Below are positions 1 to 64,000 of a stretch of 64,000 bases of DNA, piece after piece. The stretch lies in the NCBI GenBank assembly GCA_026002935.1, contig BPGH01000001.1:1165965-1229964 (forward strand). The letters run 5' to 3'. The number at the start of each line of letters is the position of its first letter. Position 1 is the first letter of the stretch. Under the pieces are notes generated by a model that had not been told where the DNA came from, did no database searches, and saw nothing but the letters and a program-made list of their open reading frames with translations. Both the position numbers and the translations under genes were made by a program. This stretch comes from Acidimicrobiia bacterium (GTDB taxonomy: Bacteria > Actinomycetota > Acidimicrobiia > IMCC26256 > PALSA-610).

Positions 1-564
1 GAGGTGTACGAGCACCTCGTGTACGACGGCGAGCACGTGCCGCTCGCGACGCTGCCCGGGATGCGGGACCGCACGGTGACGATCTCGTCGGGCGGCAAGA
101 CGTTCTCGTTCACCGGCTGGAAGGTCGGCTGGGTGTGCGCCCCGCCCGGGCTCGTCGCCGCGGTGCGCACGACGAAGCAGTTCCTCACCTACGTCAGCGG
201 CGGCCCCTTCCAGTACGCGATCGCGGTCGGGCTCGACCTGGGCGACGACTACTACGCGTCGTTCCTCGCGGGGATGCGCGAGCGGCGTGACCGGCTGTGC
301 GCCGGGTTGGCCGACGCCGGGTTCGAGGTGTTCGTGCCGCAGGGCACGTACTTCGTGACGACCGACATCCGCCCGCTCGGCGAGCGCGACGGCCTCGCGT
401 TCTGCCGCGCCCTGCCGCACCGGTGCGGGGTCGTGGCCGTCCCGAACGTCGTGTTCTACGACGACGAGGCCGCGGGCGCGCCGCTCGTGCGCTGGGCGTG
501 CTGCAAGCGCCCCGAGGTGCTCGACGAGGCGGTCACGCGGCTGAAGGCGGCGGCCCGTGGCTGA
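1..564 (+). CDS. Class I/II aminotransferase, C-terminal part (glutamine/kynurenine transaminase type)
   Basis: This is the 3' part of a gene that begins before the window; the frame is open to base 1. The motif SSGGKTFSFTGWKVGW carries the lysine that binds pyridoxal phosphate, and its wording matches the glutamine transaminase K / kynurenine aminotransferase / YbdL group of fold-type I enzymes. The C-terminal small domain is complete. These enzymes move an amino group from methionine, glutamine or aromatic amino acids to a 2-oxo acid in the cytoplasm. The stop overlaps the start of the downstream nitrilase by 8 bases, so the two are probably co-translated. Substrate is inferred from that neighbour and cannot be fixed from the fragment. 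Confidence 0.88.
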   Translation, partial: EVYEHLVYDGEHVPLATLPGMRDRTVTISSGGKTFSFTGWKVGWVCAPPGLVAAVRTTKQFLTYVSGGPFQYAIAVGLDLGDDYYASFLAGMRERRDRLCAGLADAGFEVFVPQGTYFVTTDIRPLGERDGLAFCRALPHRCGVVAVPNVVFYDDEAAGAPLVRWACCKRPEVLDEAVTRLKAAARG

Positions 565-1405
565 CCGTCCGGGCGGGCGCGCTCCGGTGCTGCGCGTCGC
601 GGCGGTCCAGCACGACATCGTCTGGGAGCGCCCGGCCGAGAACTTCGCGCGGCTCGCGCCGCTCGTCGCCGCGGCGGCCGGGCGCGGGGCGCGGCTGGTC
701 GCGTGCACCGAGATGTTCTCCACCGGTTTCTCGATGGCCTCGCAGCGCATCGCGGAGCCGGAGGACGGCCCGAGCAGCGGGTTCCTGCGCGACCAGGCGC
801 GCACGCACGGGGTGTGGGTGTGCGGCTCGGTGCCGGTGCGACCGCGGGGCGCCGATCTGCCCCACAACCGCCTGCTGGTCGCGGCGCCCGACGGGAGCCT
901 GCGCCACTACGACAAGATCCACCCGTTCAGCTACAGCGGCGAGCACGAGCACTACGCGGCCGGCGACACCTCCCTGACCCTCGACGTCGAGGGGCTCCGG
1001 ATCAGCTTCTTCGTCTGCTACGACCTGCGGTTCGCCGACGAGTTCTGGGTGCTCGCCCGGGAGACCGACTGCTACGTCGTCGTCGCGAACTGGCCGCGTT
1101 CGCGCCGGGCGCACTGGCGGACGTTGCTCGCGGCGCGGGCCATCGAGAACCAGGCCTACGTCGTCGGCGTGAACCGGGTGGGCGAGGGGGGCGGCACGCA
1201 GTACGCCGGCGACTCGATGATCGTCGACCCCTTCGGGGAGGTCGTCGCCGAGGCGCCCCCCGTCGAGTGCGTCGTGGACGCCGAGGTGAGCGCGGCGCGC
1301 GTGCGCGAGGTCCGGGAGCGGTACCCGTTCCTCGCCGACCGCCGTCCGCCGTCCGCCGTCGGCGCTCGGGAGTCATCCGCCGACCCGGAACCCCGCCGAC
1401 CCTGA
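557..1405 (+). CDS. Carbon-nitrogen hydrolase, omega-amidase-like (YafV/Nit2 type)
   Basis: This 282-residue protein is a full-length single-domain nitrilase-superfamily enzyme. The catalytic triad is visible as Glu52 (TEMFSTGF), Lys120 (YDKIHPF) and Cys154 (VCYDLRF). The TGFSM and YDLRFADEFW contexts resemble omega-amidases, which hydrolyse 2-oxoglutaramate or 2-oxosuccinamate to the 2-oxo acid and ammonia. The start is GTG at 557 inside the aminotransferase stop region, giving an 8-base overlap. Paired with a glutamine-transaminase-type enzyme it would pull transamination forward, for example in methionine salvage. The residues are seen directly; the exact substrate is inferred from family and context. 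Confidence 0.85.
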   Translation: MADRPGGRAPVLRVAAVQHDIVWERPAENFARLAPLVAAAAGRGARLVACTEMFSTGFSMASQRIAEPEDGPSSGFLRDQARTHGVWVCGSVPVRPRGADLPHNRLLVAAPDGSLRHYDKIHPFSYSGEHEHYAAGDTSLTLDVEGLRISFFVCYDLRFADEFWVLARETDCYVVVANWPRSRRAHWRTLLAARAIENQAYVVGVNRVGEGGGTQYAGDSMIVDPFGEVVAEAPPVECVVDAEVSAARVREVRERYPFLADRRPPSAVGARESSADPEPRRP

Positions 1406-1423
1406 ACCCGGCCGACCGCCCGG

Positions 1424-2788
1424 TCAGGTGGTGGTCATCCAGTAGCCGTCGCCCTGGGGACGCGGCGCGACGTCGACCGTGCGGCGGCCGATCGCCGAGC
1501 CGTCGGCGGCCAGGCTGCCGAAGAACCGCGCGTCCCCGAACGAGAACACCCCGCCGTCACGCGCCACCATCCAGTAGCCGCGTCCGGTGGGGGTGGCGGC
1601 GATGCCGACGATGGGTTGGTTGAGGCGGACGCCGCCCATGCTGCCGTGGAATCGGGCGTCCCCGAACGAGAACACCCCGCCGTCGCTGGCGACCATCCAG
1701 TAGCCGCGTCCGGTGGGGGTGGCGGCGATGCCGACGATGGGTTGGTTGAGGCGGACGCCGCCCATGCTGCCGTGGAATCGGGCGTCCCCGAACGAGAACA
1801 CCCCGCCGTCGCTGGCGACCATCCAGTAGCCGCGTCCGGTGGGGGTGGCGGCGATGCCGACGATGGGTTGGTTGAGGCGGACGCCGCCCATGCTGCCGTG
1901 GAATCGGGCGTCGCCGAAGCTGAAGATGCCGCCGTCGCTGGCGACCATCCAGTAGCCGTTGCCGGTGGGGGTGCGGGCCAGGTCGACCACCGGCCGGTTC
2001 AGCCGCGTGCCGCCCATGCTGCCGTGGAATCGGGCGTCGCCGAAGCTGAAGATGCCGCCGTCCTCGGCGACCAGCCAGTACCCGTTCCCGCTCGGCGTCG
2101 ACTCGATCCCGGTGACCGGGCTGCGCAGCAGGCCCTGCGGCTCCCCGTGGTCGCGTGCCGCGCCGAACGCGTGGACCGCCGCGGTCGACCCCTGCAGGCA
2201 CGGCGCCGTGTGGTTCGCGGTCGCGTTCGCGGTCGCGCTCGTGGTCGTGCAGCTCGGCTCCCACTCCCAGGGCGGCATGCACGTCGCCACGCGGCAGACG
2301 ACCGGGCCGACGCACGCGACGTCCTGGCGGCACTGGCCGTAGCGGAAGTTGTTGCACGCCACCCGGCGGCGGTCGCAGTCGTTGGTCCCGCAGTGGCACC
2401 TCCAGCCGTGGCAGCCCGGCGCGCAGATGCCGCTCGAACCGCACCCGCACGAACCGCACGTCGCGTTGCAGTCGAGGATGTAGCGGGGCCCGCCGCCGCA
2501 GAAGGCGGAGCCGTCCGCCTTCCACCACCCGGCCGGGATCGTGTTCGGCGGGCAGGTGTTCTCGCCGTTGTTGATCGAACAGCAGAAGACCGTCCAGCCG
2601 GACGCGCAGTCGGCCTCGGGCCCGCACAGCGACGCGTACGCGGTGCCGGGGCGCAGCAGGTAGCGCCACGGCCGTGTCGCGAGCGCCGAGCCGACCACGG
2701 CCGTCTTCACGAGGAAGCTGCGCCGCGACGGCCGGCGCGCCAGGCGCTCGCCGATGCGTTCGACCGCGCGGGTGGCGAGCGTCGTCAT
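1424..2788 (-). CDS. Tat-exported Cys-rich MADH-light-chain-like domain fused to a six-blade GYW propeller
   Basis: The protein has 454 residues in three parts. Residues 21-28 (SRRSFLVK) form a twin-arginine export signal before a hydrophobic stretch. Residues about 54-180 hold more than twenty cysteines; the spacing GWTVFCC..TCPPNTIPAGWW..YILDC resembles the light chain of methylamine dehydrogenase (MauA), with Trp88/Trp89 at the place of the first tryptophylquinone Trp. I cannot find the second crosslinking Trp by eye. Residues about 200-454 contain six GYW..DGG.FSFGDARF units of 42 residues; the N-terminal AVHAFGAARDHGE and the C-terminal GYWMTTT are two halves of one unit, as in propeller velcro closure. 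It is the last gene of an operon with MauE-like and MauD-like proteins, and its ATG overlaps the upstream stop by 4 bases. An extracytoplasmic redox role is inferred. Confidence 0.75.
   Translation of the reverse strand: MTTLATRAVERIGERLARRPSRRSFLVKTAVVGSALATRPWRYLLRPGTAYASLCGPEADCASGWTVFCCSINNGENTCPPNTIPAGWWKADGSAFCGGGPRYILDCNATCGSCGCGSSGICAPGCHGWRCHCGTNDCDRRRVACNNFRYGQCRQDVACVGPVVCRVATCMPPWEWEPSCTTTSATANATANHTAPCLQGSTAAVHAFGAARDHGEPQGLLRSPVTGIESTPSGNGYWLVAEDGGIFSFGDARFHGSMGGTRLNRPVVDLARTPTGNGYWMVASDGGIFSFGDARFHGSMGGVRLNQPIVGIAATPTGRGYWMVASDGGVFSFGDARFHGSMGGVRLNQPIVGIAATPTGRGYWMVASDGGVFSFGDARFHGSMGGVRLNQPIVGIAATPTGRGYWMVARDGGVFSFGDARFFGSLAADGSAIGRRTVDVAPRPQGDGYWMTTT
1567..2078 (-). repeat. 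126-bp tandem repeats encoding propeller blades
   Basis: The GYW codons recur at an exact 126-base period; the plus-strand words ccatccag or ccagccag start at 1567, 1693, 1819, 1945 and 2071. The units between 1567 and 1945 are almost identical in DNA sequence, including synonymous positions, which suggests recent duplication or gene conversion within the coding region. Confidence 0.9.
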
Positions 2789-3234
2789 ATCAGGATCTCC
2801 AGGCCGTCGAGCACGAGGTTGACCTCCCGGACGATCCGGGGCAGGTGGGCGCGGCTGCCGGCGACGACGTAGAGGCAGAACGGGCGGTCGTTCTCGGTGA
2901 AGAAGAGCTGGCAGCCGAGCTGCCCCGGCAGCATCCGCTGCAGCCGCGTCGGGCTGAACATGTCGGCGCGCACGCGGGGGATCCCCTGGTGGGCGAACAG
3001 GGGCGTGCCGAGCGACTCCGGTCCGTACTCGAACAACGTCACGAAGGCGTCCGAGGAGCGCATCAGCTCGGTGACCCCCTGGCCGAAGTCGCCGCGCTGC
3101 TCGGGCATCGGGAAGGTCGCGAGGTGCACGACCGCGTACGTCCGCTCCCGCTCGTCGCTCGTGGCACGCCGCAACACCCGGCCCTCCCAGCCGGCGCGCA
3201 CCGCGAGCGACAGGCCGTGCGCCGAGAGCCTCAC
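2785..3234 (-). CDS. Conserved-looking protein of unknown function in the Mau-like operon
   Basis: This is a 149-residue protein with no signal peptide or obvious transmembrane segment. I do not recognise the family. The sequence is balanced in composition and has a regular alternation of hydrophobic residues near its end (LPRIVREVNLVLDGLEIL), so it reads as a folded soluble domain. I chose the GTG at 3234 because it overlaps the stop of the upstream membrane protein gene in the form GTGA; longer in-frame extensions are Arg/Pro-rich and read as the shadow of that gene. Its stop overlaps the ATG of the Cys-rich propeller protein by 4 bases, so its product may assist that protein. Confidence 0.75.
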   Translation of the reverse strand: MRLSAHGLSLAVRAGWEGRVLRRATSDERERTYAVVHLATFPMPEQRGDFGQGVTELMRSSDAFVTLFEYGPESLGTPLFAHQGIPRVRADMFSPTRLQRMLPGQLGCQLFFTENDRPFCLYVVAGSRAHLPRIVREVNLVLDGLEILI

Positions 3235-3830
3235 GACGCGCCCCCGGCGAGCGCGGCGAGCGCGCCGAGTGCGACGGCGGCCTGCGTGGCGAGGGCGACG
3301 CGGGCGAGGCGCGGCCGGGTGCGCTCGAGCCGCCGGACCAGCGCGCGCAGCTCGGCGGGCTCGCGCACCCTCGCGGTGAGCAGGATCGGCAGCGCCCGTA
3401 CGAGGCCGAAGGCCGCGCCGATCATCAGGCCGCCCCACACCGAGCCCGACAGGAGCGCGCACGCGAACGCGACCCAGGCCGCCGAGGCGTTGACGATCGT
3501 CGTGAACGCGAGCCCGAGCTGCGCGCCGAACCCCGCGCCGTACACCCAGCCGCGGTAGGTCGAGAGCCAGTTCTCGTCCACCTGGCGGTGCGGGCCCGGG
3601 ACGCGCAGCCCGAACCAGCCGAGGTCGAACGCGATCCCGGCGGCCGCCAGCGCGGCCGCGACCGCGACCGCGACCGTGGCGCGGCCCGCGAACAGCGGCG
3701 TCCCGGCGAGCCCGAGCGCGGCCCCGAGCGCGGCGCCCGCGACGGTGGACGCGGCGACGTAGGCCGTGACGGTGACCCAGTAGCGTTGGTTCCGGCCCCG
3801 CTCACCGAGCGGGTTGATGCTCGCGAGCAT
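3231..3830 (-). CDS. Polytopic membrane protein in the Mau-like operon
   Basis: The 199-residue protein has roughly five hydrophobic segments (around residues 18-42, 50-70, 95-115, 118-150 and 180-198) and a conserved-looking N-terminus INPLGERGRNQRYWVTVTAY. There are no cysteine pairs, so it is not a standard CcdA/DsbD electron carrier, although the SGSVWGGLMIGAAFGLVRALPILL-type segment is loosely reminiscent of that fold. The ATG at 3830 has a strong AGGGGA ribosome-binding site that sits on the stop codon of the preceding 24-codon reading frame. It probably acts with MauE-like and MauD-like proteins in the membrane; its function is unknown. Confidence 0.8.
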   Translation of the reverse strand: MLASINPLGERGRNQRYWVTVTAYVAASTVAGAALGAALGLAGTPLFAGRATVAVAVAAALAAAGIAFDLGWFGLRVPGPHRQVDENWLSTYRGWVYGAGFGAQLGLAFTTIVNASAAWVAFACALLSGSVWGGLMIGAAFGLVRALPILLTARVREPAELRALVRRLERTRPRLARVALATQAAVALGALAALAGGAS

Positions 3831-3839
3831 CGACTCCCC

Positions 3840-3914
3840 TCAGGGCGACCAGGTGCTGCGCAGCGCGGCGAAGAGCGCGAGCAGCACCCCGACGGCGACG
3901 ACGGCGGCGTTCAC
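3840..3914 (-). CDS. Candidate 24-residue single-pass membrane peptide
   Basis: Between the MauD-like gene and the polytopic protein lies a 24-codon frame. Its GTG at 3914 overlaps the MauD-like stop as GTGA, the same arrangement seen at other junctions of this operon, and its TGA supplies part of the ribosome-binding site of the next gene. The translation VNAAVVAVGVLLALFAALRS is one hydrophobic helix ending in a basic residue. Either it is a real micropeptide or a translational coupling device. Confidence 0.5.
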   Translation of the reverse strand: MNAAVVAVGVLLALFAALRSTWSP

Positions 3915-4642
3915 GGCCGGTGTTCCGCCTCGATCTGCTCGGCGGTCCGGTAGAGGCTCGGGTCGCCCGGCCGGATCCCGGACGCGAGCAGCTCCCGGTC
4001 GATGCGGGCCTCGTTGCGCAGGTCGACGGCGGCGTCGCCGGTCGCCTGCAGCACGAGCCCCCGCACCTGCTCCCAGCTCACCCCCGTGCCCTCGCCCTGC
4101 ACCTGCCCGGTCGCGCCGTCGGCGAGCACGAAGTACGGCGAACCAGGCACCCCGTACGCCGCCCACGTCGCGCTCGAGCAGGCGACGGGGAGGTCGGCGG
4201 GGGCGAGCTCCGCCAGCGCGGAGGGCGACTCCTCGGCGAGGTCCTTCGTGACGACCACCAGGCGGATGTCGTCGGGGAGGCCGAGGTCGGCGCCCGACGC
4301 GAACGTGTCCCAGAACCCGCGGCAGGTCAGGCAGCCGCTCGACAGGAACGCGAGGAGCGTGCGGTGGCGCACGCCCACGACCGGGATGTGCACCGCGTCG
4401 TCGCGCAGGCCGACGCCGACGACGTCGTGCGCCGGCCCCGAGGCACCGGCGCCGGGGGCGAGGTCGCCCCGGGGGCGCAGCGCGACCGGCCGTTCCCGCT
4501 CGCCGGCGGGGGCGTCCGGATCGAGGCCCGCGCCGAGCTCGTGGAGGCGGCGCAGGATCTCGGCGTGGCTGCGCAGCAGCCCGGCGACGAGGACCGTGAG
4601 CAGCACGATCACGACGGTCTCGACGGCGACGAGCACGGCCAT
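3911..4642 (-). CDS. MauD-like thioredoxin-fold protein
   Basis: This 243-residue protein starts with a hydrophobic anchor (residues 1-22) followed by a hydrophilic linker and a thioredoxin-like domain from about residue 75. The active-site motif is SSGCLTC with Cys104 and Cys107, and a later cis-Pro-type motif GVPGSPYFVLAD is present. MauD proteins are membrane-anchored disulfide oxidoreductases needed to mature the disulfide-rich methylamine dehydrogenase light chain. The ATG at 4642 overlaps the MauE-like stop by one base. A role in forming disulfides in the Cys-rich protein encoded at the end of the operon is the natural inference. Confidence 0.82.
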   Translation of the reverse strand: MAVLVAVETVVIVLLTVLVAGLLRSHAEILRRLHELGAGLDPDAPAGERERPVALRPRGDLAPGAGASGPAHDVVGVGLRDDAVHIPVVGVRHRTLLAFLSSGCLTCRGFWDTFASGADLGLPDDIRLVVVTKDLAEESPSALAELAPADLPVACSSATWAAYGVPGSPYFVLADGATGQVQGEGTGVSWEQVRGLVLQATGDAAVDLRNEARIDRELLASGIRPGDPSLYRTAEQIEAEHRP

Positions 4643-5160
4643 CAGGCGCTCCCTTCGCGGATCGCGACCCGCAGGTCGGCGTGCGCGTCGAGCAGCAGCC
4701 CGGCGAGCCGGGCCGCGCACGCCACGAGGACGAGGAACGGCACCCCGTGGAGCGGCTGGTCGGCGACGACCGCGGGCGGCGGGGGCGCGGCGACCGCCAC
4801 CGCGGCGAACACCGCGGCGGCCCCGTCGACCGCGACGTGGACCCAGGTCGCGGGCGCCGCGGACGCGCCGAGGCAGCCGCAGGGGGTGCGCGGGGCGCGC
4901 CGCACGAGGCGCACGGCGACGGCGGCGAGGGCGAGGTAGGCAGCGGCGACGGCCGCGGCGGCGGCCCCGCCGAGGGCGGCGCCGGCGGCCGCGACCGCCA
5001 GCTCGGCGGCGCCGAGCACCCGCACGGCGGCGGCGGACGCGGGGAGGCCGGCCGCACGCGCGGCGAGGACGGTGGGCCGCGGGTCCCGCAGCTTGGCGGC
5101 GCCCGCCACGCCGAGGACGGCGCACGCGGCGAGGAACGGGCCGGTCGTGATCGCTGCCAT
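4642..5160 (-). CDS. MauE/DoxX-like redox membrane protein
   Basis: The 172-residue protein has four to five transmembrane segments and begins MAAITTGPFLAACAVLGVAG, typical of the MauE branch of the DoxX-like family. A conserved-looking CGCLG motif (Cys94, Cys96) lies between helices, as expected for a protein that exchanges electrons with a MauD partner. It is the first gene of the operon; a purine-rich GGGGGACACCGAG precedes the ATG. Positions 5161-5375 upstream are non-coding and probably hold the promoter and the end of the adjoining transporter operon leader. Confidence 0.82.
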   Translation of the reverse strand: MAAITTGPFLAACAVLGVAGAAKLRDPRPTVLAARAAGLPASAAAVRVLGAAELAVAAAGAALGGAAAAAVAAAYLALAAVAVRLVRRAPRTPCGCLGASAAPATWVHVAVDGAAAVFAAVAVAAPPPPAVVADQPLHGVPFLVLVACAARLAGLLLDAHADLRVAIREGSA

Positions 5161-5375
5161 CTCGGTGTCCCCCAGCGTAGGTGGTCGCGCCGTGCGTGCT
5201 GCCCACCGGCGGTTCCTCACTCGGCGCGCCGCCCCACGGGTGAAGGGCCTGCGGGTGAAGGGCCCGCGGGGATCGACCCGCCGCGTCCGGCGCGGCGATG
5301 CAGGCTCGCGCGTGCCGGGCGCCGGGGCGGGGATCCGGCCCCCCGCCGGGCCCGGACGCCGGACGCCCGGACCGG

Positions 5376-6083
5376 TCAGCCGCCGAGGTACCCGGCCCGG
5401 ACCTCGCGGTGCGCCTGGGCGGCGGGCCCGCGCCAGGCGATCACGCCCTGGCGCATCACGACCGCCTCGTCGGCGAGGGTGAGCGCCCGCTCGACGTACT
5501 GCTCGACGAGCAGGATCGCGACGCCCTCGGCGCGCGCCCGTGCGAGGCCGTCGAACACGAGGTCGACCATCCGGGGCGCGAGCCCGAGCGACATCTCGTC
5601 GGCGACGAGCAGCCGCGGCGGCACCGCGAGGACCCGGGCGAGGGCGAGCATCTGCTGCTCGCCCCCCGACAGCGTGCCCGCCGCCTGGCGGCGGCGCTCG
5701 CCGAGCACCGGGAACAGGTGGATCGCCCGATCGAGCGCCGCGGCGCGCCCGGCGCGGGGCGCGGCGCGGCGCACCATGATCCGCAGGTTGTCGATCACCG
5801 ACAGGTGCGGGAAGATCCCGCGGCCCTCGGGGACGTACGCAACGCCGAGGCGCGCGACGCGGTGCGGCGGCCACGACGTGATGTCGGTGCCGTCGAAGAC
5901 GACGCGTCCGGCGGTGCGGGGCGCGGCGCCGGCGACGGCGGCCGCGAGCGAGCTCTTGCCCGCGCCGTTCGCGCCCAGGACCGCGACCACGCCGCCGTGC
6001 CCGACGGTGAGCGAGACGCCGAAGAGCGCGCGCGCCGGCCCGTAGGCGACCTCGAGGTCGTCGACGCGCAGCAGCGGGCTCAT
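5376..6083 (-). CDS. livF: Branched-chain amino acid-type ABC transporter ATPase LivF
   Basis: This 235-residue ATPase has the Walker A motif GANGAGKSS, the signature LSGGEQQML and the Walker B region LLVADEMSLGLAP, the last being typical of LivF (MSLGLAP). It energises import of branched-chain amino acids, amides or related polar compounds at the cytoplasmic face. The ATG at 6083 overlaps the LivG stop by 4 bases. It is the last gene of the transporter operon. Confidence 0.93.
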   Translation of the reverse strand: MSPLLRVDDLEVAYGPARALFGVSLTVGHGGVVAVLGANGAGKSSLAAAVAGAAPRTAGRVVFDGTDITSWPPHRVARLGVAYVPEGRGIFPHLSVIDNLRIMVRRAAPRAGRAAALDRAIHLFPVLGERRRQAAGTLSGGEQQMLALARVLAVPPRLLVADEMSLGLAPRMVDLVFDGLARARAEGVAILLVEQYVERALTLADEAVVMRQGVIAWRGPAAQAHREVRAGYLGG

Positions 6084-6844
6084 GTCGTCGTGCCCAGGTA
6101 GGCGGCCTGCACGGCGGCATCGGCGCGGATCTCGTCCGGTGTGCCCTCGGCGATCACCTGGCCGAAGTCGAGCACGGTCACTCGTCGCGCGAGCGAGAGC
6201 ACCATCTCGACGTCGTGCTCGACGAGCACGAGCGCGACGTCCCGGTCGTCGCGCAGGCGCCGCAGCACCTCGGCGAGCTGCGCGGTCTCGCGGGCGTCGA
6301 GCCCCGACGACGGTTCGTCGAGCAACAGCACGCGGGGCCGGGTCGCGACGGCCCGGGCGAGCTCGACGAGCCGCCCGGTCCCGAGCCCGAGCGCCGCGGC
6401 CGGCCGGTCGGCGGCGGCGGCGAGCCCGAACAGCTCCAGGACGGACGTGACCGCGGCGTCCTCCTCGGGGTCGGTGCGCGCCCCGAGGCCGACCAGGTCG
6501 CGCGCGAAACGGGTGAACGGGCTGCCGCGGCCCTGGCGGTGCGCGAGCAGGACGTGCTCGCGCACGGTGAGCTCCCCGAACAGCTCCAGCCGCTGGAACG
6601 TGCGCGCGAGCCCGAGCCGCGCCCGCGCCTGGGGCGACCGACGCGTCACGTCGGCGCCCGCGAGGGCGACGGTCCCTGCGCGCGGCCGCACGAGGCCCGA
6701 CAGCACGCCGAAGAACGTCGTCTTGCCCGCGCCGTTCGGCCCGATGAGCCCGACGATCGAACGGTCGGGGACCGCGAGCGACACGCCGTCGAGGGCGACG
6801 AGGCCGCCGTAGCGGACCGTGACGTCACGCGCCTCGAGGATCAC
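6080..6844 (-). CDS. livG: Branched-chain amino acid-type ABC transporter ATPase LivG
   Basis: The protein has 254 residues. It carries Walker A GPNGAGKTT, a LivG-like region LARTFQRLELFGELTVREHV, and Walker B VLLLDEPSSGLD; the signature segment reads LGLGTGRLVELARA instead of the common SGGQ form, which is usual for LivG proteins. I chose GTG at 6844 because it overlaps the permease stop as GTGA; a start further upstream would extend into the permease gene. It is the second ATPase of the heterodimer with LivF. Confidence 0.92.
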   Translation of the reverse strand: MILEARDVTVRYGGLVALDGVSLAVPDRSIVGLIGPNGAGKTTFFGVLSGLVRPRAGTVALAGADVTRRSPQARARLGLARTFQRLELFGELTVREHVLLAHRQGRGSPFTRFARDLVGLGARTDPEEDAAVTSVLELFGLAAAADRPAAALGLGTGRLVELARAVATRPRVLLLDEPSSGLDARETAQLAEVLRRLRDDRDVALVLVEHDVEMVLSLARRVTVLDFGQVIAEGTPDEIRADAAVQAAYLGTTT

Positions 6845-8775
6845 GGCGCCGCCACCGCCGCCCGGGCCGCGCGTCGCTCGACGCGCCGGCGCCGCCGGTC
6901 CCGGTGCCCGTGCACGACCTGGTGCACGACGCCGCGCGGCTCGCGAGCGAGGCCGATCGCCCCCAGCCCGAACAGCACCGTCGGCAGCTCCCGCCACGTC
7001 GAGCTCAGGTGCTCGGTCACGAGCTGGGGGAACACCGCGAACGCGAGCCCGGCGAGCAGCGCGCCCGCGATCGAGCGGACCCCCCAGGTCACCACGACCG
7101 CGAGCCACACGACCCCGATCAGCACGTCGTACTGGTCGGGGTCGGCGAACCCGCCGTACACGGCGTACAGGCCGCCGCCGGCACCCGCGAGGAACGCGCT
7201 CGCGCCGAACGCGAAGAGCTTCGTGCGCTCGACCGAGACCCCGATCGTCGCGGTCGCGGGCTCGCTGGAGCGCGTCGCCGCGAGCTCGAGCCCGGTGGTG
7301 GAGCGCTTCAGGTTGCGCACGACGACCGCGGTGACGGTGAACAGGGCGACGAGGAGGTAGTAGAAGGGGAGGTCGTCGCCGAAGCCCTCGGGGCGGGGCA
7401 CCGCGATGCCGACGCCGTCGTTCGCGACCCAGTCGAGCTCGAAGAACGTGTTCTGTACCAGCACCGCGAACGCGAGCGTCGCGAGCGCCAGGTACAGGTC
7501 GCCCAGCCGCAGGCTGGGCAGCGCGGCGACCAGGCCGATCGGGACGGCGGCGAGGGCGGCGAGCGGCACCGCGACGAGCACGTCCATCCCGTGGTTCGTC
7601 GCGAGGTCCGCGGTGACGCTCGCCGCGAGGCCCGCGAACGTCACCTGGCACAGCGAGATCATGCCGCCCTCGCCGGTGACGACCGTGTAGGAGAGGAAGA
7701 CGATCCCGAGCGCGAGGCCCTTCGCGACGATCCCCTCCCACAGTCCCGACAGGAACGCGGGCGCGACGGCGACGGCGGCGAGGCAGCACACGACCGGAAG
7801 GATCCGGCGCCAGGCGGCGGGGGCGCGCGTCGGCGGCGCGTCGTCGTCATCGGCGGCCGGCGCCGCGACGACGAACCGCTCGCGGCCGAGGCCGCGGTAC
7901 GCGAGCAGGAACACGAGCATCACGAGGAAGGGGATGCTCGCCGGCAGCCCGCGCACCCAGACGCTCTGCGAGTCGACGAAGCCGCCGAGGAAGTCGGTCA
8001 CGCGTGTCGACTTGGAGAGCTCCTGCACCAACCCGAGCAGGATCGAGCCTGCGAACGCGAGGACGAGGCTGTGCATGCGGGCGATCACGACCGCGGCGAA
8101 CGACCCCAGGACGAGGAACGTGAACTGCACCTCGTCGAAGCCGCGGTAGCTGCCGAGCAGCACGCCGGCGACGCCTGCGAGGGTCGTCCCGACCATCCAG
8201 GCGCCCGCCGACACGAGGGAGGTGTTCACGCCGACCACGGCGGCCATCCGGGGCGCGTCCACGGTCGCCCGCACCGCGAGCCCGAACGGCGTCGCCCGCA
8301 GCAGGATGGTCATGGCCACCGCGATCACGGCGGCGGCGACGACGACCGCCACCTGGTTGGAGTCGACGCCCACGCCGAGCAACCGGTACTGGTGGGGCGG
8401 GTCGAACACCATGCTCGGGCGCTCGTACCGGTCGCCCTCGAACACGATCCGCGTGAGCGCGGGCAGCGCGACCCACAGGCCGATGGTCGACACGAGCCGG
8501 ACCGGCGGCGGCGTGTCGGCGAGGCGCCGGAACAGCACCGCCCACAGCGCGAGCCCCAGCAGCGGCGAGACGACGAGGATCGTGGCCGCGCCCGCGACCC
8601 GGCCGTCCCAGCCGTGCTCGACGGTGAGCTCGTAGAAGACGACCGCGAGGAAGTACGCGATCGCCCCGTGCGCGAAGTTGAACACCCGCGTCGAGGAGTA
8701 CGTGAGGACGAGGCCGAGCGTCGCGATCGCGTAGACGCTGCCGACGACCAGCCCCGTGACGACGTAGAGCGTCAC
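6841..8775 (-). CDS. Fused LivH-LivM permease of the ABC transporter
   Basis: The 644-residue protein joins two permease halves that are normally separate. Residues about 1-300 match LivH (VYAIATLGLVLTYSSTRVFNFAHGA at the N-terminus), then comes an Asp-rich linker (AADDDDAPPTRAP), then residues about 330-610 match LivM (SLCQVTFAGLAA, GDLYLALATLAFA). The C-terminal tail is Arg-rich and cytoplasmic. The single chain supplies the whole transmembrane pore, served by LivG and LivF downstream and by the lipoprotein receptor encoded 25 bases upstream. Such fusions are known in Actinobacteria. The substrate is not evident. Confidence 0.92.
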   Translation of the reverse strand: MTLYVVTGLVVGSVYAIATLGLVLTYSSTRVFNFAHGAIAYFLAVVFYELTVEHGWDGRVAGAATILVVSPLLGLALWAVLFRRLADTPPPVRLVSTIGLWVALPALTRIVFEGDRYERPSMVFDPPHQYRLLGVGVDSNQVAVVVAAAVIAVAMTILLRATPFGLAVRATVDAPRMAAVVGVNTSLVSAGAWMVGTTLAGVAGVLLGSYRGFDEVQFTFLVLGSFAAVVIARMHSLVLAFAGSILLGLVQELSKSTRVTDFLGGFVDSQSVWVRGLPASIPFLVMLVFLLAYRGLGRERFVVAAPAADDDDAPPTRAPAAWRRILPVVCCLAAVAVAPAFLSGLWEGIVAKGLALGIVFLSYTVVTGEGGMISLCQVTFAGLAASVTADLATNHGMDVLVAVPLAALAAVPIGLVAALPSLRLGDLYLALATLAFAVLVQNTFFELDWVANDGVGIAVPRPEGFGDDLPFYYLLVALFTVTAVVVRNLKRSTTGLELAATRSSEPATATIGVSVERTKLFAFGASAFLAGAGGGLYAVYGGFADPDQYDVLIGVVWLAVVVTWGVRSIAGALLAGLAFAVFPQLVTEHLSSTWRELPTVLFGLGAIGLAREPRGVVHQVVHGHRDRRRRRVERRAARAAVAAP

Positions 8776-8800
8776 GGGGTCGACTCCCGGGATCCCACCG

Positions 8801-10099
8801 TCAGAGCTCGATCGGCTCCCCGCAGAACGGCTCCCCGTCGAACTGCGGCACGAACTCCCCTCCCTCGACCTTCACGTAGTAGGCGCACCGGAACTCGTCG
8901 CCGAAGCCCTCGGACAGGTCGACGGGTTCGAACGCCCCGCCGCCGTCGTAGTCGTCGACGAGCCGCAGGTTGGTGATGAAGGCCTCGCGGGTCGGGCATC
9001 CGACGCCCGCCTCCTTCAGGCCCCGGATGAACATCTCGGCCGACAGCCAGCCGATGTAGGGAACCTGGCCCCGCACGACCTCGGCCGGCGCCCACTCGTC
9101 GAACTCGGTGAAGGCGGGCGGGTCGAGCTCGAACGGGATGAACTCGAGCCCGAACATCGCGCCCTCCATCCCGGGCAGCCCGGTCACGCGCGGGTCGTAG
9201 CCGCCGGGGAAGAGGACCACGCGCATCGACGCGCCGGCCTTGCTCAGGGCGTCCGAGAGCGCGGCGTTCTGGAGCAGGTCCATGCCGGTCACGACCGCGT
9301 CGGCGCCCGACTCCCGGATCGCCTGCGCCTCCGCGGTGAAGTCGCGCTGGTCGAGGGGTACCGCCACGTTCTCGTAGACGACCTCGAGGTCCCCGAGCTT
9401 CTCGATCGACTTGCGGACCCGTTCGATGAACAGCGCGCTCGACTGGTTCTGGCCGCCGACGAGTGCCACCTTCGTCGCGCCGAGCTCGGCGAGCAGGTCG
9501 GAGTTGCGGCTCGTGTACTCCGCCTCGGGCTCGTCCGCGGTGCCCTGGCGGAAGGTGAACATGTTCTCGTAGACGGACCAGGCGGGCACGCCGACGTGCC
9601 AGCCGGCGACCGGCACGCCCTGGTCGTGCAGGTACCCGGCCGACCCGGCCGCGGCCGAGGACGTCTCGATGATGCCGAACACGCCCTGCTGCTCGACGAG
9701 GTCGCGCGCCACCTCGGCGTTGCGGGTCTGGTCGCCGGTGTCGTCGCGCGTGACGAGCGTGATGCGGCGGTTCCCCAGCTCGCCCTCCTGGTTCGCCTTC
9801 TCGATGCGGGCGCGGATGCCCTCCAGCGCGGGGCCGAACGAGGTCGCCTGGGGCCCCGACTCGATCGCGATCGCCCCGACGAGGATCTCGGTGTCGGTCA
9901 CGCCCGGGTCCGGCTCGCAGGGGTCGGGCGCCTCCACGCGCTCGAGGCCGGCGAATCGGTCGCCGGGCTCCCCGGCCGAGTCGTCGCCGACGGCCGTCGT
10001 CGCCGGGGCCCCGTCGTCGTCCTCCTCGTTGCCGCACGCCGCCGCCGTGGCGGCGAGCGCGACGAGCAGGAGCACTGCGGCACGGCGCGACCTGCGCAT
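8801..10099 (-). CDS. ABC transporter substrate-binding lipoprotein (Liv-type)
   Basis: The 432-residue protein starts with a basic n-region, a hydrophobic core and the lipobox-like AAAC (Cys22), followed by an acidic linker, so it should be a lipid-anchored receptor. The mature part is a type I periplasmic-binding fold (ILVGAIAIESGPQATSFGPA, GVFGIIETSSAAAGS). It feeds the LivHM permease encoded just downstream. The ATG at 10099 is preceded by a G-rich ribosome-binding site. The ligand is unknown; the LLM oxidoreductase divergently encoded next door hints at a non-standard organic compound rather than leucine. Confidence 0.9.
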   Translation of the reverse strand: MRRSRRAAVLLLVALAATAAACGNEEDDDGAPATTAVGDDSAGEPGDRFAGLERVEAPDPCEPDPGVTDTEILVGAIAIESGPQATSFGPALEGIRARIEKANQEGELGNRRITLVTRDDTGDQTRNAEVARDLVEQQGVFGIIETSSAAAGSAGYLHDQGVPVAGWHVGVPAWSVYENMFTFRQGTADEPEAEYTSRNSDLLAELGATKVALVGGQNQSSALFIERVRKSIEKLGDLEVVYENVAVPLDQRDFTAEAQAIRESGADAVVTGMDLLQNAALSDALSKAGASMRVVLFPGGYDPRVTGLPGMEGAMFGLEFIPFELDPPAFTEFDEWAPAEVVRGQVPYIGWLSAEMFIRGLKEAGVGCPTREAFITNLRLVDDYDGGGAFEPVDLSEGFGDEFRCAYYVKVEGGEFVPQFDGEPFCGEPIEL

Positions 10100-10151
10100 C
10101 CCGACCCCCCCCTGGACACCCGACTGGGCGCATTCTGGAGCCCCGCGTTCT

Positions 10152-10167
10152 CTGACGCAAGTGTCAG
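10152..10167. promoter_or_regulatory. Candidate operator in the divergent transporter/oxidoreductase promoter region
   Basis: CTGAC and GTCAG are separated by six bases (CTGACGCAAGTGTCAG). The repeat sits in the 132-base divergent region between the substrate-binding protein gene and the LLM oxidoreductase gene, where a shared TetR-type regulator could act. It is short, so chance is possible. Confidence 0.35.
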
Positions 10168-10231
10168 GTATCCGGCGGCGTGCCGCCGTGCTCGCTTGCC
10201 CGGCGCCGCGCGCGTGGGCGAACGTTGCGCC

Positions 10232-11335
10232 ATGGAGTTCGCGCTCTTCTACGAGATCCCCGTCGCCCGCCCGTGGGACCGCGGTTCCGAGCACCGCGCG
10301 TACAAGGAGACGCTGGAGCAGGCGATCGCCGGCGAGCGGGCCGGGTTCCACGCCTTCTGGACCGTCGAGCACCACTTCCTCGAGGAGTACTCGCACTGCT
10401 CGAACCCCGAGGTGCTCTACGGCGCCATCGCGGCCCGGACCGAGCGGATGCGGATCGGCTACGGCGTGCGCCTCATGCCCAAGCCGTACAACCACCCGGT
10501 GCGCACGGCGGAGTCGGTGGCGGTGCTCGACCTGCTGAGCGACGGCCGGGTCGACTTCGGCACCGGGCGGTCGGCGACGCGCATCGAGCTCGAGGGGTTC
10601 GGCATCGACCCCAAGGACACGCGCGAGATGTGGCGCGAGGCGATCGAGCACGTCGTCGGCTGCTGGACGAACGAGCGCTACGCGTTCGAGGGCAAGCACT
10701 GGTCGATGCCGGAGCGGCGGGTGCAGCCGAAGCCGCTGCAGGACCCGCACCCGCCGATCTGGGGCGCGACCACGAGCGACGAGGGGCACCAGCAGGTCGG
10801 CGAGCTCGGCCTCGGCCTGTGCTCCTTCGCCGTCGGGGTGCCACCCGAGGAGGTCAAGAAGAAGATCGACATCTACCGTGAGGCGGTCTCCCGGTGCACG
10901 AACCCGATCGGCCGGTTCGTCAACGACCGGGCGGCGACGTTCACGATGGCGCTGTGCGCGCCGACGCGCGAGGAGGCCTGGGAGACCGCGCGCGAGTCGT
11001 TCGAGTGGTACCCGAAGGTCGGCGCCCGCCAGATCGCGCAGGTGGCCGAGTGGATGGAGGAGCGCAAGCAGGCGCTCGGCAACTACGACTACGCCGCCGA
11101 CATGCGCAAGGTGTCCGACGACGGGTCACTCGACCTGCTGAGCCTCGACTACCTCGCGGAGTCGGGCGCGTGCGTGCTCGGCACCCCCGACGAGTGCGTC
11201 GAGGCGTGCCGGCGCTACGAGGAGGCCGGCGTCGACCTGCTGCTGTGCCTCGTGAACCCGTACAGGATCCCGCACGACAAGGTCATGCAGACGATCGAGC
11301 TGTTCGGAAAGCACGTGATCCCCGAATTCGCCTGA
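10232..11335 (+). CDS. LLM-class flavin-dependent oxidoreductase
   Basis: The 367-residue protein has the luciferase-like TIM-barrel features of the bacterial luciferase superfamily: the N-terminal MEFALFYE strand, AFWTVEHHFLEEYSHCSNPE, the FGTGRSATRIELEGFGID loop and a C-terminal LGTPDECVEACRRYEEAGVD. These enzymes use FMNH2 or F420 to oxidise or monooxygenate substrates. The start is ATG at 10232. It is followed after 13 bases by a glycosyltransferase gene and is divergent from the Liv-type transporter; it may process what the transporter imports, but that is only inferred from position. Confidence 0.88.
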   Translation: MEFALFYEIPVARPWDRGSEHRAYKETLEQAIAGERAGFHAFWTVEHHFLEEYSHCSNPEVLYGAIAARTERMRIGYGVRLMPKPYNHPVRTAESVAVLDLLSDGRVDFGTGRSATRIELEGFGIDPKDTREMWREAIEHVVGCWTNERYAFEGKHWSMPERRVQPKPLQDPHPPIWGATTSDEGHQQVGELGLGLCSFAVGVPPEEVKKKIDIYREAVSRCTNPIGRFVNDRAATFTMALCAPTREEAWETARESFEWYPKVGARQIAQVAEWMEERKQALGNYDYAADMRKVSDDGSLDLLSLDYLAESGACVLGTPDECVEACRRYEEAGVDLLLCLVNPYRIPHDKVMQTIELFGKHVIPEFA

Positions 11336-11348
11336 AGAAGCGGTGTGA

Positions 11349-12806
11349 GTGGACGCGGCCGCGGTCGCCAACGGGGTTCGCCGACGCCACCTGCTCGTCG
11401 TCGGCTGTCTGGCTGCCTCGGGCCTGGTGTTGTTCTGGACACGATCCGTCCCACTCGACGCCAGCCTGTGGCACGACGAGGCGGTGACGGTCCGTTCGTA
11501 CGTCGCCGGCGGCCCGCAGGCCATCTTCTTCGACCACTACATCCCCAACATTCATCCGCTGTTCAGTCTCTTGGCCTGGGCGACGACCGAGCTCCTCGGG
11601 CGTACGGAGGCCGTCTTGCGCGCATGGAGTGTGGTCCCCGCGTGGACCGCGGTCCTTGTCGCCGCCTGGTGGGCCTGGCGCCGGCTGTCGCCGGAGGTCG
11701 CAGCGCTGGTTGTGCTCCTCGGCGCGGCTTCACCGCTGCACCAGTCGCTCGCGGTCCAGGCGAGGGGTTACGGGCTCGGGATGCTCGCAGGCGCAGGCGC
11801 GCTCGTCGCCGCTCTCGAGATGCGTGGCGACCGGCCGGGTGTCGCGGCGACCGGGTTCGGCGTCGCCGCGTTCGCAGGCGTCGCCACGCTCCCCGTGTTC
11901 GCCCTTGCGGTGATCGGTCATGCCGTCCTGCTCCTCGCGGATCCGCGGACGCGCAGGAGCGTGCTGGTGGTGGTTCCGGTGGTGGGAGCAGCTTCGTCGG
12001 CCGTCTACGCCCCGATGATCACCGACGTCATCGACAGCTCGAACCAACGCTTCGGCGAGCAGGTCGCCCCGTCCGGAATCCTCACCCGCCCGTACGACGA
12101 CCTCGTCGAACCCCTGCTGCGCACACTGGTGCCGGCTCGGTACGAATCGGTCACAGACCTGCTGTTCGTGTCTGCGGCATTCGTGCTGCTCGTCGTGAGC
12201 TTCATGTGGTGCCGCGTGCGCGGGCAGCTCGTCTTGTTCAGTCACCTGTTCGTACCGGTCCTGTTGACGTACGCGGCCCTCTCGGCCGGCCGCTTCTACG
12301 TCACCACCCGCTTCGTGAGCTTCCTCCTCGTCAACGTGCTGCTGCTCGCCGCGATCGGCCTCGGCGGCCTGCTCGCCCTGATCCGTCGGGTTCCCCACGG
12401 CCGCGCGTTCGCGGCACTCGCGCTGTTGGCCCTGGTGACCGTCGGACTCCGCAATGCGATCGCCGCTGGACAAGAGGCGGCAGCCCTTCCGCTCGAGGAT
12501 GCGAAGCTGGTCGGGCAGGTCGTCAGGGGTTCGGGCGTGGATCTCGTCCTGTCGAACACGGACCGCCCCCCGGTGCTCGAGCATTACCTGCCGGGGCTCC
12601 TCGTGGCCGGCCCAGAGGGCCTGGAAACGCTGTTCTGCGAGGTCACGGTCCCGTTCGCGTACGTCGACCACGACAACGGCACGAGCCCCGATCCGGACAC
12701 GGCGTGCCTCGTTGGTCGGGTCGCAGCTCGCGTCCGCGTCGAGCAGCGGACGCGCGGGTCGTTCGTGGTCTGGCTCGTCGCCGGCAGGGCGCAGACCGAC
12801 CGGTAG
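11349..12806 (+). CDS. GT-C-type membrane glycosyltransferase (PMT/ArnT-like)
   Basis: The 485-residue protein has about nine to ten transmembrane segments and a first extracytoplasmic loop with the motif LWHDEAVTVRSY, where an Asp-Glu pair corresponds to the catalytic acidic residues of PMT/ArnT-like GT-C enzymes. A soluble tail of about 100 residues follows the last helix. Such enzymes transfer a sugar from a polyprenyl-phosphate donor to a protein or lipid on the outer face of the membrane. The start is GTG at 11349, 13 bases after the oxidoreductase stop. The acceptor is unknown. Confidence 0.8.
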   Translation: MDAAAVANGVRRRHLLVVGCLAASGLVLFWTRSVPLDASLWHDEAVTVRSYVAGGPQAIFFDHYIPNIHPLFSLLAWATTELLGRTEAVLRAWSVVPAWTAVLVAAWWAWRRLSPEVAALVVLLGAASPLHQSLAVQARGYGLGMLAGAGALVAALEMRGDRPGVAATGFGVAAFAGVATLPVFALAVIGHAVLLLADPRTRRSVLVVVPVVGAASSAVYAPMITDVIDSSNQRFGEQVAPSGILTRPYDDLVEPLLRTLVPARYESVTDLLFVSAAFVLLVVSFMWCRVRGQLVLFSHLFVPVLLTYAALSAGRFYVTTRFVSFLLVNVLLLAAIGLGGLLALIRRVPHGRAFAALALLALVTVGLRNAIAAGQEAAALPLEDAKLVGQVVRGSGVDLVLSNTDRPPVLEHYLPGLLVAGPEGLETLFCEVTVPFAYVDHDNGTSPDPDTACLVGRVAARVRVEQRTRGSFVVWLVAGRAQTDR

Positions 12807-12817
12807 GCCGCCGCTCC

Positions 12818-14548
12818 TCAGCGGTCGGCGGGGATCGGCACCGTGTAGGTGTCGCGGCCCGAGCGCAGCACGCGGCCCGGGCGCGCCCCCGTCGGCCGCC
12901 CGTCGACGACGATGGCCGTGCCGTTCACGTAGACCCGGTGCACGCCGATCGCGTCGGCGAACAGGCGGCTCGTGCCGCCGGGCAGGTCGTCGACCAGCCG
13001 CACCTCGCCGGTCGCGACCGTCTCGGGGTCGAAGCACACGACGTCGGCGTACGCGCCCTCGCGCAGCACCCCCCGGTCGCGCAGCCCGAACAGCTCGGCC
13101 GGCGCCTGGGTCATGAGCTGCACGCACCGTTCGAGCGACACGAGCTGGCGGCCCCGCAGGGTGTCCGCGAGGAAGCCGGTCGTGTAGGGGGCGCCGCACA
13201 TCCGGTCGAGGTGCGCGCCCGCGTCGGAGCCGCCGATCAGCACGAGCGGGTGCTCCCACGCCTCGGCCCGCATCTGCCACGACTTCAGGTCGTCGTCGGG
13301 CGGGAGCGGCCACAGCACCGTGCGCAGCTCGTCGGCGATGACGATGTCGAGGAGGGTGTCGAACGTGCCCTTGTTGGCCCGCTCGGCGATGTCGGCGACG
13401 ACCCGGCCCTTCAGGCCCTCGTTCGCCGCCGAGTACGTGTCGCCGATCACGTACCGCCCCCACGACGCCAGCCGCGCGAACACGCCGGCCTCGGGGGAGT
13501 GCGCGCGCTCGTTCATCCACTTGCGCACCTCGGGCTTGCGCAGCTCGGCGATGCGCTCGGGCACCGGCTTGCCCATCACCTCGGACCAGCCGGGGAGCAT
13601 GAACAGGGCGCAGTGGTTGCGGAACGACATGTTCATCTCGACGAGGACCGGCATGGTGAGCGCGACCGCCGTGCCCCCGCGCTCGCGTGCGTGCTCGCAG
13701 GCCGCGAGCTGCGCGCGGTAGCGGTCGGGCTCGCGGGAGTCGACGGTGAGGACGTTCCAGTTCAGCGGCCGGCGCCCCGCGAGCGTCATCTCGGCCATCA
13801 GCTCGACCTCGTCGTCGGTGAAGCCGCGCAGGCAGCCGTCGGTGACGTACTCGAGCGTCGTCCCCTCGTGGTCGCGCACCGCCGCGCAGAGCGCGAGGAC
13901 CTCCTCCCTGGTCGCCCACCGCGACGCGACCGGCTGCCCGTCGCCGTCGGAGTGCGTGAACGACAGCGTCGTGGAGAACCCGAGGCCGCCCGCCGCGATC
14001 GCCTCGTGCAGCGCCCGTACCATCGCGTCGACCTGCTCGGGCGTCGCCTCCTTCCCGACGGCGTCCGCGCCCATGACGTCGCGGCGGATCGCGCAGTGGC
14101 CGACCAGGAACCCGACGTTGAGCCCGACGCGGCCGTCGAGCGCGTGCAGGTAGTCGCCGAACGAGCGCCACGACCAGTCGACGCCGGTCTCGAGCGCGGG
14201 GAGCGGCATCCCTTCGACCTTCGCCATCATGCGGCGCAGGTAGTCGGCGTCGTGCGGCGCGAGGGGCGCGAGCGTGAAGCCGCAGTTGCCGGCGATCACG
14301 CTCGTCACGCCGTGCAGGTTGGAGGGGCTCGCGGCGGGGTCCCAGAAGAGCTGCGCGTCGTAGTGGGTGTGCGGGTCGACGAAGCCGGGGGCGACGACCA
14401 GGCCGCCCGCGTCGACGACCTCGGCGGCGTCGTCGCGCACGTCGCCGACCGCGACGACCCGGCCGTCGCGGATGCCGACGTCGGCGCGCCGCGCGGGCGC
14501 GCCGGTGCCGTCGACCACGGTGCCGCCGCGGATCAGCGTGTCGAGCAT
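12818..14548 (-). CDS. Amidohydrolase, N-acyl-D-amino-acid deacylase family
   Basis: This 576-residue protein has the D-aminoacylase layout: an N-terminal beta sandwich with LIRGGTVVDGTG, the metal site DPHTHYD (His60, His62), GNCGFTLAPL, the late metal ligand region GGSDAGAHLDR, and closure of the sandwich by YADVVCFDPETV. Actinobacterial members remove acyl groups from D-amino acids or related amides. The ATG at 14548 has an 18-bp palindrome 22 bases upstream, so it is probably repressed by a TetR-family protein. The true substrate is not shown; a KstR-like site would suggest a lipid or sterol context. Confidence 0.87.
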   Translation of the reverse strand: MLDTLIRGGTVVDGTGAPARRADVGIRDGRVVAVGDVRDDAAEVVDAGGLVVAPGFVDPHTHYDAQLFWDPAASPSNLHGVTSVIAGNCGFTLAPLAPHDADYLRRMMAKVEGMPLPALETGVDWSWRSFGDYLHALDGRVGLNVGFLVGHCAIRRDVMGADAVGKEATPEQVDAMVRALHEAIAAGGLGFSTTLSFTHSDGDGQPVASRWATREEVLALCAAVRDHEGTTLEYVTDGCLRGFTDDEVELMAEMTLAGRRPLNWNVLTVDSREPDRYRAQLAACEHARERGGTAVALTMPVLVEMNMSFRNHCALFMLPGWSEVMGKPVPERIAELRKPEVRKWMNERAHSPEAGVFARLASWGRYVIGDTYSAANEGLKGRVVADIAERANKGTFDTLLDIVIADELRTVLWPLPPDDDLKSWQMRAEAWEHPLVLIGGSDAGAHLDRMCGAPYTTGFLADTLRGRQLVSLERCVQLMTQAPAELFGLRDRGVLREGAYADVVCFDPETVATGEVRLVDDLPGGTSRLFADAIGVHRVYVNGTAIVVDGRPTGARPGRVLRSGRDTYTVPIPADR

Positions 14549-14569
14549 GGCGCGCCTCCGGCCCAGAAA

Positions 14570-14587
14570 AATAGAACGCGTTCTATT
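14570..14587. promoter_or_regulatory. Perfect 18-bp palindrome, KstR/TetR-type operator
   Basis: AATAGAACGCGTTCTATT is perfectly self-complementary and A/T-rich at its edges in a G/C-rich setting. It fits the published KstR consensus TNNAACNNGTTNNA (TAGAACGCGTTCTA). It lies between the amidohydrolase start and the 3' end of the neighbouring gene, so it should control the amidohydrolase. Confidence 0.7.
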
Positions 14588-14632
14588 CTGCTCGCCGGGG
14601 GCGGCGGGGACAAGCCGCCGGTCGGGAGCCCC

Positions 14633-15388
14633 TCACGAGCCGCCGCGGCGCGCACGCTGTCGCTGCGCCCGCCGCGCGGCCTGGCCCGCCGCGGCCGCCT
14701 CGCGGCGCTTGCGCTCGGCGGCGCGTTTGGCCTCCTTCGCGGCCCGGCGTTGCTCCCGCTTGGCCGCCTGCGCGGCCTCCTCCTCGGGCGTGCGCCGCCG
14801 CAGCTCGAGGCCACCTTCGGCGGCGGCGAGGGGCGGGGGCTCGTCGGGCAGCGCGAAGCGCTCGTCGGTGTCGAGCAGCGCGCGCATCACCGGCTGCACG
14901 GGGGCGTCGCTCGCGGCGTAGGCCGCGACCATCAGTCGCACCGTGGGCAGGCCGTGCGCCTCGATGATCCCCGGCAGCACGGCTTCGAGGTCCTCGCGGG
15001 AGGGGTCGGCGTGGCGGTCGCCGAGCGCGTCGACGGTCGCGTCGTTCGCGGCCTCGGTCAGCGCGAACGCGACGGCGAGCTGGCGGTCGGGGGGTGCGGC
15101 GGCGAGCTTGCGCCGCACCAGTGGGGCGAGGGCCTCGCCGAGGTGGATCGCGGCGCGTGACAGGTTGAGCGCCTGGGCGACCTCGGCCCGGCTGCGCTCG
15201 CGCATCGTCTCGACGCCGCGGCGCAGGGACTCGTCGTCGAGCCCGGCGAGCGCGCCCCGCAGGCGCGCGAGGGCCTGGCGGGCGTGCTCGACCTCCTCCG
15301 GCGCCGGGCCGTCGTCGTCGTCGTGAGCGTCGTCGTGGGCGTGGCCGTCGGGGCCGGTGCGTGCGGGGTCCTGGTCGTCGTCGGGCAC
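14633..15388 (-). CDS. Unknown protein with His/Asp-rich N-terminus and basic coiled-coil tail
   Basis: The 251-residue protein begins with a His/Asp-rich stretch (GHAHDDAHDDDD), possibly metal-binding, followed by a helical middle (about residues 35-190, HLGEALAPLVRRKLAAAPPD) and a highly charged Ala/Arg/Lys tail from about residue 200 that should form a long helix or coiled coil and could bind nucleic acid. I do not recognise the family. I chose GTG at 15388, where protein-like composition begins; the upstream frame is Arg/Pro-rich noise. It is divergent from the glycine riboswitch and gcvP. Confidence 0.65.
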   Translation of the reverse strand: MPDDDQDPARTGPDGHAHDDAHDDDDGPAPEEVEHARQALARLRGALAGLDDESLRRGVETMRERSRAEVAQALNLSRAAIHLGEALAPLVRRKLAAAPPDRQLAVAFALTEAANDATVDALGDRHADPSREDLEAVLPGIIEAHGLPTVRLMVAAYAASDAPVQPVMRALLDTDERFALPDEPPPLAAAEGGLELRRRTPEEEAAQAAKREQRRAAKEAKRAAERKRREAAAAGQAARRAQRQRARRGGS

Positions 15389-15515
15389 GGCCCGACAGTC
15401 TTGTCGACGCGCGCCGCCCGGGCAGGGCCGAGCGCCCGTGCGGCGCCGCGTCGCGGCCCGCCGGGCTCGTGCGGCGCGGCCCCCGGCGGTAACGTCGGCC
15501 CCACATAGCCGTCGA

Positions 15516-15735
15516 CCGCCGGCGGGAGAGCCCCGGCCACCGCGTCCACGCGGCCGGCCGGGCGCCGAAGGAGCAACCACTCCCCGGAAACTCTCAGGCA
15601 CCCGAACCGCCGGCGTGAGGCACCTCTGGAGAGCAGGGCCGGGCCACCGGTCCTCACCGACGGGGAAAGCCGCCGGCCGCGGCCGCGGGCGGCGGTGAAT
15701 CTCTCAGGTCCCGCGACAGAGGGGGAGCGCCGCCG
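15516..15735 (+). promoter_or_regulatory. Tandem glycine riboswitch (gcvT element) of gcvP
   Basis: Two consecutive aptamers are visible. The first has GGGAGAG at 15524, GCCGAAGGAGCAA near 15563 and AAACTCTCAGGCA near 15588. The second has TGGAGAG near 15627, a CGACGGGGAAAGCCGCC segment near 15657, GGTGAATCTCTCAGGT near 15693 and GACAGAGGGGG near 15716. These are the conserved elements of the two-aptamer glycine riboswitch, which turns on glycine cleavage genes when glycine is high. The expression platform lies between about 15735 and the gcvP ATG at 15779. Confidence 0.95.
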
Positions 15736-15778
15736 ACGAGGCGGGCGTGACCGGCCGCGGAACCGAGAGGGAGCCACG

Positions 15779-18610
15779 ATGACTGCGTTCGCCGACCGCC
15801 ACCTGGGCCCCCGCCCGGACGAGATCGGCGCGATGCTCGCCGTGCTGGGACACGACACGCTCGAGGCGCTCGTCGACGCCGCCGTGCCCGCCGCGATCCG
15901 CGACCGCACGCCGCTCGCGATCGGCGCGCCCGCGGGCGAGGCCGAGATGCTCGAGCGGCTGCGGGCGCTCGCGTCGCGCAACGAGGTGTACACGTCGCTC
16001 ATCGGGCTCGGCTACCACGACACGGTCACGCCGCCGGTGATCCTGCGCAACGTCCTCGAGAACCCGGCGTGGTACACGGCCTACACGCCGTACCAGCCGG
16101 AGATCAGCCAGGGTCGGCTGGAGGCGCTGCTCGACTTCCAGACGATGGTGGCCGACCTCACCGGCACGGAGCTGGCGAACGCGTCGCTGCTCGACGAGGC
16201 GACCGCCGCGGCCGAGGCGATGGCGATGCTGCACCGGCTGAACCCGCGTGCGGGCGACGTGTTCGTCGTCGACGCCGACTGCCACCCCCAGACGATCGCC
16301 GTCGTTCGGACGCGGGCGGTGCCGCTCGGCATCGACGTCGTCGTCACCGACACCGCGGACGGGGCGGCCGTCGCACCGGGCTGCTTCGGCGCGCTGTTGC
16401 AGCACCCGGGGTCGAGCGGGCGGCTCCGGGACCTGCGCCCGGTGATCGAGCGGTTCCACACCGCAGGTGCGCTCGTCGCGGTCGCGACCGACCTGCTCGC
16501 GTGCGCGCTGGTCGTGCCGCCGGGCGAGATGGGTGCGGACGCGGTCGTGGGCAGCGCCCAGCGCTTCGGCGTCCCGCTCGGCTTCGGCGGCCCGCACGCC
16601 GGCTTCCTCGCGACCCGCGACGAGTACAAGCGCACGCTGCCCGGCCGGCTCGTCGGCGTGTCGGTCGACGCGCAGGGCCGCACCGCGTTCCGGCTCGCGC
16701 TGCAGACGCGCGAGCAGCACATCCGCCGCGAGAAGGCCACGAGCAACATCTGCACCGCGCAGGTGCTGCTCGCGGTCGTCGCCGGGCTCTACGGCGTGTA
16801 CCACGGGCCGGACGGGCTGCGCGAGATCGCGCGGCGGGTGCACCGCCTCGCCGTCCGCCTCGCCGCGTCGCTGCGCGCGGGCGGCGTCGAGGTCGTGCAC
16901 GACGCGTTCTTCGACACGCTGACCGTCCGGGTGCCCGGCGCCGCGGCGGCGGTCGCGGACGCGGCCCGGGCGGAGCGCGTGAACCTGCGCGAGGTCGACG
17001 CCGACACCCTCGGCATCGCGCTCGACGAGACGACCACGACGGCCGTCGTCGAGACCGTGTGCCGCGCGTTCGGCGTCCCGCTCGCCCCCGACGCGCCCGA
17101 CGCGCCCGACGCGATCCCGCCGGCACTGCGCCGCACGTCGGAGTTCATGACCCATCCCGCGTTCCACCGGTACCGGTCCGAGCACCAGATGCTGCGCTAC
17201 CTGCGCCGGCTCGCCGACCGCGACCTCGCGCTCGACCGCACGATGATCCCGCTCGGCTCCTGCACGATGAAGCTCAACGCGACGGCCGAGATGATCCCGA
17301 TCACCTGGCCGGAGTTCGCGCGGATCCACCCGTTCGCGCCGATCGAGCAGGCGCAGGGCTACCTCGCCCTGTTCGCCGACCTCGAGCGCTGGCTCGCGGA
17401 CATCACCGGCTACGACGCGGTGTCGCTGCAGCCGAACGCCGGGTCGCAGGGCGAGTACGCCGGGCTCCTCGCGATCCGCGCGTACCACGAGAGCCGCGGC
17501 GAACGCTCGCGCGACGTCTGCCTGATCCCCGCCTCCGCCCACGGCACGAACGCCGCGAGCGCGGCGATGGCGGGGATGCGGGTCGTCGTCGTGGCCTGCG
17601 ACGACCGCGGCAACGTCGACCTCGACGACCTGAAGGCGAAAGCGGTCGAGCACTCCGGGGCGCTCGCCGCGCTGATGGTCACCTACCCGTCGACGCACGG
17701 GGTGTTCGAGGAGCACATCCGCGAGATCTGCGCCGTGGTGCACGAGCACGGCGGCCAGGTCTACCTCGACGGCGCGAACCTGAACGCGCTCGTGGGCGTC
17801 GCGCGGCCCGGTGAGCTGGGCGCCGACGTGTCACACCTCAACCTGCACAAGACGTTCTGCATCCCGCACGGCGGCGGCGGCCCCGGCGTCGGCCCGATCG
17901 GCGTGAAGGCACACCTCGCGCCGTTCCTGCCGAACCACCCGTTGCGGCCCGAGGCGGGCCCGGCCACCGGCGTGGGCCCGGTCAGCGCGGCGCCGTGGGG
18001 TTCGGCGGGCATCCTGCCGATCCCGTGGGCGTACCTCACGATGATGGGCAACGAGGGGCTCACCCGCGCGACGCACGTCGCGATCCTCGCCGCGAACTAC
18101 GTCGCCGCCCGGCTCGCCCCGCACTACCCGGTGCTGTACACCGGGCCGAACGGGCTGGTCGCGCACGAGTGCATCATCGACCTGCGGCCGATCACGAAGG
18201 AGACGGGCATCACGGTCGACGACGTCGCGAAGCGGCTCATGGACTACGGCTTCCACGCGCCGACGATGTCGTTCCCGGTCGCCGGCACGCTGATGATCGA
18301 GCCGACCGAGTCGGAGGACCTCGGCGAGCTCGACCGCTTCGTCGAGGCGATGGTCGCGATCCGCGCCGAGATCTCGCGGGTCGCGTCCGGCGAGTGGCCC
18401 GCCGACGACAACCCGCTCGTGAACGCGCCGCACACCGCGGAGGACGTCGCGGCCGACGACTGGGCGCACCCGTACCCCCGTGAGCTCGCGGCGTTCCCCG
18501 TCGGGGGCCTGCGGCACACGAAGTACTTCCCGCCGGTGAGCCGCATCGACGGCGCCTACGGCGACCGCAACGTCGTGTGCGCCTGCCCGCCGATCGAGTC
18601 CTACGCCTGA
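15779..18610 (+). CDS. gcvP: Glycine dehydrogenase (decarboxylating), P-protein
   Basis: The 943-residue protein is a full-length single-chain P-protein with both homologous halves. The pyridoxal-phosphate lysine is Lys691 in [19 protein letters not shown]. It decarboxylates glycine and passes the aminomethyl group to lipoyl GcvH. The ATG at 15779 follows GAGAGGGAGCC; an earlier in-frame ATG at 15695 lies inside the second riboswitch aptamer and would disrupt it. No gcvT or gcvH is nearby, so the glycine cleavage genes are dispersed. The end overlaps the convergent NTF2-like gene by 10 bases. Confidence 0.97.
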
Positions 18611-19119
18611 TCGTCGGCCTGGTCGCCGCCGGCCCCGCCGGCCCCGCCGGCCGGGCCGTGACCCCCGGCGGCGCCGGCGCGCCGGGCGGCCCAGCCGCCC
18701 GGGGTGACGCCGTCGGTGTCGACCCGGCGGTGCGCGAACAGCCACCGCTCGCCGTCGCGCACCAGCCGGTCGCGGTAGCGGCCCCAGTGGTCGACCCCGG
18801 CGGCGGTCATCACCGTGAAGTAGCTGTGCGCCGACGCGCGGTCGGGCGTCTCGAGCTCGATCCACGTGCTCGCGACGTGGTGCTGCATGCGCCCGGGCGG
18901 CGGCGCCCCGCCGCGCACGTCGTGGCCGACGCCCTCGAAGAACGCGCGCACGGCCGCGCGGCCCTCGGCGCGCGCGCCTCCGATCCCGACGACCTCGAGC
19001 ACACCGTCGGCCGCGAACAGCTCCGCCACCTCGGCGAAGCGGCCGCGGTCGGCGAACGCCGTGTACGACGCGATCGTGTGCCGGATCGCCTCGCGCGCGG
19101 CGGCCTCCCGGGCGTCCAC
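18601..19119 (-). CDS. SnoaL/NTF2-like small cone-fold protein
   Basis: The 172-residue protein has the NTF2-like pattern: an N-terminal helix [32 protein letters not shown], the central [16 protein letters not shown], and strands [12 protein letters not shown] and [29 protein letters not shown]. Members are isomerases, dehydratases or ring-hydroxylating accessory proteins; the exact role is not visible. A Gly/Ala-rich tail of about 30 residues ends the protein. GTG at 19119 is the best start. Confidence 0.8.
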
Positions 19120-19130
19120 GCCCGCGGACC

Positions 19131-19445
19131 CTAGTGGTCGAGGCGGGCCATCGCGGCGCGCAGCGCGTCGTCGAAGCACCGGCGCGGCGGCCGCCGCGGG
19201 GCGCTGTCGTACGCGCGGAAGCGGGGCCTCGCGGCGGGCAGCGTCTCCGCGTGCCGGCGGGGTGCGGGGAGCACGTCGACGTGCTGCAGCGTCTCGAACG
19301 CGAGCACGACGAGCTCGAACTCGGCGCGGTCGCCGCCCCGGTCGGGATGGGTCGCGAGGGCGCGCGCCCGGAAGGCGCGGCGGATCTCCTCGGGGCCCGC
19401 GTGCTCGGGAACGCCGAGCAGGGCGCGTGCGCGTCGGCCGTCCAT
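19131..19445 (-). CDS. Small J-domain protein
   Basis: The protein has 104 residues. The first 65 residues form a J-domain with ARALLGVPEHAGPEEIRRAFRARALATHPDRGGD, including the HPD motif that stimulates Hsp70 ATPase activity. There is no Gly/Phe-rich or zinc-finger region, so it is a type III J-protein, with a basic tail. It sits between the NTF2-like and DUF35 genes; a client cannot be deduced. Confidence 0.82.
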   Translation of the reverse strand: MDGRRARALLGVPEHAGPEEIRRAFRARALATHPDRGGDRAEFELVVLAFETLQHVDVLPAPRRHAETLPAARPRFRAYDSAPRRPPRRCFDDALRAAMARLDH

Positions 19446-19503
19446 GGCCCACCTCGTCCCTGAGTCGTTGCTTCCTGTGCCGCGGGTCCTTCCGCGACCC
19501 CTC

Positions 19504-19935
19504 CTACATCGGCGGGGCGAGCCGGAACTGAACGAGGCCGAACGCCTCCGAGACGGGTTCCACCTCGATCACGACCGGCACGTCGAGCGCCAGGCGGGCG
19601 AGGTCGGCCGGGTCGTCGCCGGCGAGGTTGCCGACGAGCCGCGGGCCCTCGTCGGTCTCGACCACGACGATCGCGTAGGGCGGTTCGAACGCCGGGTCGA
19701 CCGCCCGGTGCGTCACGGTCCACGAGAAGACGCGGCCGCGTCCCGACGCCCGCTCCCACGTCGCCTCGGTCGACCCGCAGGACGCGCAGCGGTGGCGGGG
19801 CGGGTGCCGCCAGCGGCGGCAGCGGGCGCACCGCTGCAGCCGCAGTTCGCCGCGCGCGAGGTACGCAAAGAACTCCGCGTTCGGGCCGACCGGGTCGGGC
19901 ACCAGCCGCGGCGGCCGCTCGCCGGGCCCGCTCAC
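19504..19935 (-). CDS. DUF35 OB-fold protein with zinc ribbon, thiolase partner
   Basis: The 143-residue protein has a helical N-terminus ([18 protein letters not shown]), a rubredoxin-like zinc ribbon CARC..CASC and an OB-fold ([27 protein letters not shown]). DUF35 proteins pair with thiolase-fold enzymes, for example Ltp2-ChsH2 and archaeal HMG-CoA synthase complexes, and channel acyl-CoA. The start GTG at 19935 overlaps the thiolase stop as GTGA, which supports a stable complex of the two products. Confidence 0.9.
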
Positions 19936-21116
19936 CGGTCGGCCCCGAGCACGACGATGCTGCCGTCGCCGAAGTCGCCCCACCCGGTCACGGCGCCGAC
20001 CTGCGCGCCGCGCACCTGCACCGCCGGGTCGGCGGCGCCGCGGAGCTGGCGGACCGCCTCGACGACGTGGTTCATGCCCCACATGTGGCCCTGGGAGAGC
20101 AGGCCGCCGTGCGTGTTGGTGGGCAGCGCGCCGCCGGCCGCGCGCAGGCGCCCGCCGCGCACGTACTCGCCGGCCTCGCCCCGCCCGCACACCCCGAGCG
20201 CCTCGAGCTGCAGCAGCACGACGTAGGTGAAGCAGTCGTACACCTGCAGGAAGTCGAGGTCGCCGGGGCCGACGCCCGCCATGCCGAACGCGCGTGGCGC
20301 CGCGTCGGTGAGCCCGATGCGGAACACGTCGGGGCGGTTCACGATGTCGTCGGCCGGGTACGGGTGGCCCTCGGCGGCGCCGAGGATCACCGCCGGCGGG
20401 TGCGGGAGGTCGCGTGCCCGCTCGGTCGTCGTCACCACCACCGCGGCCGCGCAGTCGGTCTCGAGGCAGCAGTCGTAGAGCCGGAACGGCTCGCTCACCC
20501 AGCGGGCGGCGAGGTACTCCTCCATCGTGAGGGGCGTGCCGCGCATCAGCGCCTTCTCGTTGTGCTGGGCGTGCTCGCGGAACGTCACGGCCACCTCGCC
20601 GGTGTCGGTGTCGCGGGTGCCGAACAGCTGCTTGTGGCGCATGCAGATCCAGGCGTAGAACTGGGCGGCCGAGCGCGCGCCGTACGGCAGGTAGAAGTCG
20701 ATCACCGTGTCGCCCACCGCGGCGGCGTCGAGCCCGCGCCGCGGCCGGGGCACGCCCTCCCGGGGCCGGAACGCGGAGTAGCCGTTCCAGCCGACGACCA
20801 CGAGCACGTGCGTGGCCAGGCCGGCGGTGACGGCGAGCGCGGCGTGCTGGAGCGCCGCGACGGAGCTCGCCCCGCCCATGTGGACGGTCGTCGCGAAGCG
20901 CAGGTCCTCGATGCCGAGGTTGGCCGCGAGCTCCTCGCTGGTCGTGTAGCCGGGCGGGGGGACGATCCCGTCGACGTCCGCGACGGTGAGCCCGGCGTCC
21001 GCGATCGCGGCGTCCGCGGCCTGGAGCATCAGCTCGACCGGGAGGTGCGGCGCGCCGCGCACGTAGTCGGTCTCGGCGATCCCGACGATCGCCGCGGTGC
21101 CCGGGAAGCCGGTCAT
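19932..21116 (-). CDS. Thiolase-fold protein (SCP-x/Ltp2-like), nucleophile Cys replaced
   Basis: The 394-residue protein has the thiolase layout ([26 protein letters not shown]-terminal [24 protein letters not shown]). At the place of the usual nucleophilic Cys the sequence reads [15 protein letters not shown], so Cys is replaced by Gly. This is typical of lipid-transfer-type thiolases that act with DUF35 partners, some of which are retro-aldolases in steroid side-chain degradation. The ATG at 21116 was chosen over a longer frame because [18 protein letters not shown] is the normal N-terminus. The reaction is inferred from the family. Confidence 0.88.
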
Positions 21117-21166
21117 GGGCGGCCGACGATACCGAGCCGGGGCGGGCGGACGCCGCCCCGGGGCCG

Positions 21167-21591
21167 TCACTGCGTCACGACGATGCGGAACGTGCCGCCC
21201 TCCGACAGCTCGCAGGCGCCCGCGAACACCCCGGGCGCACCGTAGGTGAGCGTGAACTCCCGCCCGGCCTCCACGTAGTAGGGGCCGACGGTCGCGCCCG
21301 CCACGTCCTCGTTGCGGATCCGCAGCGTGTCGCCGACCCGCAGTTCGAGCGTGTCGGGCATGATCGTGACCTGTTCGCCGCGCGCGATGCGCGTCGCGGT
21401 GCCCTCGGGGACGACGTACTCGACGACCTGCGGGGTGCGGGCGCCGTCGCCGCAGCCGGCGAGCAGCGCGAGGGCGCAGCCGAGCGCGACCGCCGCCGCG
21501 GCGCGGGGGGACCCGCGGCGGTGGGCACGCCCGTGCGGGGCACCCGGGGCCCGCGCCGGTGCCTGGGCTTGTGTCTGTGTGTGCACCCGGC

Positions 21592-21595
<4 letters not shown>
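21167..21595 (-). CDS. Lipoprotein with cupredoxin-like beta domain in the copper operon
   Basis: The 142-residue protein has an unusually long polar N-terminus, then a hydrophobic core and lipobox LLAGC. The mature part ([49 protein letters not shown]) reads like a cupredoxin beta sandwich, but I see no His ligands, so copper binding is doubtful. GTG at 21595 overlaps the PCuAC stop as GTGA. It is the last gene of the Sco-PCuAC operon and may assist copper delivery or stabilise a partner outside the membrane. Confidence 0.7.
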
Positions 21596-22250
<655 letters not shown>

Positions 22251-22254
<4 letters not shown>

Positions 22255-22901
22255 CGGTCGGCCTCCTCCAGCAGGGTCTCGAGATCGGATCGGATCGCGT
22301 CGGGGGTGGTCCCGAACGGCCACTCGACGACGACGCGCCCGGAGTCGTCGACGGCGTAGGTCACGGCGGTGTGCGAGACGTCGTAGTCGTCGTCGCCGGG
22401 ATCGTGGGCCTCGACCTGCGCCCGCACGCCGAACGCGCGCTTCGCCGCCTCGAGCCGGCCGGTGTCGTCGGTGCGCAGCGCGTGGCGCCGGGTGTCCTCG
22501 AAGAAGTGCGCGAGGTAGCCGTCGAGCACCTCGGCGGTGTCGCGCTCGGGGTCGACGGTGACCATCGCGACCTCGACCCGGCGGGCGAGGTGCGCCGGCA
22601 GCTCCTCGATCGCGCGGGCGAGGTCGCTCATCGTCGTCGGGCAGATGTCGGGGCACGACGTGTACCCGAAGTACACGAGCAGCAGCCCGCCGTCGCCGGC
22701 GGTGGTGGTGAACTCCTCGCCGCCCGCCGTCGCGTCGGGCAGCGTGACCTGTGCGACCTCGAGCGGCGGGTCCCGGCGGACGCCCTGCAGCGATCCGTCC
22801 TCCCCGTCCCCGTCCCCGCCGCCGCCCGCGCCGCAGCCGGCCGCGAGGAGCGCGGCGCCGACCGATGCCGCGAGCGCGCGAGACCACCGTGGGGAGCCCA
22901 C
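22251..22901 (-). CDS. SCO1/SenC-family copper protein
   Basis: The 216-residue lipoprotein (lipobox AAGC, Cys23) has a thioredoxin fold with the copper motif CPDICP (Cys83, Cys87) and the third ligand His177 (DVSHTAVTY). Sco proteins act as thiol-disulfide reductases or metallochaperones for the CuA centre of cytochrome c oxidase on the outer side of the membrane. It is first in the three-gene copper operon. The upstream 343 bases hold no gene. Confidence 0.93.
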
Positions 22902-23244
22902 GAGTCATATGTCGTCGCGGCGGGCCGTCGCGTTCCCGGGTTCCGCGGGTTCGGGCCCGGCGGCCCGGCCGGTGGGGACGGACGGCCCGCCGGGTGCGGG
23001 GCCTCGCCGGGCGGGCAAGCACCGGGTCCGGCCGCGCGTCGTGGCCGGGCCCGGCCCGGCCTTCCCGTCGCCCCGGCGGGCCCGGTCGCTGACGCAGTTG
23101 CCGTCAGACGCCGACGACTGTTGGTGCCCGGCCTTCCCGTCGCCCCGGCGGGCCCGGTCGGGCCGCGCGGTCCGCCGGGGGCCCGCCCGGGTCTCGCCGG
23201 GCCCGGCCGGATGTCGTCGCCGGGCCCTGCCCGGGTTCGCCGGA
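22902..23244. other. Non-coding GC-rich stretch with 35-bp direct repeats
   Basis: I see no gene here. Two identical 35-bp blocks lie at 23054-23088 and 23126-23160, containing GGCCTTCCCGTCGCCCCGGC. Between them is a small hairpin, CTGACG/CGTCAG, at 23089-23107. Several shorter GGGCCCGG words recur around them. The stretch holds the Sco operon promoter and the 3' end of the M23 gene transcript. Confidence 0.7.
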
Positions 23245-24675
23245 CTAGTCGGGGACGGCGGCCAGGCCGACCGGCCGCGCGCCGGCGGTCGCCGGGTCGC
23301 CGTGGTGCGCGGCGTCGCCGAAGGTCATGACCCGCCCCTCGGTCGTCAGCACCCAGTAGCCCCGCCCGGTCGTCGAGCGGGTCATCGAGACCGCGCCGGG
23401 CCGGTCGCACCACCCGGTGCCGGGGATCGACCCGAGGTAGCCGGCGTCGCCGAACGCGAACACGCCGCCGTCGGCGCCGAGGAGCCAGTAGCCGTTGCCC
23501 GTGTGCGTCGTCGCCATGCCGACGACGGGGGCGGCGAGCCGCATGCCGCCCGTCGAGCCCCAGAAGCGGGCGTCGCCGAAGCTGAAGATGCCGCCGTCGG
23601 CGCCGAGGAGCCAGTAGCCGCGGCCGGTCGGGGTCGACGCCATGGCGATCACGGGCGCGTTGAGGCGCTGCCCGCCCATCGAGCCCCAGAAGCGGGCGTC
23701 GCCGAAGCTGAAGATGCCGCCGTCGCGCGCGAGGAGCCAGTAGCCGCGGCCGCTGCCGGTCGGGGTGATGCCGATCATCGGCGCGTTGAGCGGGACGCCC
23801 GCCATCGAGCCGTGGTCGACGGCGTCGCCGAACGCGTGGACCTCGCCGGCCGCGTCGACGATCCAGTAACCGTCGCCGGTGGCGGTGGGGGCGAGGGCGA
23901 CGGCGGGTGGCGCGCCGGGCGCGGCTCGCACGTTCCCGAGGTGGCGCGCCGCGCCGTACGCGTACACCTCGCCCCGCGCGCTGACGGCCCAGTAGCCGCG
24001 GTTCGCGCCGGCGTCGGGCGTCGGGCGCGGGTTCGACGGGAACGCGCACAGGCCGCCGGCCGGCAGGCCCTGCGCGAGCCGCAACGACACGTAGGGGCTG
24101 AACGCGCTGCCGCTCGGGGTGTGCATCTCGAAGTGCAGGTGCGGCGCGGTCCCCTCGGCGTTGCCGCTGTCGCCCATCCAGCCGATCACCTGTCCGGCTC
24201 GCACCGTCGCGCCGGACACGACGCCGGGGGCGAAGCGGTGCTGCGCCGGGTTCGCGTTGTCGTCGGTGCCGGGCGTGTCGTTGTTGACGTGCATGTAGTG
24301 GTACGACCAGCCGGCCGCGTCGGTGATCGTCACCATGTTCCCGGAGTTGCCGCTCGAGTCGGTGCGGATGAAGGTGACCCGGCCCGTCGCGGCGGCGAGC
24401 AGCGGCTGCATCTTCACCCCCATCAGGTCGTTGCCCTGGTGGGTGCGGGTGCAGCCCGCGCGGCAGGCGCCGAAGTCGTCCCGGTAGGAGACCGGCCCCT
24501 GCACGGGGAACACGATCTTGCGGTACGTGCGGCCGTCGGGCGCGGTGTCGGCGGCGGCGGGCGGTGCGGGGGCCGCGAGCGGCCCGGCGAGCGCCGCGGC
24601 GGCCAGCGCCGCGGCGGCCAGCGTGCCGATCCGGGCCCGGGCGGGGACGCGGCGGGTCGGGAGGTGGGCGGCCAT
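23245..24675 (-). CDS. Secreted M23-type peptidase domain fused to a six-blade GYW propeller
   Basis: The 476-residue protein starts with a signal peptide ending near AAAD (residue 43). The M23/LytM domain has THQGND (His79, Asp83) and PHLHFEMH (His179, His181), the zinc ligands of lysostaphin-like endopeptidases, so it probably cuts or binds peptidoglycan cross-links. From about residue 230 there are six GYW units forming a predicted propeller. A longer frame to 24786 exists, but ATG at 24675 gives a clean signal peptide. The propeller is paralogous to those encoded at 1424, 47584 and 61276 and may position the enzyme in the cell envelope. Confidence 0.87.
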   Translation of the reverse strand: MAAHLPTRRVPARARIGTLAAAALAAAALAGPLAAPAPPAAADTAPDGRTYRKIVFPVQGPVSYRDDFGACRAGCTRTHQGNDLMGVKMQPLLAAATGRVTFIRTDSSGNSGNMVTITDAAGWSYHYMHVNNDTPGTDDNANPAQHRFAPGVVSGATVRAGQVIGWMGDSGNAEGTAPHLHFEMHTPSGSAFSPYVSLRLAQGLPAGGLCAFPSNPRPTPDAGANRGYWAVSARGEVYAYGAARHLGNVRAAPGAPPAVALAPTATGDGYWIVDAAGEVHAFGDAVDHGSMAGVPLNAPMIGITPTGSGRGYWLLARDGGIFSFGDARFWGSMGGQRLNAPVIAMASTPTGRGYWLLGADGGIFSFGDARFWGSTGGMRLAAPVVGMATTHTGNGYWLLGADGGVFAFGDAGYLGSIPGTGWCDRPGAVSMTRSTTGRGYWVLTTEGRVMTFGDAAHHGDPATAGARPVGLAAVPD

Positions 24676-24803
24676 CTCCCCCGTTCCATCGGCACGCGCC
24701 GGCCCCGCGGTCGAGCGATGCGCAACGATCGAGAACGTGCCCGCCGGCCGCCGGGCGGTGCGTCCGCCCGGTTCCGGCCCCGCCACCCGGCCGGGTACAG
24801 TGG

Positions 24804-24819
24804 GTTACCCAGGGGTAAC
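24804..24819. promoter_or_regulatory. Inverted repeat upstream of acyl-CoA dehydrogenase, candidate operator
   Basis: GTTACCCAGGGGTAAC consists of perfect 7-bp arms with a 2-bp spacer, 27 bases before the dehydrogenase ATG, in the divergent region with the M23 gene. The size and spacing suit a TetR-family repressor of fatty-acid or organic-acid catabolism; the regulator is not in this window. Confidence 0.55.
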
Positions 24820-24845
24820 TTCGCCGGTCCCGCGTGGGAGGACCC

Positions 24846-26069
24846 ATGGCCGACTTCTCGCTCGAGCTCAACGAGGACCAGCTCCAGATCCAGAAGTGGG
24901 TCCACGACTTCGCGGCCGACGTGATCCGGCCGGTCGCACCCGAGTACGACCAGCGCGAGGAGACGCCCTGGCCGGTCATCGAGGAGGCCGCGAAGATCGG
25001 CCTCTACTCGTGGGAGTTCGTCGCGAACGTCTTCGCCGACCGCACCGGGCTCACGTTCCCGCTCGTGTTCGAGGAGATGTGCTGGGGCGACGCAGGCATC
25101 GCGCTCGCGATCTTCGGCACGACGCTCGGCGTGTCGGGCATCGTCGGCAACGGGACCCCCGAGCAGATCGCCGAATGGGTGCCCGAGTGCTTCGGCACCC
25201 CCGACGACATCCACCTCGCCGCGTTCGCGGTGAGCGAGCCCGACGCCGGCTCCGACGTGTCGTCCCTGCGCACCCGCGCGGTCTACGACGAGGCGACCGA
25301 CGAATGGGTGCTGAACGGCACCAAGACGTGGATCACCAACGGCGGCATCACCAAGGTGCCGACCGTCCACGTCGTCGTCGCGGCCGTCGACCCGGAGCTG
25401 CGCAGCCGCGGGCACGCGTCGTTCGTGATCCCGCCGGGCACGCCCGGCCTGTCGATGGGCCAGAAGTTCTCGAAGATGGGCATCCGCGCGAGCCACACCG
25501 CCGAGGTCGTGCTCGACGACGTGAGGATCCCGGGCCGCTGCCTGCTCGGCGGCAAGGAGAAGCTCGACGAGCGCCTGGCGCGTGCCCGCGAGGGGAAGAG
25601 CACCCGGGTGCAGGCGGCGATGAGCACGTTCGAGGCGTCACGCCCGCTCGTCGGCGCGCAGGCCATCGGCATCGCGCGCGCCGCCTACGAGTACGCGCTC
25701 GCCTACGCGAAGGAACGGGTCGCGTTCGGCCGGCCGATCATCATGAACCAGGCGATCGCGTTCAAGCTCGCCGACATGAAGATGCACATCGACGCCGCGC
25801 GGCTGCTCGTGTGGCGGGCCTGCTGGATGGCGGCCAACGGAAAGCGGTTCGAGGCGGGCGAGGGCTCGATGTCGAAGCTCTACGCGGGCGAGGTGGCCGT
25901 GCGCGCCACCGAGGAGGCGATCCAGATCCTCGGCGGCGCCGGCTACGTCAAGGACCACCCGGTCGAGCAGTGGCACCGCGACTCGAAGATCTACACGATC
26001 TTCGAGGGCACCTCGGAGATCCAGCGGCTCGTGGTCGCCCGCGCGATCTCGGGCCTGCACATCCCCTGA
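24846..26069 (+). CDS. Acyl-CoA dehydrogenase
   Basis: The 407-residue flavoenzyme has the family landmarks: FAVSEPDAGSDVSSLRTRA, WVLNGTKTWITNG, VAFGRPIIMNQAIAFKLADM, and the C-terminal IQILGGAGYVKDHPVEQWHRDSKIYTIFEGTSEIQRLVVAR. The Glu of YTIFEGTSE lies near the end of the substrate and FAD region. It oxidises acyl-CoA to enoyl-CoA. ATG at 24846 follows a strong GGGAGGA site. A stand-alone gene with its own candidate operator. The chain-length preference is not evident. Confidence 0.93.
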   Translation: MADFSLELNEDQLQIQKWVHDFAADVIRPVAPEYDQREETPWPVIEEAAKIGLYSWEFVANVFADRTGLTFPLVFEEMCWGDAGIALAIFGTTLGVSGIVGNGTPEQIAEWVPECFGTPDDIHLAAFAVSEPDAGSDVSSLRTRAVYDEATDEWVLNGTKTWITNGGITKVPTVHVVVAAVDPELRSRGHASFVIPPGTPGLSMGQKFSKMGIRASHTAEVVLDDVRIPGRCLLGGKEKLDERLARAREGKSTRVQAAMSTFEASRPLVGAQAIGIARAAYEYALAYAKERVAFGRPIIMNQAIAFKLADMKMHIDAARLLVWRACWMAANGKRFEAGEGSMSKLYAGEVAVRATEEAIQILGGAGYVKDHPVEQWHRDSKIYTIFEGTSEIQRLVVARAISGLHIP

Positions 26070-26184
26070 TCGTCGCCGTCACCCTCGGCGGTGGCAGACG
26101 AGCGACGTGTTCTTGTGTCGGACGCCCCCCGCCGCAAGGACAAGAACAGGAATGTGCGACGCGCCCATGCTCGGAGGACGGCCC

Positions 26185-27393
26185 GTGACCCACGATTTCG
26201 AGGTGCTCCTGAGGCGGGCGTTCCCCTGGGGCGTGCACGTCGCGAGGGACTCCGGTCCGGAGTTCGTGTCGGTCCGGTATGGCGTCGTGGAGTCCGACCC
26301 GCCCGCGGCGACGGCGACCGTGTGCCTCGAGTGGGATTCCGGCGAGACCTCCCAGACGGTGACGGCTGCCGACCTCGAGCGCGCCGCGGTCGACGGCGCG
26401 GTCCGGCTGCCCAACGGTGTACGTCTGCGGCAGCCCGAAGTCGGTGACGTCCACCTGCTGGCGTCGCCGCTGCGCGATCTCGTCGGGCCGCAGGTGCCGT
26501 CGGACGACCCATGGGTGGCGCGGATGCGGCTGCACCAGTCGTGGTGGCGTACCTTCCGGCTGCGGGTGCCGTTCGGGTACGGGCCGACCCCGAGCTCCGA
26601 GAAGCGCTACGGCAACATGATCGACGAAGACGCCGCGCGCCACAACCGCAATTTCCTCACACCCGAAGCGGCGCGCGCGTATCGCCAGCGCGTGGCGGAG
26701 GGCCCGGCCGGCATCGACACCTGGCGCACCAGCCGCAACCTCCTGGCGTCGCAGACCATGGCGTTCAATGTTTTCGGTCACCTCGGCGCACATCTCGACC
26801 TCGCGACACAGTTGTTCGCGGCATTGCTCGGCGATGACGAGGTCGCGCTCGTGCGAGCGATCGAGATGGAGCGGCTGTCGGACGCGCTGGGTGATCGGAC
26901 CGCGTTCGACGTGTTCGTCACCTACGAGCGGTCCGGTGGTGGCAATGGCTGTGTCGCGATCGAGACGAAGCTCACCGAGCCGTTCTCGCAACGGGCCTAC
27001 GACTGGAAGCGCTATCTGAGCCACACTGCCTTCGGCACGGACGTCTGGGCGACCAGCGACGCCTCACGGCTCGGGGACCCGCGCTGGTCACAGTTGTGGC
27101 GCAATCACCTGCTGGCGCGGGCAGAGTGCGCGAGGGCGCCGGAGCTCGGCACGGCGACGCTGATGGTGGTGCACCATCCGGGTGATCCACATTGCGCAGC
27201 CAACGTCGACGGCTACCGCGCGCTGTTGCACGACCCGCGAGCTGTGCGCGGAGTCGACCTGCAGGCAATCGTCGACACGCTGCGCGACTGCACCGCCGCG
27301 GACGACGAGCACCAGCAACGCTGGATCCGCGACCTCGAGGACCGCTACCTGGACCTGCGACCTTCCGAGGGATTGATCGGTCTCTCCGACTGA
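26185..27393 (+). CDS. PD-(D/E)XK nuclease-fold protein, PGN_0703-like
   Basis: The 402-residue protein resembles the PGN_0703 family of putative restriction endonucleases: LLASQTMAFNVFGHLGAHLDLATQLFAALL, then RTAFDVFVTYERSGGGNGCVAIETKLTEPFS, where Asp and the Glu-x-Lys pair (about residues 241 and 260-262) form the nuclease core, and a late HPGDPHCAANVDGYRALLHD. GTG at 26185 was chosen because GGAGGACG sits 8 bases upstream. It is the first gene of the defence island and is separated from the helicase operon by 626 bases and a terminator-like hairpin. A decayed copy of residues 7-52 lies at 43306. Confidence 0.75.
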   Translation: MTHDFEVLLRRAFPWGVHVARDSGPEFVSVRYGVVESDPPAATATVCLEWDSGETSQTVTAADLERAAVDGAVRLPNGVRLRQPEVGDVHLLASPLRDLVGPQVPSDDPWVARMRLHQSWWRTFRLRVPFGYGPTPSSEKRYGNMIDEDAARHNRNFLTPEAARAYRQRVAEGPAGIDTWRTSRNLLASQTMAFNVFGHLGAHLDLATQLFAALLGDDEVALVRAIEMERLSDALGDRTAFDVFVTYERSGGGNGCVAIETKLTEPFSQRAYDWKRYLSHTAFGTDVWATSDASRLGDPRWSQLWRNHLLARAECARAPELGTATLMVVHHPGDPHCAANVDGYRALLHDPRAVRGVDLQAIVDTLRDCTAADDEHQQRWIRDLEDRYLDLRPSEGLIGLSD

Positions 27394-28019
27394 GGTGGCG
27401 AGCGAGCGCGACGGCGGCTCCGACGGCGTCCGGTCCGACCCCTGACGCCGGTCCCGGGCGACGCGTCGCTCCGAGCGGGCGACGGCCACCTCCTCGGTGG
27501 CCGTGCACTTCGCGAGCGGGGTGCCGCGGGCGCGCACGACGCAGACCGTGCCGTACACGTTGCGGCTTCGCGAGGCCGGCGTGCGGCATCGTGGCCGGCG
27601 CGTCCAGGTCCGACGAGGGTCTCGCCGGGCCATCGTCCCGGGCTCCGGACGCACTGCACGCGACCACCCGTTGACGAGCCGTTCCGCGCGCGGCCGAGGC
27701 GCGTCGCAGGTCCCGCGGCCAGCCGCCAACGGTACGATTCGTCCGCTGCACGCACGCGTCCCAAGCCGGCCGCAGGATTGCCGGAGTCGGAATCGTGCTG
27801 GGCTGGTTGGAGGCTCCTGGCATCGAGATGAGGAATGGCGTCCGGGCAGCGAGCGTGGCCGATCGCGGTGTGGCGCTCTCGCCGTGCAGCCGCCTGCTCC
27901 GCGCACTTGTGTGTACGATCACGCGATCCGGCATCGGGGCGAGAGCCCCGTGGAACCCAGGATGACCACCAGGTCGGCCTACGATCTGTGACACGAGTGG
28001 CGGCATCGAGGGGAGATGG
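27394..28019. other. Intergenic stretch inside the defence island
   Basis: I find no convincing gene in either strand across these 626 bases. It contains a terminator-like hairpin at 27482-27504 and a GNRA-capped hairpin (CGGGGC-GAGA-GCCCCG) at 27935-27950. The 70 bases before 28020 probably carry the promoter and leader of the helicase gene. Confidence 0.6.
27482..27504 (+). terminator. Terminator-like hairpin after the nuclease gene
   Basis: ACGGCCACC and GGTGGCCGT form a perfect 9-bp stem with a 5-base loop, 89 bases downstream of the nuclease stop. There is no U-tract, as is common in high-GC actinobacteria. Confidence 0.5.
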
Positions 28020-30191
28020 ATGCCGGGCGGCCCACAGATCAGCTTCGCCGACACGTTCTGGCCGAGTGTCGAGCAGTTGGGCACGGGTGACCAGGGCCGT
28101 GTCATCGCCGCGCTGAATCGGTTCAGCAAGGACCCGAGCCAGCCCGGGCTCAACCTCAAGCCCCTGCAAGGCGACAAGAGCGGCCTGTACTCGATCCGCG
28201 CCGCACGCGACATCCGCGTCATCATGCACCGAGCGGGAAACGCATTCGTCTGGCTGTTCGCCGGGATGCGGCAGCACGTCTACGACCTCGTCGAGCGTGG
28301 GCGGTGGATACAGAACCCGCACACCAACTTCGTCGGGCTGATCCTTCCCTCCGAGGTCGAGCATCAGATCGAACGGCAGGGGTCGGTTCTGACCACGCGC
28401 GTGCCGGCCGCCGACGCGGTGGGTGTCTTCGATCACTGGACAGACGCGGATCTGCGGGAGGCGGGTCTCGACGACGCCCAGATCGCGGACCTCCGCTCGT
28501 GTACGAACGAGAACCAACTTCTCGACCTCGACTGGTCGATCGAGGACCTCGACATGGCGATTCAGCTCCTCGAGCAGACGCCCGAGCAGTGGCGCAACCC
28601 GACGCTGGCAGGACCCGAGGATGATGTCGAACACCGTCTCCGCGTCGCCATCGCAGACTTCGGTGCGGCGCACGGTCTGTCACCGCTGTTCACGGCGGAG
28701 GAGGTGGAGCGTCTCGCCTCGGCGCCGATCGAGGAGTGGATGATCTTCCTGCACCCCGATCAGCGGTACGTCGTCGATCGCCGTTTCGACGGCCCGGCGC
28801 GTGTCCGCGGTTCGGCCGGCACGGGGAAGACGGTCGTCGCACTGCACCGCGCCGCGATCCTCGCACGGCGCTTCCTCGAGGAAGAAGGCGGCGGACGCAT
28901 CCTCTTCACCACGTACATCAAGTCGCTACCGCCCGTGTTCGAGCGCCTGTACTCGAGGCTGCCGAACGCGATCGACGGAGCGGTCGAGTTCAGGCACATC
29001 GACTCACTCGCTCGTCGCATCTGCGGCCAAGCGGGTCACCACCTCAACACTGACAAGCGCTCCATCGACGCGGCATGGTCGACGGCGTACCGCCGCATCG
29101 TCACCGACGGTTCGCCTCTCGCGCGTGCCAGCCTCACGCGTGGCTACCTGCGCGACGAGATCACTGCGGTCGTCAAGGGCCGAGGGCTGCGTTCCATCGA
29201 CGAATACCTCTCGCTCGAGCGGACGGGCCGCCGCGTCCGGTTCACGGAACCGATGCGCCGTCAGCTCTGGGATCTGATGTGTGAGTGGGACGCCGAGATG
29301 GCCAAGCGAGGGACGGTCGACTTCAGTGACGTGATCAGAACGGCTCGCGACCTGGCCGTTCAGCGGAACGAACCGGCGTACCGCGCCGCGATCATCGACG
29401 AAGCACAGGATGTAACCCTCGTCGGGCTCCAGCTCGTTCGCGCGCTCGTCACCGGAAGGGACGGCGTTGATCGAACCGACGGGCTCCTGATAGTCGGCGA
29501 CGGCGCTCAACGCATCTACGCCGGCGGGTTCTCGCTGAAGCAAGCGGGCGTCGATGTCGCCGGGCGTGCCACCGTGCTGCGGACGAACTACCGCAACACG
29601 GCGGAGATCATCGGCGCTGCGATGGCGGTTGCGGGCGAGGAGCTCGTGGACGACCTCGGTGACGAGCACCGGCGTGGTGACGCGGCTGCAGAAGCCGTCC
29701 GTGTCTCGGACTTCAAGCCGACTCTCGTCAGCTGCAGCGGACCGGACGACGAGTTGCGCTTCATGCTGCAGATGATCGAGAAATTGGGCGAGGGCGAAAC
29801 GGTGGCCCTCGGCGACATCGGTGTCTTCGCGCCGACGAACCGTGAGGTGGAAGGACTCCTGTCGACTCTCCGGCGTGCCGGGATCCCGGCGCTCGGGCTC
29901 GACGACTACGACGGAGAGCCCGGGCACGAGGTGAAGGTCGGCACCTACTTCAGAGCGAAAGGCCTCGAATTCAAGGTCGTCTTCCTGCCAGGTCTCAGCG
30001 CCGGGAGATTCCCTCGGCCACGTGAGGCGAGTCAGGACGACGCGGAGTATGCCGAGGTCCGATCGCTCGCGATCAGCCAGCTGTTCGTCGCGATGACGCG
30101 AGCGCGAGACGCACTCTTCGTGCTCTGTAGCGGAGCGCCCAGTGAGGCGCTCGAAGGGGCTCTCGACCGGTTCGAGATCGTGGACAGCTGA
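28020..30191 (+). CDS. UvrD/Rep-type SF1 helicase with N-terminal RelE/ParE-fold domain
   Basis: The 723-residue protein has two parts. Residues about 1-95 read as a RelE/ParE-type toxin fold (LKPLQGDKSGLYSIRAARDIRVIMHR, AFVWLFAGMRQHVYDLVERG). From about residue 240 it is an SF1 helicase: GSAGTGKT at 264-271, IIDEAQDV near 459, LRTNYRNTAEI, and QLFVAMTRARDALFVL near 687. The ATG at 28020 follows GAGGGGAGATGG. It is 92 bases upstream of the large DEAH helicase gene in the same direction. Whether the RelE-like part is still an RNase or only a binding module is unknown. Confidence 0.88.
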   Translation: MPGGPQISFADTFWPSVEQLGTGDQGRVIAALNRFSKDPSQPGLNLKPLQGDKSGLYSIRAARDIRVIMHRAGNAFVWLFAGMRQHVYDLVERGRWIQNPHTNFVGLILPSEVEHQIERQGSVLTTRVPAADAVGVFDHWTDADLREAGLDDAQIADLRSCTNENQLLDLDWSIEDLDMAIQLLEQTPEQWRNPTLAGPEDDVEHRLRVAIADFGAAHGLSPLFTAEEVERLASAPIEEWMIFLHPDQRYVVDRRFDGPARVRGSAGTGKTVVALHRAAILARRFLEEEGGGRILFTTYIKSLPPVFERLYSRLPNAIDGAVEFRHIDSLARRICGQAGHHLNTDKRSIDAAWSTAYRRIVTDGSPLARASLTRGYLRDEITAVVKGRGLRSIDEYLSLERTGRRVRFTEPMRRQLWDLMCEWDAEMAKRGTVDFSDVIRTARDLAVQRNEPAYRAAIIDEAQDVTLVGLQLVRALVTGRDGVDRTDGLLIVGDGAQRIYAGGFSLKQAGVDVAGRATVLRTNYRNTAEIIGAAMAVAGEELVDDLGDEHRRGDAAAEAVRVSDFKPTLVSCSGPDDELRFMLQMIEKLGEGETVALGDIGVFAPTNREVEGLLSTLRRAGIPALGLDDYDGEPGHEVKVGTYFRAKGLEFKVVFLPGLSAGRFPRPREASQDDAEYAEVRSLAISQLFVAMTRARDALFVLCSGAPSEALEGALDRFEIVDS

Positions 30192-30283
30192 CCGATGAAG
30201 CCATGTCCCAGCGGGACACGAGAATCACACAGGCAGGGCAGCTGCCGGCGTAGACACGTGGGTGTCAGAGGGGGACTCGACGC

Positions 30284-33200
30284 GTGAAGATGGACGTATT
30301 CGCGCTGCGCGACGCGGTCATCGGTGACTATGAGAAGTTCGTCAAGGGATTCCTGACGATTCGCGACACGCGGATCCGAGAGGCGGTCGAGTCAGGTCTG
30401 AGCGAGGGTCTCTTCTGGCCTGAGCCCTGGCTCTCCCTCAATCCGCGCTTCACCGCAGGCGGGTCCGTCGACGACCTCGTCGCCAGGGGGGTGCTGCACG
30501 AGCAGTGCTCGAAGGTCTTCCGTGTTGGGAAAGACGAGGACGGTGTCGGTCGACCACTCACGTTCTATCGCCATCAGGTCGACGCGATCGAGGCCGCCCG
30601 GGGCGCCAAGAACTACGTTCTCACGACCGGCACCGGATCGGGCAAGAGCCTCGGGTACATCGTCCCGATCGTCGATGCGGTGCTGCGCGCCGGCTCGGGT
30701 GGACGCATCAAGGCGATCGTCGTGTATCCGATGAACGCCCTCGCCAACTCCCAGGAGGAAGAGCTGCGCAAGTTCCTGTCCGCGGGTTACCCGGACGGGC
30801 GTGGACCGGTCACCTTCGCCCGCTACACGGGGCAGGAGGGCGATGACGAGCGCAAACGGATCATCGCGAACCCGCCCGACATCCTCCTCACCAACTACAT
30901 GATGCTCGAGCTGATCCTCACGCGCTCCGACGAGCGTCAGTTGATCGAACAGGCTCAGGGTCTGCAGTTCCTCGTGCTCGACGAACTGCACACCTACCGG
31001 GGTCGCCAGGGCGCCGATGTGGCGCTCCTGTGTCGGCGCGTGCGAGAGGCCTGCAACGCCGAAATCTCGATGCAGTGCATTGGCACCTCGGCGACGCTTG
31101 CCACCGGCGGTACGCTCGCAGAACAGCAAGCCGCGATCGCCGACGTCGCCTCGCGCATCTTCGGCGCTCCGTTTCGCGCCGACCAGATCATCGGCGAGAC
31201 CCTCGAGCGCACCACGGACCCCACTGATTCCTCAGAGGCATTCCGGGCCGAGTTGCGTTCCGCAATCGATTCGCGCGTCGACTTCGGTCCCGACGACTTC
31301 GAGCGCTTCCGGCGGCACCCGCTCGCCCGCTGGGTCGAGTCGACGATCGGCCTCGCCGAGCGCGACGGCCGGCTCGTCCGCGCCGAGCCCCGGAGGCTCT
31401 CAGGCGACGACGGGGTCGCTTCGGAGCTCGCCCGCCTCACCGACCACGCCGTCGAACAGTGCGCGCAGGCTCTTCGCGCAATTCTCCTCGCTGGTTCGAC
31501 GGTCGTCGACCCTACGTCCCGGCGGCCCGTCTTCGCCTTCAAGGTCCACCAGTTCGTCAGCCGGGGATCCAACGTGTACGCAACGGTGGAGCCGCCCTCG
31601 ACGCGCACCATCGCGCTGCACGAGCAGCAGTACGTTCCGGGCGACCGGCGTCGCAGGCTGTTCCCGCTCGCGTTCTGTCGCGACGGTGGGCAGGAGTACT
31701 ACGTCGTCGCTCGCGAGTACGACGACGACGGCGAGCGGATCGTCGGCCGCGACCTCGGTGACACGCTCGAGGAGAAGGGCAAACGTCGTGTCGGGTTCCT
31801 CTATGTCTCCGACGACGCACCGTGGCCCGACGCCGAAGACGAGCAGTTCGAGCGGCTCCCGCCCGACTGGCTCGAAGAGACCCGCACAGGTGCGCCACGT
31901 GTTCGTGCCGACCGCCGCAAGGAGCAACCGGAGTGCGTCTGGGTGAGCCCCGATGGACGCGTCCACGCGTTCGAGCGCGACGGGGCGACGCGCGCATGGT
32001 TCGTGCCCGCGCCGTTCCGGTTCTGTCTCCGGACCGGAGCGACCTACGCGCCGTCGATGCGCAGCGACTTCGTCAAGCTCTCGACCCTCGGATTCGAGGG
32101 TCGCTCGACCGCGACGACGATGCTCACGCTCTCGGTCCTGCGCTTCCTCGACGCCAACGGCTACGACATCCCCAAGAAGCTCCTGAACTTCACCGACAAT
32201 CGGCAGGACGCGTCGCTGCAAGCCGGTCACTTCAACGACTTCGTACAAGTGAGCCTCCTACGCTCGGCGCTGTACCGGGCGGCCGAGGCGGCGGGTCCCG
32301 GCGGCCTCGACTACACGGGCCTCGCGCTCGCGGTTGAGAAGGCGCTCGATCTCGACGTCGCCGACTACGCGCAGAATCCCGACGTGAAGTACGGCGAACG
32401 TGATGAGGTCGACCGTGCGCTGCGCGACGTCCTGACCTATCGCCTCTACTGCGATCTGCGCGCGGGCTGGCGGGTGACGGCTCCGAACCTCGAGCAGACG
32501 GGGTTGCTGCGCATCGAGTACGCGGCGCTCGACCGTCTCTGCATCGAAGAGGACGAGTGGGCGAACTGCCACGAAGTGCTTGCCGACGCGTCGCCGGAGA
32601 CGCGCAAGGAGGTGTGCCGTGCGATCCTCGACCATCTTCGTCGAGAGCTCGCGATCAAGGTCGAGCAGCTCGAGCGCAGCTACCACGACGTGCTCTGGAG
32701 TCGATCCAGTCAGCGCCTGAGGGCTCCCTGGGCGCTCGACGAAGCCGAGCGTTTCAGGCTCGAGCAAGGAAGAGTGGTCTTCCTGCGCAGGGCCGAGGGC
32801 AAGCCGTCCGACAACTGGATCACGTTGACGCCGCGAAGTCTGGTCGGCCAGCACCTGCGGCGTCGAGCCTTCGGTCGGACGCTCTCGACCGTCGAGGTCG
32901 ACACCGTGCTCCATCAGCTCTTCGAGGTCATGACCGTCGGGGGTCTCGTACAGCCCGTGATGGAACGAACCGAGCACGGCGTCGTCGACAAGGGCTACCA
33001 GATCCCCGCCGCCGCACTGCGTTGGGTCGCCGGCGATGGTTCGGCTCCCGCGCGCGACCTCATCCGGGTGCCGCGCGCTGGCGACGAGGGCCGGCAGGCG
33101 AACGCCTTCTTCGTGACCTTCTATCGGGCGATTGCGTCCACACTCGGCGGCTTCGAGGCACGCGAGCACACGGCGCAGGTGCCGGCACCTCAGCGAGAGG

Positions 33201-35488
33201 AACGTGAGCAGCGCTTCCGCGACGGCTTCCTGCCTGTTCTCTTCTGTTCTCCGACCATGGAGCTCGGCATCGACATCGCGAGCCTCAACGTGGTCGGCAT
33301 GCGCAACGTCCCGCCCACGCCCGCGAACTACGCGCAACGGTCGGGCCGAGCAGGCCGGTCGGGCCAACCCGCGCTCGTCATTACCTATTGTTCGACTGGC
33401 TCTGCGCACGACCAGTACTTCTTCCGGCGGCCGACGCTCATGGTCTCGGGCAAAGTGCATCCGCCGCGCATCGATCTTGCCAACGAGGACCTCGTCCGGG
33501 CCCACGTGCATGCGATCTGGCTCAGCGAAGCTCGCATGTCACTCGGGCGCTCGTTGCGTGACGTGCTCGACGTCAGCGGGAATCCGGCATCGCTCGACCT
33601 GCTGCCCGACCGGAGGGACGACCTGGAGCGCCAGGACACCCGCGAGCGCGCGCGGCAGCGAGCGGCCCGCGTTCTCGAGACCGTGCGCGACGACCTCGAC
33701 GGTGCAGACTGGTACACCGAGCGTTGGCTCGACGACACGTTCGGTGCTCTCAAGGCCCGCTTCACTGACGCGTGCCAGCGCTGGAAGGACCTCTTCCGGG
33801 CCGCGGAGAGCCAGCGCAACCTCCAGAACAAGATCGCGGAGGACAACCACCGCACTCCCGAGGAGCGCAAGCGAGCTCGCCAGGCGCGTCACGAGGCGGA
33901 GCTGCAGCTCGAATTGCTGCTCAACGAGGGCACTGACGGGTTCCACAGCGATTTCTACTCGTACCGGTACTTCGCGGCGGAGGGCTTCCTGCCCGGTTAC
34001 AACTTCCCGCGGCTGCCGTTGTCCGCCTTCATCCCCGGCCGCAACAAGGCTGACGAGTACATCTCGCGCCCGCGATTCCTCGCCATCCAAGAGTTCGGGC
34101 CGCAGGCACTGGTGTACCACGAGGGAAGCGTGTACCGGGTCACGCGCGTCATGGTGCCCATCAGTGCCGACGCCGATCCCACGAGCGACGAGGCGATCGT
34201 CACTGTCGTCAAGGTGCAGTGCGGGAACTGCGGCTACCTCCACGACGCTCCCATGGGCGCCGCGCCCGACCGTTGCGTTCAGTGCGACGAACTGCTCTCC
34301 GAGCGGGGCAATCGGTTCCAGTCGCTCTTCCGCATGACGAGTGTCGCCACCCGCCGCCAGGATCGCATCACCTCGAACGCCGAAGAGCGAGAGCGCCGGG
34401 GCTACGAGATCCGCTCCGGGTACCGGTGGGCAGAGGTCGAGGGCCGTCCCTCCGTCCGAACGGCGGAGGTGGTCACCGATGGCGGCCGGATCGCCAAGCT
34501 CGCCTATGGCGCGACCGCAACGCTCACCCGGATCAACGTCGGGTGGATGCGGCGGCTCGACAAGTCGGAGCAGGGGTTCCTGCTGGACGTCGAGCAAGGC
34601 CGTTGGGCGAAAGCCCCCGACCAGTCCGACGACGACGGCGACGGTCTCGGTCCCCGAGTCAAGCGGGTCGTCCCCTTCGTCGAGGACCGGCGCAACACCC
34701 TGATCTTCGACCCGCTCGGGGTCGAGACCACGGAACCTTTCATGGCGAGTCTTGAAGCCTCGCTGAAGGGGGCGATCCAGGCCGAGTTCGACATCGAGGA
34801 CAACGAGCTCGGAGTCGTCAGCCTGCCCGACCCGGCGGCTCGGCGATCGATCCTCATCTACGAGGCGTCCGAAGGTGGGGCCGGTGTGCTCCGCCAGCTC
34901 GTCGACGACCCTGGCGCGATACGACGCGTCGCGCGACGCGCGCTGGAGCGCTGTCACTTCGACCCCGACACGCTCGATGACCTCCGGCGCGCCGAGCAGG
35001 CGCGCGATGACTGCGAGGCAGCCTGCTACGACTGCCTGCTGTCGTACACGAATCAGCCGGATCACCGCATCCTCGACCGGCAGCTCGTCCGTGACTACCT
35101 CGCGACGCTCGCGGGAGCGCGCGTCTACGTCTCGTCCCGTCCCGTCAGCCGCGCGGAGCACCTCGAGCAGCTGCGCCGGCTCGTACAGAGCGACCTCGAG
35201 CGCGAGTGGTTGGAGATGGTCGCCGACGGCGGCTACCGCCTGCCCGACCGTGCTCAGGTGCTGTTCGAGGACCTCGGAGTGCGACCCGACTTCGTCTACG
35301 ACGATGCCCGTTACGCCGTCTACGTCGACGGCCCCCACCACGAGTTCGGGCATCGGATGGACCGCGACCGTGACGGCGAGACGAAGCTCCAGAATGCCGG
35401 CTGGTCGGTGCTTCGCTTCACGTACCGCGAGCAGTGGGGCGAGAAGATCGACGCCCACAGCGGCGTCTTCGGAAGGGGCTACGCGTGA
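30284..35488 (+). CDS. Large DEAH-type helicase with DUF1998-like zinc region and C-terminal VSR/DUF559-like nuclease fold
   Basis: The protein has 1734 residues. Helicase motifs are GTGSGKS (116-122), LDELH (232-236), GTSATLA (267-273) and QRSGRAGR (about 1018-1026), an SF2 enzyme of the YprA/MrfA-DruE-DrmA kind. A zinc ribbon CGNC..CVQC lies near 1312-1336, and a DUF1998-like part has YEASEGGAGVL (about 1525) and CEAACYDCLLSYTN (about 1580). The last 75 residues (GVRPDFVYDDARYAVYVDGPHH, then QNAGWSVLRFTYREQW) look like a VSR/DUF559 PD-(D/E)XK fold. DISARM encodes helicase and DUF1998 as separate DrmA and DrmB; here they are one chain. GTG at 30284 follows AGAGGGGG; the stop overlaps the SNF2 gene as GTGA. 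Confidence 0.85.
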   Translation: MKMDVFALRDAVIGDYEKFVKGFLTIRDTRIREAVESGLSEGLFWPEPWLSLNPRFTAGGSVDDLVARGVLHEQCSKVFRVGKDEDGVGRPLTFYRHQVDAIEAARGAKNYVLTTGTGSGKSLGYIVPIVDAVLRAGSGGRIKAIVVYPMNALANSQEEELRKFLSAGYPDGRGPVTFARYTGQEGDDERKRIIANPPDILLTNYMMLELILTRSDERQLIEQAQGLQFLVLDELHTYRGRQGADVALLCRRVREACNAEISMQCIGTSATLATGGTLAEQQAAIADVASRIFGAPFRADQIIGETLERTTDPTDSSEAFRAELRSAIDSRVDFGPDDFERFRRHPLARWVESTIGLAERDGRLVRAEPRRLSGDDGVASELARLTDHAVEQCAQALRAILLAGSTVVDPTSRRPVFAFKVHQFVSRGSNVYATVEPPSTRTIALHEQQYVPGDRRRRLFPLAFCRDGGQEYYVVAREYDDDGERIVGRDLGDTLEEKGKRRVGFLYVSDDAPWPDAEDEQFERLPPDWLEETRTGAPRVRADRRKEQPECVWVSPDGRVHAFERDGATRAWFVPAPFRFCLRTGATYAPSMRSDFVKLSTLGFEGRSTATTMLTLSVLRFLDANGYDIPKKLLNFTDNRQDASLQAGHFNDFVQVSLLRSALYRAAEAAGPGGLDYTGLALAVEKALDLDVADYAQNPDVKYGERDEVDRALRDVLTYRLYCDLRAGWRVTAPNLEQTGLLRIEYAALDRLCIEEDEWANCHEVLADASPETRKEVCRAILDHLRRELAIKVEQLERSYHDVLWSRSSQRLRAPWALDEAERFRLEQGRVVFLRRAEGKPSDNWITLTPRSLVGQHLRRRAFGRTLSTVEVDTVLHQLFEVMTVGGLVQPVMERTEHGVVDKGYQIPAAALRWVAGDGSAPARDLIRVPRAGDEGRQANAFFVTFYRAIASTLGGFEAREHTAQVPAPQREEREQRFRDGFLPVLFCSPTMELGIDIASLNVVGMRNVPPTPANYAQRSGRAGRSGQPALVITYCSTGSAHDQYFFRRPTLMVSGKVHPPRIDLANEDLVRAHVHAIWLSEARMSLGRSLRDVLDVSGNPASLDLLPDRRDDLERQDTRERARQRAARVLETVRDDLDGADWYTERWLDDTFGALKARFTDACQRWKDLFRAAESQRNLQNKIAEDNHRTPEERKRARQARHEAELQLELLLNEGTDGFHSDFYSYRYFAAEGFLPGYNFPRLPLSAFIPGRNKADEYISRPRFLAIQEFGPQALVYHEGSVYRVTRVMVPISADADPTSDEAIVTVVKVQCGNCGYLHDAPMGAAPDRCVQCDELLSERGNRFQSLFRMTSVATRRQDRITSNAEERERRGYEIRSGYRWAEVEGRPSVRTAEVVTDGGRIAKLAYGATATLTRINVGWMRRLDKSEQGFLLDVEQGRWAKAPDQSDDDGDGLGPRVKRVVPFVEDRRNTLIFDPLGVETTEPFMASLEASLKGAIQAEFDIEDNELGVVSLPDPAARRSILIYEASEGGAGVLRQLVDDPGAIRRVARRALERCHFDPDTLDDLRRAEQARDDCEAACYDCLLSYTNQPDHRILDRQLVRDYLATLAGARVYVSSRPVSRAEHLEQLRRLVQSDLEREWLEMVADGGYRLPDRAQVLFEDLGVRPDFVYDDARYAVYVDGPHHEFGHRMDRDRDGETKLQNAGWSVLRFTYREQWGEKIDAHSGVFGRGYA

Positions 35489-38304
35489 CCTTCGCACCCG
35501 GCGCACTCGTGCGGGCTCGCGAACGAGAGTGGGTCGTCCTCCCCGAGTCGACCGACGACCTCCTCGTCCTGCGGCCACTTGGCGGCACCGATGACGAGGT
35601 CGCAGGCGTGCTCCCCGCGATCGAGCGGGTCGAGCAGGCATCGTTCGAATGGCCCGACCCCGCCGCCGCGGGCGACCATGCGTCGGCTCGCCTTCTCCGC
35701 GACGCCGTCCGAATCGGATTTCGCTCGTCGGCGGGACCGTTCCGCAGCTTTGGCGCCATCGCCGTCGATCCTCGCCCGTACCAGGTCGTCCCGTTGCTCA
35801 TGGCACTGCGCCAGAACCCCGTGCGGCTCCTCATCGCCGACGACGTCGGCATCGGCAAGACGATCGAAGCTGCGCTCATAGCGAAGGAGCTGTTGGTCTC
35901 CGGCCAAGCCCGCCGGCTGTCCGTGCTCTGCCCACCTCATCTCGCCGAGCAGTGGCAGTCAGAGTTGGCGACGAAGTTCCACATCGAGGCCGAGACGGTG
36001 CTCACCTCGACGGCGCGCCGACTCGAGAGGAACCTCGGGCCGAACGAGAGCGTGTTCGAGGCGTATCCCTACACGATCGTGTCGACCGACTTCATCAAGT
36101 CGAACCAGCGCCGGGACGAGTTCATACGCAGCGCCGCCGATCTCCTGATCGTCGACGAGGCGCACACGTGTGCGGCCAGTGCCCCGGGACGAAGCGCGAG
36201 CCACCAGCGGTACGAGCTCGTTCGTGACCTCGCGAGAGATCCCGATCGTCACCTCGTCCTCGTCACGGCGACACCACACTCCGGCAACGAGAGTGCGTTC
36301 CGTTCGCTCATCGGCCTGCTCCATGTCGACTTCGCGAACCTTCCGGACGAGGAGCGCATCGACGAGGCGACCCGCCGGAGGCTCGCCCGCCACTTCGTCC
36401 AGCGGCGACGAAACGACATCCGTGAGTTCGTCGACGCGACGGTGTTCCCCGAAAGGCTGGAGCTCCCCGAAGCCGACGGCCGGTACTCGCTCACGCCCGA
36501 GTACCGAGCGTTTCTCGACGACGTGCTGGCGTGGGCGCGCAGCGCGATCAGCGACGATTCGGGTGGCCAGCACCGCCAGCGCGTGCGGTGGTGGGCTGTT
36601 CTCGGATTGCTCCGTGCCCTCGCATCGAGCCCCACGGCTGCTGCTGTGACGCTCCGCAACCGCGCCGCGCCGGCCCGCACCACGACGCTCCAGGAGGCGG
36701 ACGACGCCGGCCGTCGCAGCGTTCTCGACCTCGACGACAGCGACGACGAGGGACGGTCCGACGCGGCACCGGGCGCCGACGCGGACGAGGATGAAGCGCG
36801 ACGCGAGACGAAGGATCGCGCTCGCTTGCGCAAGCTCGCCGAGCGGGCCGACGCACTCGCGGGCGCGCCGGACGCCAAGCTCACGCACGTCACGAAGTTG
36901 CTGGAGCGGCTGATCGACCAGGGCCACAACCCGATCGTGTTCTGCCGCTTCATCCCCACTGCCGGCTATGTGGCCGACCATCTCCGTCAAGTGCTGCCGA
37001 AACGATGCACGATCGATTCCGTCACGGGACTCCTTCCGCCCGACGAGCGCGAGCGACGGATCGAGGCGATGGCCGATGCCGAGCACCGCGTCCTCGTCGC
37101 GACCGACTGCCTCAGCGAAGGCATCAACCTGCAGTCGTACTTCGACGCCGTCGTCCACTATGACCTCCCCTGGAACCCGACGCGGCTCGAACAGCGCGAA
37201 GGCCGTGTCGATCGCTTCGGACAGACCTCACCGCAGGTCCGCGTCGCGACGGTCTACGGCGTGGACAACGTCATCGACGAGATCGTGCTCGAGGTGCTGC
37301 TCCGCAAACACCGCGCGATTCGCTCCGAGCTCGGTGTGTCGATCCCGGTCCCGGGCTCGAACGACGAGTTCATCGAGTCGGTCTTCGAGCGGCTGTTCCG
37401 AAAGGACAACGAGCAGCTGAGCCTCCTCGACGACGACGTGCGAGAGGTTCAGCAGTCGCTGTTCGACCGATGGGACGACGCGGCAGCACGCGAGAAGGCC
37501 TCCCGGACACGATACGCCCAGTATTCGATCAAGACCGACGAGGTGCGCGCGGAGCTTGCCGCGGTGCGAGCGGCGATCGGCGCTCCTGCCGACATCGCAC
37601 GTTTCGTTCGTGAGGCAGTGCATGCGCTCGGTGGCTCGCTTGAGGGCGACGGCGTGACGCCGAGCGGCCCGCCGGTGACGCTCCGGCTCCGAGGGCTCCC
37701 GCCCGCGGCGCGTGACCTCCTCGAAGACCGCGACACGGTCATCGGACGGTTCGAACCGTCACTGCACGCAGGGGAGGAGCACCTCGCCCGCACGCATCCT
37801 GTCGTCGAGGGCCTCGCCACCCACCTGCTCGACACCGCGCTCGACGCGCAAGACGACTCGCCCGCAGCGCGCTGCGGTGCGATCCGCACCGCAGCGGTCC
37901 GCACGACGACCACGTTGCTCCTCGCACGCTACCGGTTCGATCTGATCGTTCCCGCCGCGAGAGGTCAGCGGCAGCGCCTGCTGGCCGAAGACGTCGAAGC
38001 GCTCGCGTTCGAAGGCCTGTCCGGCTCGATCACCTGGCTCGAGCCCGAGGCGGTCCAGACGCTCCTGGCTGCACAGCCTTCCGGCAACGTCGTTGCCGAG
38101 CAACGTGTCGACTTCCTTCGTCGCGTGATCGGGCATCGCGACGCGATCAGCGGCGCGCTCGCCGAGCGCGCCGCGACGCGAGCCGCAGAGCTCGCAGAAA
38201 CCCACGAGCGGGTTCGGAGGGAGGCCAACCTCGCGGCTGCGGTGCGCGTCGAGCCCCATCTCCCCGTCGACGTCCTCGGCCTCTACGTCTACCTCCCGCA
38301 GTAG
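35485..38304 (+). CDS. SNF2-family ATPase, DrmD-like
   Basis: The 939-residue protein has a double-RecA SNF2 core: ADDVGIGKTIEAALI (about 117-131), LIVDEAHT (about 220-227), VTATPHSGN, then VLVATDCLSEGINLQSY and LEQREGRVDRFGQ (about 566-578). A charged insertion of Asp/Glu/Arg-rich residues (about 410-455) separates the two lobes, and about 300 C-terminal residues of unknown fold follow. GTG at 35485 overlaps the upstream stop as GTGA and has GGAAGGGG ahead of it. In DISARM class 1 such an ATPase (DrmD) is encoded with an adenine methyltransferase, as here, where the methyltransferase gene starts 2 bases downstream. Confidence 0.87.
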   Translation: MTFAPGALVRAREREWVVLPESTDDLLVLRPLGGTDDEVAGVLPAIERVEQASFEWPDPAAAGDHASARLLRDAVRIGFRSSAGPFRSFGAIAVDPRPYQVVPLLMALRQNPVRLLIADDVGIGKTIEAALIAKELLVSGQARRLSVLCPPHLAEQWQSELATKFHIEAETVLTSTARRLERNLGPNESVFEAYPYTIVSTDFIKSNQRRDEFIRSAADLLIVDEAHTCAASAPGRSASHQRYELVRDLARDPDRHLVLVTATPHSGNESAFRSLIGLLHVDFANLPDEERIDEATRRRLARHFVQRRRNDIREFVDATVFPERLELPEADGRYSLTPEYRAFLDDVLAWARSAISDDSGGQHRQRVRWWAVLGLLRALASSPTAAAVTLRNRAAPARTTTLQEADDAGRRSVLDLDDSDDEGRSDAAPGADADEDEARRETKDRARLRKLAERADALAGAPDAKLTHVTKLLERLIDQGHNPIVFCRFIPTAGYVADHLRQVLPKRCTIDSVTGLLPPDERERRIEAMADAEHRVLVATDCLSEGINLQSYFDAVVHYDLPWNPTRLEQREGRVDRFGQTSPQVRVATVYGVDNVIDEIVLEVLLRKHRAIRSELGVSIPVPGSNDEFIESVFERLFRKDNEQLSLLDDDVREVQQSLFDRWDDAAAREKASRTRYAQYSIKTDEVRAELAAVRAAIGAPADIARFVREAVHALGGSLEGDGVTPSGPPVTLRLRGLPPAARDLLEDRDTVIGRFEPSLHAGEEHLARTHPVVEGLATHLLDTALDAQDDSPAARCGAIRTAAVRTTTTLLLARYRFDLIVPAARGQRQRLLAEDVEALAFEGLSGSITWLEPEAVQTLLAAQPSGNVVAEQRVDFLRRVIGHRDAISGALAERAATRAAELAETHERVRREANLAAAVRVEPHLPVDVLGLYVYLPQ

Positions 38305-38306
38305 CC

Positions 38307-41300
38307 ATGTCCCGACGCAGCACTGCTTCCTTCACGACGATCACGACGACAGGCGGATTGCTCCCCGGCGAGCTGCTCGCGCGGCTCGCGCAGGACCCCG
38401 ACTCGGTCTCGGGGACGCGGCCCGAGGACTACCACCTCCCCCCGGGTTCGCGGCTGCGCGATGCGATCAACCGCTCGTGGACCCAGCTGCTCGGCGCGTG
38501 GGAGTCCTTCGAGGCCGAGCGCCAGAAGCCGAACGCGGTCGCGCACGCGGTTCGCATCACGCGCGAACGCTGGCTGATGCCGCTGTTCGACGAGCTCGGC
38601 TTCGGCCGCCTTCAGCGTCCGGCCTCCGGCCTTCGCGTCGGCGATCGCGACTACCCGGTGTCGCACCTGTGGGGGAGCGTGCCGATCCACCTCCTCGGCT
38701 TCGACACCGCCCTGGGCAGGCGCACGCCGGGGAAACCGGGCGCGGCCGGTGCCGCTCCCCACTCGATGCTCCAGGAGTTGCTGAACCGCACCGACGACCA
38801 CCTCTGGGCGATCCTCTCCAACGGCCTCTCGCTCCGACTCCTGCGCGACAACACGAGCCTCACCCGTCCCGCGTACGTCGAGTTCGACCTCGAAGCGATG
38901 TTCGAAGGCCAGGTGTTCGCCGACTTCGTCGTGCTCTGGATGCTGTGTCACCAGTCGCGCTTCGAGGGCGAGCGCCCGTCCGCGTGCCGCATCGAGGCAT
39001 GGACCGCCGAAGCGCACGCCCAGGGCGTACGCGCCCTCGACTCCCTGCGCGAGGGGTTCCGCGCCGCGATCACCGAGCTGGGCACGGGATTCCTCGTGCA
39101 TCCGGCCAACCGGGCCCTGCGCGAGCGGCTGAGCGACGGCTCGCTCACGCCCGCCGATTACTACCGCCAGCTCCTGCGCGTCGTCTACCGGCTCGTCTTC
39201 CTGCTCGTCGCCGAGGACCGCGACCTCCTGCACCCGCCCGGCGCCGACGACCGAGCCGTCGACACCTACGCCCGCTACTTCTCCGTGAGCCGCCTCCGTG
39301 AGCTGGCCCGCAGCCACCGCGGCTCCCGTCATGCGGATCTGTGGGAGTCGTGCAAGCCGGTGTTCCGCGCCCTGCACCGCGACGGCCTTCCCGAGCTCGC
39401 GCTCCCGGTCCTTGGCTCGTTCCTCTGGGCGCCCGACACCTGCCCGGACCTCGAGGCCTCCCGGCTCTCCAACTCCCGGCTCCTCGCGGCTGTTCGGGCC
39501 CTCGCCTACACTCGCCGCGACGACGCCCGCCACCGCGTCGATTTCGCGAACCTCGGCCCCGAGGAGCTCGGCAGCATCTACGAGTCCCTCCTGGAGCTGC
39601 ACCCTCGCCTGGAGGGCGACCGCCGGTTCGAGCTCGTCGACGCAGCGGGCAACGAACGCAAGACCACCGGCAGCTACTACACGCCCACTTCGCTCATCGC
39701 GCAGCTGCTCGACACCGCCTGCGACCCGGTGCTGGACGAAGCCGAGGCCCAGCCCGATCCGGAAGCCGCGCTCCTGAGCCTGAAGGTGCTCGATCCAGCC
39801 TGTGGCTCAGGCCACTTCCTCGTCGCCGCGGCGCAACGCATCGCGGCGAGACTCGCTGCGATCCGCAGCGGCGAGTCCGCCCCGACCCCCGAAGCGGTGC
39901 ACCATGCACTGCGCGACGTCATCGGCCGCTGCATCTACGGCATCGACGTGAACCCGATGGCGGTCGAGCTGTGCAAGGTGAACCTGTGGCTCGAGGCGGT
40001 CGAGCCCGGTCGCCCGCTCTCGTACCTCGACCACCACATCGTCTGCGGCAACGCGCTCCTCGGAACCACGCCGGACCTCGTCGGCGCCGGCGTCCCCGGC
40101 GACGCGTTCGTCGCCCTCACCGGCGACGACAAGACCGTCGCCGCCTCCTGGAAGAAGACCAACAAGGCCGAGCTCACGAAGCGTTCCGCGCGTCTGGCGG
40201 GCCTCGGCCACCGCCTCGCCGAGCTCGTCACCGACCTCGCGGCGGGCGCCGCCGCGATCACCTCGCTCCCCGACGACACCCCCGACGCGGTCGAGGCCAA
40301 GGCGCGAGCCCACGACGCGCTGCTCGCGAGCGAGGCGCATCACCGTGCCCGTCTCGCCGCCGACGCCTGGTGCGCCGCCTTCCTCGCGCCCAAGCGCGCC
40401 GGCGACCCGCCGATCACCACGTCGACCGTGGACGCGCTCGCCGAGGGTGAGGTGCTGGACGAGGCCGTGCTCGACGCAGTGATCGCGACGCGCGAGCAGT
40501 TCTCGCTCCTGCACCCGCACGTCACGTTCCCCGAGGTGTTCGCCGGCGGCGGCTTCGACCTGGTGATCGGGAACCCGCCCTGGGAGAAGGTGAAGCTCTC
40601 CGAGAAGGAGTTCTTCGCGCCTCGCATCCCCGAGGTCGCGGCCGCGGCGGGCGCGAAGCGCAAGGCGCTGATCAAGAAGCTCGAGGCCGAGGATCCGGCG
40701 CTGTGGGAGGAGTTCCAGGCCGCGCTCCGCCGCGCCGGCGGCGAGAGTCACTACCTGCGCAAGAGCGGCCGCTTCCCGCTCTGCGGCGTCGGCGATGTCA
40801 ACACCTATGCCGTGTTCGCCGAGCTGATGCGTGATGCCGTCGGCCCGGCCGGACGCGTCGGGGTCATCGTCCCCACCGGCATCGCGACCGACGACACGAC
40901 CAAGCGCTTCTTCGCCGACTGCGTCGACCGCCGGTCACTGGCGAGCCTCTTCGACTTCGAGAACGGTGCCCCGCTGTTTCCGGGCGTACATCGAAGCTTC
41001 AAGTTCTGCCTGCTCACCCTCTCGGGTCGCGACCGCCCGATCCCGGCGGCCGAGTTCGCGTTCTTCGCCCGCCGGACCACCGACCTCGGCGACCCCGAGC
41101 GCCGCTTCGAGCTCACCCCCGAGGATCTCGCCCTGATGAACCCCAACACCCGCACCGCGCCGGTGTTCCGGACCAGGCGCGACGCCGAGCTCACCAAGAA
41201 GATCTACCGCAACGTGCCGGTGCTGGTCCGGGAAGGCGACCCCGACGGCAACCCCTGGGGCGTCGAGTTCTCGACGATGTTCCACATGACGAACGACTCG

Positions 41301-42266
41301 CACCGCTTCCGCACCGCCGCCGAGCTCGCCGCCGAGGGCGCCGAGCTGGTCGGCAACGTGTGGGTCAAGGGCGCGCAGCGGTGGCTGCCGCTGTACGAGG
41401 CGAAGATGGTCCACCACTTCAACCACCGCTTCGGCGACTACGCGATGCAGCCGCCGGGATCCAAGGCCACCTCGCTCCCCGACGTCCCGGCCGACCGCCT
41501 CGCCGACCCCTGCTACGTGGTGCAGCCACGCTACTGGGTCGCCGAACACGAGGTCCGCACCGCGCTCGGCGGACGCGAACCGACTTGGCTCCTCGGGTTC
41601 CGGGACATCACGAACGTGACGAACGAGCGCACAATGATCGCCAGCGCTGTCCCGCCGGTTCCCTGTGGCCACAAGCTGCCGGTCATTCATGCGCCGGGCC
41701 GGACCAGAGCTGCGTTGCTCGCTGTTCTCGATTCGTTCTCCCAAGATTTCGTCGCTCGGCAGAAGGTTGGCGGAACGAACATGACCTTCTTCGTGCTGAA
41801 GCAACTCCCGGTGCCTGCGCCCGACGCACTCGACGCCGAGACGCCATGGGACCGCGACGGCACGGTCGCCGCCTGGATGGCGCCCCGCACATTGGAGCTC
41901 ACTTACACGGCCTGGGACTTGCAGGCGATCGCAGCGGACCTCGGTCATGACGGCCCGCCGTTCCGCTGGGATCCCGAACGGCGTGAGCTCATCCGGGCCG
42001 AGCTCGATGCGGCGTTCTTCCACCTCTACGGGCTCGATCGCGACGACGTCGACTACGTGATGGACACGTTCCCGATCGTGCGGCGCACGGACGAGCAGAA
42101 GTACGGCGAGTACCGGACGAAGCGCTTGATCCTCGAGCGCTACGACGCGATCGCCGAGGCGATGGCGAGCGGGAATCCGTACGAGACACCGCTCGACCCA
42201 CCGCCCGGCGATCCCTCGTGCTGCCACCCCGAGTCGACGCGGCCCGACTGGGCTCGGTCCGGCTGA
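38307..42266 (+). CDS. N6-adenine DNA methyltransferase, PglX/DrmMI-like
   Basis: The 1319-residue protein has an N-terminal helical part (1-450), then the methyltransferase core with YYTPTSLIAQLLD, the SAM motif LDPACGSGHFLVAA (about 494-507), IYGIDVNPMAVELCKVNLWL and the catalytic motif GNPPW (about 755-759). An insertion rich in Ala/Lys separates these motifs. The C-terminal 450 residues (EFSTMFHMTNDSHRF, MVHHFNHRFGDYAMQ) resemble the target-recognition part of Eco57I/PglX enzymes. It would methylate adenine in host DNA to mark self. The ATG comes 2 bases after the SNF2 stop. Confidence 0.9.
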   Translation: MSRRSTASFTTITTTGGLLPGELLARLAQDPDSVSGTRPEDYHLPPGSRLRDAINRSWTQLLGAWESFEAERQKPNAVAHAVRITRERWLMPLFDELGFGRLQRPASGLRVGDRDYPVSHLWGSVPIHLLGFDTALGRRTPGKPGAAGAAPHSMLQELLNRTDDHLWAILSNGLSLRLLRDNTSLTRPAYVEFDLEAMFEGQVFADFVVLWMLCHQSRFEGERPSACRIEAWTAEAHAQGVRALDSLREGFRAAITELGTGFLVHPANRALRERLSDGSLTPADYYRQLLRVVYRLVFLLVAEDRDLLHPPGADDRAVDTYARYFSVSRLRELARSHRGSRHADLWESCKPVFRALHRDGLPELALPVLGSFLWAPDTCPDLEASRLSNSRLLAAVRALAYTRRDDARHRVDFANLGPEELGSIYESLLELHPRLEGDRRFELVDAAGNERKTTGSYYTPTSLIAQLLDTACDPVLDEAEAQPDPEAALLSLKVLDPACGSGHFLVAAAQRIAARLAAIRSGESAPTPEAVHHALRDVIGRCIYGIDVNPMAVELCKVNLWLEAVEPGRPLSYLDHHIVCGNALLGTTPDLVGAGVPGDAFVALTGDDKTVAASWKKTNKAELTKRSARLAGLGHRLAELVTDLAAGAAAITSLPDDTPDAVEAKARAHDALLASEAHHRARLAADAWCAAFLAPKRAGDPPITTSTVDALAEGEVLDEAVLDAVIATREQFSLLHPHVTFPEVFAGGGFDLVIGNPPWEKVKLSEKEFFAPRIPEVAAAAGAKRKALIKKLEAEDPALWEEFQAALRRAGGESHYLRKSGRFPLCGVGDVNTYAVFAELMRDAVGPAGRVGVIVPTGIATDDTTKRFFADCVDRRSLASLFDFENGAPLFPGVHRSFKFCLLTLSGRDRPIPAAEFAFFARRTTDLGDPERRFELTPEDLALMNPNTRTAPVFRTRRDAELTKKIYRNVPVLVREGDPDGNPWGVEFSTMFHMTNDSHRFRTAAELAAEGAELVGNVWVKGAQRWLPLYEAKMVHHFNHRFGDYAMQPPGSKATSLPDVPADRLADPCYVVQPRYWVAEHEVRTALGGREPTWLLGFRDITNVTNERTMIASAVPPVPCGHKLPVIHAPGRTRAALLAVLDSFSQDFVARQKVGGTNMTFFVLKQLPVPAPDALDAETPWDRDGTVAAWMAPRTLELTYTAWDLQAIAADLGHDGPPFRWDPERRELIRAELDAAFFHLYGLDRDDVDYVMDTFPIVRRTDEQKYGEYRTKRLILERYDAIAEAMASGNPYETPLDPPPGDPSCCHPESTRPDWARSG

Positions 42267-42280
42267 GGAGGGGCGCGAGC

Positions 42281-43033
42281 GTGGCGGGCAAGCTGAAGCC
42301 GACACCGCTCGAGGCGTTCGACCAGAGCATGGAGGACGCCGAACTGCTCGTCGACCTCGCCGAGGCGTTTGACAACACCCGAGTACGGCGCATGCGCCGC
42401 GAGCTGCGGGAGCGAGTCGGGAGCCTGCTGAAGCTCCCGCGCCGGGAGTGGGATCAACTCGACTGCGTCGAGAGCGCCGACGTCTTCGTCGTGCTGAAGC
42501 CCGGTGGTCGGATCACTCGCGCGGATTTCGCGAATCGTGCGCCCCTCCTCCGCCAGGCGATCGTCGCTGGTTGCGCAGCCTTCGAGACCTATCTGGGGGA
42601 CCGCGCGATCGCCGAGGCACGAAAGCGGATCGCCGGCAGGTCCGAGCTTCCCGCTCGGATGCAGGCCATCCCGATGACGATCGGCGCGTGGGACGCGGTC
42701 CAGTCGTACAGGTATCCACGGCGAGGAATCACGGAACGTGTCATCGGCCCCTGGCTCCGGGAGCACGTCAGCACGTCCCCCAGCAAGGTGGGGGAGACGT
42801 TGTCGCTTCTCGGCGTCGATGGACCCCTCCACAAGATCGACGGTGCACGCGCGCGCGACAAGGGAAGGACCGAGGCGGATCTGCAGCGCATCACCGAACG
42901 GCGCAACAAGATCGCGCACGAAGGCGACCGTCGTGGCTACACGCGGCGATCGATCGACGTCGAGGCGGTGCGCGAGGAGTTGAGGATCCTGCGCGAGATC
43001 GTCGCCGCGATCGAGAAGGTGTTGGCTCGATGA
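42281..43033 (+). CDS. HEPN-domain protein (RiboL-PSP-HEPN-like)
   Basis: The 250-residue protein is mostly helical. RQAIVAGCAAFETYLGDRAI in the middle is a typical RiboL-PSP-HEPN helix, and ERRNKIAHEGDR carries the R-x4-H signature (RNKIAH) of catalytically active HEPN ribonucleases. GTG at 42281 has GAGGAGGGG upstream and lies 14 bases after the methyltransferase stop; the stop overlaps the next ATG by 4 bases. In a defence operon a HEPN protein could cleave RNA to arrest an infected cell, or it could be a structural subunit. Activity is inferred from the motif. Confidence 0.78.
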   Translation: MAGKLKPTPLEAFDQSMEDAELLVDLAEAFDNTRVRRMRRELRERVGSLLKLPRREWDQLDCVESADVFVVLKPGGRITRADFANRAPLLRQAIVAGCAAFETYLGDRAIAEARKRIAGRSELPARMQAIPMTIGAWDAVQSYRYPRRGITERVIGPWLREHVSTSPSKVGETLSLLGVDGPLHKIDGARARDKGRTEADLQRITERRNKIAHEGDRRGYTRRSIDVEAVREELRILREIVAAIEKVLAR

Positions 43034-43305
43034 GCGAACTGTCGGACTACGGCATCGACCTGCAGACGCTGCGGCACATGTACGACGAGTGGTGCGCGGG
43101 CGCGAAGAAGAGCGAGTTGGAGCGGCGATATCTCCGCAAACCGGAGAGCCACGGCAAGCTGTTCTCGTCGCTGGTGCGTCGGCACCTCGGCATCGAGACC
43201 GAGCGTCACCGGAGCGAGACCGGCGAGATCACGCGGTTGCGTGCGGAGAACGAGCGACTGCGCACGCTGTTGCGTGCACATGGCATCGACCCGGAGGAAG
43301 GCTAG
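43030..43305 (+). CDS. Small HTH plus coiled-coil protein ending the defence operon
   Basis: The protein has 91 residues. The first 60 (LQTLRHMYDEWCAGAKKSELERRYLRK, then a short basic stretch) look like a helix-turn-helix, and the last 30 (EITRLRAENERLRTLLRAHGI) form a leucine-zipper-like coiled coil. I do not recognise the family. ATG at 43030 overlaps the HEPN stop as ATGA, so the two are coupled, which would suit an antidote, regulator or DNA-targeting partner of the HEPN protein. Confidence 0.75.
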   Translation: MSELSDYGIDLQTLRHMYDEWCAGAKKSELERRYLRKPESHGKLFSSLVRRHLGIETERHRSETGEITRLRAENERLRTLLRAHGIDPEEG

Positions 43306-43440
43306 GCGCTCCTGCGATGCTCCTTTCCCCCGGACGTGCGCGTCGCCGATTCCGTTCGGAGTTCGTGTCGACCGGATGCATGGTCAAGAGACAACCGCCC
43401 GACCGCGGCGACGGCGACCGTGTTCTTCGAGCGCAACTCC
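43306..43440 (+). pseudogene. Decayed copy of the N-terminal part of the PGN_0703-like nuclease gene
   Basis: These 135 bases line up with 26203-26340 of the nuclease gene. Translation gives ALLRCSFPPDVRVADS against VLLRRAFPWGVHVARDS, then after a frameshift EFVS against EFVS, then TAATATVFFERNS against PAATATVCLEWDS. At DNA level CGGAGTTCGTGTCG and CGCGGCGACGGCGACCGTGT are identical. The copy has a net 4-base loss followed by a 1-base gain, and a stop soon after. It begins directly after the stop of the small HTH gene. Confidence 0.75.
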
Positions 43441-43604
43441 AGGCCGCCGTCGTGACCGATGGGTCGCATGGACTCGACGACGACGGCGCGCCGCGCAGGT
43501 GCGTTCACCGGACGATCGCGATGGGTCGAGCCGGGCACCGGTCGTGCGCCCGGGCCGGCCCGCACGGTCCGACGCCGCGGGGAGCGGTGGCGGGACTGCG
43601 GACG

Positions 43605-44201
43605 TCAGCGTCCCCGGGGATCCCGGGAGCCGCGTCCCGCCTGCCGGTGCTCGCGGCGGGCGTCCGCGGTGAACGGGCGGTGCCCGATCGTCATGACGCC
43701 GTGGTACGCGTGGGGGGAGGGCCGCTCGACGGTGAGGGTGTCCTCGACGAGGTGGGCGAGGAAGGGCCCGGCGAGGCGCTCCGCGATGCGGCGCGCGGTG
43801 GCGCCCTGGTCGAGCGCGACGGCGGGCAGGATGGTGCCGTCCGGCGCGCCGATCCGGGCGTGGGCCCACCAGGAGATCCACCCGCGACGCCATTCCGTGG
43901 CGACGAGCTGGTGCAGGCGCTCGGGGTCGTCGCCGGCGACGAGCCAGCCCTCGGTGACGTACCCGTGGCGGTACAGCGAGACGCGACTGACGATCCCCTG
44001 GTGGCGCACGCGCCGCTCGTGGGTGACGGGCGGGGGCGGGCCCGGGCGCCAGCAGGTCCCTTTGTCGATGTCGTCGACGGGCCGGTACGGGACGACACCG
44101 CCCATCCAGCGCGTGTCGCGGGAGCCCCACCGGGTGCCGCCGGTCCGGGTCGTCCAGCAGAACACGGACGCGGGCGCGCGATCGGCGCTTTCGCTCAGCA
44201 C
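43605..44201 (-). CDS. Unknown soluble protein, partner of the upstream 194-residue protein
   Basis: The 198-residue protein is rich in Trp and Arg with a folded-looking core (RVSLYRHGYVTEGWLVAGDDPERLHQLVATEWRRGWISWW, read in two pieces). I do not recognise it. I chose GTG at 44201, which overlaps the upstream stop by 7 bases; an ATG at 44228 is possible but has no ribosome-binding site. No signal peptide or transmembrane segment is seen. It follows the defence island on the opposite strand and could belong to it or to the flank. The 164 bases between the pseudogene and this gene show nothing. Confidence 0.65.
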   Translation of the reverse strand: MLSESADRAPASVFCWTTRTGGTRWGSRDTRWMGGVVPYRPVDDIDKGTCWRPGPPPPVTHERRVRHQGIVSRVSLYRHGYVTEGWLVAGDDPERLHQLVATEWRRGWISWWAHARIGAPDGTILPAVALDQGATARRIAERLAGPFLAHLVEDTLTVERPSPHAYHGVMTIGHRPFTADARREHRQAGRGSRDPRGR

Positions 44202-44779
44202 GGCTCGTCCCACCAGTCCTCGGGCCATGCGGGCTCGTCGTCGTCATCGGGGTACACCCACGCGTCGACGCGTTCCTGCCACTCGCGGGCGACGTCGGGC
44301 GGGTCGGTGATGCGGTACGCGGCGCGGTAGGGGTACTCGCCGAAGGAGCCGTCACCGAACCACACCAGGTAGACGATCTCGTCGTGGACGAAGCTGTCGA
44401 CCGCCCGCCACGCGCCGGAGGGCGACAGCAGGAGGTTCTCCTCGCGGACCGGCCCGCTGGCGTCGTCGACGAACGCGTGCAACGGCGGCGGCGCACTGCC
44501 GCTGGTCAACGCCTCGACGAGCTCGTCGGCCGGCCAGTCGCCGCGCTCGTCGCGCTCCGCACGCGCCTCCGGCGTGCCGACGACCGGCGCGACGACCGCG
44601 TCGACGAGTGCGGCCGGCACGATCTCGTCCTCGGTGACGCACGCATCGATCACGGCGTGGACCGCGGCCTCGAACGGCTGCTCGATCTGACCGGCCACCG
44701 GATCGAACCGGTCGTGGAACGCCCGCCGGGCCGCGGCGCGTGCCCGGCAGCGCAACCACCGCAATGACGTCGATTCCAT
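44195..44779 (-). CDS. Unknown acidic soluble protein
   Basis: The 194-residue protein has a basic start (SLRWLRCRARAAARRAFHDRFDP) and a strongly acidic, Trp-rich end (YPDDDDEPAWPEDWWDEPC). The part AWRAVDSFVHDEIVYLVWFGDGSFGEYPYR looks like a beta-rich fold. The family is not recognised. The ATG at 44779 is first in a two-gene unit, with inverted repeats in the upstream 384 bases that may control it. Confidence 0.68.
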   Translation of the reverse strand: MESTSLRWLRCRARAAARRAFHDRFDPVAGQIEQPFEAAVHAVIDACVTEDEIVPAALVDAVVAPVVGTPEARAERDERGDWPADELVEALTSGSAPPPLHAFVDDASGPVREENLLLSPSGAWRAVDSFVHDEIVYLVWFGDGSFGEYPYRAAYRITDPPDVAREWQERVDAWVYPDDDDEPAWPEDWWDEPC

Positions 44780-45163
44780 CGCGTGCTCCTGTCATCGGCG
44801 GTGCCCCCCGCCGACGACGGACGCGCGCGCCGGCGGCGTGCCGACGCGAACGTGCCCGCCGGCATCGGCGGGCATCCGTGCCGGACACTTCGTTACCGAC
44901 CGCCGGTCGGTCGCATCCTCGCCAACGGCGAGCAGGCACCTCGGGTGTCCGTCCCAGGTTGCCGAGCCCCGAAGGGCTGCTCTTGATGCCGGATCGACGA
45001 TACCAGCGACCTGCGACGACGACATCCGAACGTGACCGATGTCACGGCGAACCGGGACGGATCGCGACGCGACGCCGGCGGCACATGGCGCGCGACGGCC
45101 CGCTCAGCGAGGTTCTCGTCCGGGTCGGACACGCCGGAGCGGCGACGTGGACCGCGACCGCGC
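44780..45163. other. Intergenic stretch with two inverted repeats
   Basis: I see no gene. At 44853-44874 TGCCCGCCG-GCAT-CGGCGGGCA makes a 9-bp hairpin. At 44895-44911 ACCGACC-GCC-GGTCGGT is a perfect inverted repeat of the kind bound by TetR-family repressors. Both lie upstream of the minus-strand pair that starts at 44779 and downstream of the split-barrel protein gene. Confidence 0.55.
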
Positions 45164-45625
45164 TCAGAACTCCCAGCGCGTCGGCGAACCGGTGAAGTCG
45201 TCCTCGATCATGCCGATGGCCGAGTCCGGTACGACGCGCCACAACGCGTTCGCGGCGAAGAACTCGACGGTGTAGTCGTATCCGGGGTACTTCTCGTTGC
45301 TGGCCGCGGTGTAGCGGGCGATGTCGTTCGGCTCCGTGAGCCGCTCGGCGGTGCCGGAGACGACGACCGGGCGGCGGGGATCGGAGGTCGCGACCGAACA
45401 GCGGGGATCGCGCTCGAGGTTCCTCGTCTTGCGCGAGCGCGGGCCGCAGCTGAACCACAACGATCCGTCGAGCCAGGCGCCCCAGACGGGCGTCAGGTGG
45501 GGCCGGCCGTCCGGCCATGACGTGCAGACCCAGTAGTCGTGCGCGGCGGCCAGCTGCTCGGCGGCCCACGCCCAGGGCAGCAGGCCCGTTCCCGCCTCCG
45601 GTGGCCGTATGCCGTAGTCCGGCAT
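45164..45625 (-). CDS. Pyridoxamine-phosphate-oxidase-like FMN/F420-binding split-barrel protein
   Basis: The 153-residue protein shows the split-barrel pattern: YWVCTSWPDGRPHLTPVWGAWLDGSLWFSCGPRSRKTRNLERDPRCSV and the later VVVSGTAERLTEP. Actinobacterial members bind FMN, F420 or haem and reduce small molecules or act as bilin or antibiotic-modifying reductases. I chose ATG at 45625 (MPDYGIRPPE); a GTG at 45661 would add 12 residues. It stands alone. Confidence 0.82.
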   Translation of the reverse strand: MPDYGIRPPEAGTGLLPWAWAAEQLAAAHDYWVCTSWPDGRPHLTPVWGAWLDGSLWFSCGPRSRKTRNLERDPRCSVATSDPRRPVVVSGTAERLTEPNDIARYTAASNEKYPGYDYTVEFFAANALWRVVPDSAIGMIEDDFTGSPTRWEF

Positions 45626-45744
45626 GTGCGGGCGGGAAGCCGACGGCCGCTCGGCAGGCACACGCGCAGGCTACCGGCGCCGCGGACCCCGGCCGGCCGC
45701 GAGGCACGCGGACGGGCGAGCCCGTGCCGGCGCGCCGCTCACCG

Positions 45745-45833
45745 GGGCGGTTCCGCGCGTCGCACGGGCCGCTTACCCGGCTCGCCCGCATCGACCCGCA
45801 GGGTCCTGGGCGGTTCCGCGCGTCGCACGGGCC
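45745..45833. repeat. Pair of 26-bp direct repeats
   Basis: GGGCGGTTCCGCGCGTCGCACGGGCC-type blocks lie at 45745-45770 and 45808-45833, 63 bases apart, within the 357-base stretch between the split-barrel gene and the lipoprotein gene. No gene is seen in that stretch. Confidence 0.65.
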
Positions 45834-45982
45834 ACGGTGGACCCGCTGCGGGCGGCACACCGGGGTCGTGTCCGTCGCGTCACCTTCGCGCCGTTTCCGT
45901 CGCGGCCCCTTCGCGTCGGCCCTTGCCCCGTCGTCGCGCGCCCGGGTAGACGATCGGCGGGCGGGTCGTCCCGGGAGGTGTC

Positions 45983-47371
45983 GTGCGCAGGTTCCTGACG
46001 GGTGGCGTCGTGGCGGCCCTGGCGATCGTGCTGGCCGGCTGCAGGGTCGTGATCTCGCCGAACGACATGGTCGGCTGGGCGTTCGTCAACGAGGGCGCGA
46101 ACGGCCGCGGCTTCTTCGTCAACGGGCCGGGCGACCCTCCGGCGGGGAGGGGCAGTGCGCTGCTCGCGGTCGACGGCACGGGCCGCCAGGCGCTCGGCAC
46201 GCTCCACTACGCGGGCACCGCGCTGTCGTCGATCGGCCAGCTCCGTTACTCGACCTACCAGGCGTACTCGGGCGCGGCGGGCGAGACGCTGACGCTCGCC
46301 TTCGACGTCGACTACGACTCGACCGACTCCTCGACCGCGTACCAGGGACGGCTCGTGTACGTCCCGGGGATGGCCGGCGCGATCACGCCGAACACGTGGC
46401 AGCAGTGGGACACGTTGACCGGGCCGGCGGCGTGGTACTCGTCGGGGTCGGGCGCGTCGGCGTACCGGCCGATCGTGGGTGACGCCGTGCAAGCGAGCCC
46501 GCCGTGCACGCAGGCGACGTTCTGCACGTGGGCCCAGGTGCTCGCGAACTACCCGCACGCGCGCATCCGCCCGAGCTCCGGCGCGTTGCTGATCCGGGCG
46601 GGCGGCCCCGTCCCGGGCGGCTTCGTCGGCGCCGCCGACGACCTGGTGCTGCAGATCGGGACGCAGGTGATCGAGCACGACTTCGAGCCGGGCGACGGGC
46701 GCGTCGCGGTCGGGGCCGCGAACGCGGCGTCGCTCGGGTTCGGTTTCGTCGCGGAGTCCGCGACCGGCAGCGGGAGCTTCGTCTCCGGCCCGAACGGGCG
46801 GGACGGGGCCGGCAGCGCGAAGCTGACCGTCGACTCGACCGGCGCGGTCGCGCTCGCGACCGGGCAGTTCGCCGGCACGCCGCTCGACGACCTCACCTTC
46901 GTCTCGTACAAGACGTACCAGAAGGACCCGTCACCGCACGCGACGACGTTGCAGTTCGACGTCGACTACGACGCGACCGACGGCACGACCGCGTTCCAGG
47001 GCCGGGTGGTGTTCGAGCCGGGCGTCTCGGGCCAGGCCGCCGTCACGAACGACGCGTGGCAGACCTGGCACCCGCTCTCCGCGCCGTCGGGCTGGTGGCA
47101 GACCGGTACGCCGATCGTCGGCGGCGCGCCCGCGGCGCAGGCCTGCACGCAGGCGACCCCCTGCTCGTTCGCGCAGCTGCTCGCCGCCTACCCGGACGCG
47201 TCGATCCGGCCGGTGACCGGGCAGACCGCGGGCGTGCCGGTCGCGGGCGGCGTGTACCTGAAGGCGGGCAGCGGCTGGTCCGGCGGCTACACCGGCCACG
47301 TCGACTCGCTCACGGTCGCGGTGCGGGTCGGCACCGTGAACGGCACCGTCACCTACGACCTCGAGCCGTAG
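45983..47371 (+). CDS. Secreted lipoprotein made of two tandem homologous domains
   Basis: The 462-residue protein has a signal peptide with lipobox VLAGC (Cys20). The rest is two copies of a roughly 210-residue domain: GWAFVNEGANGRGFFVNGPG / GFGFVAESATGSGSFVSGPN, then FDVDYDSTDSSTAYQGRLVY / FDVDYDATDGTTAFQGRVVF, then CTQATFCTWAQVLANYPHARI / CTQATPCSFAQLLAAYPDASI. The pattern suggests a lectin-like beta sandwich with a Cys pair per domain and a possible calcium site (DVDYDxTD). The function is unknown. GTG at 45983 follows GGGAGGTGTC. Confidence 0.82.
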   Translation: MRRFLTGGVVAALAIVLAGCRVVISPNDMVGWAFVNEGANGRGFFVNGPGDPPAGRGSALLAVDGTGRQALGTLHYAGTALSSIGQLRYSTYQAYSGAAGETLTLAFDVDYDSTDSSTAYQGRLVYVPGMAGAITPNTWQQWDTLTGPAAWYSSGSGASAYRPIVGDAVQASPPCTQATFCTWAQVLANYPHARIRPSSGALLIRAGGPVPGGFVGAADDLVLQIGTQVIEHDFEPGDGRVAVGAANAASLGFGFVAESATGSGSFVSGPNGRDGAGSAKLTVDSTGAVALATGQFAGTPLDDLTFVSYKTYQKDPSPHATTLQFDVDYDATDGTTAFQGRVVFEPGVSGQAAVTNDAWQTWHPLSAPSGWWQTGTPIVGGAPAAQACTQATPCSFAQLLAAYPDASIRPVTGQTAGVPVAGGVYLKAGSGWSGGYTGHVDSLTVAVRVGTVNGTVTYDLEP

Positions 47372-47583
47372 TCCGCGCCGCCCGCCCGCCCGCACGGCCG
47401 CACGGCGAGGGGGCGCACCGGCTGGACGGCGCGGGGGCGCACCACCGGGCCGCAGGCCGACCCGGTCGCCGAACTGCACCCGGCCGCACGGCGCAGGGGC
47501 GCACCGGGCGGCCGGGCCCGTGGCGGGGACGGCCGGGTCGTCGCAGGCCGCGGGCCGCTCGCGGTCGACGCCCCGGCGACGCC

Positions 47584-49095
47584 TCAGCGCGCCCCGGCGA
47601 CGGCCGCGTCGGCCAGCGCGGTCGCGAACCGGAACGCGCCCGCGTTCCACGTCCCGCACTCCAACCACGGGTCCATGCCCCGCGGCGGCAACGGCCGCGG
47701 GCAGAAGTGCACGCCGTCGGGCGCGCGCGCCGGCACCTCGCCGCCCGCGCAGCCGTGCAGCGGCGTCTCGAACGGCAGGCAGGGCAGTCCCGCCGCCCAC
47801 GTGCGCCCCGGCCCGGCCACGGCGGCGCCGCCGTCGATCAGGTCGACCGCGGCCAGGTCGTCGGCGATGTCGCGCAGGAGCGGGTCGAGGCGGCCGAGCG
47901 ACTCGCCCGGCGGCATCGGCGGCGTGCGGGTGAGCAGGACCCGCGTGCCCTCGGCCGACAGCAGCGCGACGAGGTGCTCGATCGCGCGCCGGTACCGCGC
48001 GAAGTACTCGGGCGCGGGCCCCCGCATGCACGGCGTGACCGCGTTGCCGGCGAACTCCAGCACGGCGACGCGCGGCGGTCGGCGCGCGGCGTCCTCGCCG
48101 GCGTGGCCGATCCAGTCGCACGCGGCCGTCCCGCTGAACGTCCACGTGTAGCTGTCGACCCCCTGCGCGGCGGTGAGGTAGCGGAAGAACGCGGCGGTCT
48201 CGCTGCCGAGCGAGTCGCCGTACAGGGCGGCGGTCGGCGCCGCCGGGCGCGGCCCGATGCGGTTGCCGAAGTAGCCGGCGTCGCCGAACGCGAGCACCGC
48301 GCCGTTCCCGGCGACGATCCAGTACCCGCCGCCCGACGGGTCCGCGTGGACGGCGCGGGCGCCGCCCCCCGGCGACCAGCGCGCCGCGCTGCCGTGGAAG
48401 CGGGCGTCGCCGAAGCTGAAGATGCCGCCGTCGGCGGCGACGAGCCAGTAGCCGTGGCCGGTGGGGGTGGCGGCCATGCCGACGATGGGGGCGACGAGGT
48501 GCAGGCCGCCGGTGGAGCCGAAGAAGCGGGCGTCGCCGAAGCTGAAGATGCCGCCGTCGGCGGCGACGAGCCAGTAGCCGTGGCCGGTGGGGGTGGCGGC
48601 CATGCCGACGATGGGGGCGACGAGGTGCAGGCCGCCGGTGGAGCCGAAGAAGCGGGCGTCGCCGAAGCTGAAGATGCCGCCGTCGGCGGCGACGAGCCAG
48701 TAGCCGTGGCCGGTGGGGGTGGCGGCCATGCCGACGATGGGGGCGACGAGGTGCAGGCCGCCGGTGGAGCCGAAGAAGCGGGCGTCGCCGAAGGCGAAGA
48801 TGCCGCCGTCGGCGGCGACGAGCCAGTAGCCCTGCCCGGTGGGGGTCGCCGCCATGCCGACGACCGGTGCGGCCGGCGCCTGGGCGAGCGACCCGTGGGC
48901 GCGCGCCCGGCCGAAGGCCGCCACCGTGCCACGCGCGTCGACCGACCAGTAGCCGCCGCCGTCGGGCGTGCTCGCGAGGCCGACGACCGGCGGCGGCTCC
49001 GTCCCGGCCGCGGCGGGTGCCGGGCCGGTCGCCGGGAGGAGCGCCGCCGCGAGCACGCACAGCACCGACGACGACCGCAGGATCCGCGCGAACAC
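47584..49095 (-). CDS. Secreted six-blade GYW propeller fused to an SGNH/GDSL hydrolase
   Basis: The 503-residue protein has a signal peptide (ends near AAAG, residue 31), six GYW units (about 45-285) and a C-terminal SGNH hydrolase. The hydrolase has LYGDSLGSE with nucleophile Ser295 and DGVHF with Asp460 and His463, so an esterase or acyl-transfer role on cell-surface polymers is likely. Four blades are almost identical in DNA. The order, propeller first and enzyme second, is opposite to the M23 and Mau-like fusions. The 212 bases downstream toward the lipoprotein gene hold only GC-rich repeats. Confidence 0.88.
   Translation of the reverse strand: MFARILRSSSVLCVLAAALLPATGPAPAAAGTEPPPVVGLASTPDGGGYWSVDARGTVAAFGRARAHGSLAQAPAAPVVGMAATPTGQGYWLVAADGGIFAFGDARFFGSTGGLHLVAPIVGMAATPTGHGYWLVAADGGIFSFGDARFFGSTGGLHLVAPIVGMAATPTGHGYWLVAADGGIFSFGDARFFGSTGGLHLVAPIVGMAATPTGHGYWLVAADGGIFSFGDARFHGSAARWSPGGGARAVHADPSGGGYWIVAGNGAVLAFGDAGYFGNRIGPRPAAPTAALYGDSLGSETAAFFRYLTAAQGVDSYTWTFSGTAACDWIGHAGEDAARRPPRVAVLEFAGNAVTPCMRGPAPEYFARYRRAIEHLVALLSAEGTRVLLTRTPPMPPGESLGRLDPLLRDIADDLAAVDLIDGGAAVAGPGRTWAAGLPCLPFETPLHGCAGGEVPARAPDGVHFCPRPLPPRGMDPWLECGTWNAGAFRFATALADAAVAGAR
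48315..48828 (-). repeat. 126-bp tandem repeats encoding propeller blades
   Basis: The plus-strand word cgagccagta (GYW region) starts at 48441, 48567, 48693 and 48819, with a related word at 48315, an exact 126-base period. The central units are essentially identical including silent positions. Confidence 0.9.
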
Positions 49096-49258
49096 GACGA
49101 CGCTCCGACGAGGCTCGACGACACGATGACGGCGGCCGGGGCGCCGCGGTGACGGGCACCCCGCCGGGCCCGTCCCCGGGGGAGGACCGGCACGGTCATC
49201 GGCACGCGCGCGGCGGGACCGAAGGGGGACTTTCGGATGTCCGGCCGGCTCGGCCGGC

Positions 49259-49927
49259 TCAGCCGGTGTCGGGCTCGTGCGGCCCGAGCCCGAGCCGCTC
49301 GCGCTGGAAGTTCAGCTCGGAGATCTCCGTGCGCTGCACCTGCGCAATCGCGTCGGCCAGGTCGCGCACGGCTCCGAGGCGGGCGCGTGCCTGCGCTGCG
49401 GCCGCCATGTGGATCCCGCCGGCGTGGTGGTCGATCATCAGCCGGGTGAACAGGTCGTCGAGCGTGCGGCCGCGCGCCTGCTCGAGGGCCGCCATCTCCT
49501 GCGCGCTCGCCATCCCGGGTTGTGCGTCGGGGGCGACCGGCATCCCCATCCAGTCCATCGCGACGTCGGGCGAGCCGGTCTCGCCCCAGTCCGCCAACGC
49601 GTCCTGCATCACCCGGATGTCGCCGGCCTGGGTGAACGCGATCTCCCAGGCCATCGTCCGCAGCGTCGTGTCGTCGCCGTTGCGCAGGTAGTGGTTCGCG
49701 ATGGCGATGGCCTGGAAGTGATGGGCGGTCATGTCGTCGTAGAAGCCGACGTCGGTCGCCCCGGGGCGTGCCGCTCGCCGCACCCACCAGGCCGTGACCG
49801 CGGTCGCGGCGAACGCGACGGCGACCAGCAGCACCACCATCTGGGGGATGCTCGGTCGCCACCGTGACGGCGCGGCGCCCGCGGCGGGCGGCGGGGCGTC
49901 CCGTTCGAGCGCTGCCGTGCCCGCCAC
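49259..49927 (-). CDS. DUF305 membrane-anchored four-helix protein
   Basis: The 222-residue protein has one transmembrane anchor (MVVLLVAVAFAATAVTAWWV, about residues 28-47) and an outer DUF305 domain with two His-His motifs, DMTAHHFQAIAIA and MIDHHAGGIHMAAAA, plus Met-rich stretches. DUF305 proteins adopt a ferritin-like helical fold and are linked to copper or other metal handling. GTG at 49927 gives a short cytoplasmic N-terminus; longer frames are Arg/Pro-rich noise. Confidence 0.85.
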   Translation of the reverse strand: MAGTAALERDAPPPAAGAAPSRWRPSIPQMVVLLVAVAFAATAVTAWWVRRAARPGATDVGFYDDMTAHHFQAIAIANHYLRNGDDTTLRTMAWEIAFTQAGDIRVMQDALADWGETGSPDVAMDWMGMPVAPDAQPGMASAQEMAALEQARGRTLDDLFTRLMIDHHAGGIHMAAAAQARARLGAVRDLADAIAQVQRTEISELNFQRERLGLGPHEPDTG

Positions 49928-49991
49928 CCGACCGAGGCTACCGGCGGGCGCCGGCGTCCCGGCCGCGCCCGGACGGTGCGGCCGCCCTGGT

Positions 49992-50103
49992 GCGGGTGGC
50001 GCACGGCGCTGTGCGCCACCCGCCGTCGCCCTCCCTGGCGGATCCGTTCCGTCCCGGTCGTGGTGGCCGCCGGGGTCTGCGGCGCCGGCCGGCGGCCACC
50101 ACG
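49992..50103 (-). terminator. Two consecutive strong hairpins downstream of the phytase-like gene
   Basis: The first, at 50059-50103, pairs GTGGTGGCCGCCGG with CCGGCGGCCACCAC across a 15-base loop. The second, at 49992-50023, pairs GCGGGTGGCGCAC with GTGCGCCACCCGC across a 6-base loop. Both are perfect and lie just after the minus-strand phytase-like gene, with no U-tract. They should end that transcript before the DUF305 gene. Confidence 0.65.
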
Positions 50104-50124
50104 GGTCCTCGCGCCGCGCGGCCT

Positions 50125-52413
50125 CTAGGCGCCGGGGAACAGGCGGCGCCACGGGCCGAGCCGCAGGAGCTGCGTCTCGCCGCTCGCGTCCTCGACGCCG
50201 TCGTTGTCGGTGACGACGTAGGCCCGACCGCCCGTCAGCGCGAACCCTTCCGGCTTGTCGGTGAACCACCCGCGCGTCGCCTCCAGCGCGGGGAGCAGGT
50301 CGGCGAACGTCTTGTCGGCGCGTCGCACCTCGGCGTCGAGGTCGGTCTTCACCAGCCGCTTCAGCGTGGCGAACGCGCCGGTGCGGTTGTCGCGTTCGAT
50401 GAGCACGAGGTCACCGTCGGGCGCGAGCGTCACCTCCGACAACCCGACCCACGACGCGAGCGGCGGCCGCGGCTCGAGCTCGTAGGGGAGGTGCGACCAC
50501 GTGCCGCCTGCGGGGTCGTACACCCACAGGCGCGTCCACCCCGGCTCCGACGCGTCCACGTCGGCGGGGTCGTCGTCGAGCGCCTCGCAGCCCGGCGTCG
50601 TGTAGTTCCACCCGCGTTGCTGGGCGACGAGCAGCCGGTAGCCGCCGTCACCGGGCACGACGGTCACGCCCTCGAACCCTGCGCCCAGCGAGCCGCGCGC
50701 CGTGGTCGCGGCGCGGCAGGCGATCACCTCGGGCGGCAGGCCCACCTCGGCGAGGACGGCGCCGGACGCGTCGAGCTGCAGCAGCCGGTTCGGCCGGCTG
50801 TCGCTCGCGTTGCCCTCGCTCGCCACCCAGACGGTGCCGTCGGGTGCGGCGGCGACGCCCTCGAGGTCGTAGCCGCCGGTACCGCCGGTGATCGGGAGCG
50901 AGCGGACGATGCGCGCCGGCGTCGTGCCGACGTCGAGCGTGTACAGGCGCGGGTCGGCGACGTAGTACGAGTCGGCCACCGCGAGCAACGTGTTGCGCCG
51001 GCCGGGCACCTCCGCGAGGCCCGACAGGGCTCCCCACGGGATCGGCGTGCCGTCGCCGGCGTCGCCCGACACGACCGTCGGGTACGCGGCGCCGCCGCGC
51101 AGCCGGTAGAGGGAGATCACCGTGCGCACCCCCGTCGGCGGGTCGTCGACCTCGGAGGTCGCGACGAACAGGCCCCGCGCCGGGATCGGCAGCAGGCCCT
51201 CGGGCCCGATCCCGGTCGGCAGGAGCTGCACGAAGCGCGGCCGGAGCCCGTCGAGCCGGTACACGGCGACGAAGTTGCCGCGCTCGGACCCGACGAACAG
51301 GTACTCGGAGCCGCCGTAGCGCGCGTGCGCGACACCCTCGGGCTCGGTGCCCTTGTTCTCCGAGCGGCTCTCCGGGTAGTGGCCGTGTCGTACGGCGAGG
51401 TGCTCGAGCGTGTTGCCGCTGTCGTGGACGACGCGACCGTCGATGCGGAACACGGTGAAGCCGCGCGAGCCGCCGAAGAGGTCGCCCTCGTTCGCGGTCG
51501 CGACGTGCCACGGGTCGAGCCACACGACGCCGTCGGGCTCGCGGGGCACGTCGTCGAGCGATCCGGTGAGGCTGATGCGGTCGTCCTCGACCACGTCGAC
51601 CCGGTCGAGGTCGACCGTGCCGGCGGGGAAGTGCGAGACCACCCGGCCGCGCCGCAGGTCGACGACGACGACGTGGTTGTTCTCCTGCAGCGTGACCACC
51701 GCGAGGTTCCACGCGTTGACGTCGACGTACTCGGGCTCGGGGTCCTCGGGCGCGTAGCCGGCGAGGCCGGTCAGCGCGACGTCGCGGACGGTCCACGCCG
51801 AGGGTGCGCCGACGAGGTCGACGACCTGGAGCAGGCCCGCGGGCGGTTGCGGCAGCCCGCCCTCGACACCGCCGACCACCACCTCCTCGTCGCGCTCGTT
51901 CTCGATCGCGACCGCCGCGTAGCGGCCGTCGGGGCTGACGTCGACCGAGTCGGGCTGGCCGGCGAGGGGGATCTGCACGACGACGGCGCGCGCCGCGATG
52001 TCGACCACGGCGAGGTACGGCGCGTCGGCGTCCACCGCGACGAGGGCGTGGCCGCCGCGCACCGCCACCGACGTCGGCTCGGCGCCGAAGCCGAGCGTGC
52101 CGCCCGGCTGCGGGTCCGCCGGGTCGGTGATGTCGACGAAGCCGACCTGCTCGCCGACGCTGTCCACGTACACGAGCGTCCGCCCGTCGCGCGTCGCGGC
52201 GACGATCTCGGCCACCGTCTCGGCGCCGGGGTCGTCGTTGTTCTCGTAGACGGGGAACGACGCGATCCGGTCGAACACGCCGCCGCCCGGCCCGGCCGGG
52301 CCGCCCCCGCCGTACGTGCCGCCCGCGCCGGCGGTCCCCACCGCCGGCCCGGCGAGCGCCGCCGCGGCGACACCCAGCGCGACGATCCTCCGCGTCCTCC
52401 TGCGCACCTGCAT
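50125..52413 (-). CDS. Secreted phytase-like esterase/beta-propeller protein
   Basis: The 762-residue protein has a signal peptide (RRTRRIVALGVAAAALAGPAVG) and two repetitive parts. The first (about 50-300) is a surface-layer-type propeller (VDITDPADPQPGGTLGFGAEPTSVAV, QPDSVDVSPDGRYAAVAIENE). The second (about 300-760) matches the family named esterase-like activity of phytase (GTEPEGVAHARYGGSEYLFVGSE, YDLEGVAAAPDGTVWVASEG, GWFTDKPEGFALTGGRAYVVTDND). It is probably a secreted phosphoesterase, though the activity of this family is poorly defined. It is followed by two strong hairpins. Confidence 0.85.
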   Translation of the reverse strand: MQVRRRTRRIVALGVAAAALAGPAVGTAGAGGTYGGGGPAGPGGGVFDRIASFPVYENNDDPGAETVAEIVAATRDGRTLVYVDSVGEQVGFVDITDPADPQPGGTLGFGAEPTSVAVRGGHALVAVDADAPYLAVVDIAARAVVVQIPLAGQPDSVDVSPDGRYAAVAIENERDEEVVVGGVEGGLPQPPAGLLQVVDLVGAPSAWTVRDVALTGLAGYAPEDPEPEYVDVNAWNLAVVTLQENNHVVVVDLRRGRVVSHFPAGTVDLDRVDVVEDDRISLTGSLDDVPREPDGVVWLDPWHVATANEGDLFGGSRGFTVFRIDGRVVHDSGNTLEHLAVRHGHYPESRSENKGTEPEGVAHARYGGSEYLFVGSERGNFVAVYRLDGLRPRFVQLLPTGIGPEGLLPIPARGLFVATSEVDDPPTGVRTVISLYRLRGGAAYPTVVSGDAGDGTPIPWGALSGLAEVPGRRNTLLAVADSYYVADPRLYTLDVGTTPARIVRSLPITGGTGGYDLEGVAAAPDGTVWVASEGNASDSRPNRLLQLDASGAVLAEVGLPPEVIACRAATTARGSLGAGFEGVTVVPGDGGYRLLVAQQRGWNYTTPGCEALDDDPADVDASEPGWTRLWVYDPAGGTWSHLPYELEPRPPLASWVGLSEVTLAPDGDLVLIERDNRTGAFATLKRLVKTDLDAEVRRADKTFADLLPALEATRGWFTDKPEGFALTGGRAYVVTDNDGVEDASGETQLLRLGPWRRLFPGA

Positions 52414-52568
52414 CCGGTCTCCTCGTCGTCGGGACGGTGCCGTCGGGAAGTGGCGCCGCGAGTGAACCGGGGCGTGGTGAACGGTCCGCGGCCCCCGACT
52501 TGCGGGCGGGCGACGGCCCGGCGAACAGCGCGCCGCGGTCGACCGGCCCGGTCGGTAGCCTGCGCGCC

Positions 52569-53108
52569 ATGTCCGATTTCCTCACCGACGTCGAGACGCT
52601 GCGGGCCCGGGCCCGGGCCGAGATCGACAAGGGGCCGATCACCGAGGCGTACGGCGCGGACCGCGAGCGCGTGATCCAGGTCTGCAACGAGGCGCTCGCC
52701 ACCGAGATCGTGTGCTGGCTGCGCTACAAGCGCCACTACTACACCGCGAAGGGCTCACCGGCCGCGGAGCCGATCGCGGCGGAGCTGCTCGTGCACGCGA
52801 ACGAGGAGCTCGCGCACTCCGACATGCTCGCGGCGCGCATCGTCCAGCTCCAGGGCGAGCCCAACTACAACCCCGAGGGCCTGGCGTCGCGCTCGCACGC
52901 GCAGTACGACGAGAGCGCGGACCTGCGCACGATGCTGCGCGAGGACCTCGTGGCCGAGCGCATCGCGATCGCGTCGTACACCGAGATCATCCAGTGGCTC
53001 GGCACCAACGACCCCACGACGCGACGCATGTTCGAGGACATCCTGATGCAGGAGGAGGAGCACGCGGACGACCTCCTCGGATTCCTCGAGGACCTCGAGG
53101 GCCGCTGA
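52569..53108 (+). CDS. Ferritin-like diiron protein (bacterioferritin/Dps-like)
   Basis: The 179-residue protein has the four-helix ferritin pattern: NEALATEIVCWLRYKRHYYTAKG, HANEELAHSDMLAARIVQLQG, LREDLVAERIAIASYTEIIQW and ILMQEEEHADDLLGFLEDLEG. The Glu and ExxH motifs of a diiron site are present (EELAH, EEEHADD). It probably stores iron or removes peroxide in the cytoplasm. The gene is convergent with an SDR gene 5 bases away. Confidence 0.9.
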   Translation: MSDFLTDVETLRARARAEIDKGPITEAYGADRERVIQVCNEALATEIVCWLRYKRHYYTAKGSPAAEPIAAELLVHANEELAHSDMLAARIVQLQGEPNYNPEGLASRSHAQYDESADLRTMLREDLVAERIAIASYTEIIQWLGTNDPTTRRMFEDILMQEEEHADDLLGFLEDLEGR

Positions 53109-53113
53109 GGCCG

Positions 53114-53899
53114 TCAGCCGTCGCGCTGTTCGCGCACCCAGGCCGCCGAGCCGGCGAGGAAGCCTCCGACGTCGGCGGCCTTGCTCGCCGCGATCTGCTT
53201 GAACCATCCCGGAACGTAGACCTCGACGACGTCGCGGGCGATCGCGTCCATGACGCCGTCGACCAGCTCGCCGGCAGTGATCCGCTCGATGTCGCCGGGG
53301 AGCGGGTCGTTGCCGGGGACCGAGAACAGCTCCGTGTCGACGACGCCCGGGTACACGACGAGCACGCGCACGCCGGTGTCCCACAGGTCGATCGCCATCG
53401 CCTCCGAGAACACAGACAGCGCGGCCTTCGACGCGTCGTAAGCCGCCTCCCCGGGTGACGAGAGCGTCGCCGCGACCGACGAGACGTTGACGACGAGCCC
53501 GGCGCCCTGCTCGATCATCCCCGGTAGCAGTGCGAGCGTGAGGCGGACGGGCGCCAGGTAGTTCACCCGCATCACGGCCTCGACGGTCGCGGCGTCGAGC
53601 GCGGTCACGTGCCGGCGCTTGGGGATCCCCGCGTTGTTGACCAGCACGTCGATGCCGCCGTACGCGTCGGTGACGTCGCGCGCGAGCGCGTCGAGCTGTC
53701 CGGGGTCGGCCAGGTCGCAGACCCACATCCGCGAGCCGGGCGCGTGCTCGCGGCAGCGTTCGAGCACCTCGGCCAGGCGGTCGGCCCGGCGGGCGCAGAT
53801 GCCGACCGTCGCACCCGCGGCGGCCAGCCGCACCGCGAGCTCGGCGCCGATCCCTGATGACGCGCCCGTCACCAGTGCCCGCTTCCCCGTGACGTCCAC
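53114..53899 (-). CDS. Short-chain dehydrogenase/reductase
   Basis: The 261-residue classical SDR has TGASSGIG (11-18) for NAD(P), NNAG (88-91), a catalytic Ser in NVSSV and Tyr154/Lys158 (YDASK). Arg-rich GICARRADR after the second strand suggests NADPH. GTG at 53899 is favoured because AGGAGGG lies 8 bases upstream; a GTG 6 bases earlier would be too close to it. The C-terminal part (VPGWFKQIAASKAADVGGFLAGSAAWV) has a membrane-associating look. The substrate is unknown. Confidence 0.9.
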   Translation of the reverse strand: MDVTGKRALVTGASSGIGAELAVRLAAAGATVGICARRADRLAEVLERCREHAPGSRMWVCDLADPGQLDALARDVTDAYGGIDVLVNNAGIPKRRHVTALDAATVEAVMRVNYLAPVRLTLALLPGMIEQGAGLVVNVSSVAATLSSPGEAAYDASKAALSVFSEAMAIDLWDTGVRVLVVYPGVVDTELFSVPGNDPLPGDIERITAGELVDGVMDAIARDVVEVYVPGWFKQIAASKAADVGGFLAGSAAWVREQRDG

Positions 53900-53949
53900 G
53901 GTCACTCCCTCCTGTGATCCGGGTCGGTGGTGCGGGACGGCCTTCGCGA

Positions 53950-54426
53950 TCAGGCGCGTCCCCGGGCGCCGTCGCGCTCGAGGCCCGCGAGGACCTTCTC
54001 GGCGACGGCGCGCACCGTGTCGAGCTCCTCCGGCGTCAATCGGTCGACGAAGTGGTGGCGGACCGCGGCGACGTGCCCGGGCGCGGCCGCGGCGATCGCT
54101 CGCCGCCCCTTCGCCGTGACGGCCACGTAGCTGCCGCGCCCGTCGGACGGGCACCGCTCCCGCCGCACGAGCCCGCGGGAGGCCATGCGCGTCACCTGGT
54201 GGGACACGCGGCTGCGCTCCCACCCGAGCAGGTCCGCGAGCCGGGAGGGACGGAGCCGTCCGGACGGGTCGTCGGTGAGCGCGACCAGCACGACGTAGTC
54301 GGGGTACGACAGCTCCGAGTCGGACGCGAGCTGCCGGGCGAGCGCGGCCTCCAGGCGCATCTGCATGAGCTGGAGCGCTCGCCACGCGCGCTCCTCCCGC
54401 TCGGTCAGCCAGCGGGTCCGGGCCAC
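53950..54426 (-). CDS. MarR-family transcriptional regulator
   Basis: The 158-residue protein has the MarR winged helix: LSYPDYVVLVALTDDPSGRLRPSRLADLLGWERSRVSHQVTRMASRGLVRRERCPSDGRGSYVAVT, flanked by dimerisation helices. GTG at 54426 is the natural start (VARTRWLTEREERAWRALQ). It is divergent from the YceI gene with a 79-base A/T-richer spacer and probably controls it and itself. Confidence 0.9.
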   Translation of the reverse strand: MARTRWLTEREERAWRALQLMQMRLEAALARQLASDSELSYPDYVVLVALTDDPSGRLRPSRLADLLGWERSRVSHQVTRMASRGLVRRERCPSDGRGSYVAVTAKGRRAIAAAAPGHVAAVRHHFVDRLTPEELDTVRAVAEKVLAGLERDGARGRA

Positions 54427-54505
54427 CGCCGGATGGTACCCGGGAATGCATGATCCATCATCCAAGTTGATTGATGTGTCAAGCAGATATCTGCGGGAGG
54501 ACACG
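54427..54505. promoter_or_regulatory. Divergent promoter with palindromes between MarR and YceI genes
   Basis: This is one of the most A/T-rich spots of the window. GCAGATATCTGC at 54483-54494 is a perfect 12-bp palindrome directly before the YceI ribosome-binding site, and TTGATGTGTCAA at 54471-54482 has TTGA/TCAA arms. Either could be the MarR binding site. Confidence 0.6.
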
Positions 54506-55072
54506 ATGACGACCACGACGATCCCGAGCACCCTGACCGGCACCTACGAGATCGACCCGGCACACAGCCGCATCGGCTTCGTCGCCCGCCACGCGATGGT
54601 GACCAAGGTGCGGGGTTCGTTCGACGACTTCTCCGGGTCGGGTCACTTCGACGCCGAGCACCCGGGCCGGTCCTCGCTCGAGCTCACAATCCGGGCCGCG
54701 AGCGTCGACACCCGCAACGCGGACCGGGACGCGCACCTCCGCGGGGCCGACTTCCTCGACGTCGAGCGGTACCCGATGATCGGTTTCCGGTCGACGGCGG
54801 TGGAGCAGGTCGACGTGACGCGCTTCCGGGTGACCGGTGACCTGACCATCAAGGGGGTGACGAGGCCCGTGACGGTCGACCTGGAGTACACGGGCGCCGC
54901 GGTCGACCCGTTCGGCAACCAGCGGATCGGCTTCGAGGGCGGGGCGACCGTGAACCGAAAGGACTGGGGCCTCACGTGGAACCTCGCCCTCGAGGCCGGT
55001 GGGGTGCTGGTCGGCGAGAAGGTGCATCTCGAGTTCGAGGTCTCCGCGATCCGGTCGCCTTCCGCGTCCTGA
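54506..55072 (+). CDS. YceI-family lipid-binding protein
   Basis: The 188-residue protein is a YceI lipocalin-like barrel: GTYEIDPAHSRIGFVARHAMVTKVRGSFDDFSG, SVDTRNADRDAHLRGADFLDVERYPMIGFRS, GVTRPVTVDLEYTG, NRKDWGLTW. It has no signal peptide, so it is cytoplasmic. Members bind isoprenoid chains and are often induced with MarR regulators. ATG at 54506 follows GGGAGGACACG. Confidence 0.92.
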   Translation: MTTTTIPSTLTGTYEIDPAHSRIGFVARHAMVTKVRGSFDDFSGSGHFDAEHPGRSSLELTIRAASVDTRNADRDAHLRGADFLDVERYPMIGFRSTAVEQVDVTRFRVTGDLTIKGVTRPVTVDLEYTGAAVDPFGNQRIGFEGGATVNRKDWGLTWNLALEAGGVLVGEKVHLEFEVSAIRSPSAS

Positions 55073-55109
55073 CGCGGCCGGCGGCTCGCCGCGTGCGCGC
55101 CCGGTCGCC

Positions 55110-55901
55110 TCAGGCGGGCAGCGCCCGGGCCGCGGCGTGCAGCCGGTCGACGACGGCCCGCGACTCCTCCACCCACCGGGGCACCGACACCGCCGCCTCG
55201 AGGCCGCGGCCGTCGAGCAGCACCTCGTGCATCCGGGGGTCGGCGGCGCGCAGGCGGCGCGAGTAGTCGTCGATGTCGACGAACACCGGCAGGCTCGCCG
55301 GCGAGTCGAGGTAACGCCTCGGCTCGAGGCCGGCGAAGTAGCGGAAGGGCTCCGAGACCCGTTCCTCGATGAGCCGCAGCACCACCGAGTCGAGGATCGC
55401 CACGAAGAAGCCGATCCCGCACGGCAGCGCGCTCTGGAACGCCGCCTGGTACAGCGCGATGCTCACGAGGCCCTCGCTGCCGCCACCCCGGTAGTCGGCG
55501 GCGACCGCGAGCGTCGCGATGTCCCACACCCGCGCGGGGTCGACGTCGGCGCCGCTGCGGGCGAACGCCGTGGCCGCGTCGGTGCCCCAGCACCGCTCCA
55601 TGTCCACGAGCGACTTCTGCCCTGCCGGGGTCGGCAGGATCATGCGCATCACGCCCGCGGGCACGAGCCGGCGGTGGTCGACCACGCACAGGAACAGGCT
55701 CGTGCGCTCGTAGGGCCCGTACTCCGCGGCGAGCAGCTCCTCCGTGTTCCCGAAGTACTCGAGGAACACGTCGCGCTCCACGGAGCGTCCGAGCTCCGCG
55801 GCCGGGTCGTCGCCGCCGATCACGTAGCAGCCGAACGGCTGCTCGGGCTGCCCCCGGCCGGCGACGAGCGCCTCGGCGAGCTCTCGGCGCGCGAGGTCCA
55901 A
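55110..55901 (-). CDS. GNAT-fold protein resembling LuxI/FeeM acyl-amino-acid synthases
   Basis: The 263-residue protein has a GNAT-like core: TSLFLCVVDHRRLVPAGVMRMILP, then a conserved-looking ARVWDIATLAVAADYRGGG (acyl-CoA/ACP-binding loop) and GLVSIALYQAAFQSALPCGIGFFVAIL. This order recalls autoinducer synthases and N-acyl amino acid synthases, which join an acyl-ACP to an amine. The start is TTG at 55901 with GGGAG upstream, 3 bases after the AdoMet-decarboxylase-like stop. Its substrate is not known; the neighbour suggests a compound derived from S-adenosylmethionine. Confidence 0.6.
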   Translation of the reverse strand: MDLARRELAEALVAGRGQPEQPFGCYVIGGDDPAAELGRSVERDVFLEYFGNTEELLAAEYGPYERTSLFLCVVDHRRLVPAGVMRMILPTPAGQKSLVDMERCWGTDAATAFARSGADVDPARVWDIATLAVAADYRGGGSEGLVSIALYQAAFQSALPCGIGFFVAILDSVVLRLIEERVSEPFRYFAGLEPRRYLDSPASLPVFVDIDDYSRRLRAADPRMHEVLLDGRGLEAAVSVPRWVEESRAVVDRLHAAARALPA

Positions 55902-55904
55902 CGC

Positions 55905-56276
55905 TCAGAACTCCCGGTACACCACCTGCGGCGCGTCGAAGAAGGACCGCGTGTACTCGACGGCGTCGGCGACGGCGAACGTCTTGCACGTGTAGATGTC
56001 GACGCTGAAGAAGAGCCGCGGCTGCTCCCACGCGTAGAAGTGGGCGCCCGAGGTCTCCCAGTGGATCCAGCCCGCCCAGCCGTAGCGGTCGGAGCGGTGG
56101 GTCACCGGCTCGGTGAGCGCGCGCATCCCGCACACGACCGACAGTTCGGTCAGGTACGACCGGATCGCGGCGTCGTCGATCGGTTCCCGGCAGCGGCCCT
56201 CGATCACGAGGCGCTGCCGGACGATCTCGGGCGCGAGGTCCACCCAGGTGGTGTCGTCGGGCGGGGACTGCACCAT
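55905..56276 (-). CDS. AdoMet decarboxylase-like protein with altered active site
   Basis: The 123-residue protein has the length and pattern of prokaryotic SpeD/SpeH. Aligned by eye to the Thermotoga enzyme, GWIHWETSGAHFYAWEQ covers GVVVISESHLTIHTWPE and VDIYTC covers IDLFTC. The Ser that becomes the pyruvoyl group and the catalytic Cys are kept, while the Glu and His around the Ser and the processing His (to Tyr) differ. It may still cleave and decarboxylate AdoMet or may have a new function. It is co-directional with and 3 bases from the GNAT gene. Confidence 0.6.
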   Translation of the reverse strand: MVQSPPDDTTWVDLAPEIVRQRLVIEGRCREPIDDAAIRSYLTELSVVCGMRALTEPVTHRSDRYGWAGWIHWETSGAHFYAWEQPRLFFSVDIYTCKTFAVADAVEYTRSFFDAPQVVYREF

Positions 56277-56471
56277 CGGGGCTGCTTTCTAGCGCGCGGC
56301 GGGAGGCCCGCTCCACCTGGTGCGACGCGCCAGGCCGCCCCCGGGGATGGGTCGTTGTGCCCGTTTTCGCCCCGTCGGCCCGCGCCGGGCGTCAGGACGC
56401 GCTCAACCGGCCCCGGGGAGCGGCCGACTTCCGTTCGGGACCTCGCCGGGACAGTTTTCGAAGAGGCACGG

Positions 56472-58802
56472 ATGCGTTCACCCGAGGCAAGGAGCCGGCT
56501 CCCCGCGGCCGCGTTCGCCGTGGTCGCGCTCGCGTGGGTCGGCGCGCACGCGGCCGGGGTCCTCGGCGCGCTCTCGCAGAACACGTTCGTGCTGCTCGGG
56601 CTGGCCGCGATCGTCACGACCGTCGTCGGCGTCCGCCGCTTCCGGCCGGGGCACGCGTGGGTCTTCGCCCTGATCGCGTCGGCGCTCGCCCTGTTCCTCG
56701 TCGGCGGCGCGGTGCGGGTCGAGCTCGGGACCCTGGGTGACATCTCGGCGGGCCGCTCCTTCGTCCCCGACCTGATCACGATGCCCGGCTACCTGCTGTT
56801 CGGCGTCGCGCTCGGGGGGATCGCACGCGCCCGCCGGGGCAACGGCCGCGTGGACCTCGACGCGACGCTCGACAGCGTGATCGCCTCGCTCGCCGGTCTC
56901 GCGCTCGCATGGGCGTTCCTCGTGGTCCCGGCGCTCGAGCAGACGGGTGCGCCCGCCTACGTGCGGATCGTGCTGTCGATGTACCCGGCGCTGTCGGTGT
57001 ACCTGCTCGCGCTGATGCTCGGCATCGCGTTCGTCTCAGGGAACCGCCCGTCGAGCGCGCAGCGGCTCCTCGTCGGCGCGATCGCGATGATGCTGGTCGG
57101 CGACGTCGTCTACATGCTCGTCGACGCCCGGATCGCCGACATCCCGACGAAGTTCGTCGACGTCCCCTACGCCCTCGCGTACGTGGCGTACTCGACCTGC
57201 ATGCTCCACCCGACGATGCGGGAGCTCGTCGAGCCGGTGCCCCGGCCCGAGCGGCGCACCCGGGCGACGCGCCTCGCGATCGTGTCCGCGTCGCTCGCCG
57301 TGCCGCTGGTGCTGACGCTCTTCGCCCCCGAGGAGTCGGTCGCCGACCGGCGGGTCCTCAACGCGGTCGTCGCGACGATGCTCGCCCTCGTGATCGTCCG
57401 CACCTACCGGGCGCTGCGCGACCATGCCCGGTCGGCCGAGCGGCTCGTCCACCAGGCGACCCACGACCCGCTCACGGGCCTGCCGAACCGCGCGTACCTC
57501 GACGACCACGTCCGGCGGGCCCTCGCCCGCCAGGAGGGCACCGACCGCTGCCTGGCGTTGCTGTTCCTCGACCTCGACCGGTTCAAGGTGGTCAACGACT
57601 CGATGGGGCACGCCACCGGCGACCAGCTCCTCGTCGCGGTCGCCCGGCGCCTGCGGGCGCTGGTGCCCGGCGACAACCAGGTGGTGCGGGTGGGCGGCGA
57701 CGAGTTCGTGATCGTGCTCGAGGGGTGCCGGTCGGCCGACCAGGCCGCCCGGGTCGCCGAGCGGATCCGGGAGTCGTTCCAGACCCCTTTCACGGTCGCG
57801 GGCGGCGACCTCTACGCGTCGGCGAGCATCGGGGTCGCGGTCGCGCCGCCGGGGACGGCCGCGTCGGTCGGCTCGCTGCTGCGCGACGCCGACACCGCGA
57901 TGTACCAGGCGAAGGACGCGGGCCGCGACTCCGTCGCGGTCTTCGACGCGACGATGCGCGACCGCGCCGCCCAGCGGCTCACGCTCGAGCGCGACCTGCG
58001 CGAGGCGGTGCGCACGGGCGCGCTGACGCTCGCGTACCAGCCGATCGTCTCGGTCGCGACGGGGCGGGCGATCGGCGTGGAGGCGCTGCTGCGGTGGATG
58101 CACCCGAAGCGGGGGCACGTCCCGCCGTCGCAGTTCGTGCCGATCGCCGAGGAGACCGGGCTCATCGACGAGGTGGGGGCCCGCGTGCTCGACGAGGCGT
58201 GCGCCAACGTGGCGCGCTGGCGGCGCGAGCTGCCCGGGCAGTCGGACCTGTTCGTCAGCGTGAACCTGTCGGCGCGCCAGCTGCGTGACGCGGCCATCGT
58301 GGAACGGGTCGGGCGCGCGCTCTCCGAGCACGGGCTCGACGGGTCGGCGCTCGTGCTCGAGCTCACCGAGTCGATCCTGATGATGCGCTCCGAGCTGAAC
58401 CTCGAGGTGCTCCGCCGGCTGCGCGGGCTCGGGGTGCGCGTGGCGATCGACGACTTCGGCACGGGGTACTCGTCGCTCGCGTACCTCGGCACGTTCCCGG
58501 TCGACGAGGTGAAGATCGACAAGTCGTTCGTGGACGGGCTCGACCGGGACGACACCGCGCAGGAGTCGCTGGTGGCGGCGATCACCGCGATGGCCGGCGC
58601 GCTCGGCCACACCACGGTGGCCGAGGGCGTCGAGACCGCGCGGCAGTTCGAGCGGCTCGCCGGGCTCGGCGTCGACGCCGCGCAGGGCTACCTGTTCGCC
58701 CGGGCCGTCCACGCGGCCGAGGTGGCCTCGACCCTCGACCGTCTGCGGCGGCAGTCCGCCGCCCGCGATGATGCGTCCTCCGTGCGCGCGCGCACGGCGT
58801 GA
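56472..58802 (+). CDS. Membrane-bound GGDEF-EAL protein for cyclic di-GMP turnover
   Basis: The 776-residue protein has about eight transmembrane helices (1-310), a GGDEF domain with an intact GGDEF motif (408-412) and an EAL domain with an intact EAL motif (537-539) plus ELTES, DDFGTGYSSL and KIDKSFV. Both halves look catalytically competent, so it could make or degrade cyclic di-GMP depending on signals at the membrane sensor. ATG at 56472 follows AAGAGG. The 195 bases upstream, divergent with the AdoMet decarboxylase-like gene, show nothing else. Confidence 0.95.
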   Translation: MRSPEARSRLPAAAFAVVALAWVGAHAAGVLGALSQNTFVLLGLAAIVTTVVGVRRFRPGHAWVFALIASALALFLVGGAVRVELGTLGDISAGRSFVPDLITMPGYLLFGVALGGIARARRGNGRVDLDATLDSVIASLAGLALAWAFLVVPALEQTGAPAYVRIVLSMYPALSVYLLALMLGIAFVSGNRPSSAQRLLVGAIAMMLVGDVVYMLVDARIADIPTKFVDVPYALAYVAYSTCMLHPTMRELVEPVPRPERRTRATRLAIVSASLAVPLVLTLFAPEESVADRRVLNAVVATMLALVIVRTYRALRDHARSAERLVHQATHDPLTGLPNRAYLDDHVRRALARQEGTDRCLALLFLDLDRFKVVNDSMGHATGDQLLVAVARRLRALVPGDNQVVRVGGDEFVIVLEGCRSADQAARVAERIRESFQTPFTVAGGDLYASASIGVAVAPPGTAASVGSLLRDADTAMYQAKDAGRDSVAVFDATMRDRAAQRLTLERDLREAVRTGALTLAYQPIVSVATGRAIGVEALLRWMHPKRGHVPPSQFVPIAEETGLIDEVGARVLDEACANVARWRRELPGQSDLFVSVNLSARQLRDAAIVERVGRALSEHGLDGSALVLELTESILMMRSELNLEVLRRLRGLGVRVAIDDFGTGYSSLAYLGTFPVDEVKIDKSFVDGLDRDDTAQESLVAAITAMAGALGHTTVAEGVETARQFERLAGLGVDAAQGYLFARAVHAAEVASTLDRLRRQSAARDDASSVRARTA

Positions 58803-58808
58803 GGGCGC

Positions 58809-59381
58809 CTACAGCGCCTCGGCCGCGGCTCGCGCGAGTTCGACGAGCTCGTCCTGCCTGGTGGTCGCGTCGACCTTCTCGGCGTCGGCGACCCCGATGT
58901 TGATCGTCGAGTAGTCGAGCACGAGCACCCGGTCGCCCACGAGCGCGTTGACGCCGACCTGTGGGTTCACGCCTTCCACCACGCGTACGAACGCCCGGTC
59001 ACCGACGCCGTCGAGCGGTTCGGCCTCCGGCGAGACCGACTCGTCGTAGAACTGCTCGCCCTCGTACACGTACACCTGGAGCAGGTGCACCACCTGGCCG
59101 GTCTCGTCGGCGTCGGCGTTCTCCCAGAAGCACGACGACCCGAACGGCGCCGGGGTCTGGTCCTGCGCGGCCCGGGCCGGCTCGCCGAAGAGCGCCGCGG
59201 CGTCGTCCCGGGTCACGACGGAGCAGGCGAGGTCGGAGGTGTCGCCGTCCTCCGCGTCGTCGGTCGTGCCGCCGGCGTCCTCGCCGTCGGCCGGCTCGGG
59301 GCGTGTCGTGGACGCCGACGGTCCCGAACCGCCGTCGTCCCCGCCGCACGCCGCGACTGCGAGGAGCACCGCGAGCACCAC
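58809..59381 (-). CDS. Small secreted lipoprotein, DUF3558-like
   Basis: The 190-residue protein has a hydrophobic start with lipobox AVAAC, an acidic/Thr-rich linker and a folded part (DLACSVVTRDDAAALFGEPA, SSCFWENAD, VGDRAFVRVVEGVNPQVGVNALVGDRVLVLDY) that resembles DUF3558-type actinobacterial lipoproteins with a Cys pair. The signal peptide is odd: the first usable start, GTG at 59381, gives no basic n-region, while the in-frame codons just upstream encode IITRSS without a normal start codon. Function is unknown. Confidence 0.75.
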   Translation of the reverse strand: MVLAVLLAVAACGGDDGGSGPSASTTRPEPADGEDAGGTTDDAEDGDTSDLACSVVTRDDAAALFGEPARAAQDQTPAPFGSSCFWENADADETGQVVHLLQVYVYEGEQFYDESVSPEAEPLDGVGDRAFVRVVEGVNPQVGVNALVGDRVLVLDYSTINIGVADAEKVDATTRQDELVELARAAAEAL

Positions 59382-59473
59382 CGATGACCGTGTGATGATC
59401 CCTGAGCGGATGCTGCCGGATCCTACGGACCGCGCACGCGGAGACGGGCGATCCGGCGCGTTAGCGTGCGTGC

Positions 59474-59929
59474 ATGGACCGCACGGTGCTGGCGTGCACG
59501 GACGGCTCCGAGCTCGCGATCGACGCGCTGCGCGCCGGGCTCGCGCTCCTCCGTCCCGGATCGGCCGTGACGTTCGTGACCGCCGTCCCCGCGCCGGACG
59601 GCACGCTCGTCACGGGGGTCGGGATGGCCGGGGGAGTGATGTCCGCCGAGACGTACGAGCAGATCGCCGACGATGCCCGCCGGGAGGCCGAGGACGCGCT
59701 CGATCGCACCGCGGCCGCACTCGGGCGGGAGGACGCGCCGAAGCGGGTGATCGAGGGGCCCCCGGGCCCCGCGGTGTGCGCCCTCGCCGCGGATCTCGAC
59801 GCGGCGGCGATCGTCATCGGGTCGCGCGGGCGCGGCGGGCTGCGGCGCGCGGTCCTCGGCTCGGTGTCCGACCACGTGGTCCGCCACGCGCCCTGCCCGG
59901 TCGTGGTGAGCGGGCCCCGGGCGACGTGA
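59474..59929 (+). CDS. Universal stress protein
   Basis: The 151-residue protein is a single UspA domain with VLACTDGSELAIDALRAG at the N-terminus and the ATP-binding motif GSRGRGGLRRAVLGSVSDHVVRHAPCPVVV (G-2x-G-9x-G-S). It is cytoplasmic and probably binds ATP. The stop overlaps the Dabb gene as GTGA. Confidence 0.93.
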   Translation: MDRTVLACTDGSELAIDALRAGLALLRPGSAVTFVTAVPAPDGTLVTGVGMAGGVMSAETYEQIADDARREAEDALDRTAAALGREDAPKRVIEGPPGPAVCALAADLDAAAIVIGSRGRGGLRRAVLGSVSDHVVRHAPCPVVVSGPRAT

Positions 59930-60225
59930 GCGTCCGCCACGTCGCGCTGTTCCGCTGGCGCGACGGCGTCACCCCCGCACAGGTCGAGGCCGTCGAGCGG
60001 GCGTTGCGCGCGTTGCCCGGGGCGATCCCGGTGATCCGCGACTACCGGTTCGGCCGGGACCTCGGCGTGAACGAGGGCAACGCCGACTTCGCGGTCGTCG
60101 CCGACTTCGACTCGCTCGACGGCTACCTCGCCTACCGCGACCATCCCGAGCACCGCGCGGTGCTCACCGGCGTCGTCGGTCCCCTGCTCGCGTCGCGGGT
60201 GACGGTCCAGTACGAGACGGGGTGA
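59926..60225 (+). CDS. Dabb-domain (stress-responsive alpha/beta barrel) protein
   Basis: The 99-residue protein has the Dabb fold pattern VRHVALFRWRDGVTPAQVEAVERALRALPG, DFAVVADFDSLDGYLAYRDHPEH. Such proteins are dimeric ferredoxin-like barrels. GTG at 59926 overlaps the USP stop. Role unknown. Confidence 0.88.
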   Translation: MSVRHVALFRWRDGVTPAQVEAVERALRALPGAIPVIRDYRFGRDLGVNEGNADFAVVADFDSLDGYLAYRDHPEHRAVLTGVVGPLLASRVTVQYETG

Positions 60226-60240
60226 GCGGGCCGCCGCCGG

Positions 60241-61221
60241 TCAGTGGAGCGCGCCCCGGGCGCCCGGCCCGAGGCGGCGCCGCAGCTCCTCCTCGAACGC
60301 GCGGATCGCGGGCCCCGCGTGCTGCTCCTTGAGCGCGGTCAGCGTCGGGTATCCGGCGTCGCGCTCCGCGTCCCACTCGTCGGCGAAACGGCCGGACTCG
60401 ATCTCGGCGGTCAGCTCCTCCATCGTCGTGCGCAGGTCGAGGTGGTCGTAGCGACCGCGGCGGGAGAGCTGACCGTACTGGCTCGTCGGCGAGTGGAGCT
60501 CCGACTGCGCGGCGTACCCGCGCTCGCGCAGGAGCCGATAGGTGCGCTCGACCTCTCCCGACAGCACGAGCTCGGTGAGGATCGCCTCGAGCGGGATCCC
60601 GTGGGCGAGCATCGTCGCGACGAACGCGTTGTTGACCGCCGTCAGCGCCGGTGACAGCACCTGCTCCACGGCGAGGTCGAGCACCGCCTCCTGCATCGCG
60701 GTCAGCTCGATCGCCCCCTCGCGCAGCCCGCCGATCGCCTTGGCGACGGCGAGCACCCGTGACCACGCTCGGCCGGTCTCGTCGTGGTGCACGCCGACGG
60801 CGGTGATGAAGCCGGCGCCCTCCTCGTAGCAGCGGCGCACCTCGGGGCCGAGCATGCGCGGCGCCACCATGCCGACGTCGCCGGGGACGTGCAGGCGGTC
60901 GAACGCGAGCGTGTAGCCGCTCGCGACGATCGTGCACGCGTCGGCGCGGGGCGCCAGACCGAGCGACGGGATCACGTCGTCGGGCACGAGGACGCACAGG
61001 ATGTCGGCCTCGTTGGCGGCGGCGAGGTCCTGCGCCTCGAAGCCGTCGCGCTCGGCCTCGTCGCGTGACGCGTCCCGCCGCACGCACACGACCGGGGTGA
61101 TCCCCGAGTCGCGCAGGTTCAGCGCCCACGAGCGACCCTGGTTGCCGTACCCGATCACCGCGACCTGCTCGCCCGCGATGGCGCCGAGGTCGCCGTCGGC
61201 CTCGTGGTGGATCGTCGTCAT
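60241..61221 (-). CDS. Divergent ketol-acid reductoisomerase-like protein
   Basis: The 326-residue protein has the class I IlvC layout: a Rossmann domain with VIGYGNQGRSWALNLRDSG and a knotted helical domain. Metal ligands can be matched as Asp and Glu in LDLAVEQ, Glu in IPLEAILTE, and the substrate Ser in SPTSQYG. The loop that normally reads PKGPGH is APRMLGPEV, and the rest differs widely from IlvC. No ilvB, ilvN or ilvD is near. It is 54 bases downstream of the E1-E2-ACP-propeller cluster on the same strand, so it may act on a product of that cluster and not in valine synthesis. Confidence 0.75.
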   Translation of the reverse strand: MTTIHHEADGDLGAIAGEQVAVIGYGNQGRSWALNLRDSGITPVVCVRRDASRDEAERDGFEAQDLAAANEADILCVLVPDDVIPSLGLAPRADACTIVASGYTLAFDRLHVPGDVGMVAPRMLGPEVRRCYEEGAGFITAVGVHHDETGRAWSRVLAVAKAIGGLREGAIELTAMQEAVLDLAVEQVLSPALTAVNNAFVATMLAHGIPLEAILTELVLSGEVERTYRLLRERGYAAQSELHSPTSQYGQLSRRGRYDHLDLRTTMEELTAEIESGRFADEWDAERDAGYPTLTALKEQHAGPAIRAFEEELRRRLGPGARGALH

Positions 61222-61275
61222 GGGCCCCTCCGCTCCGGGGCGTGATCGTACGGCGACCGCCGCAGCGGGCGCGGG

Positions 61276-62199
61276 TCAGTGCCCGGGCGCGATCGCGGTG
61301 ACCGGTGCGGCGAGGCGGGTGCCGGCCATCGAGCCGCGGAAGGGTGCATCGAAGGCGAAGACCCCGCCGTCGGCCGCCGCCAGCCAGTAGCCCGGGCCGT
61401 CCGGGTCGCGCGCGATCCCGACGACCGGTGCCCGCAGGGCGACGGAGGCGAGCGACCCGGCGAAGCGTGCGTCGCCGAACGCGAACACGCCCCCGTCCGC
61501 GGCGGCCAGCCAGTAGCCGTTCCCGGTGGTCGTCGCAGCGATCCCCACGACGGGCCGGTTCAGTCGCGTCCCTCCCAGGGAGCCGAGGAACCGGGCGCTC
61601 CCGAACGCGAACACCCCGCCGTCGGAGTGCACCTCCCAGTAGCCCCGGCCGTCGGGCGCCGCCGCCATGCCGACGGGTGTCCCGGCCGGGACGATGCCCG
61701 ATCGCAACAGCTCCTGGGAGTCGCCGTACGACGCCGCCTCGCCGAACGGTTCGACGTCCGCCGCACCACTCGGCCCGAGCTGCATCACCCAGTAGCCCCC
61801 GCCGCCGGGCGTCGCGGTGATGGCGATCCCGGTCGGCACGAGGTCGCGGGGCGCGCCGGCGAGCGAGTCGGCCGGCTCGCCGTGGAACCCGGCGTCGCCG
61901 AACACGTGCACCTCCCCGCGGTCGCCGTCGAGGACCCAGTACCCCTCCCCCGACGGCGTGGACGCGATCGAGAAGCAGGTCCCGTCCGGGAGCTCGCGGT
62001 CGACCGTGTTCGGCAGGCACCGTCGCGACGCGGCGGCGGACCCCGCGAACGGCGTGCCGAAGGCGAAGACGCCGCCGTCGGCGCCGAGGAGCCGGTAGCC
62101 GCCGGCCGGCGTGGCCCCCTGCGCCGACCCGCCGGGCACCGTGATCGGCAGGCAGGTCGCGACGAGCGCGGCCAGGAAACGGGCCGTCGTGGTCCTCAT
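61276..62199 (-). CDS. Secreted stand-alone six-blade GYW propeller protein
   Basis: The 307-residue protein has a signal peptide (TARFLAALVATCLPITVPGGSAQG) and then only the propeller: six units beginning GGYRLLGADGG, GYWVLDGD, GYWVMQLG, GYWEVHSD, GYWLAAAD and GYWLAAAD. Two early blades carry longer insertions and a Cys pair. ATG at 62199 overlaps the acyl carrier protein stop as ATGA, so it is translated with a cytoplasmic biosynthetic cluster, which is unexpected for a secreted protein. Function unknown. Confidence 0.85.
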   Translation of the reverse strand: MRTTTARFLAALVATCLPITVPGGSAQGATPAGGYRLLGADGGVFAFGTPFAGSAAASRRCLPNTVDRELPDGTCFSIASTPSGEGYWVLDGDRGEVHVFGDAGFHGEPADSLAGAPRDLVPTGIAITATPGGGGYWVMQLGPSGAADVEPFGEAASYGDSQELLRSGIVPAGTPVGMAAAPDGRGYWEVHSDGGVFAFGSARFLGSLGGTRLNRPVVGIAATTTGNGYWLAAADGGVFAFGDARFAGSLASVALRAPVVGIARDPDGPGYWLAAADGGVFAFDAPFRGSMAGTRLAAPVTAIAPGH

Positions 62200-62453
62200 C
62201 GCGCCCGCCCTCCGAGCGCGCCGCGCACGTACCCGACGAGGCCGGCGAGCGTCGCGACCCGGCCGTAGTCCGCCTCGGGCACCGAGACCCCGGTCGCCTC
62301 CTCGACGGCGATCATCAGGTTGAGGAAGTCCATCGAGTCGAGCTCCAACGCCTCCTGGAGGGGGGCGTCCGGGTCGAGCGTCTCGAGGTCGGCCTCGGGG
62401 GCGAAGCGCGCCACCAGGGCGCGGATCGTCGTCTCGAGCTCGTCGGCGCTCAC
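62196..62453 (-). CDS. Acyl carrier protein
   Basis: The 85-residue protein is a classic ACP with the phosphopantetheine Ser40 in LDSMDFLNLMIAVEE and four helices. ATG at 62453 overlaps the E2 stop as ATGA. Its position between an E2 acyltransferase and the propeller gene suggests that the acyl group formed by the 2-oxo acid dehydrogenase-like complex is handed to this ACP instead of, or besides, CoA. Confidence 0.93.
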   Translation of the reverse strand: MSADELETTIRALVARFAPEADLETLDPDAPLQEALELDSMDFLNLMIAVEEATGVSVPEADYGRVATLAGLVGYVRGALGGRAR

Positions 62454-63751
62454 AGCTCCTCCGGGTGCTGCAGGAGGCGGTCGACCGCGGCGAGGAAGCG
62501 CGCGCCGGCGATCCCGTCGCTCGCGCGGTGGTCACCCGCGAGGCTGACGGCCACGACCGGTCGGGCCGCGAACGCGCCGCCGTCCACCCACGGCCGCTCG
62601 ACCACCTTGCCGAACCCGACGAGTGCAACCTGCGGCGGGTGGATCACGCCGTGCACGACCTCGACGCCCTGGTCGCCGAGGTTCGTCACCGTGATGGTCG
62701 CGTCGGTCATCTCGCGCCCGCGCAGGCGGCCGCCCCGGGCCCGGGCGGTGAGGTCGCGCAGCGCCGCCATCAGGCCGTCGAGGTCGAGCCGGTCGGCGTC
62801 GAGCACCGCCGGCGCGACGAGCCCGCCGTCACGCAGCGAGACCGCGAAGCCGAGGTGCACCGCGTCGGCGGGCTCGTAGCCGTCGCCGCGCCAGAACCCG
62901 TTGAGCCCGGGGACGCGCTGCGCGGCGACCACGACGGCGCGGCAGAACAGCGCGACGGGCAGCACCCGTTCCCGGACCGGGCGGGACCCGTTGCGCCGCT
63001 CCAGCCACGCGAGCGCGTGCGAGAGCGGCGTGTGGTGCAGCAGGTGGTAGTGGGGGATCTCGCGGTTCGCGCGGCTCATGGCGGCCGCGACGGCGCGCCG
63101 CATCGCGCGCGCCTGGTCCGCCGGGGCCCGGGTCGCCGTCGGGGCCGCGGCGGCGCGATCGACGTCGGCACCGGTGACGACCGCACCCGGCCGAGCGGCG
63201 GCGATCGCGTCGAGGTCGACGCCGCGCGCGGCCGCGAGCCGCCGCGCCCGGGGGGTCACGCGCACGCGGGGCCGCCCGCCGGGCGGCGACCCGGGCCCCG
63301 CCGGGGGTGCGGGCACGGTCGCCGGCGGGGCCGGCGGGACCTCCGCCGGGGGCCCGGGCGCGGTGGCAGCCGGCGCCGGTGCGGCCGGTGGGGGCGCGGC
63401 CGGTGGGGGCGCGGCCGGTGGGGGCGCGGCCGGTGGTGGTTCCGGCCCGGCGGCGACGGGCGCGCCGGCGGCCGGCGCGGGGGCCGGGGGCACGCGCCCG
63501 CCGCCCTCCGGCGCGCCCTCGGCCAGCACCGTCGCGAGCGGTGTGCCCACCGGCACCTGCACGCCGACCGGCACGAGCAGCTCGCCGACGACGCCGTCCT
63601 CGAAGACCTCCACCTCGATGTCGGCCTTGTCGGTCTTCACGACCGCGACGATGTCGCCGCGGCGCACCCGGTCGCCCGGCCCGACGAGCCACTCGATCAC
63701 GGTGCCGTGCTCCATGTCGGCACCGAGCGCCGGCATCCGGAACTCACCCAC
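62450..63751 (-). CDS. 2-oxo acid dehydrogenase E2 acyltransferase
   Basis: The 433-residue protein has one lipoyl domain (Lys42 in VKTDKADIEVE), a long Ala/Pro linker partly made of 15-bp DNA repeats near 63390-63440, a peripheral subunit-binding domain (VRVTPRARRLAAARGVDLDAIAAARPGAVVTGADV) and a catalytic domain ending in DHRASDG with His408 and Asp412. It passes an acyl group from lipoate to CoA or another thiol. GTG at 63751 overlaps the E1-beta stop by 8 bases. It is a short-linker, single-lipoyl E2. Confidence 0.93.
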   Translation of the reverse strand: MGEFRMPALGADMEHGTVIEWLVGPGDRVRRGDIVAVVKTDKADIEVEVFEDGVVGELLVPVGVQVPVGTPLATVLAEGAPEGGGRVPPAPAPAAGAPVAAGPEPPPAAPPPAAPPPAAPPPAAPAPAATAPGPPAEVPPAPPATVPAPPAGPGSPPGGRPRVRVTPRARRLAAARGVDLDAIAAARPGAVVTGADVDRAAAAPTATRAPADQARAMRRAVAAAMSRANREIPHYHLLHHTPLSHALAWLERRNGSRPVRERVLPVALFCRAVVVAAQRVPGLNGFWRGDGYEPADAVHLGFAVSLRDGGLVAPAVLDADRLDLDGLMAALRDLTARARGGRLRGREMTDATITVTNLGDQGVEVVHGVIHPPQVALVGFGKVVERPWVDGGAFAARPVVAVSLAGDHRASDGIAGARFLAAVDRLLQHPEEL

Positions 63752-64000
63752 CGGCCATCACCGCCCGGGCCGCCGCGACGATGCGCGGCACCGACGGCAG
63801 CGCCGCGTCCTCGAGGTGCTTCGCGTAGGGGAGCGGGACCTCCTCGGTGCACACGCGGCGGACCGGCGCGTCGAGCTCGTAGAACGCGCCCTCCACGATG
63901 CGCGTGCAGATCTCGGCGGAGATGCTCCCGCTCCGCCACCCCTCGTCGACGACGACCGCCCGGTGCGTCCGGGTCACCGAGCCGAGGATCGTCTCCTCGT
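63744..64000 (-). CDS. 2-oxo acid dehydrogenase E1 beta subunit, C-terminal part
   Basis: The frame is open to the window edge. The visible 85 residues (ETILGSVTRTHRAVVVDEGWRSGSISAEICTRIVEG, VRRVCTEEVPLPYAKHLEDAALPSVPRIVAAARAVM) are the transketolase C-terminal domain of a pyruvate- or branched-chain-type E1 beta. It is upstream in the same operon as E2 and ACP. The rest of the gene and any E1 alpha lie beyond 64000. Confidence 0.92.
   Translation of the reverse strand, partial: EETILGSVTRTHRAVVVDEGWRSGSISAEICTRIVEGAFYELDAPVRRVCTEEVPLPYAKHLEDAALPSVPRIVAAARAVMAGG

Follow-up and report, generated by a model that had tools for sequence, protein, structure and literature searches.

A predicted ARMADA type I locus with additional nuclease, RelE-UvrD and HEPN genes in an Acidimicrobiia bacterium

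Gene layout and edges of the island

The window, i.e. the whole 64,000-nucleotide stretch of an Acidimicrobiia contig that was analysed, contains seven genes whose frames are all open on the + strand between positions 26152 and 43305 (Table 1). Open reading frames, Pfam searches and codon-usage calls agreed with the first-pass annotation on these genes, their order and their common strand. Pfam matches above cut-off were obtained for the nuclease, UvrD, DEAD, Helicase_C, MZB, SNF2, Eco57I/N6 methyltransferase and HEPN domains. The HEPN protein, whose presence had been proposed earlier, also carries an intact Rx4-6H motif (RRNKIAH at position 228 of a 271-aa frame). The HTH label of the orphan found no support in Pfam.

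Table 1. Positions of genes and other features of the island
Feature	Position	Strand	Remarks
PD-(D/E)XK nuclease (PDDEXK_13 / REase-ARP)	26152..27393	+	413 aa; codon-usage call, Pfam PF20796 4.1e-69
RelE-UvrD fusion helicase, ArmD-like, predicted to lie outside the type II ArmD lineage	28020..30191	+	723 aa
ArmC-like YprA/DruE-type helicase: DEAD, Helicase_C, MZB/DUF1998, putative C-terminal Vsr/DUF559-like nuclease	30284..35488	+	1734 aa
Putative Vsr/DUF559-like PD-(D/E)XK domain, C-terminal in the ArmC-like protein	35141..35485	+	conserved D1669, D1682, H1686
ArmA-like SNF2/RapA helicase	35485..38304	+	codon-usage call; longest frame from 35434
ArmB-like PglX/DrmMI-type adenine DNA methyltransferase	38307..42266	+	1319 aa from first start; codon-usage start 38358
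HEPN protein (RiboL-PSP-HEPN)	42281..43033	+	Pfam PF18735 3.9e-7, above cut-off
91-aa orphan (earlier label HTH/coiled coil)	43030..43305	+	4-bp overlap with HEPN gene
Decayed copy of nuclease-gene 5' part (26201-26331)	43304..43431	+	73% identity, 135 alignment columns

The genes from 30284 to 43305 had been described as overlapping or nearly touching, which their spacing bears out: the YprA and SNF2 genes overlap by 4 bp, the methyltransferase gene (counted from 38307) follows after 2 bp and the HEPN gene after a further 14 bp, and the HEPN and orphan genes again overlap by 4 bp. The UvrD gene ends 92 bp before the YprA gene. Between the nuclease gene and the UvrD gene downstream of it lie 626 bp, and given this distance the nuclease gene may be a unit separate from the operon; neither a sigma-70-like promoter nor a terminator was found in 27394-28100, a weak test in such DNA. 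The GC content was 66-71% in the island, compared with 71-79% in the remaining 2-kb sections of the window.

In a search of the whole genome, the decayed copy of the nuclease-gene start that follows directly on the orphan gene (1.3e-12) ranked second for this DNA (6.0e-10), while the next matches were short (at most 58 query bases), reached 3.7e-6 and lay mostly on another part of the query. The operon thus has the start of the nuclease gene on both sides, intact on the left and broken on the right, as would be expected if it had arrived by recombination. We infer that the island entered at or next to a nuclease gene in this way, and the decayed copy at its right edge is a possible scar of that entry.

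Assignment of the three central genes

When compared with PADLOC-DB 2.0.0, the three central proteins gave a mixed reading of DruE, DpdE and DrmMI. The large helicase matched DruE3 with 332 bits and DrmA with 43 bits, so that its earlier description as DruE-like held. The SNF2 protein scored 860 bits with the DpdE model PDLC02853 and 300 bits with DrmD, its score with the DrmD equivalog being 343.7 bits against a cut-off of 610. The methyltransferase, which carries the motifs DPACGSG and NPPW, scored 229 bits with DrmMI and matched PglX models below their cut-offs.

A non-canonical DISARM class 1 system with fused DrmA and DrmB would agree with the resemblance of the SNF2 protein to DrmD and of the methyltransferase to DrmMI. 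However, the helicase is DruE-like, the DrmD equivalog score falls short of its cut-off, neither a separate DrmB nor the PLD protein DrmC (already reported missing by the first-pass annotation) was among the matches listed for the seven proteins, and the core matches ARMADA type I. DISARM was therefore rejected as the family, with DrmA and DrmB likewise not found as separate genes, and we regard this reading as highly improbable. What stands of the earlier description as DISARM-like and non-canonical is a defence-type gene set related to DISARM. Druantia was also rejected as the family, since no Druantia partner, DruH or other, was among the 25 best matches of each of the seven proteins.

The description of ARMADA as a defence system goes back to a bioRxiv preprint of September 2025 (Bell et al., PMC12458937). 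According to passages of that preprint, type I is the more widely distributed branch and has the order YprA-like helicase with a C-terminal Vsr-type nuclease, BrxHII/RapA-like helicase and PglX-like methyltransferase; type II has the order SNF2, methyltransferase and YprA, followed almost always by a RelE-UvrD helicase as its fourth gene. The experiments in these passages concern type II in two E. coli strains. Loss of any of the four genes of a cloned type II system abolished protection, which also needed the Asn of the ArmB NPPW motif and was non-abortive, infected cells staying intact. The passages of PMC12904381 list ARMADA with those restricting systems whose mechanism is unknown. A literature search on ARMADA gave PMC13192584 as one further paper.

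By content, order and clade, the three central genes of the island (YprA, SNF2 and methyltransferase) are assigned to ARMADA type I. The core is thus not part of an unnamed hybrid system, as had been supposed, but had already been described with the same gene order in the preprint passages. Bit scores of the window YprA protein were 1225-2619 with predicted type I copies 1650 aa or longer, compared with 150-200 for eight type II copies; the whole type II order was seen in six of these eight, and only YprA and RelE-UvrD were labelled in L163 and L164. A tree of YprA was built from 91 proteins with a single DrmA as the root and without the preprint's reference WP_108720193.1. In it, the window protein grouped with those of L055 and L125 (support 1.0) inside a clade of 81 type I proteins; support for the type I clade as a whole is moderate, at 0.754. 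The eight type II proteins formed one clade (support 1.0). ARMADA type II was rejected for the window on gene order, YprA bit scores and the tree positions of YprA and ArmD.

A nuclease domain fused to the end of the large helicase, as proposed from the first inspection, was found as a Vsr/DUF559-like region. Across 81 rows of ARMADA ArmC proteins, a count that excludes L053, D1669 was present in 80 with a gap in the remaining one, D1682 in 78 and H1686 in 72. A structure model of the last 355 residues (pLDDT 90.3) gave MrfA, a DUF1998 helicase, as its best PDB match in Foldseek (6znp, 7.6e-6), and no Vsr chain was among the top 50. A profile of the nuclease end showed weak PDB matches at 0.036-0.18, with Vsr chains at 0.16-0.18, and DUF559 was matched in 22 of 22 members. 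The tentative assignment as a Vsr/DUF559-like nuclease draws on these weak PDB matches and on DUF559.

The model PDLC02853 was also matched nearly end to end by the SNF2 protein of a Deinococcus ARMADA locus (769 bits), and with 136 bits by that of E. coli type II. This model probably describes ArmA of ARMADA type I. The gain for annotation is that PADLOC-DB 2.0.0 can be seen to read an ARMADA core as a mixture of DruE, DpdE and DrmMI.

Recurrence of the core and of the additional genes

Other loci were found by a scan of named genomes with the window SNF2 protein, and the best 80 of 208 confirmed loci were examined; as these were selected through SNF2, the frequency of its absence is not deducible from them. 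Judging by record titles, they come from what we take to be Actinomycetota, Bacillota, Chloroflexota, Planctomycetota, Desulfobacterota and other phyla. Genes in these neighbourhoods were our own calls by codon usage. YprA upstream and methyltransferase downstream of SNF2, on the same strand, were present in 72 of the 80 loci, and for the other eight the missing side is cut off by the end of the contig, at most 900 bases from the SNF2 gene. The trio also occurred in this order in 18 of 20 further stretches of the phylum found with the YprA protein, the two without it being L052 and L053. The 100 stretches amount to 97 distinct core loci, since L034 and L065 are one contig, and both L052 and L053 lack the SNF2 core. 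The SNF2 residues K142, D241 and E242 of the Walker and DEAH motifs were kept in 100 of 100 type I rows and NPPW of the methyltransferase in 60 of 60, the window being included in each count. The SNF2 proteins of L054, L055, L056 and L125 are 64-67% identical to that of the window.

The search for the same gene order elsewhere was thus successful for the three-gene core, which proved very stable as a unit in the locus and its 80 relatives, but not for the nuclease, HEPN and orphan genes, which had no match in the 100 stretches. This does not agree with the earlier idea of seven genes conserved as one system; on present comparisons the three-gene core is the conserved unit and the other four genes are additions. 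A new defence system in which all seven parts act together would fit the codirectional, nearly touching genes between 30284 and 43305 and the presence of a UvrD gene directly before YprA in L108 as well, whose UvrD protein is the sister of the window protein. Yet apart from the absence of nuclease, HEPN and orphan from the related stretches, a search of the 395 other genomes in the phylum sample gave no HEPN match at 1e-6, and near relatives of the core lack the additions: in L055 all four are absent from about 3.5 kb on the upstream and 6 kb on the downstream side; in L125, whose contig ends in the methyltransferase gene, the 2 kb or so upstream contain no RelE-UvrD or nuclease gene; and in L054 and L056, whose contigs start in YprA, no HEPN or orphan gene lies downstream. 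A seven-gene system is therefore unlikely, and a conserved core with additions is preferred.

The host genome holds one full-length copy of the large helicase, three further matches being short. Among 30 relatives, many of them incomplete, none had an ARMADA-grade SNF2 protein, and three showed partial matches of 33-35%. Because of this, and because the additional genes were unmatched in the 100 stretches, the island looks patchy in its occurrence and the additions look local. The single homologue of HEPN on a plasmid lies next to integrase genes, and no ARMADA gene is annotated in its vicinity; viral contigs gave two short partial matches. Homologues of the nuclease were found in 7 plasmid records, and the two stretches examined have no annotated ARMADA gene; viral contigs held no close relatives of the nuclease or of RelE-UvrD. 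Neither the plasmid nor the phage collections contained a homologue of the orphan.

A census of accessory genes, excluding L034, L052 and L053, comprised 121 same-strand ORFs of at least 80 aa in and around the cores (up to three genes downstream and two upstream, gaps of at most 250 bp). Of these, 111 were scanned together with three window proteins; the L108 fragment and nine ORFs between 80 and 134 aa long did not enter the scan. Among the 46 and 70 families, the 25 commonest were a scattered assortment that included GmrSD, Mrr_N, McrBC, Fic, HamA, SIR2 and others. UvrD/AAA_19 was the commonest accessory family, with 8-9 of 49 in the second census set, for which the 25 commonest families were listed.

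Several further loci were observed. L055 and L125 are two ARMADA type I copies on two contigs of one MAG (Actinomycetes bacterium YF2.bin99); the SNF2 proteins of both are 67% identical to that of the window, and one copy has a 596-aa gene between YprA and SNF2. Plasmid MP1 of the much-studied Deinococcus radiodurans R1 carries an ARMADA type I locus (L179:14001-25497). Genes for McrB and McrC follow farther downstream, and the methyltransferase of the locus, which looks interrupted, is split into two genes in the annotation. No literature on this locus was found, the passages of PMC10855626 being without it. Plasmid pNOCA01 of Nocardioides sp. JS614 (L178), which was typed as conjugative, holds a drmA-drmB-cytosine methyltransferase set, an ARMADA type I core and an AAA-McrC pair in one run.

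The N-terminus of the RelE-UvrD protein matched no Pfam model at cut-off (best ParE_like, 0.035). A profile of 15 sequences matched RelK (2.9e-4), a toxin-like protein (7.2e-4) and YoeB (0.0013) in the PDB, and HigB-like toxin was matched by 3 of the 15 members at E up to 1 (best 2.2e-6), so that the earlier RelE label is backed by the profile search, Pfam alone remaining below cut-off. The structure model of the protein was moderate (pLDDT 71.5, pTM 0.44), and the 50 Foldseek matches listed for it were led by UvrD-type helicases and included no RelE chain. In the alignment, from which L160 was left out, the window domain has an Arg (R84) where the ten other true rows have His, and it is therefore uncertain whether it would be an active RNase. 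This residue and the decayed nuclease-gene fragment at the right edge are points in favour of the island being an inactive or decaying relic; against this, the seven frames are all open and the core motifs checked are intact, which makes a relic very improbable.

RelE-UvrD genes were counted in 8 of the 100 stretches (97 distinct core loci), with the RelE end in view in seven. They lay between YprA and SNF2 in L038, L067, L089, L094, L117 and L119 and after the methyltransferase in L126. L108 was counted although its contig holds only the last 188 residues, 53% identical to the window over this length, the contig edge hiding whether there is a RelE end. Not counted were L111 (UvrD, 380 aa, RelE end absent) and L043 and L045, in which the UvrD protein encoded upstream of YprA is another, more distant one and showed no match to RelE; by eye, the N-terminus of the L045 protein (L045:2863-4842) resembles a NERD nuclease.

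A midpoint-rooted tree of the UvrD helicase domains (32 sequences, 470 columns, ultrafast bootstrap, II_L166 left out) placed the window as sister to L108 (support 99). The type II copies, together with one copy near an N6 methyltransferase gene, formed a clade of their own (98). A third clade (100) consisted of five type I copies, and a fourth (95) of copies that neighbour Type III R-M-like gene pairs or a BREX gene. Because of these separate clades, the window protein is judged not to be a type II ArmD that was transferred, and RelE-UvrD seems to be a module that was recruited repeatedly.

RelE-UvrD genes were also seen after Res/Mod-like pairs of the Type III R-M kind (L173:1432-9373, L201:3031-11091, L204:1357-10602), an association of which no mention was found in the passages of the cited papers. 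A Cylindrospermopsis plasmid (L202:2429-19102) carries a DEAD/DEAH helicase gene (6549 bp), RelE-UvrD, a second helicase and an N6 methylase; in the UvrD tree its RelE-UvrD falls together with ArmD of E. coli type II (support 99), although passages of the preprint (PMC12458937) call the type II order strict.

It is tentatively proposed, at somewhat less than even odds, that RelE-UvrD is a free-standing second-tier effector for unrelated modification-based systems (ARMADA I and II, Type III R-M-like systems and a BREX neighbourhood), which type I would have recruited several times independently at up to three positions, and which the window would stack with HEPN to give one DNA-cutting and two RNA-cutting tiers. 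If this is true, ArmD is an accessory of ARMADA type II rather than one of the parts that define it. RelE-UvrD is required in the tested type II system, yet is present in few type I loci, and restriction by the core alone can now be tested against the contribution of RelE-UvrD.

Proposed mode of action and comparison with known systems

The best explanation of the island is an anti-phage system of ARMADA type I to which modules have been added; we assign this reading a probability of about 0.78. The proposed mechanism, carried over from the type II experiments in the passages of PMC12458937 and not from type I, is likely to be methylation-guided restriction by helicases and a nuclease, with RelE and HEPN as back-up RNases. 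The methyltransferase (ArmB) would mark host DNA as self, the SNF2 (ArmA) and YprA (ArmC) helicases would load on foreign DNA that is unmarked or replicating, and the C-terminal Vsr-like nuclease of ArmC would cut it. RelE-UvrD might ride the same DNA intermediates and add an RNase that acts if restriction fails. HEPN would be a second RNase back-up of the PrrC kind, a role suggested by the model for HEPN genes as a second line beside R-M systems in the passages of PMC3710099; the passages of PMC7251935 concerned only Gabija, Hachiman and toxin-antitoxin entries. The overlapping 91-aa partner perhaps holds HEPN in check, and the upstream PD-(D/E)XK gene could be an independent restriction-type nuclease or cargo of the island. 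The earlier view of HEPN as an abortive arm is unproven, type II protecting without killing the cell according to the passages of PMC12458937.

In the PrrC/PrrI-type R-M systems treated in the passages of PMC3710099, as in the window, a HEPN gene lies beside modification-based restriction; the window HEPN is in contrast a separate protein without an ABC ATPase. DISARM class 1 has in common with the window DrmD-like and DrmMI-like proteins and a DUF1998 helicase, but has separate DrmA and DrmB genes where the window has one 1734-aa chain. Druantia has the helicase DruE, to which the window helicase is closest in PADLOC, whereas the partners of the latter are SNF2 and an adenine methyltransferase.

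ARMADA type II, as on the E. coli plasmid pQnrS1_005237 (L177), has four protein kinds in common with the window, including the RelE-UvrD helicase. It differs in its order, i.e. SNF2, methyltransferase, YprA (2113 aa) and RelE-UvrD, and the window RelE-UvrD falls outside the clade of the type II copies. The main text of the preprint (PMC12458937), as far as its passages go, names RelE-UvrD for type II only, whereas the window has it beside a type I core, and the word HEPN is absent from that main text. With ARMADA type I the window shares the same core proteins in the same order, YprA, SNF2 and methyltransferase, to which it adds RelE-UvrD and PD-(D/E)XK genes upstream and the pair of HEPN and 91-aa genes downstream.
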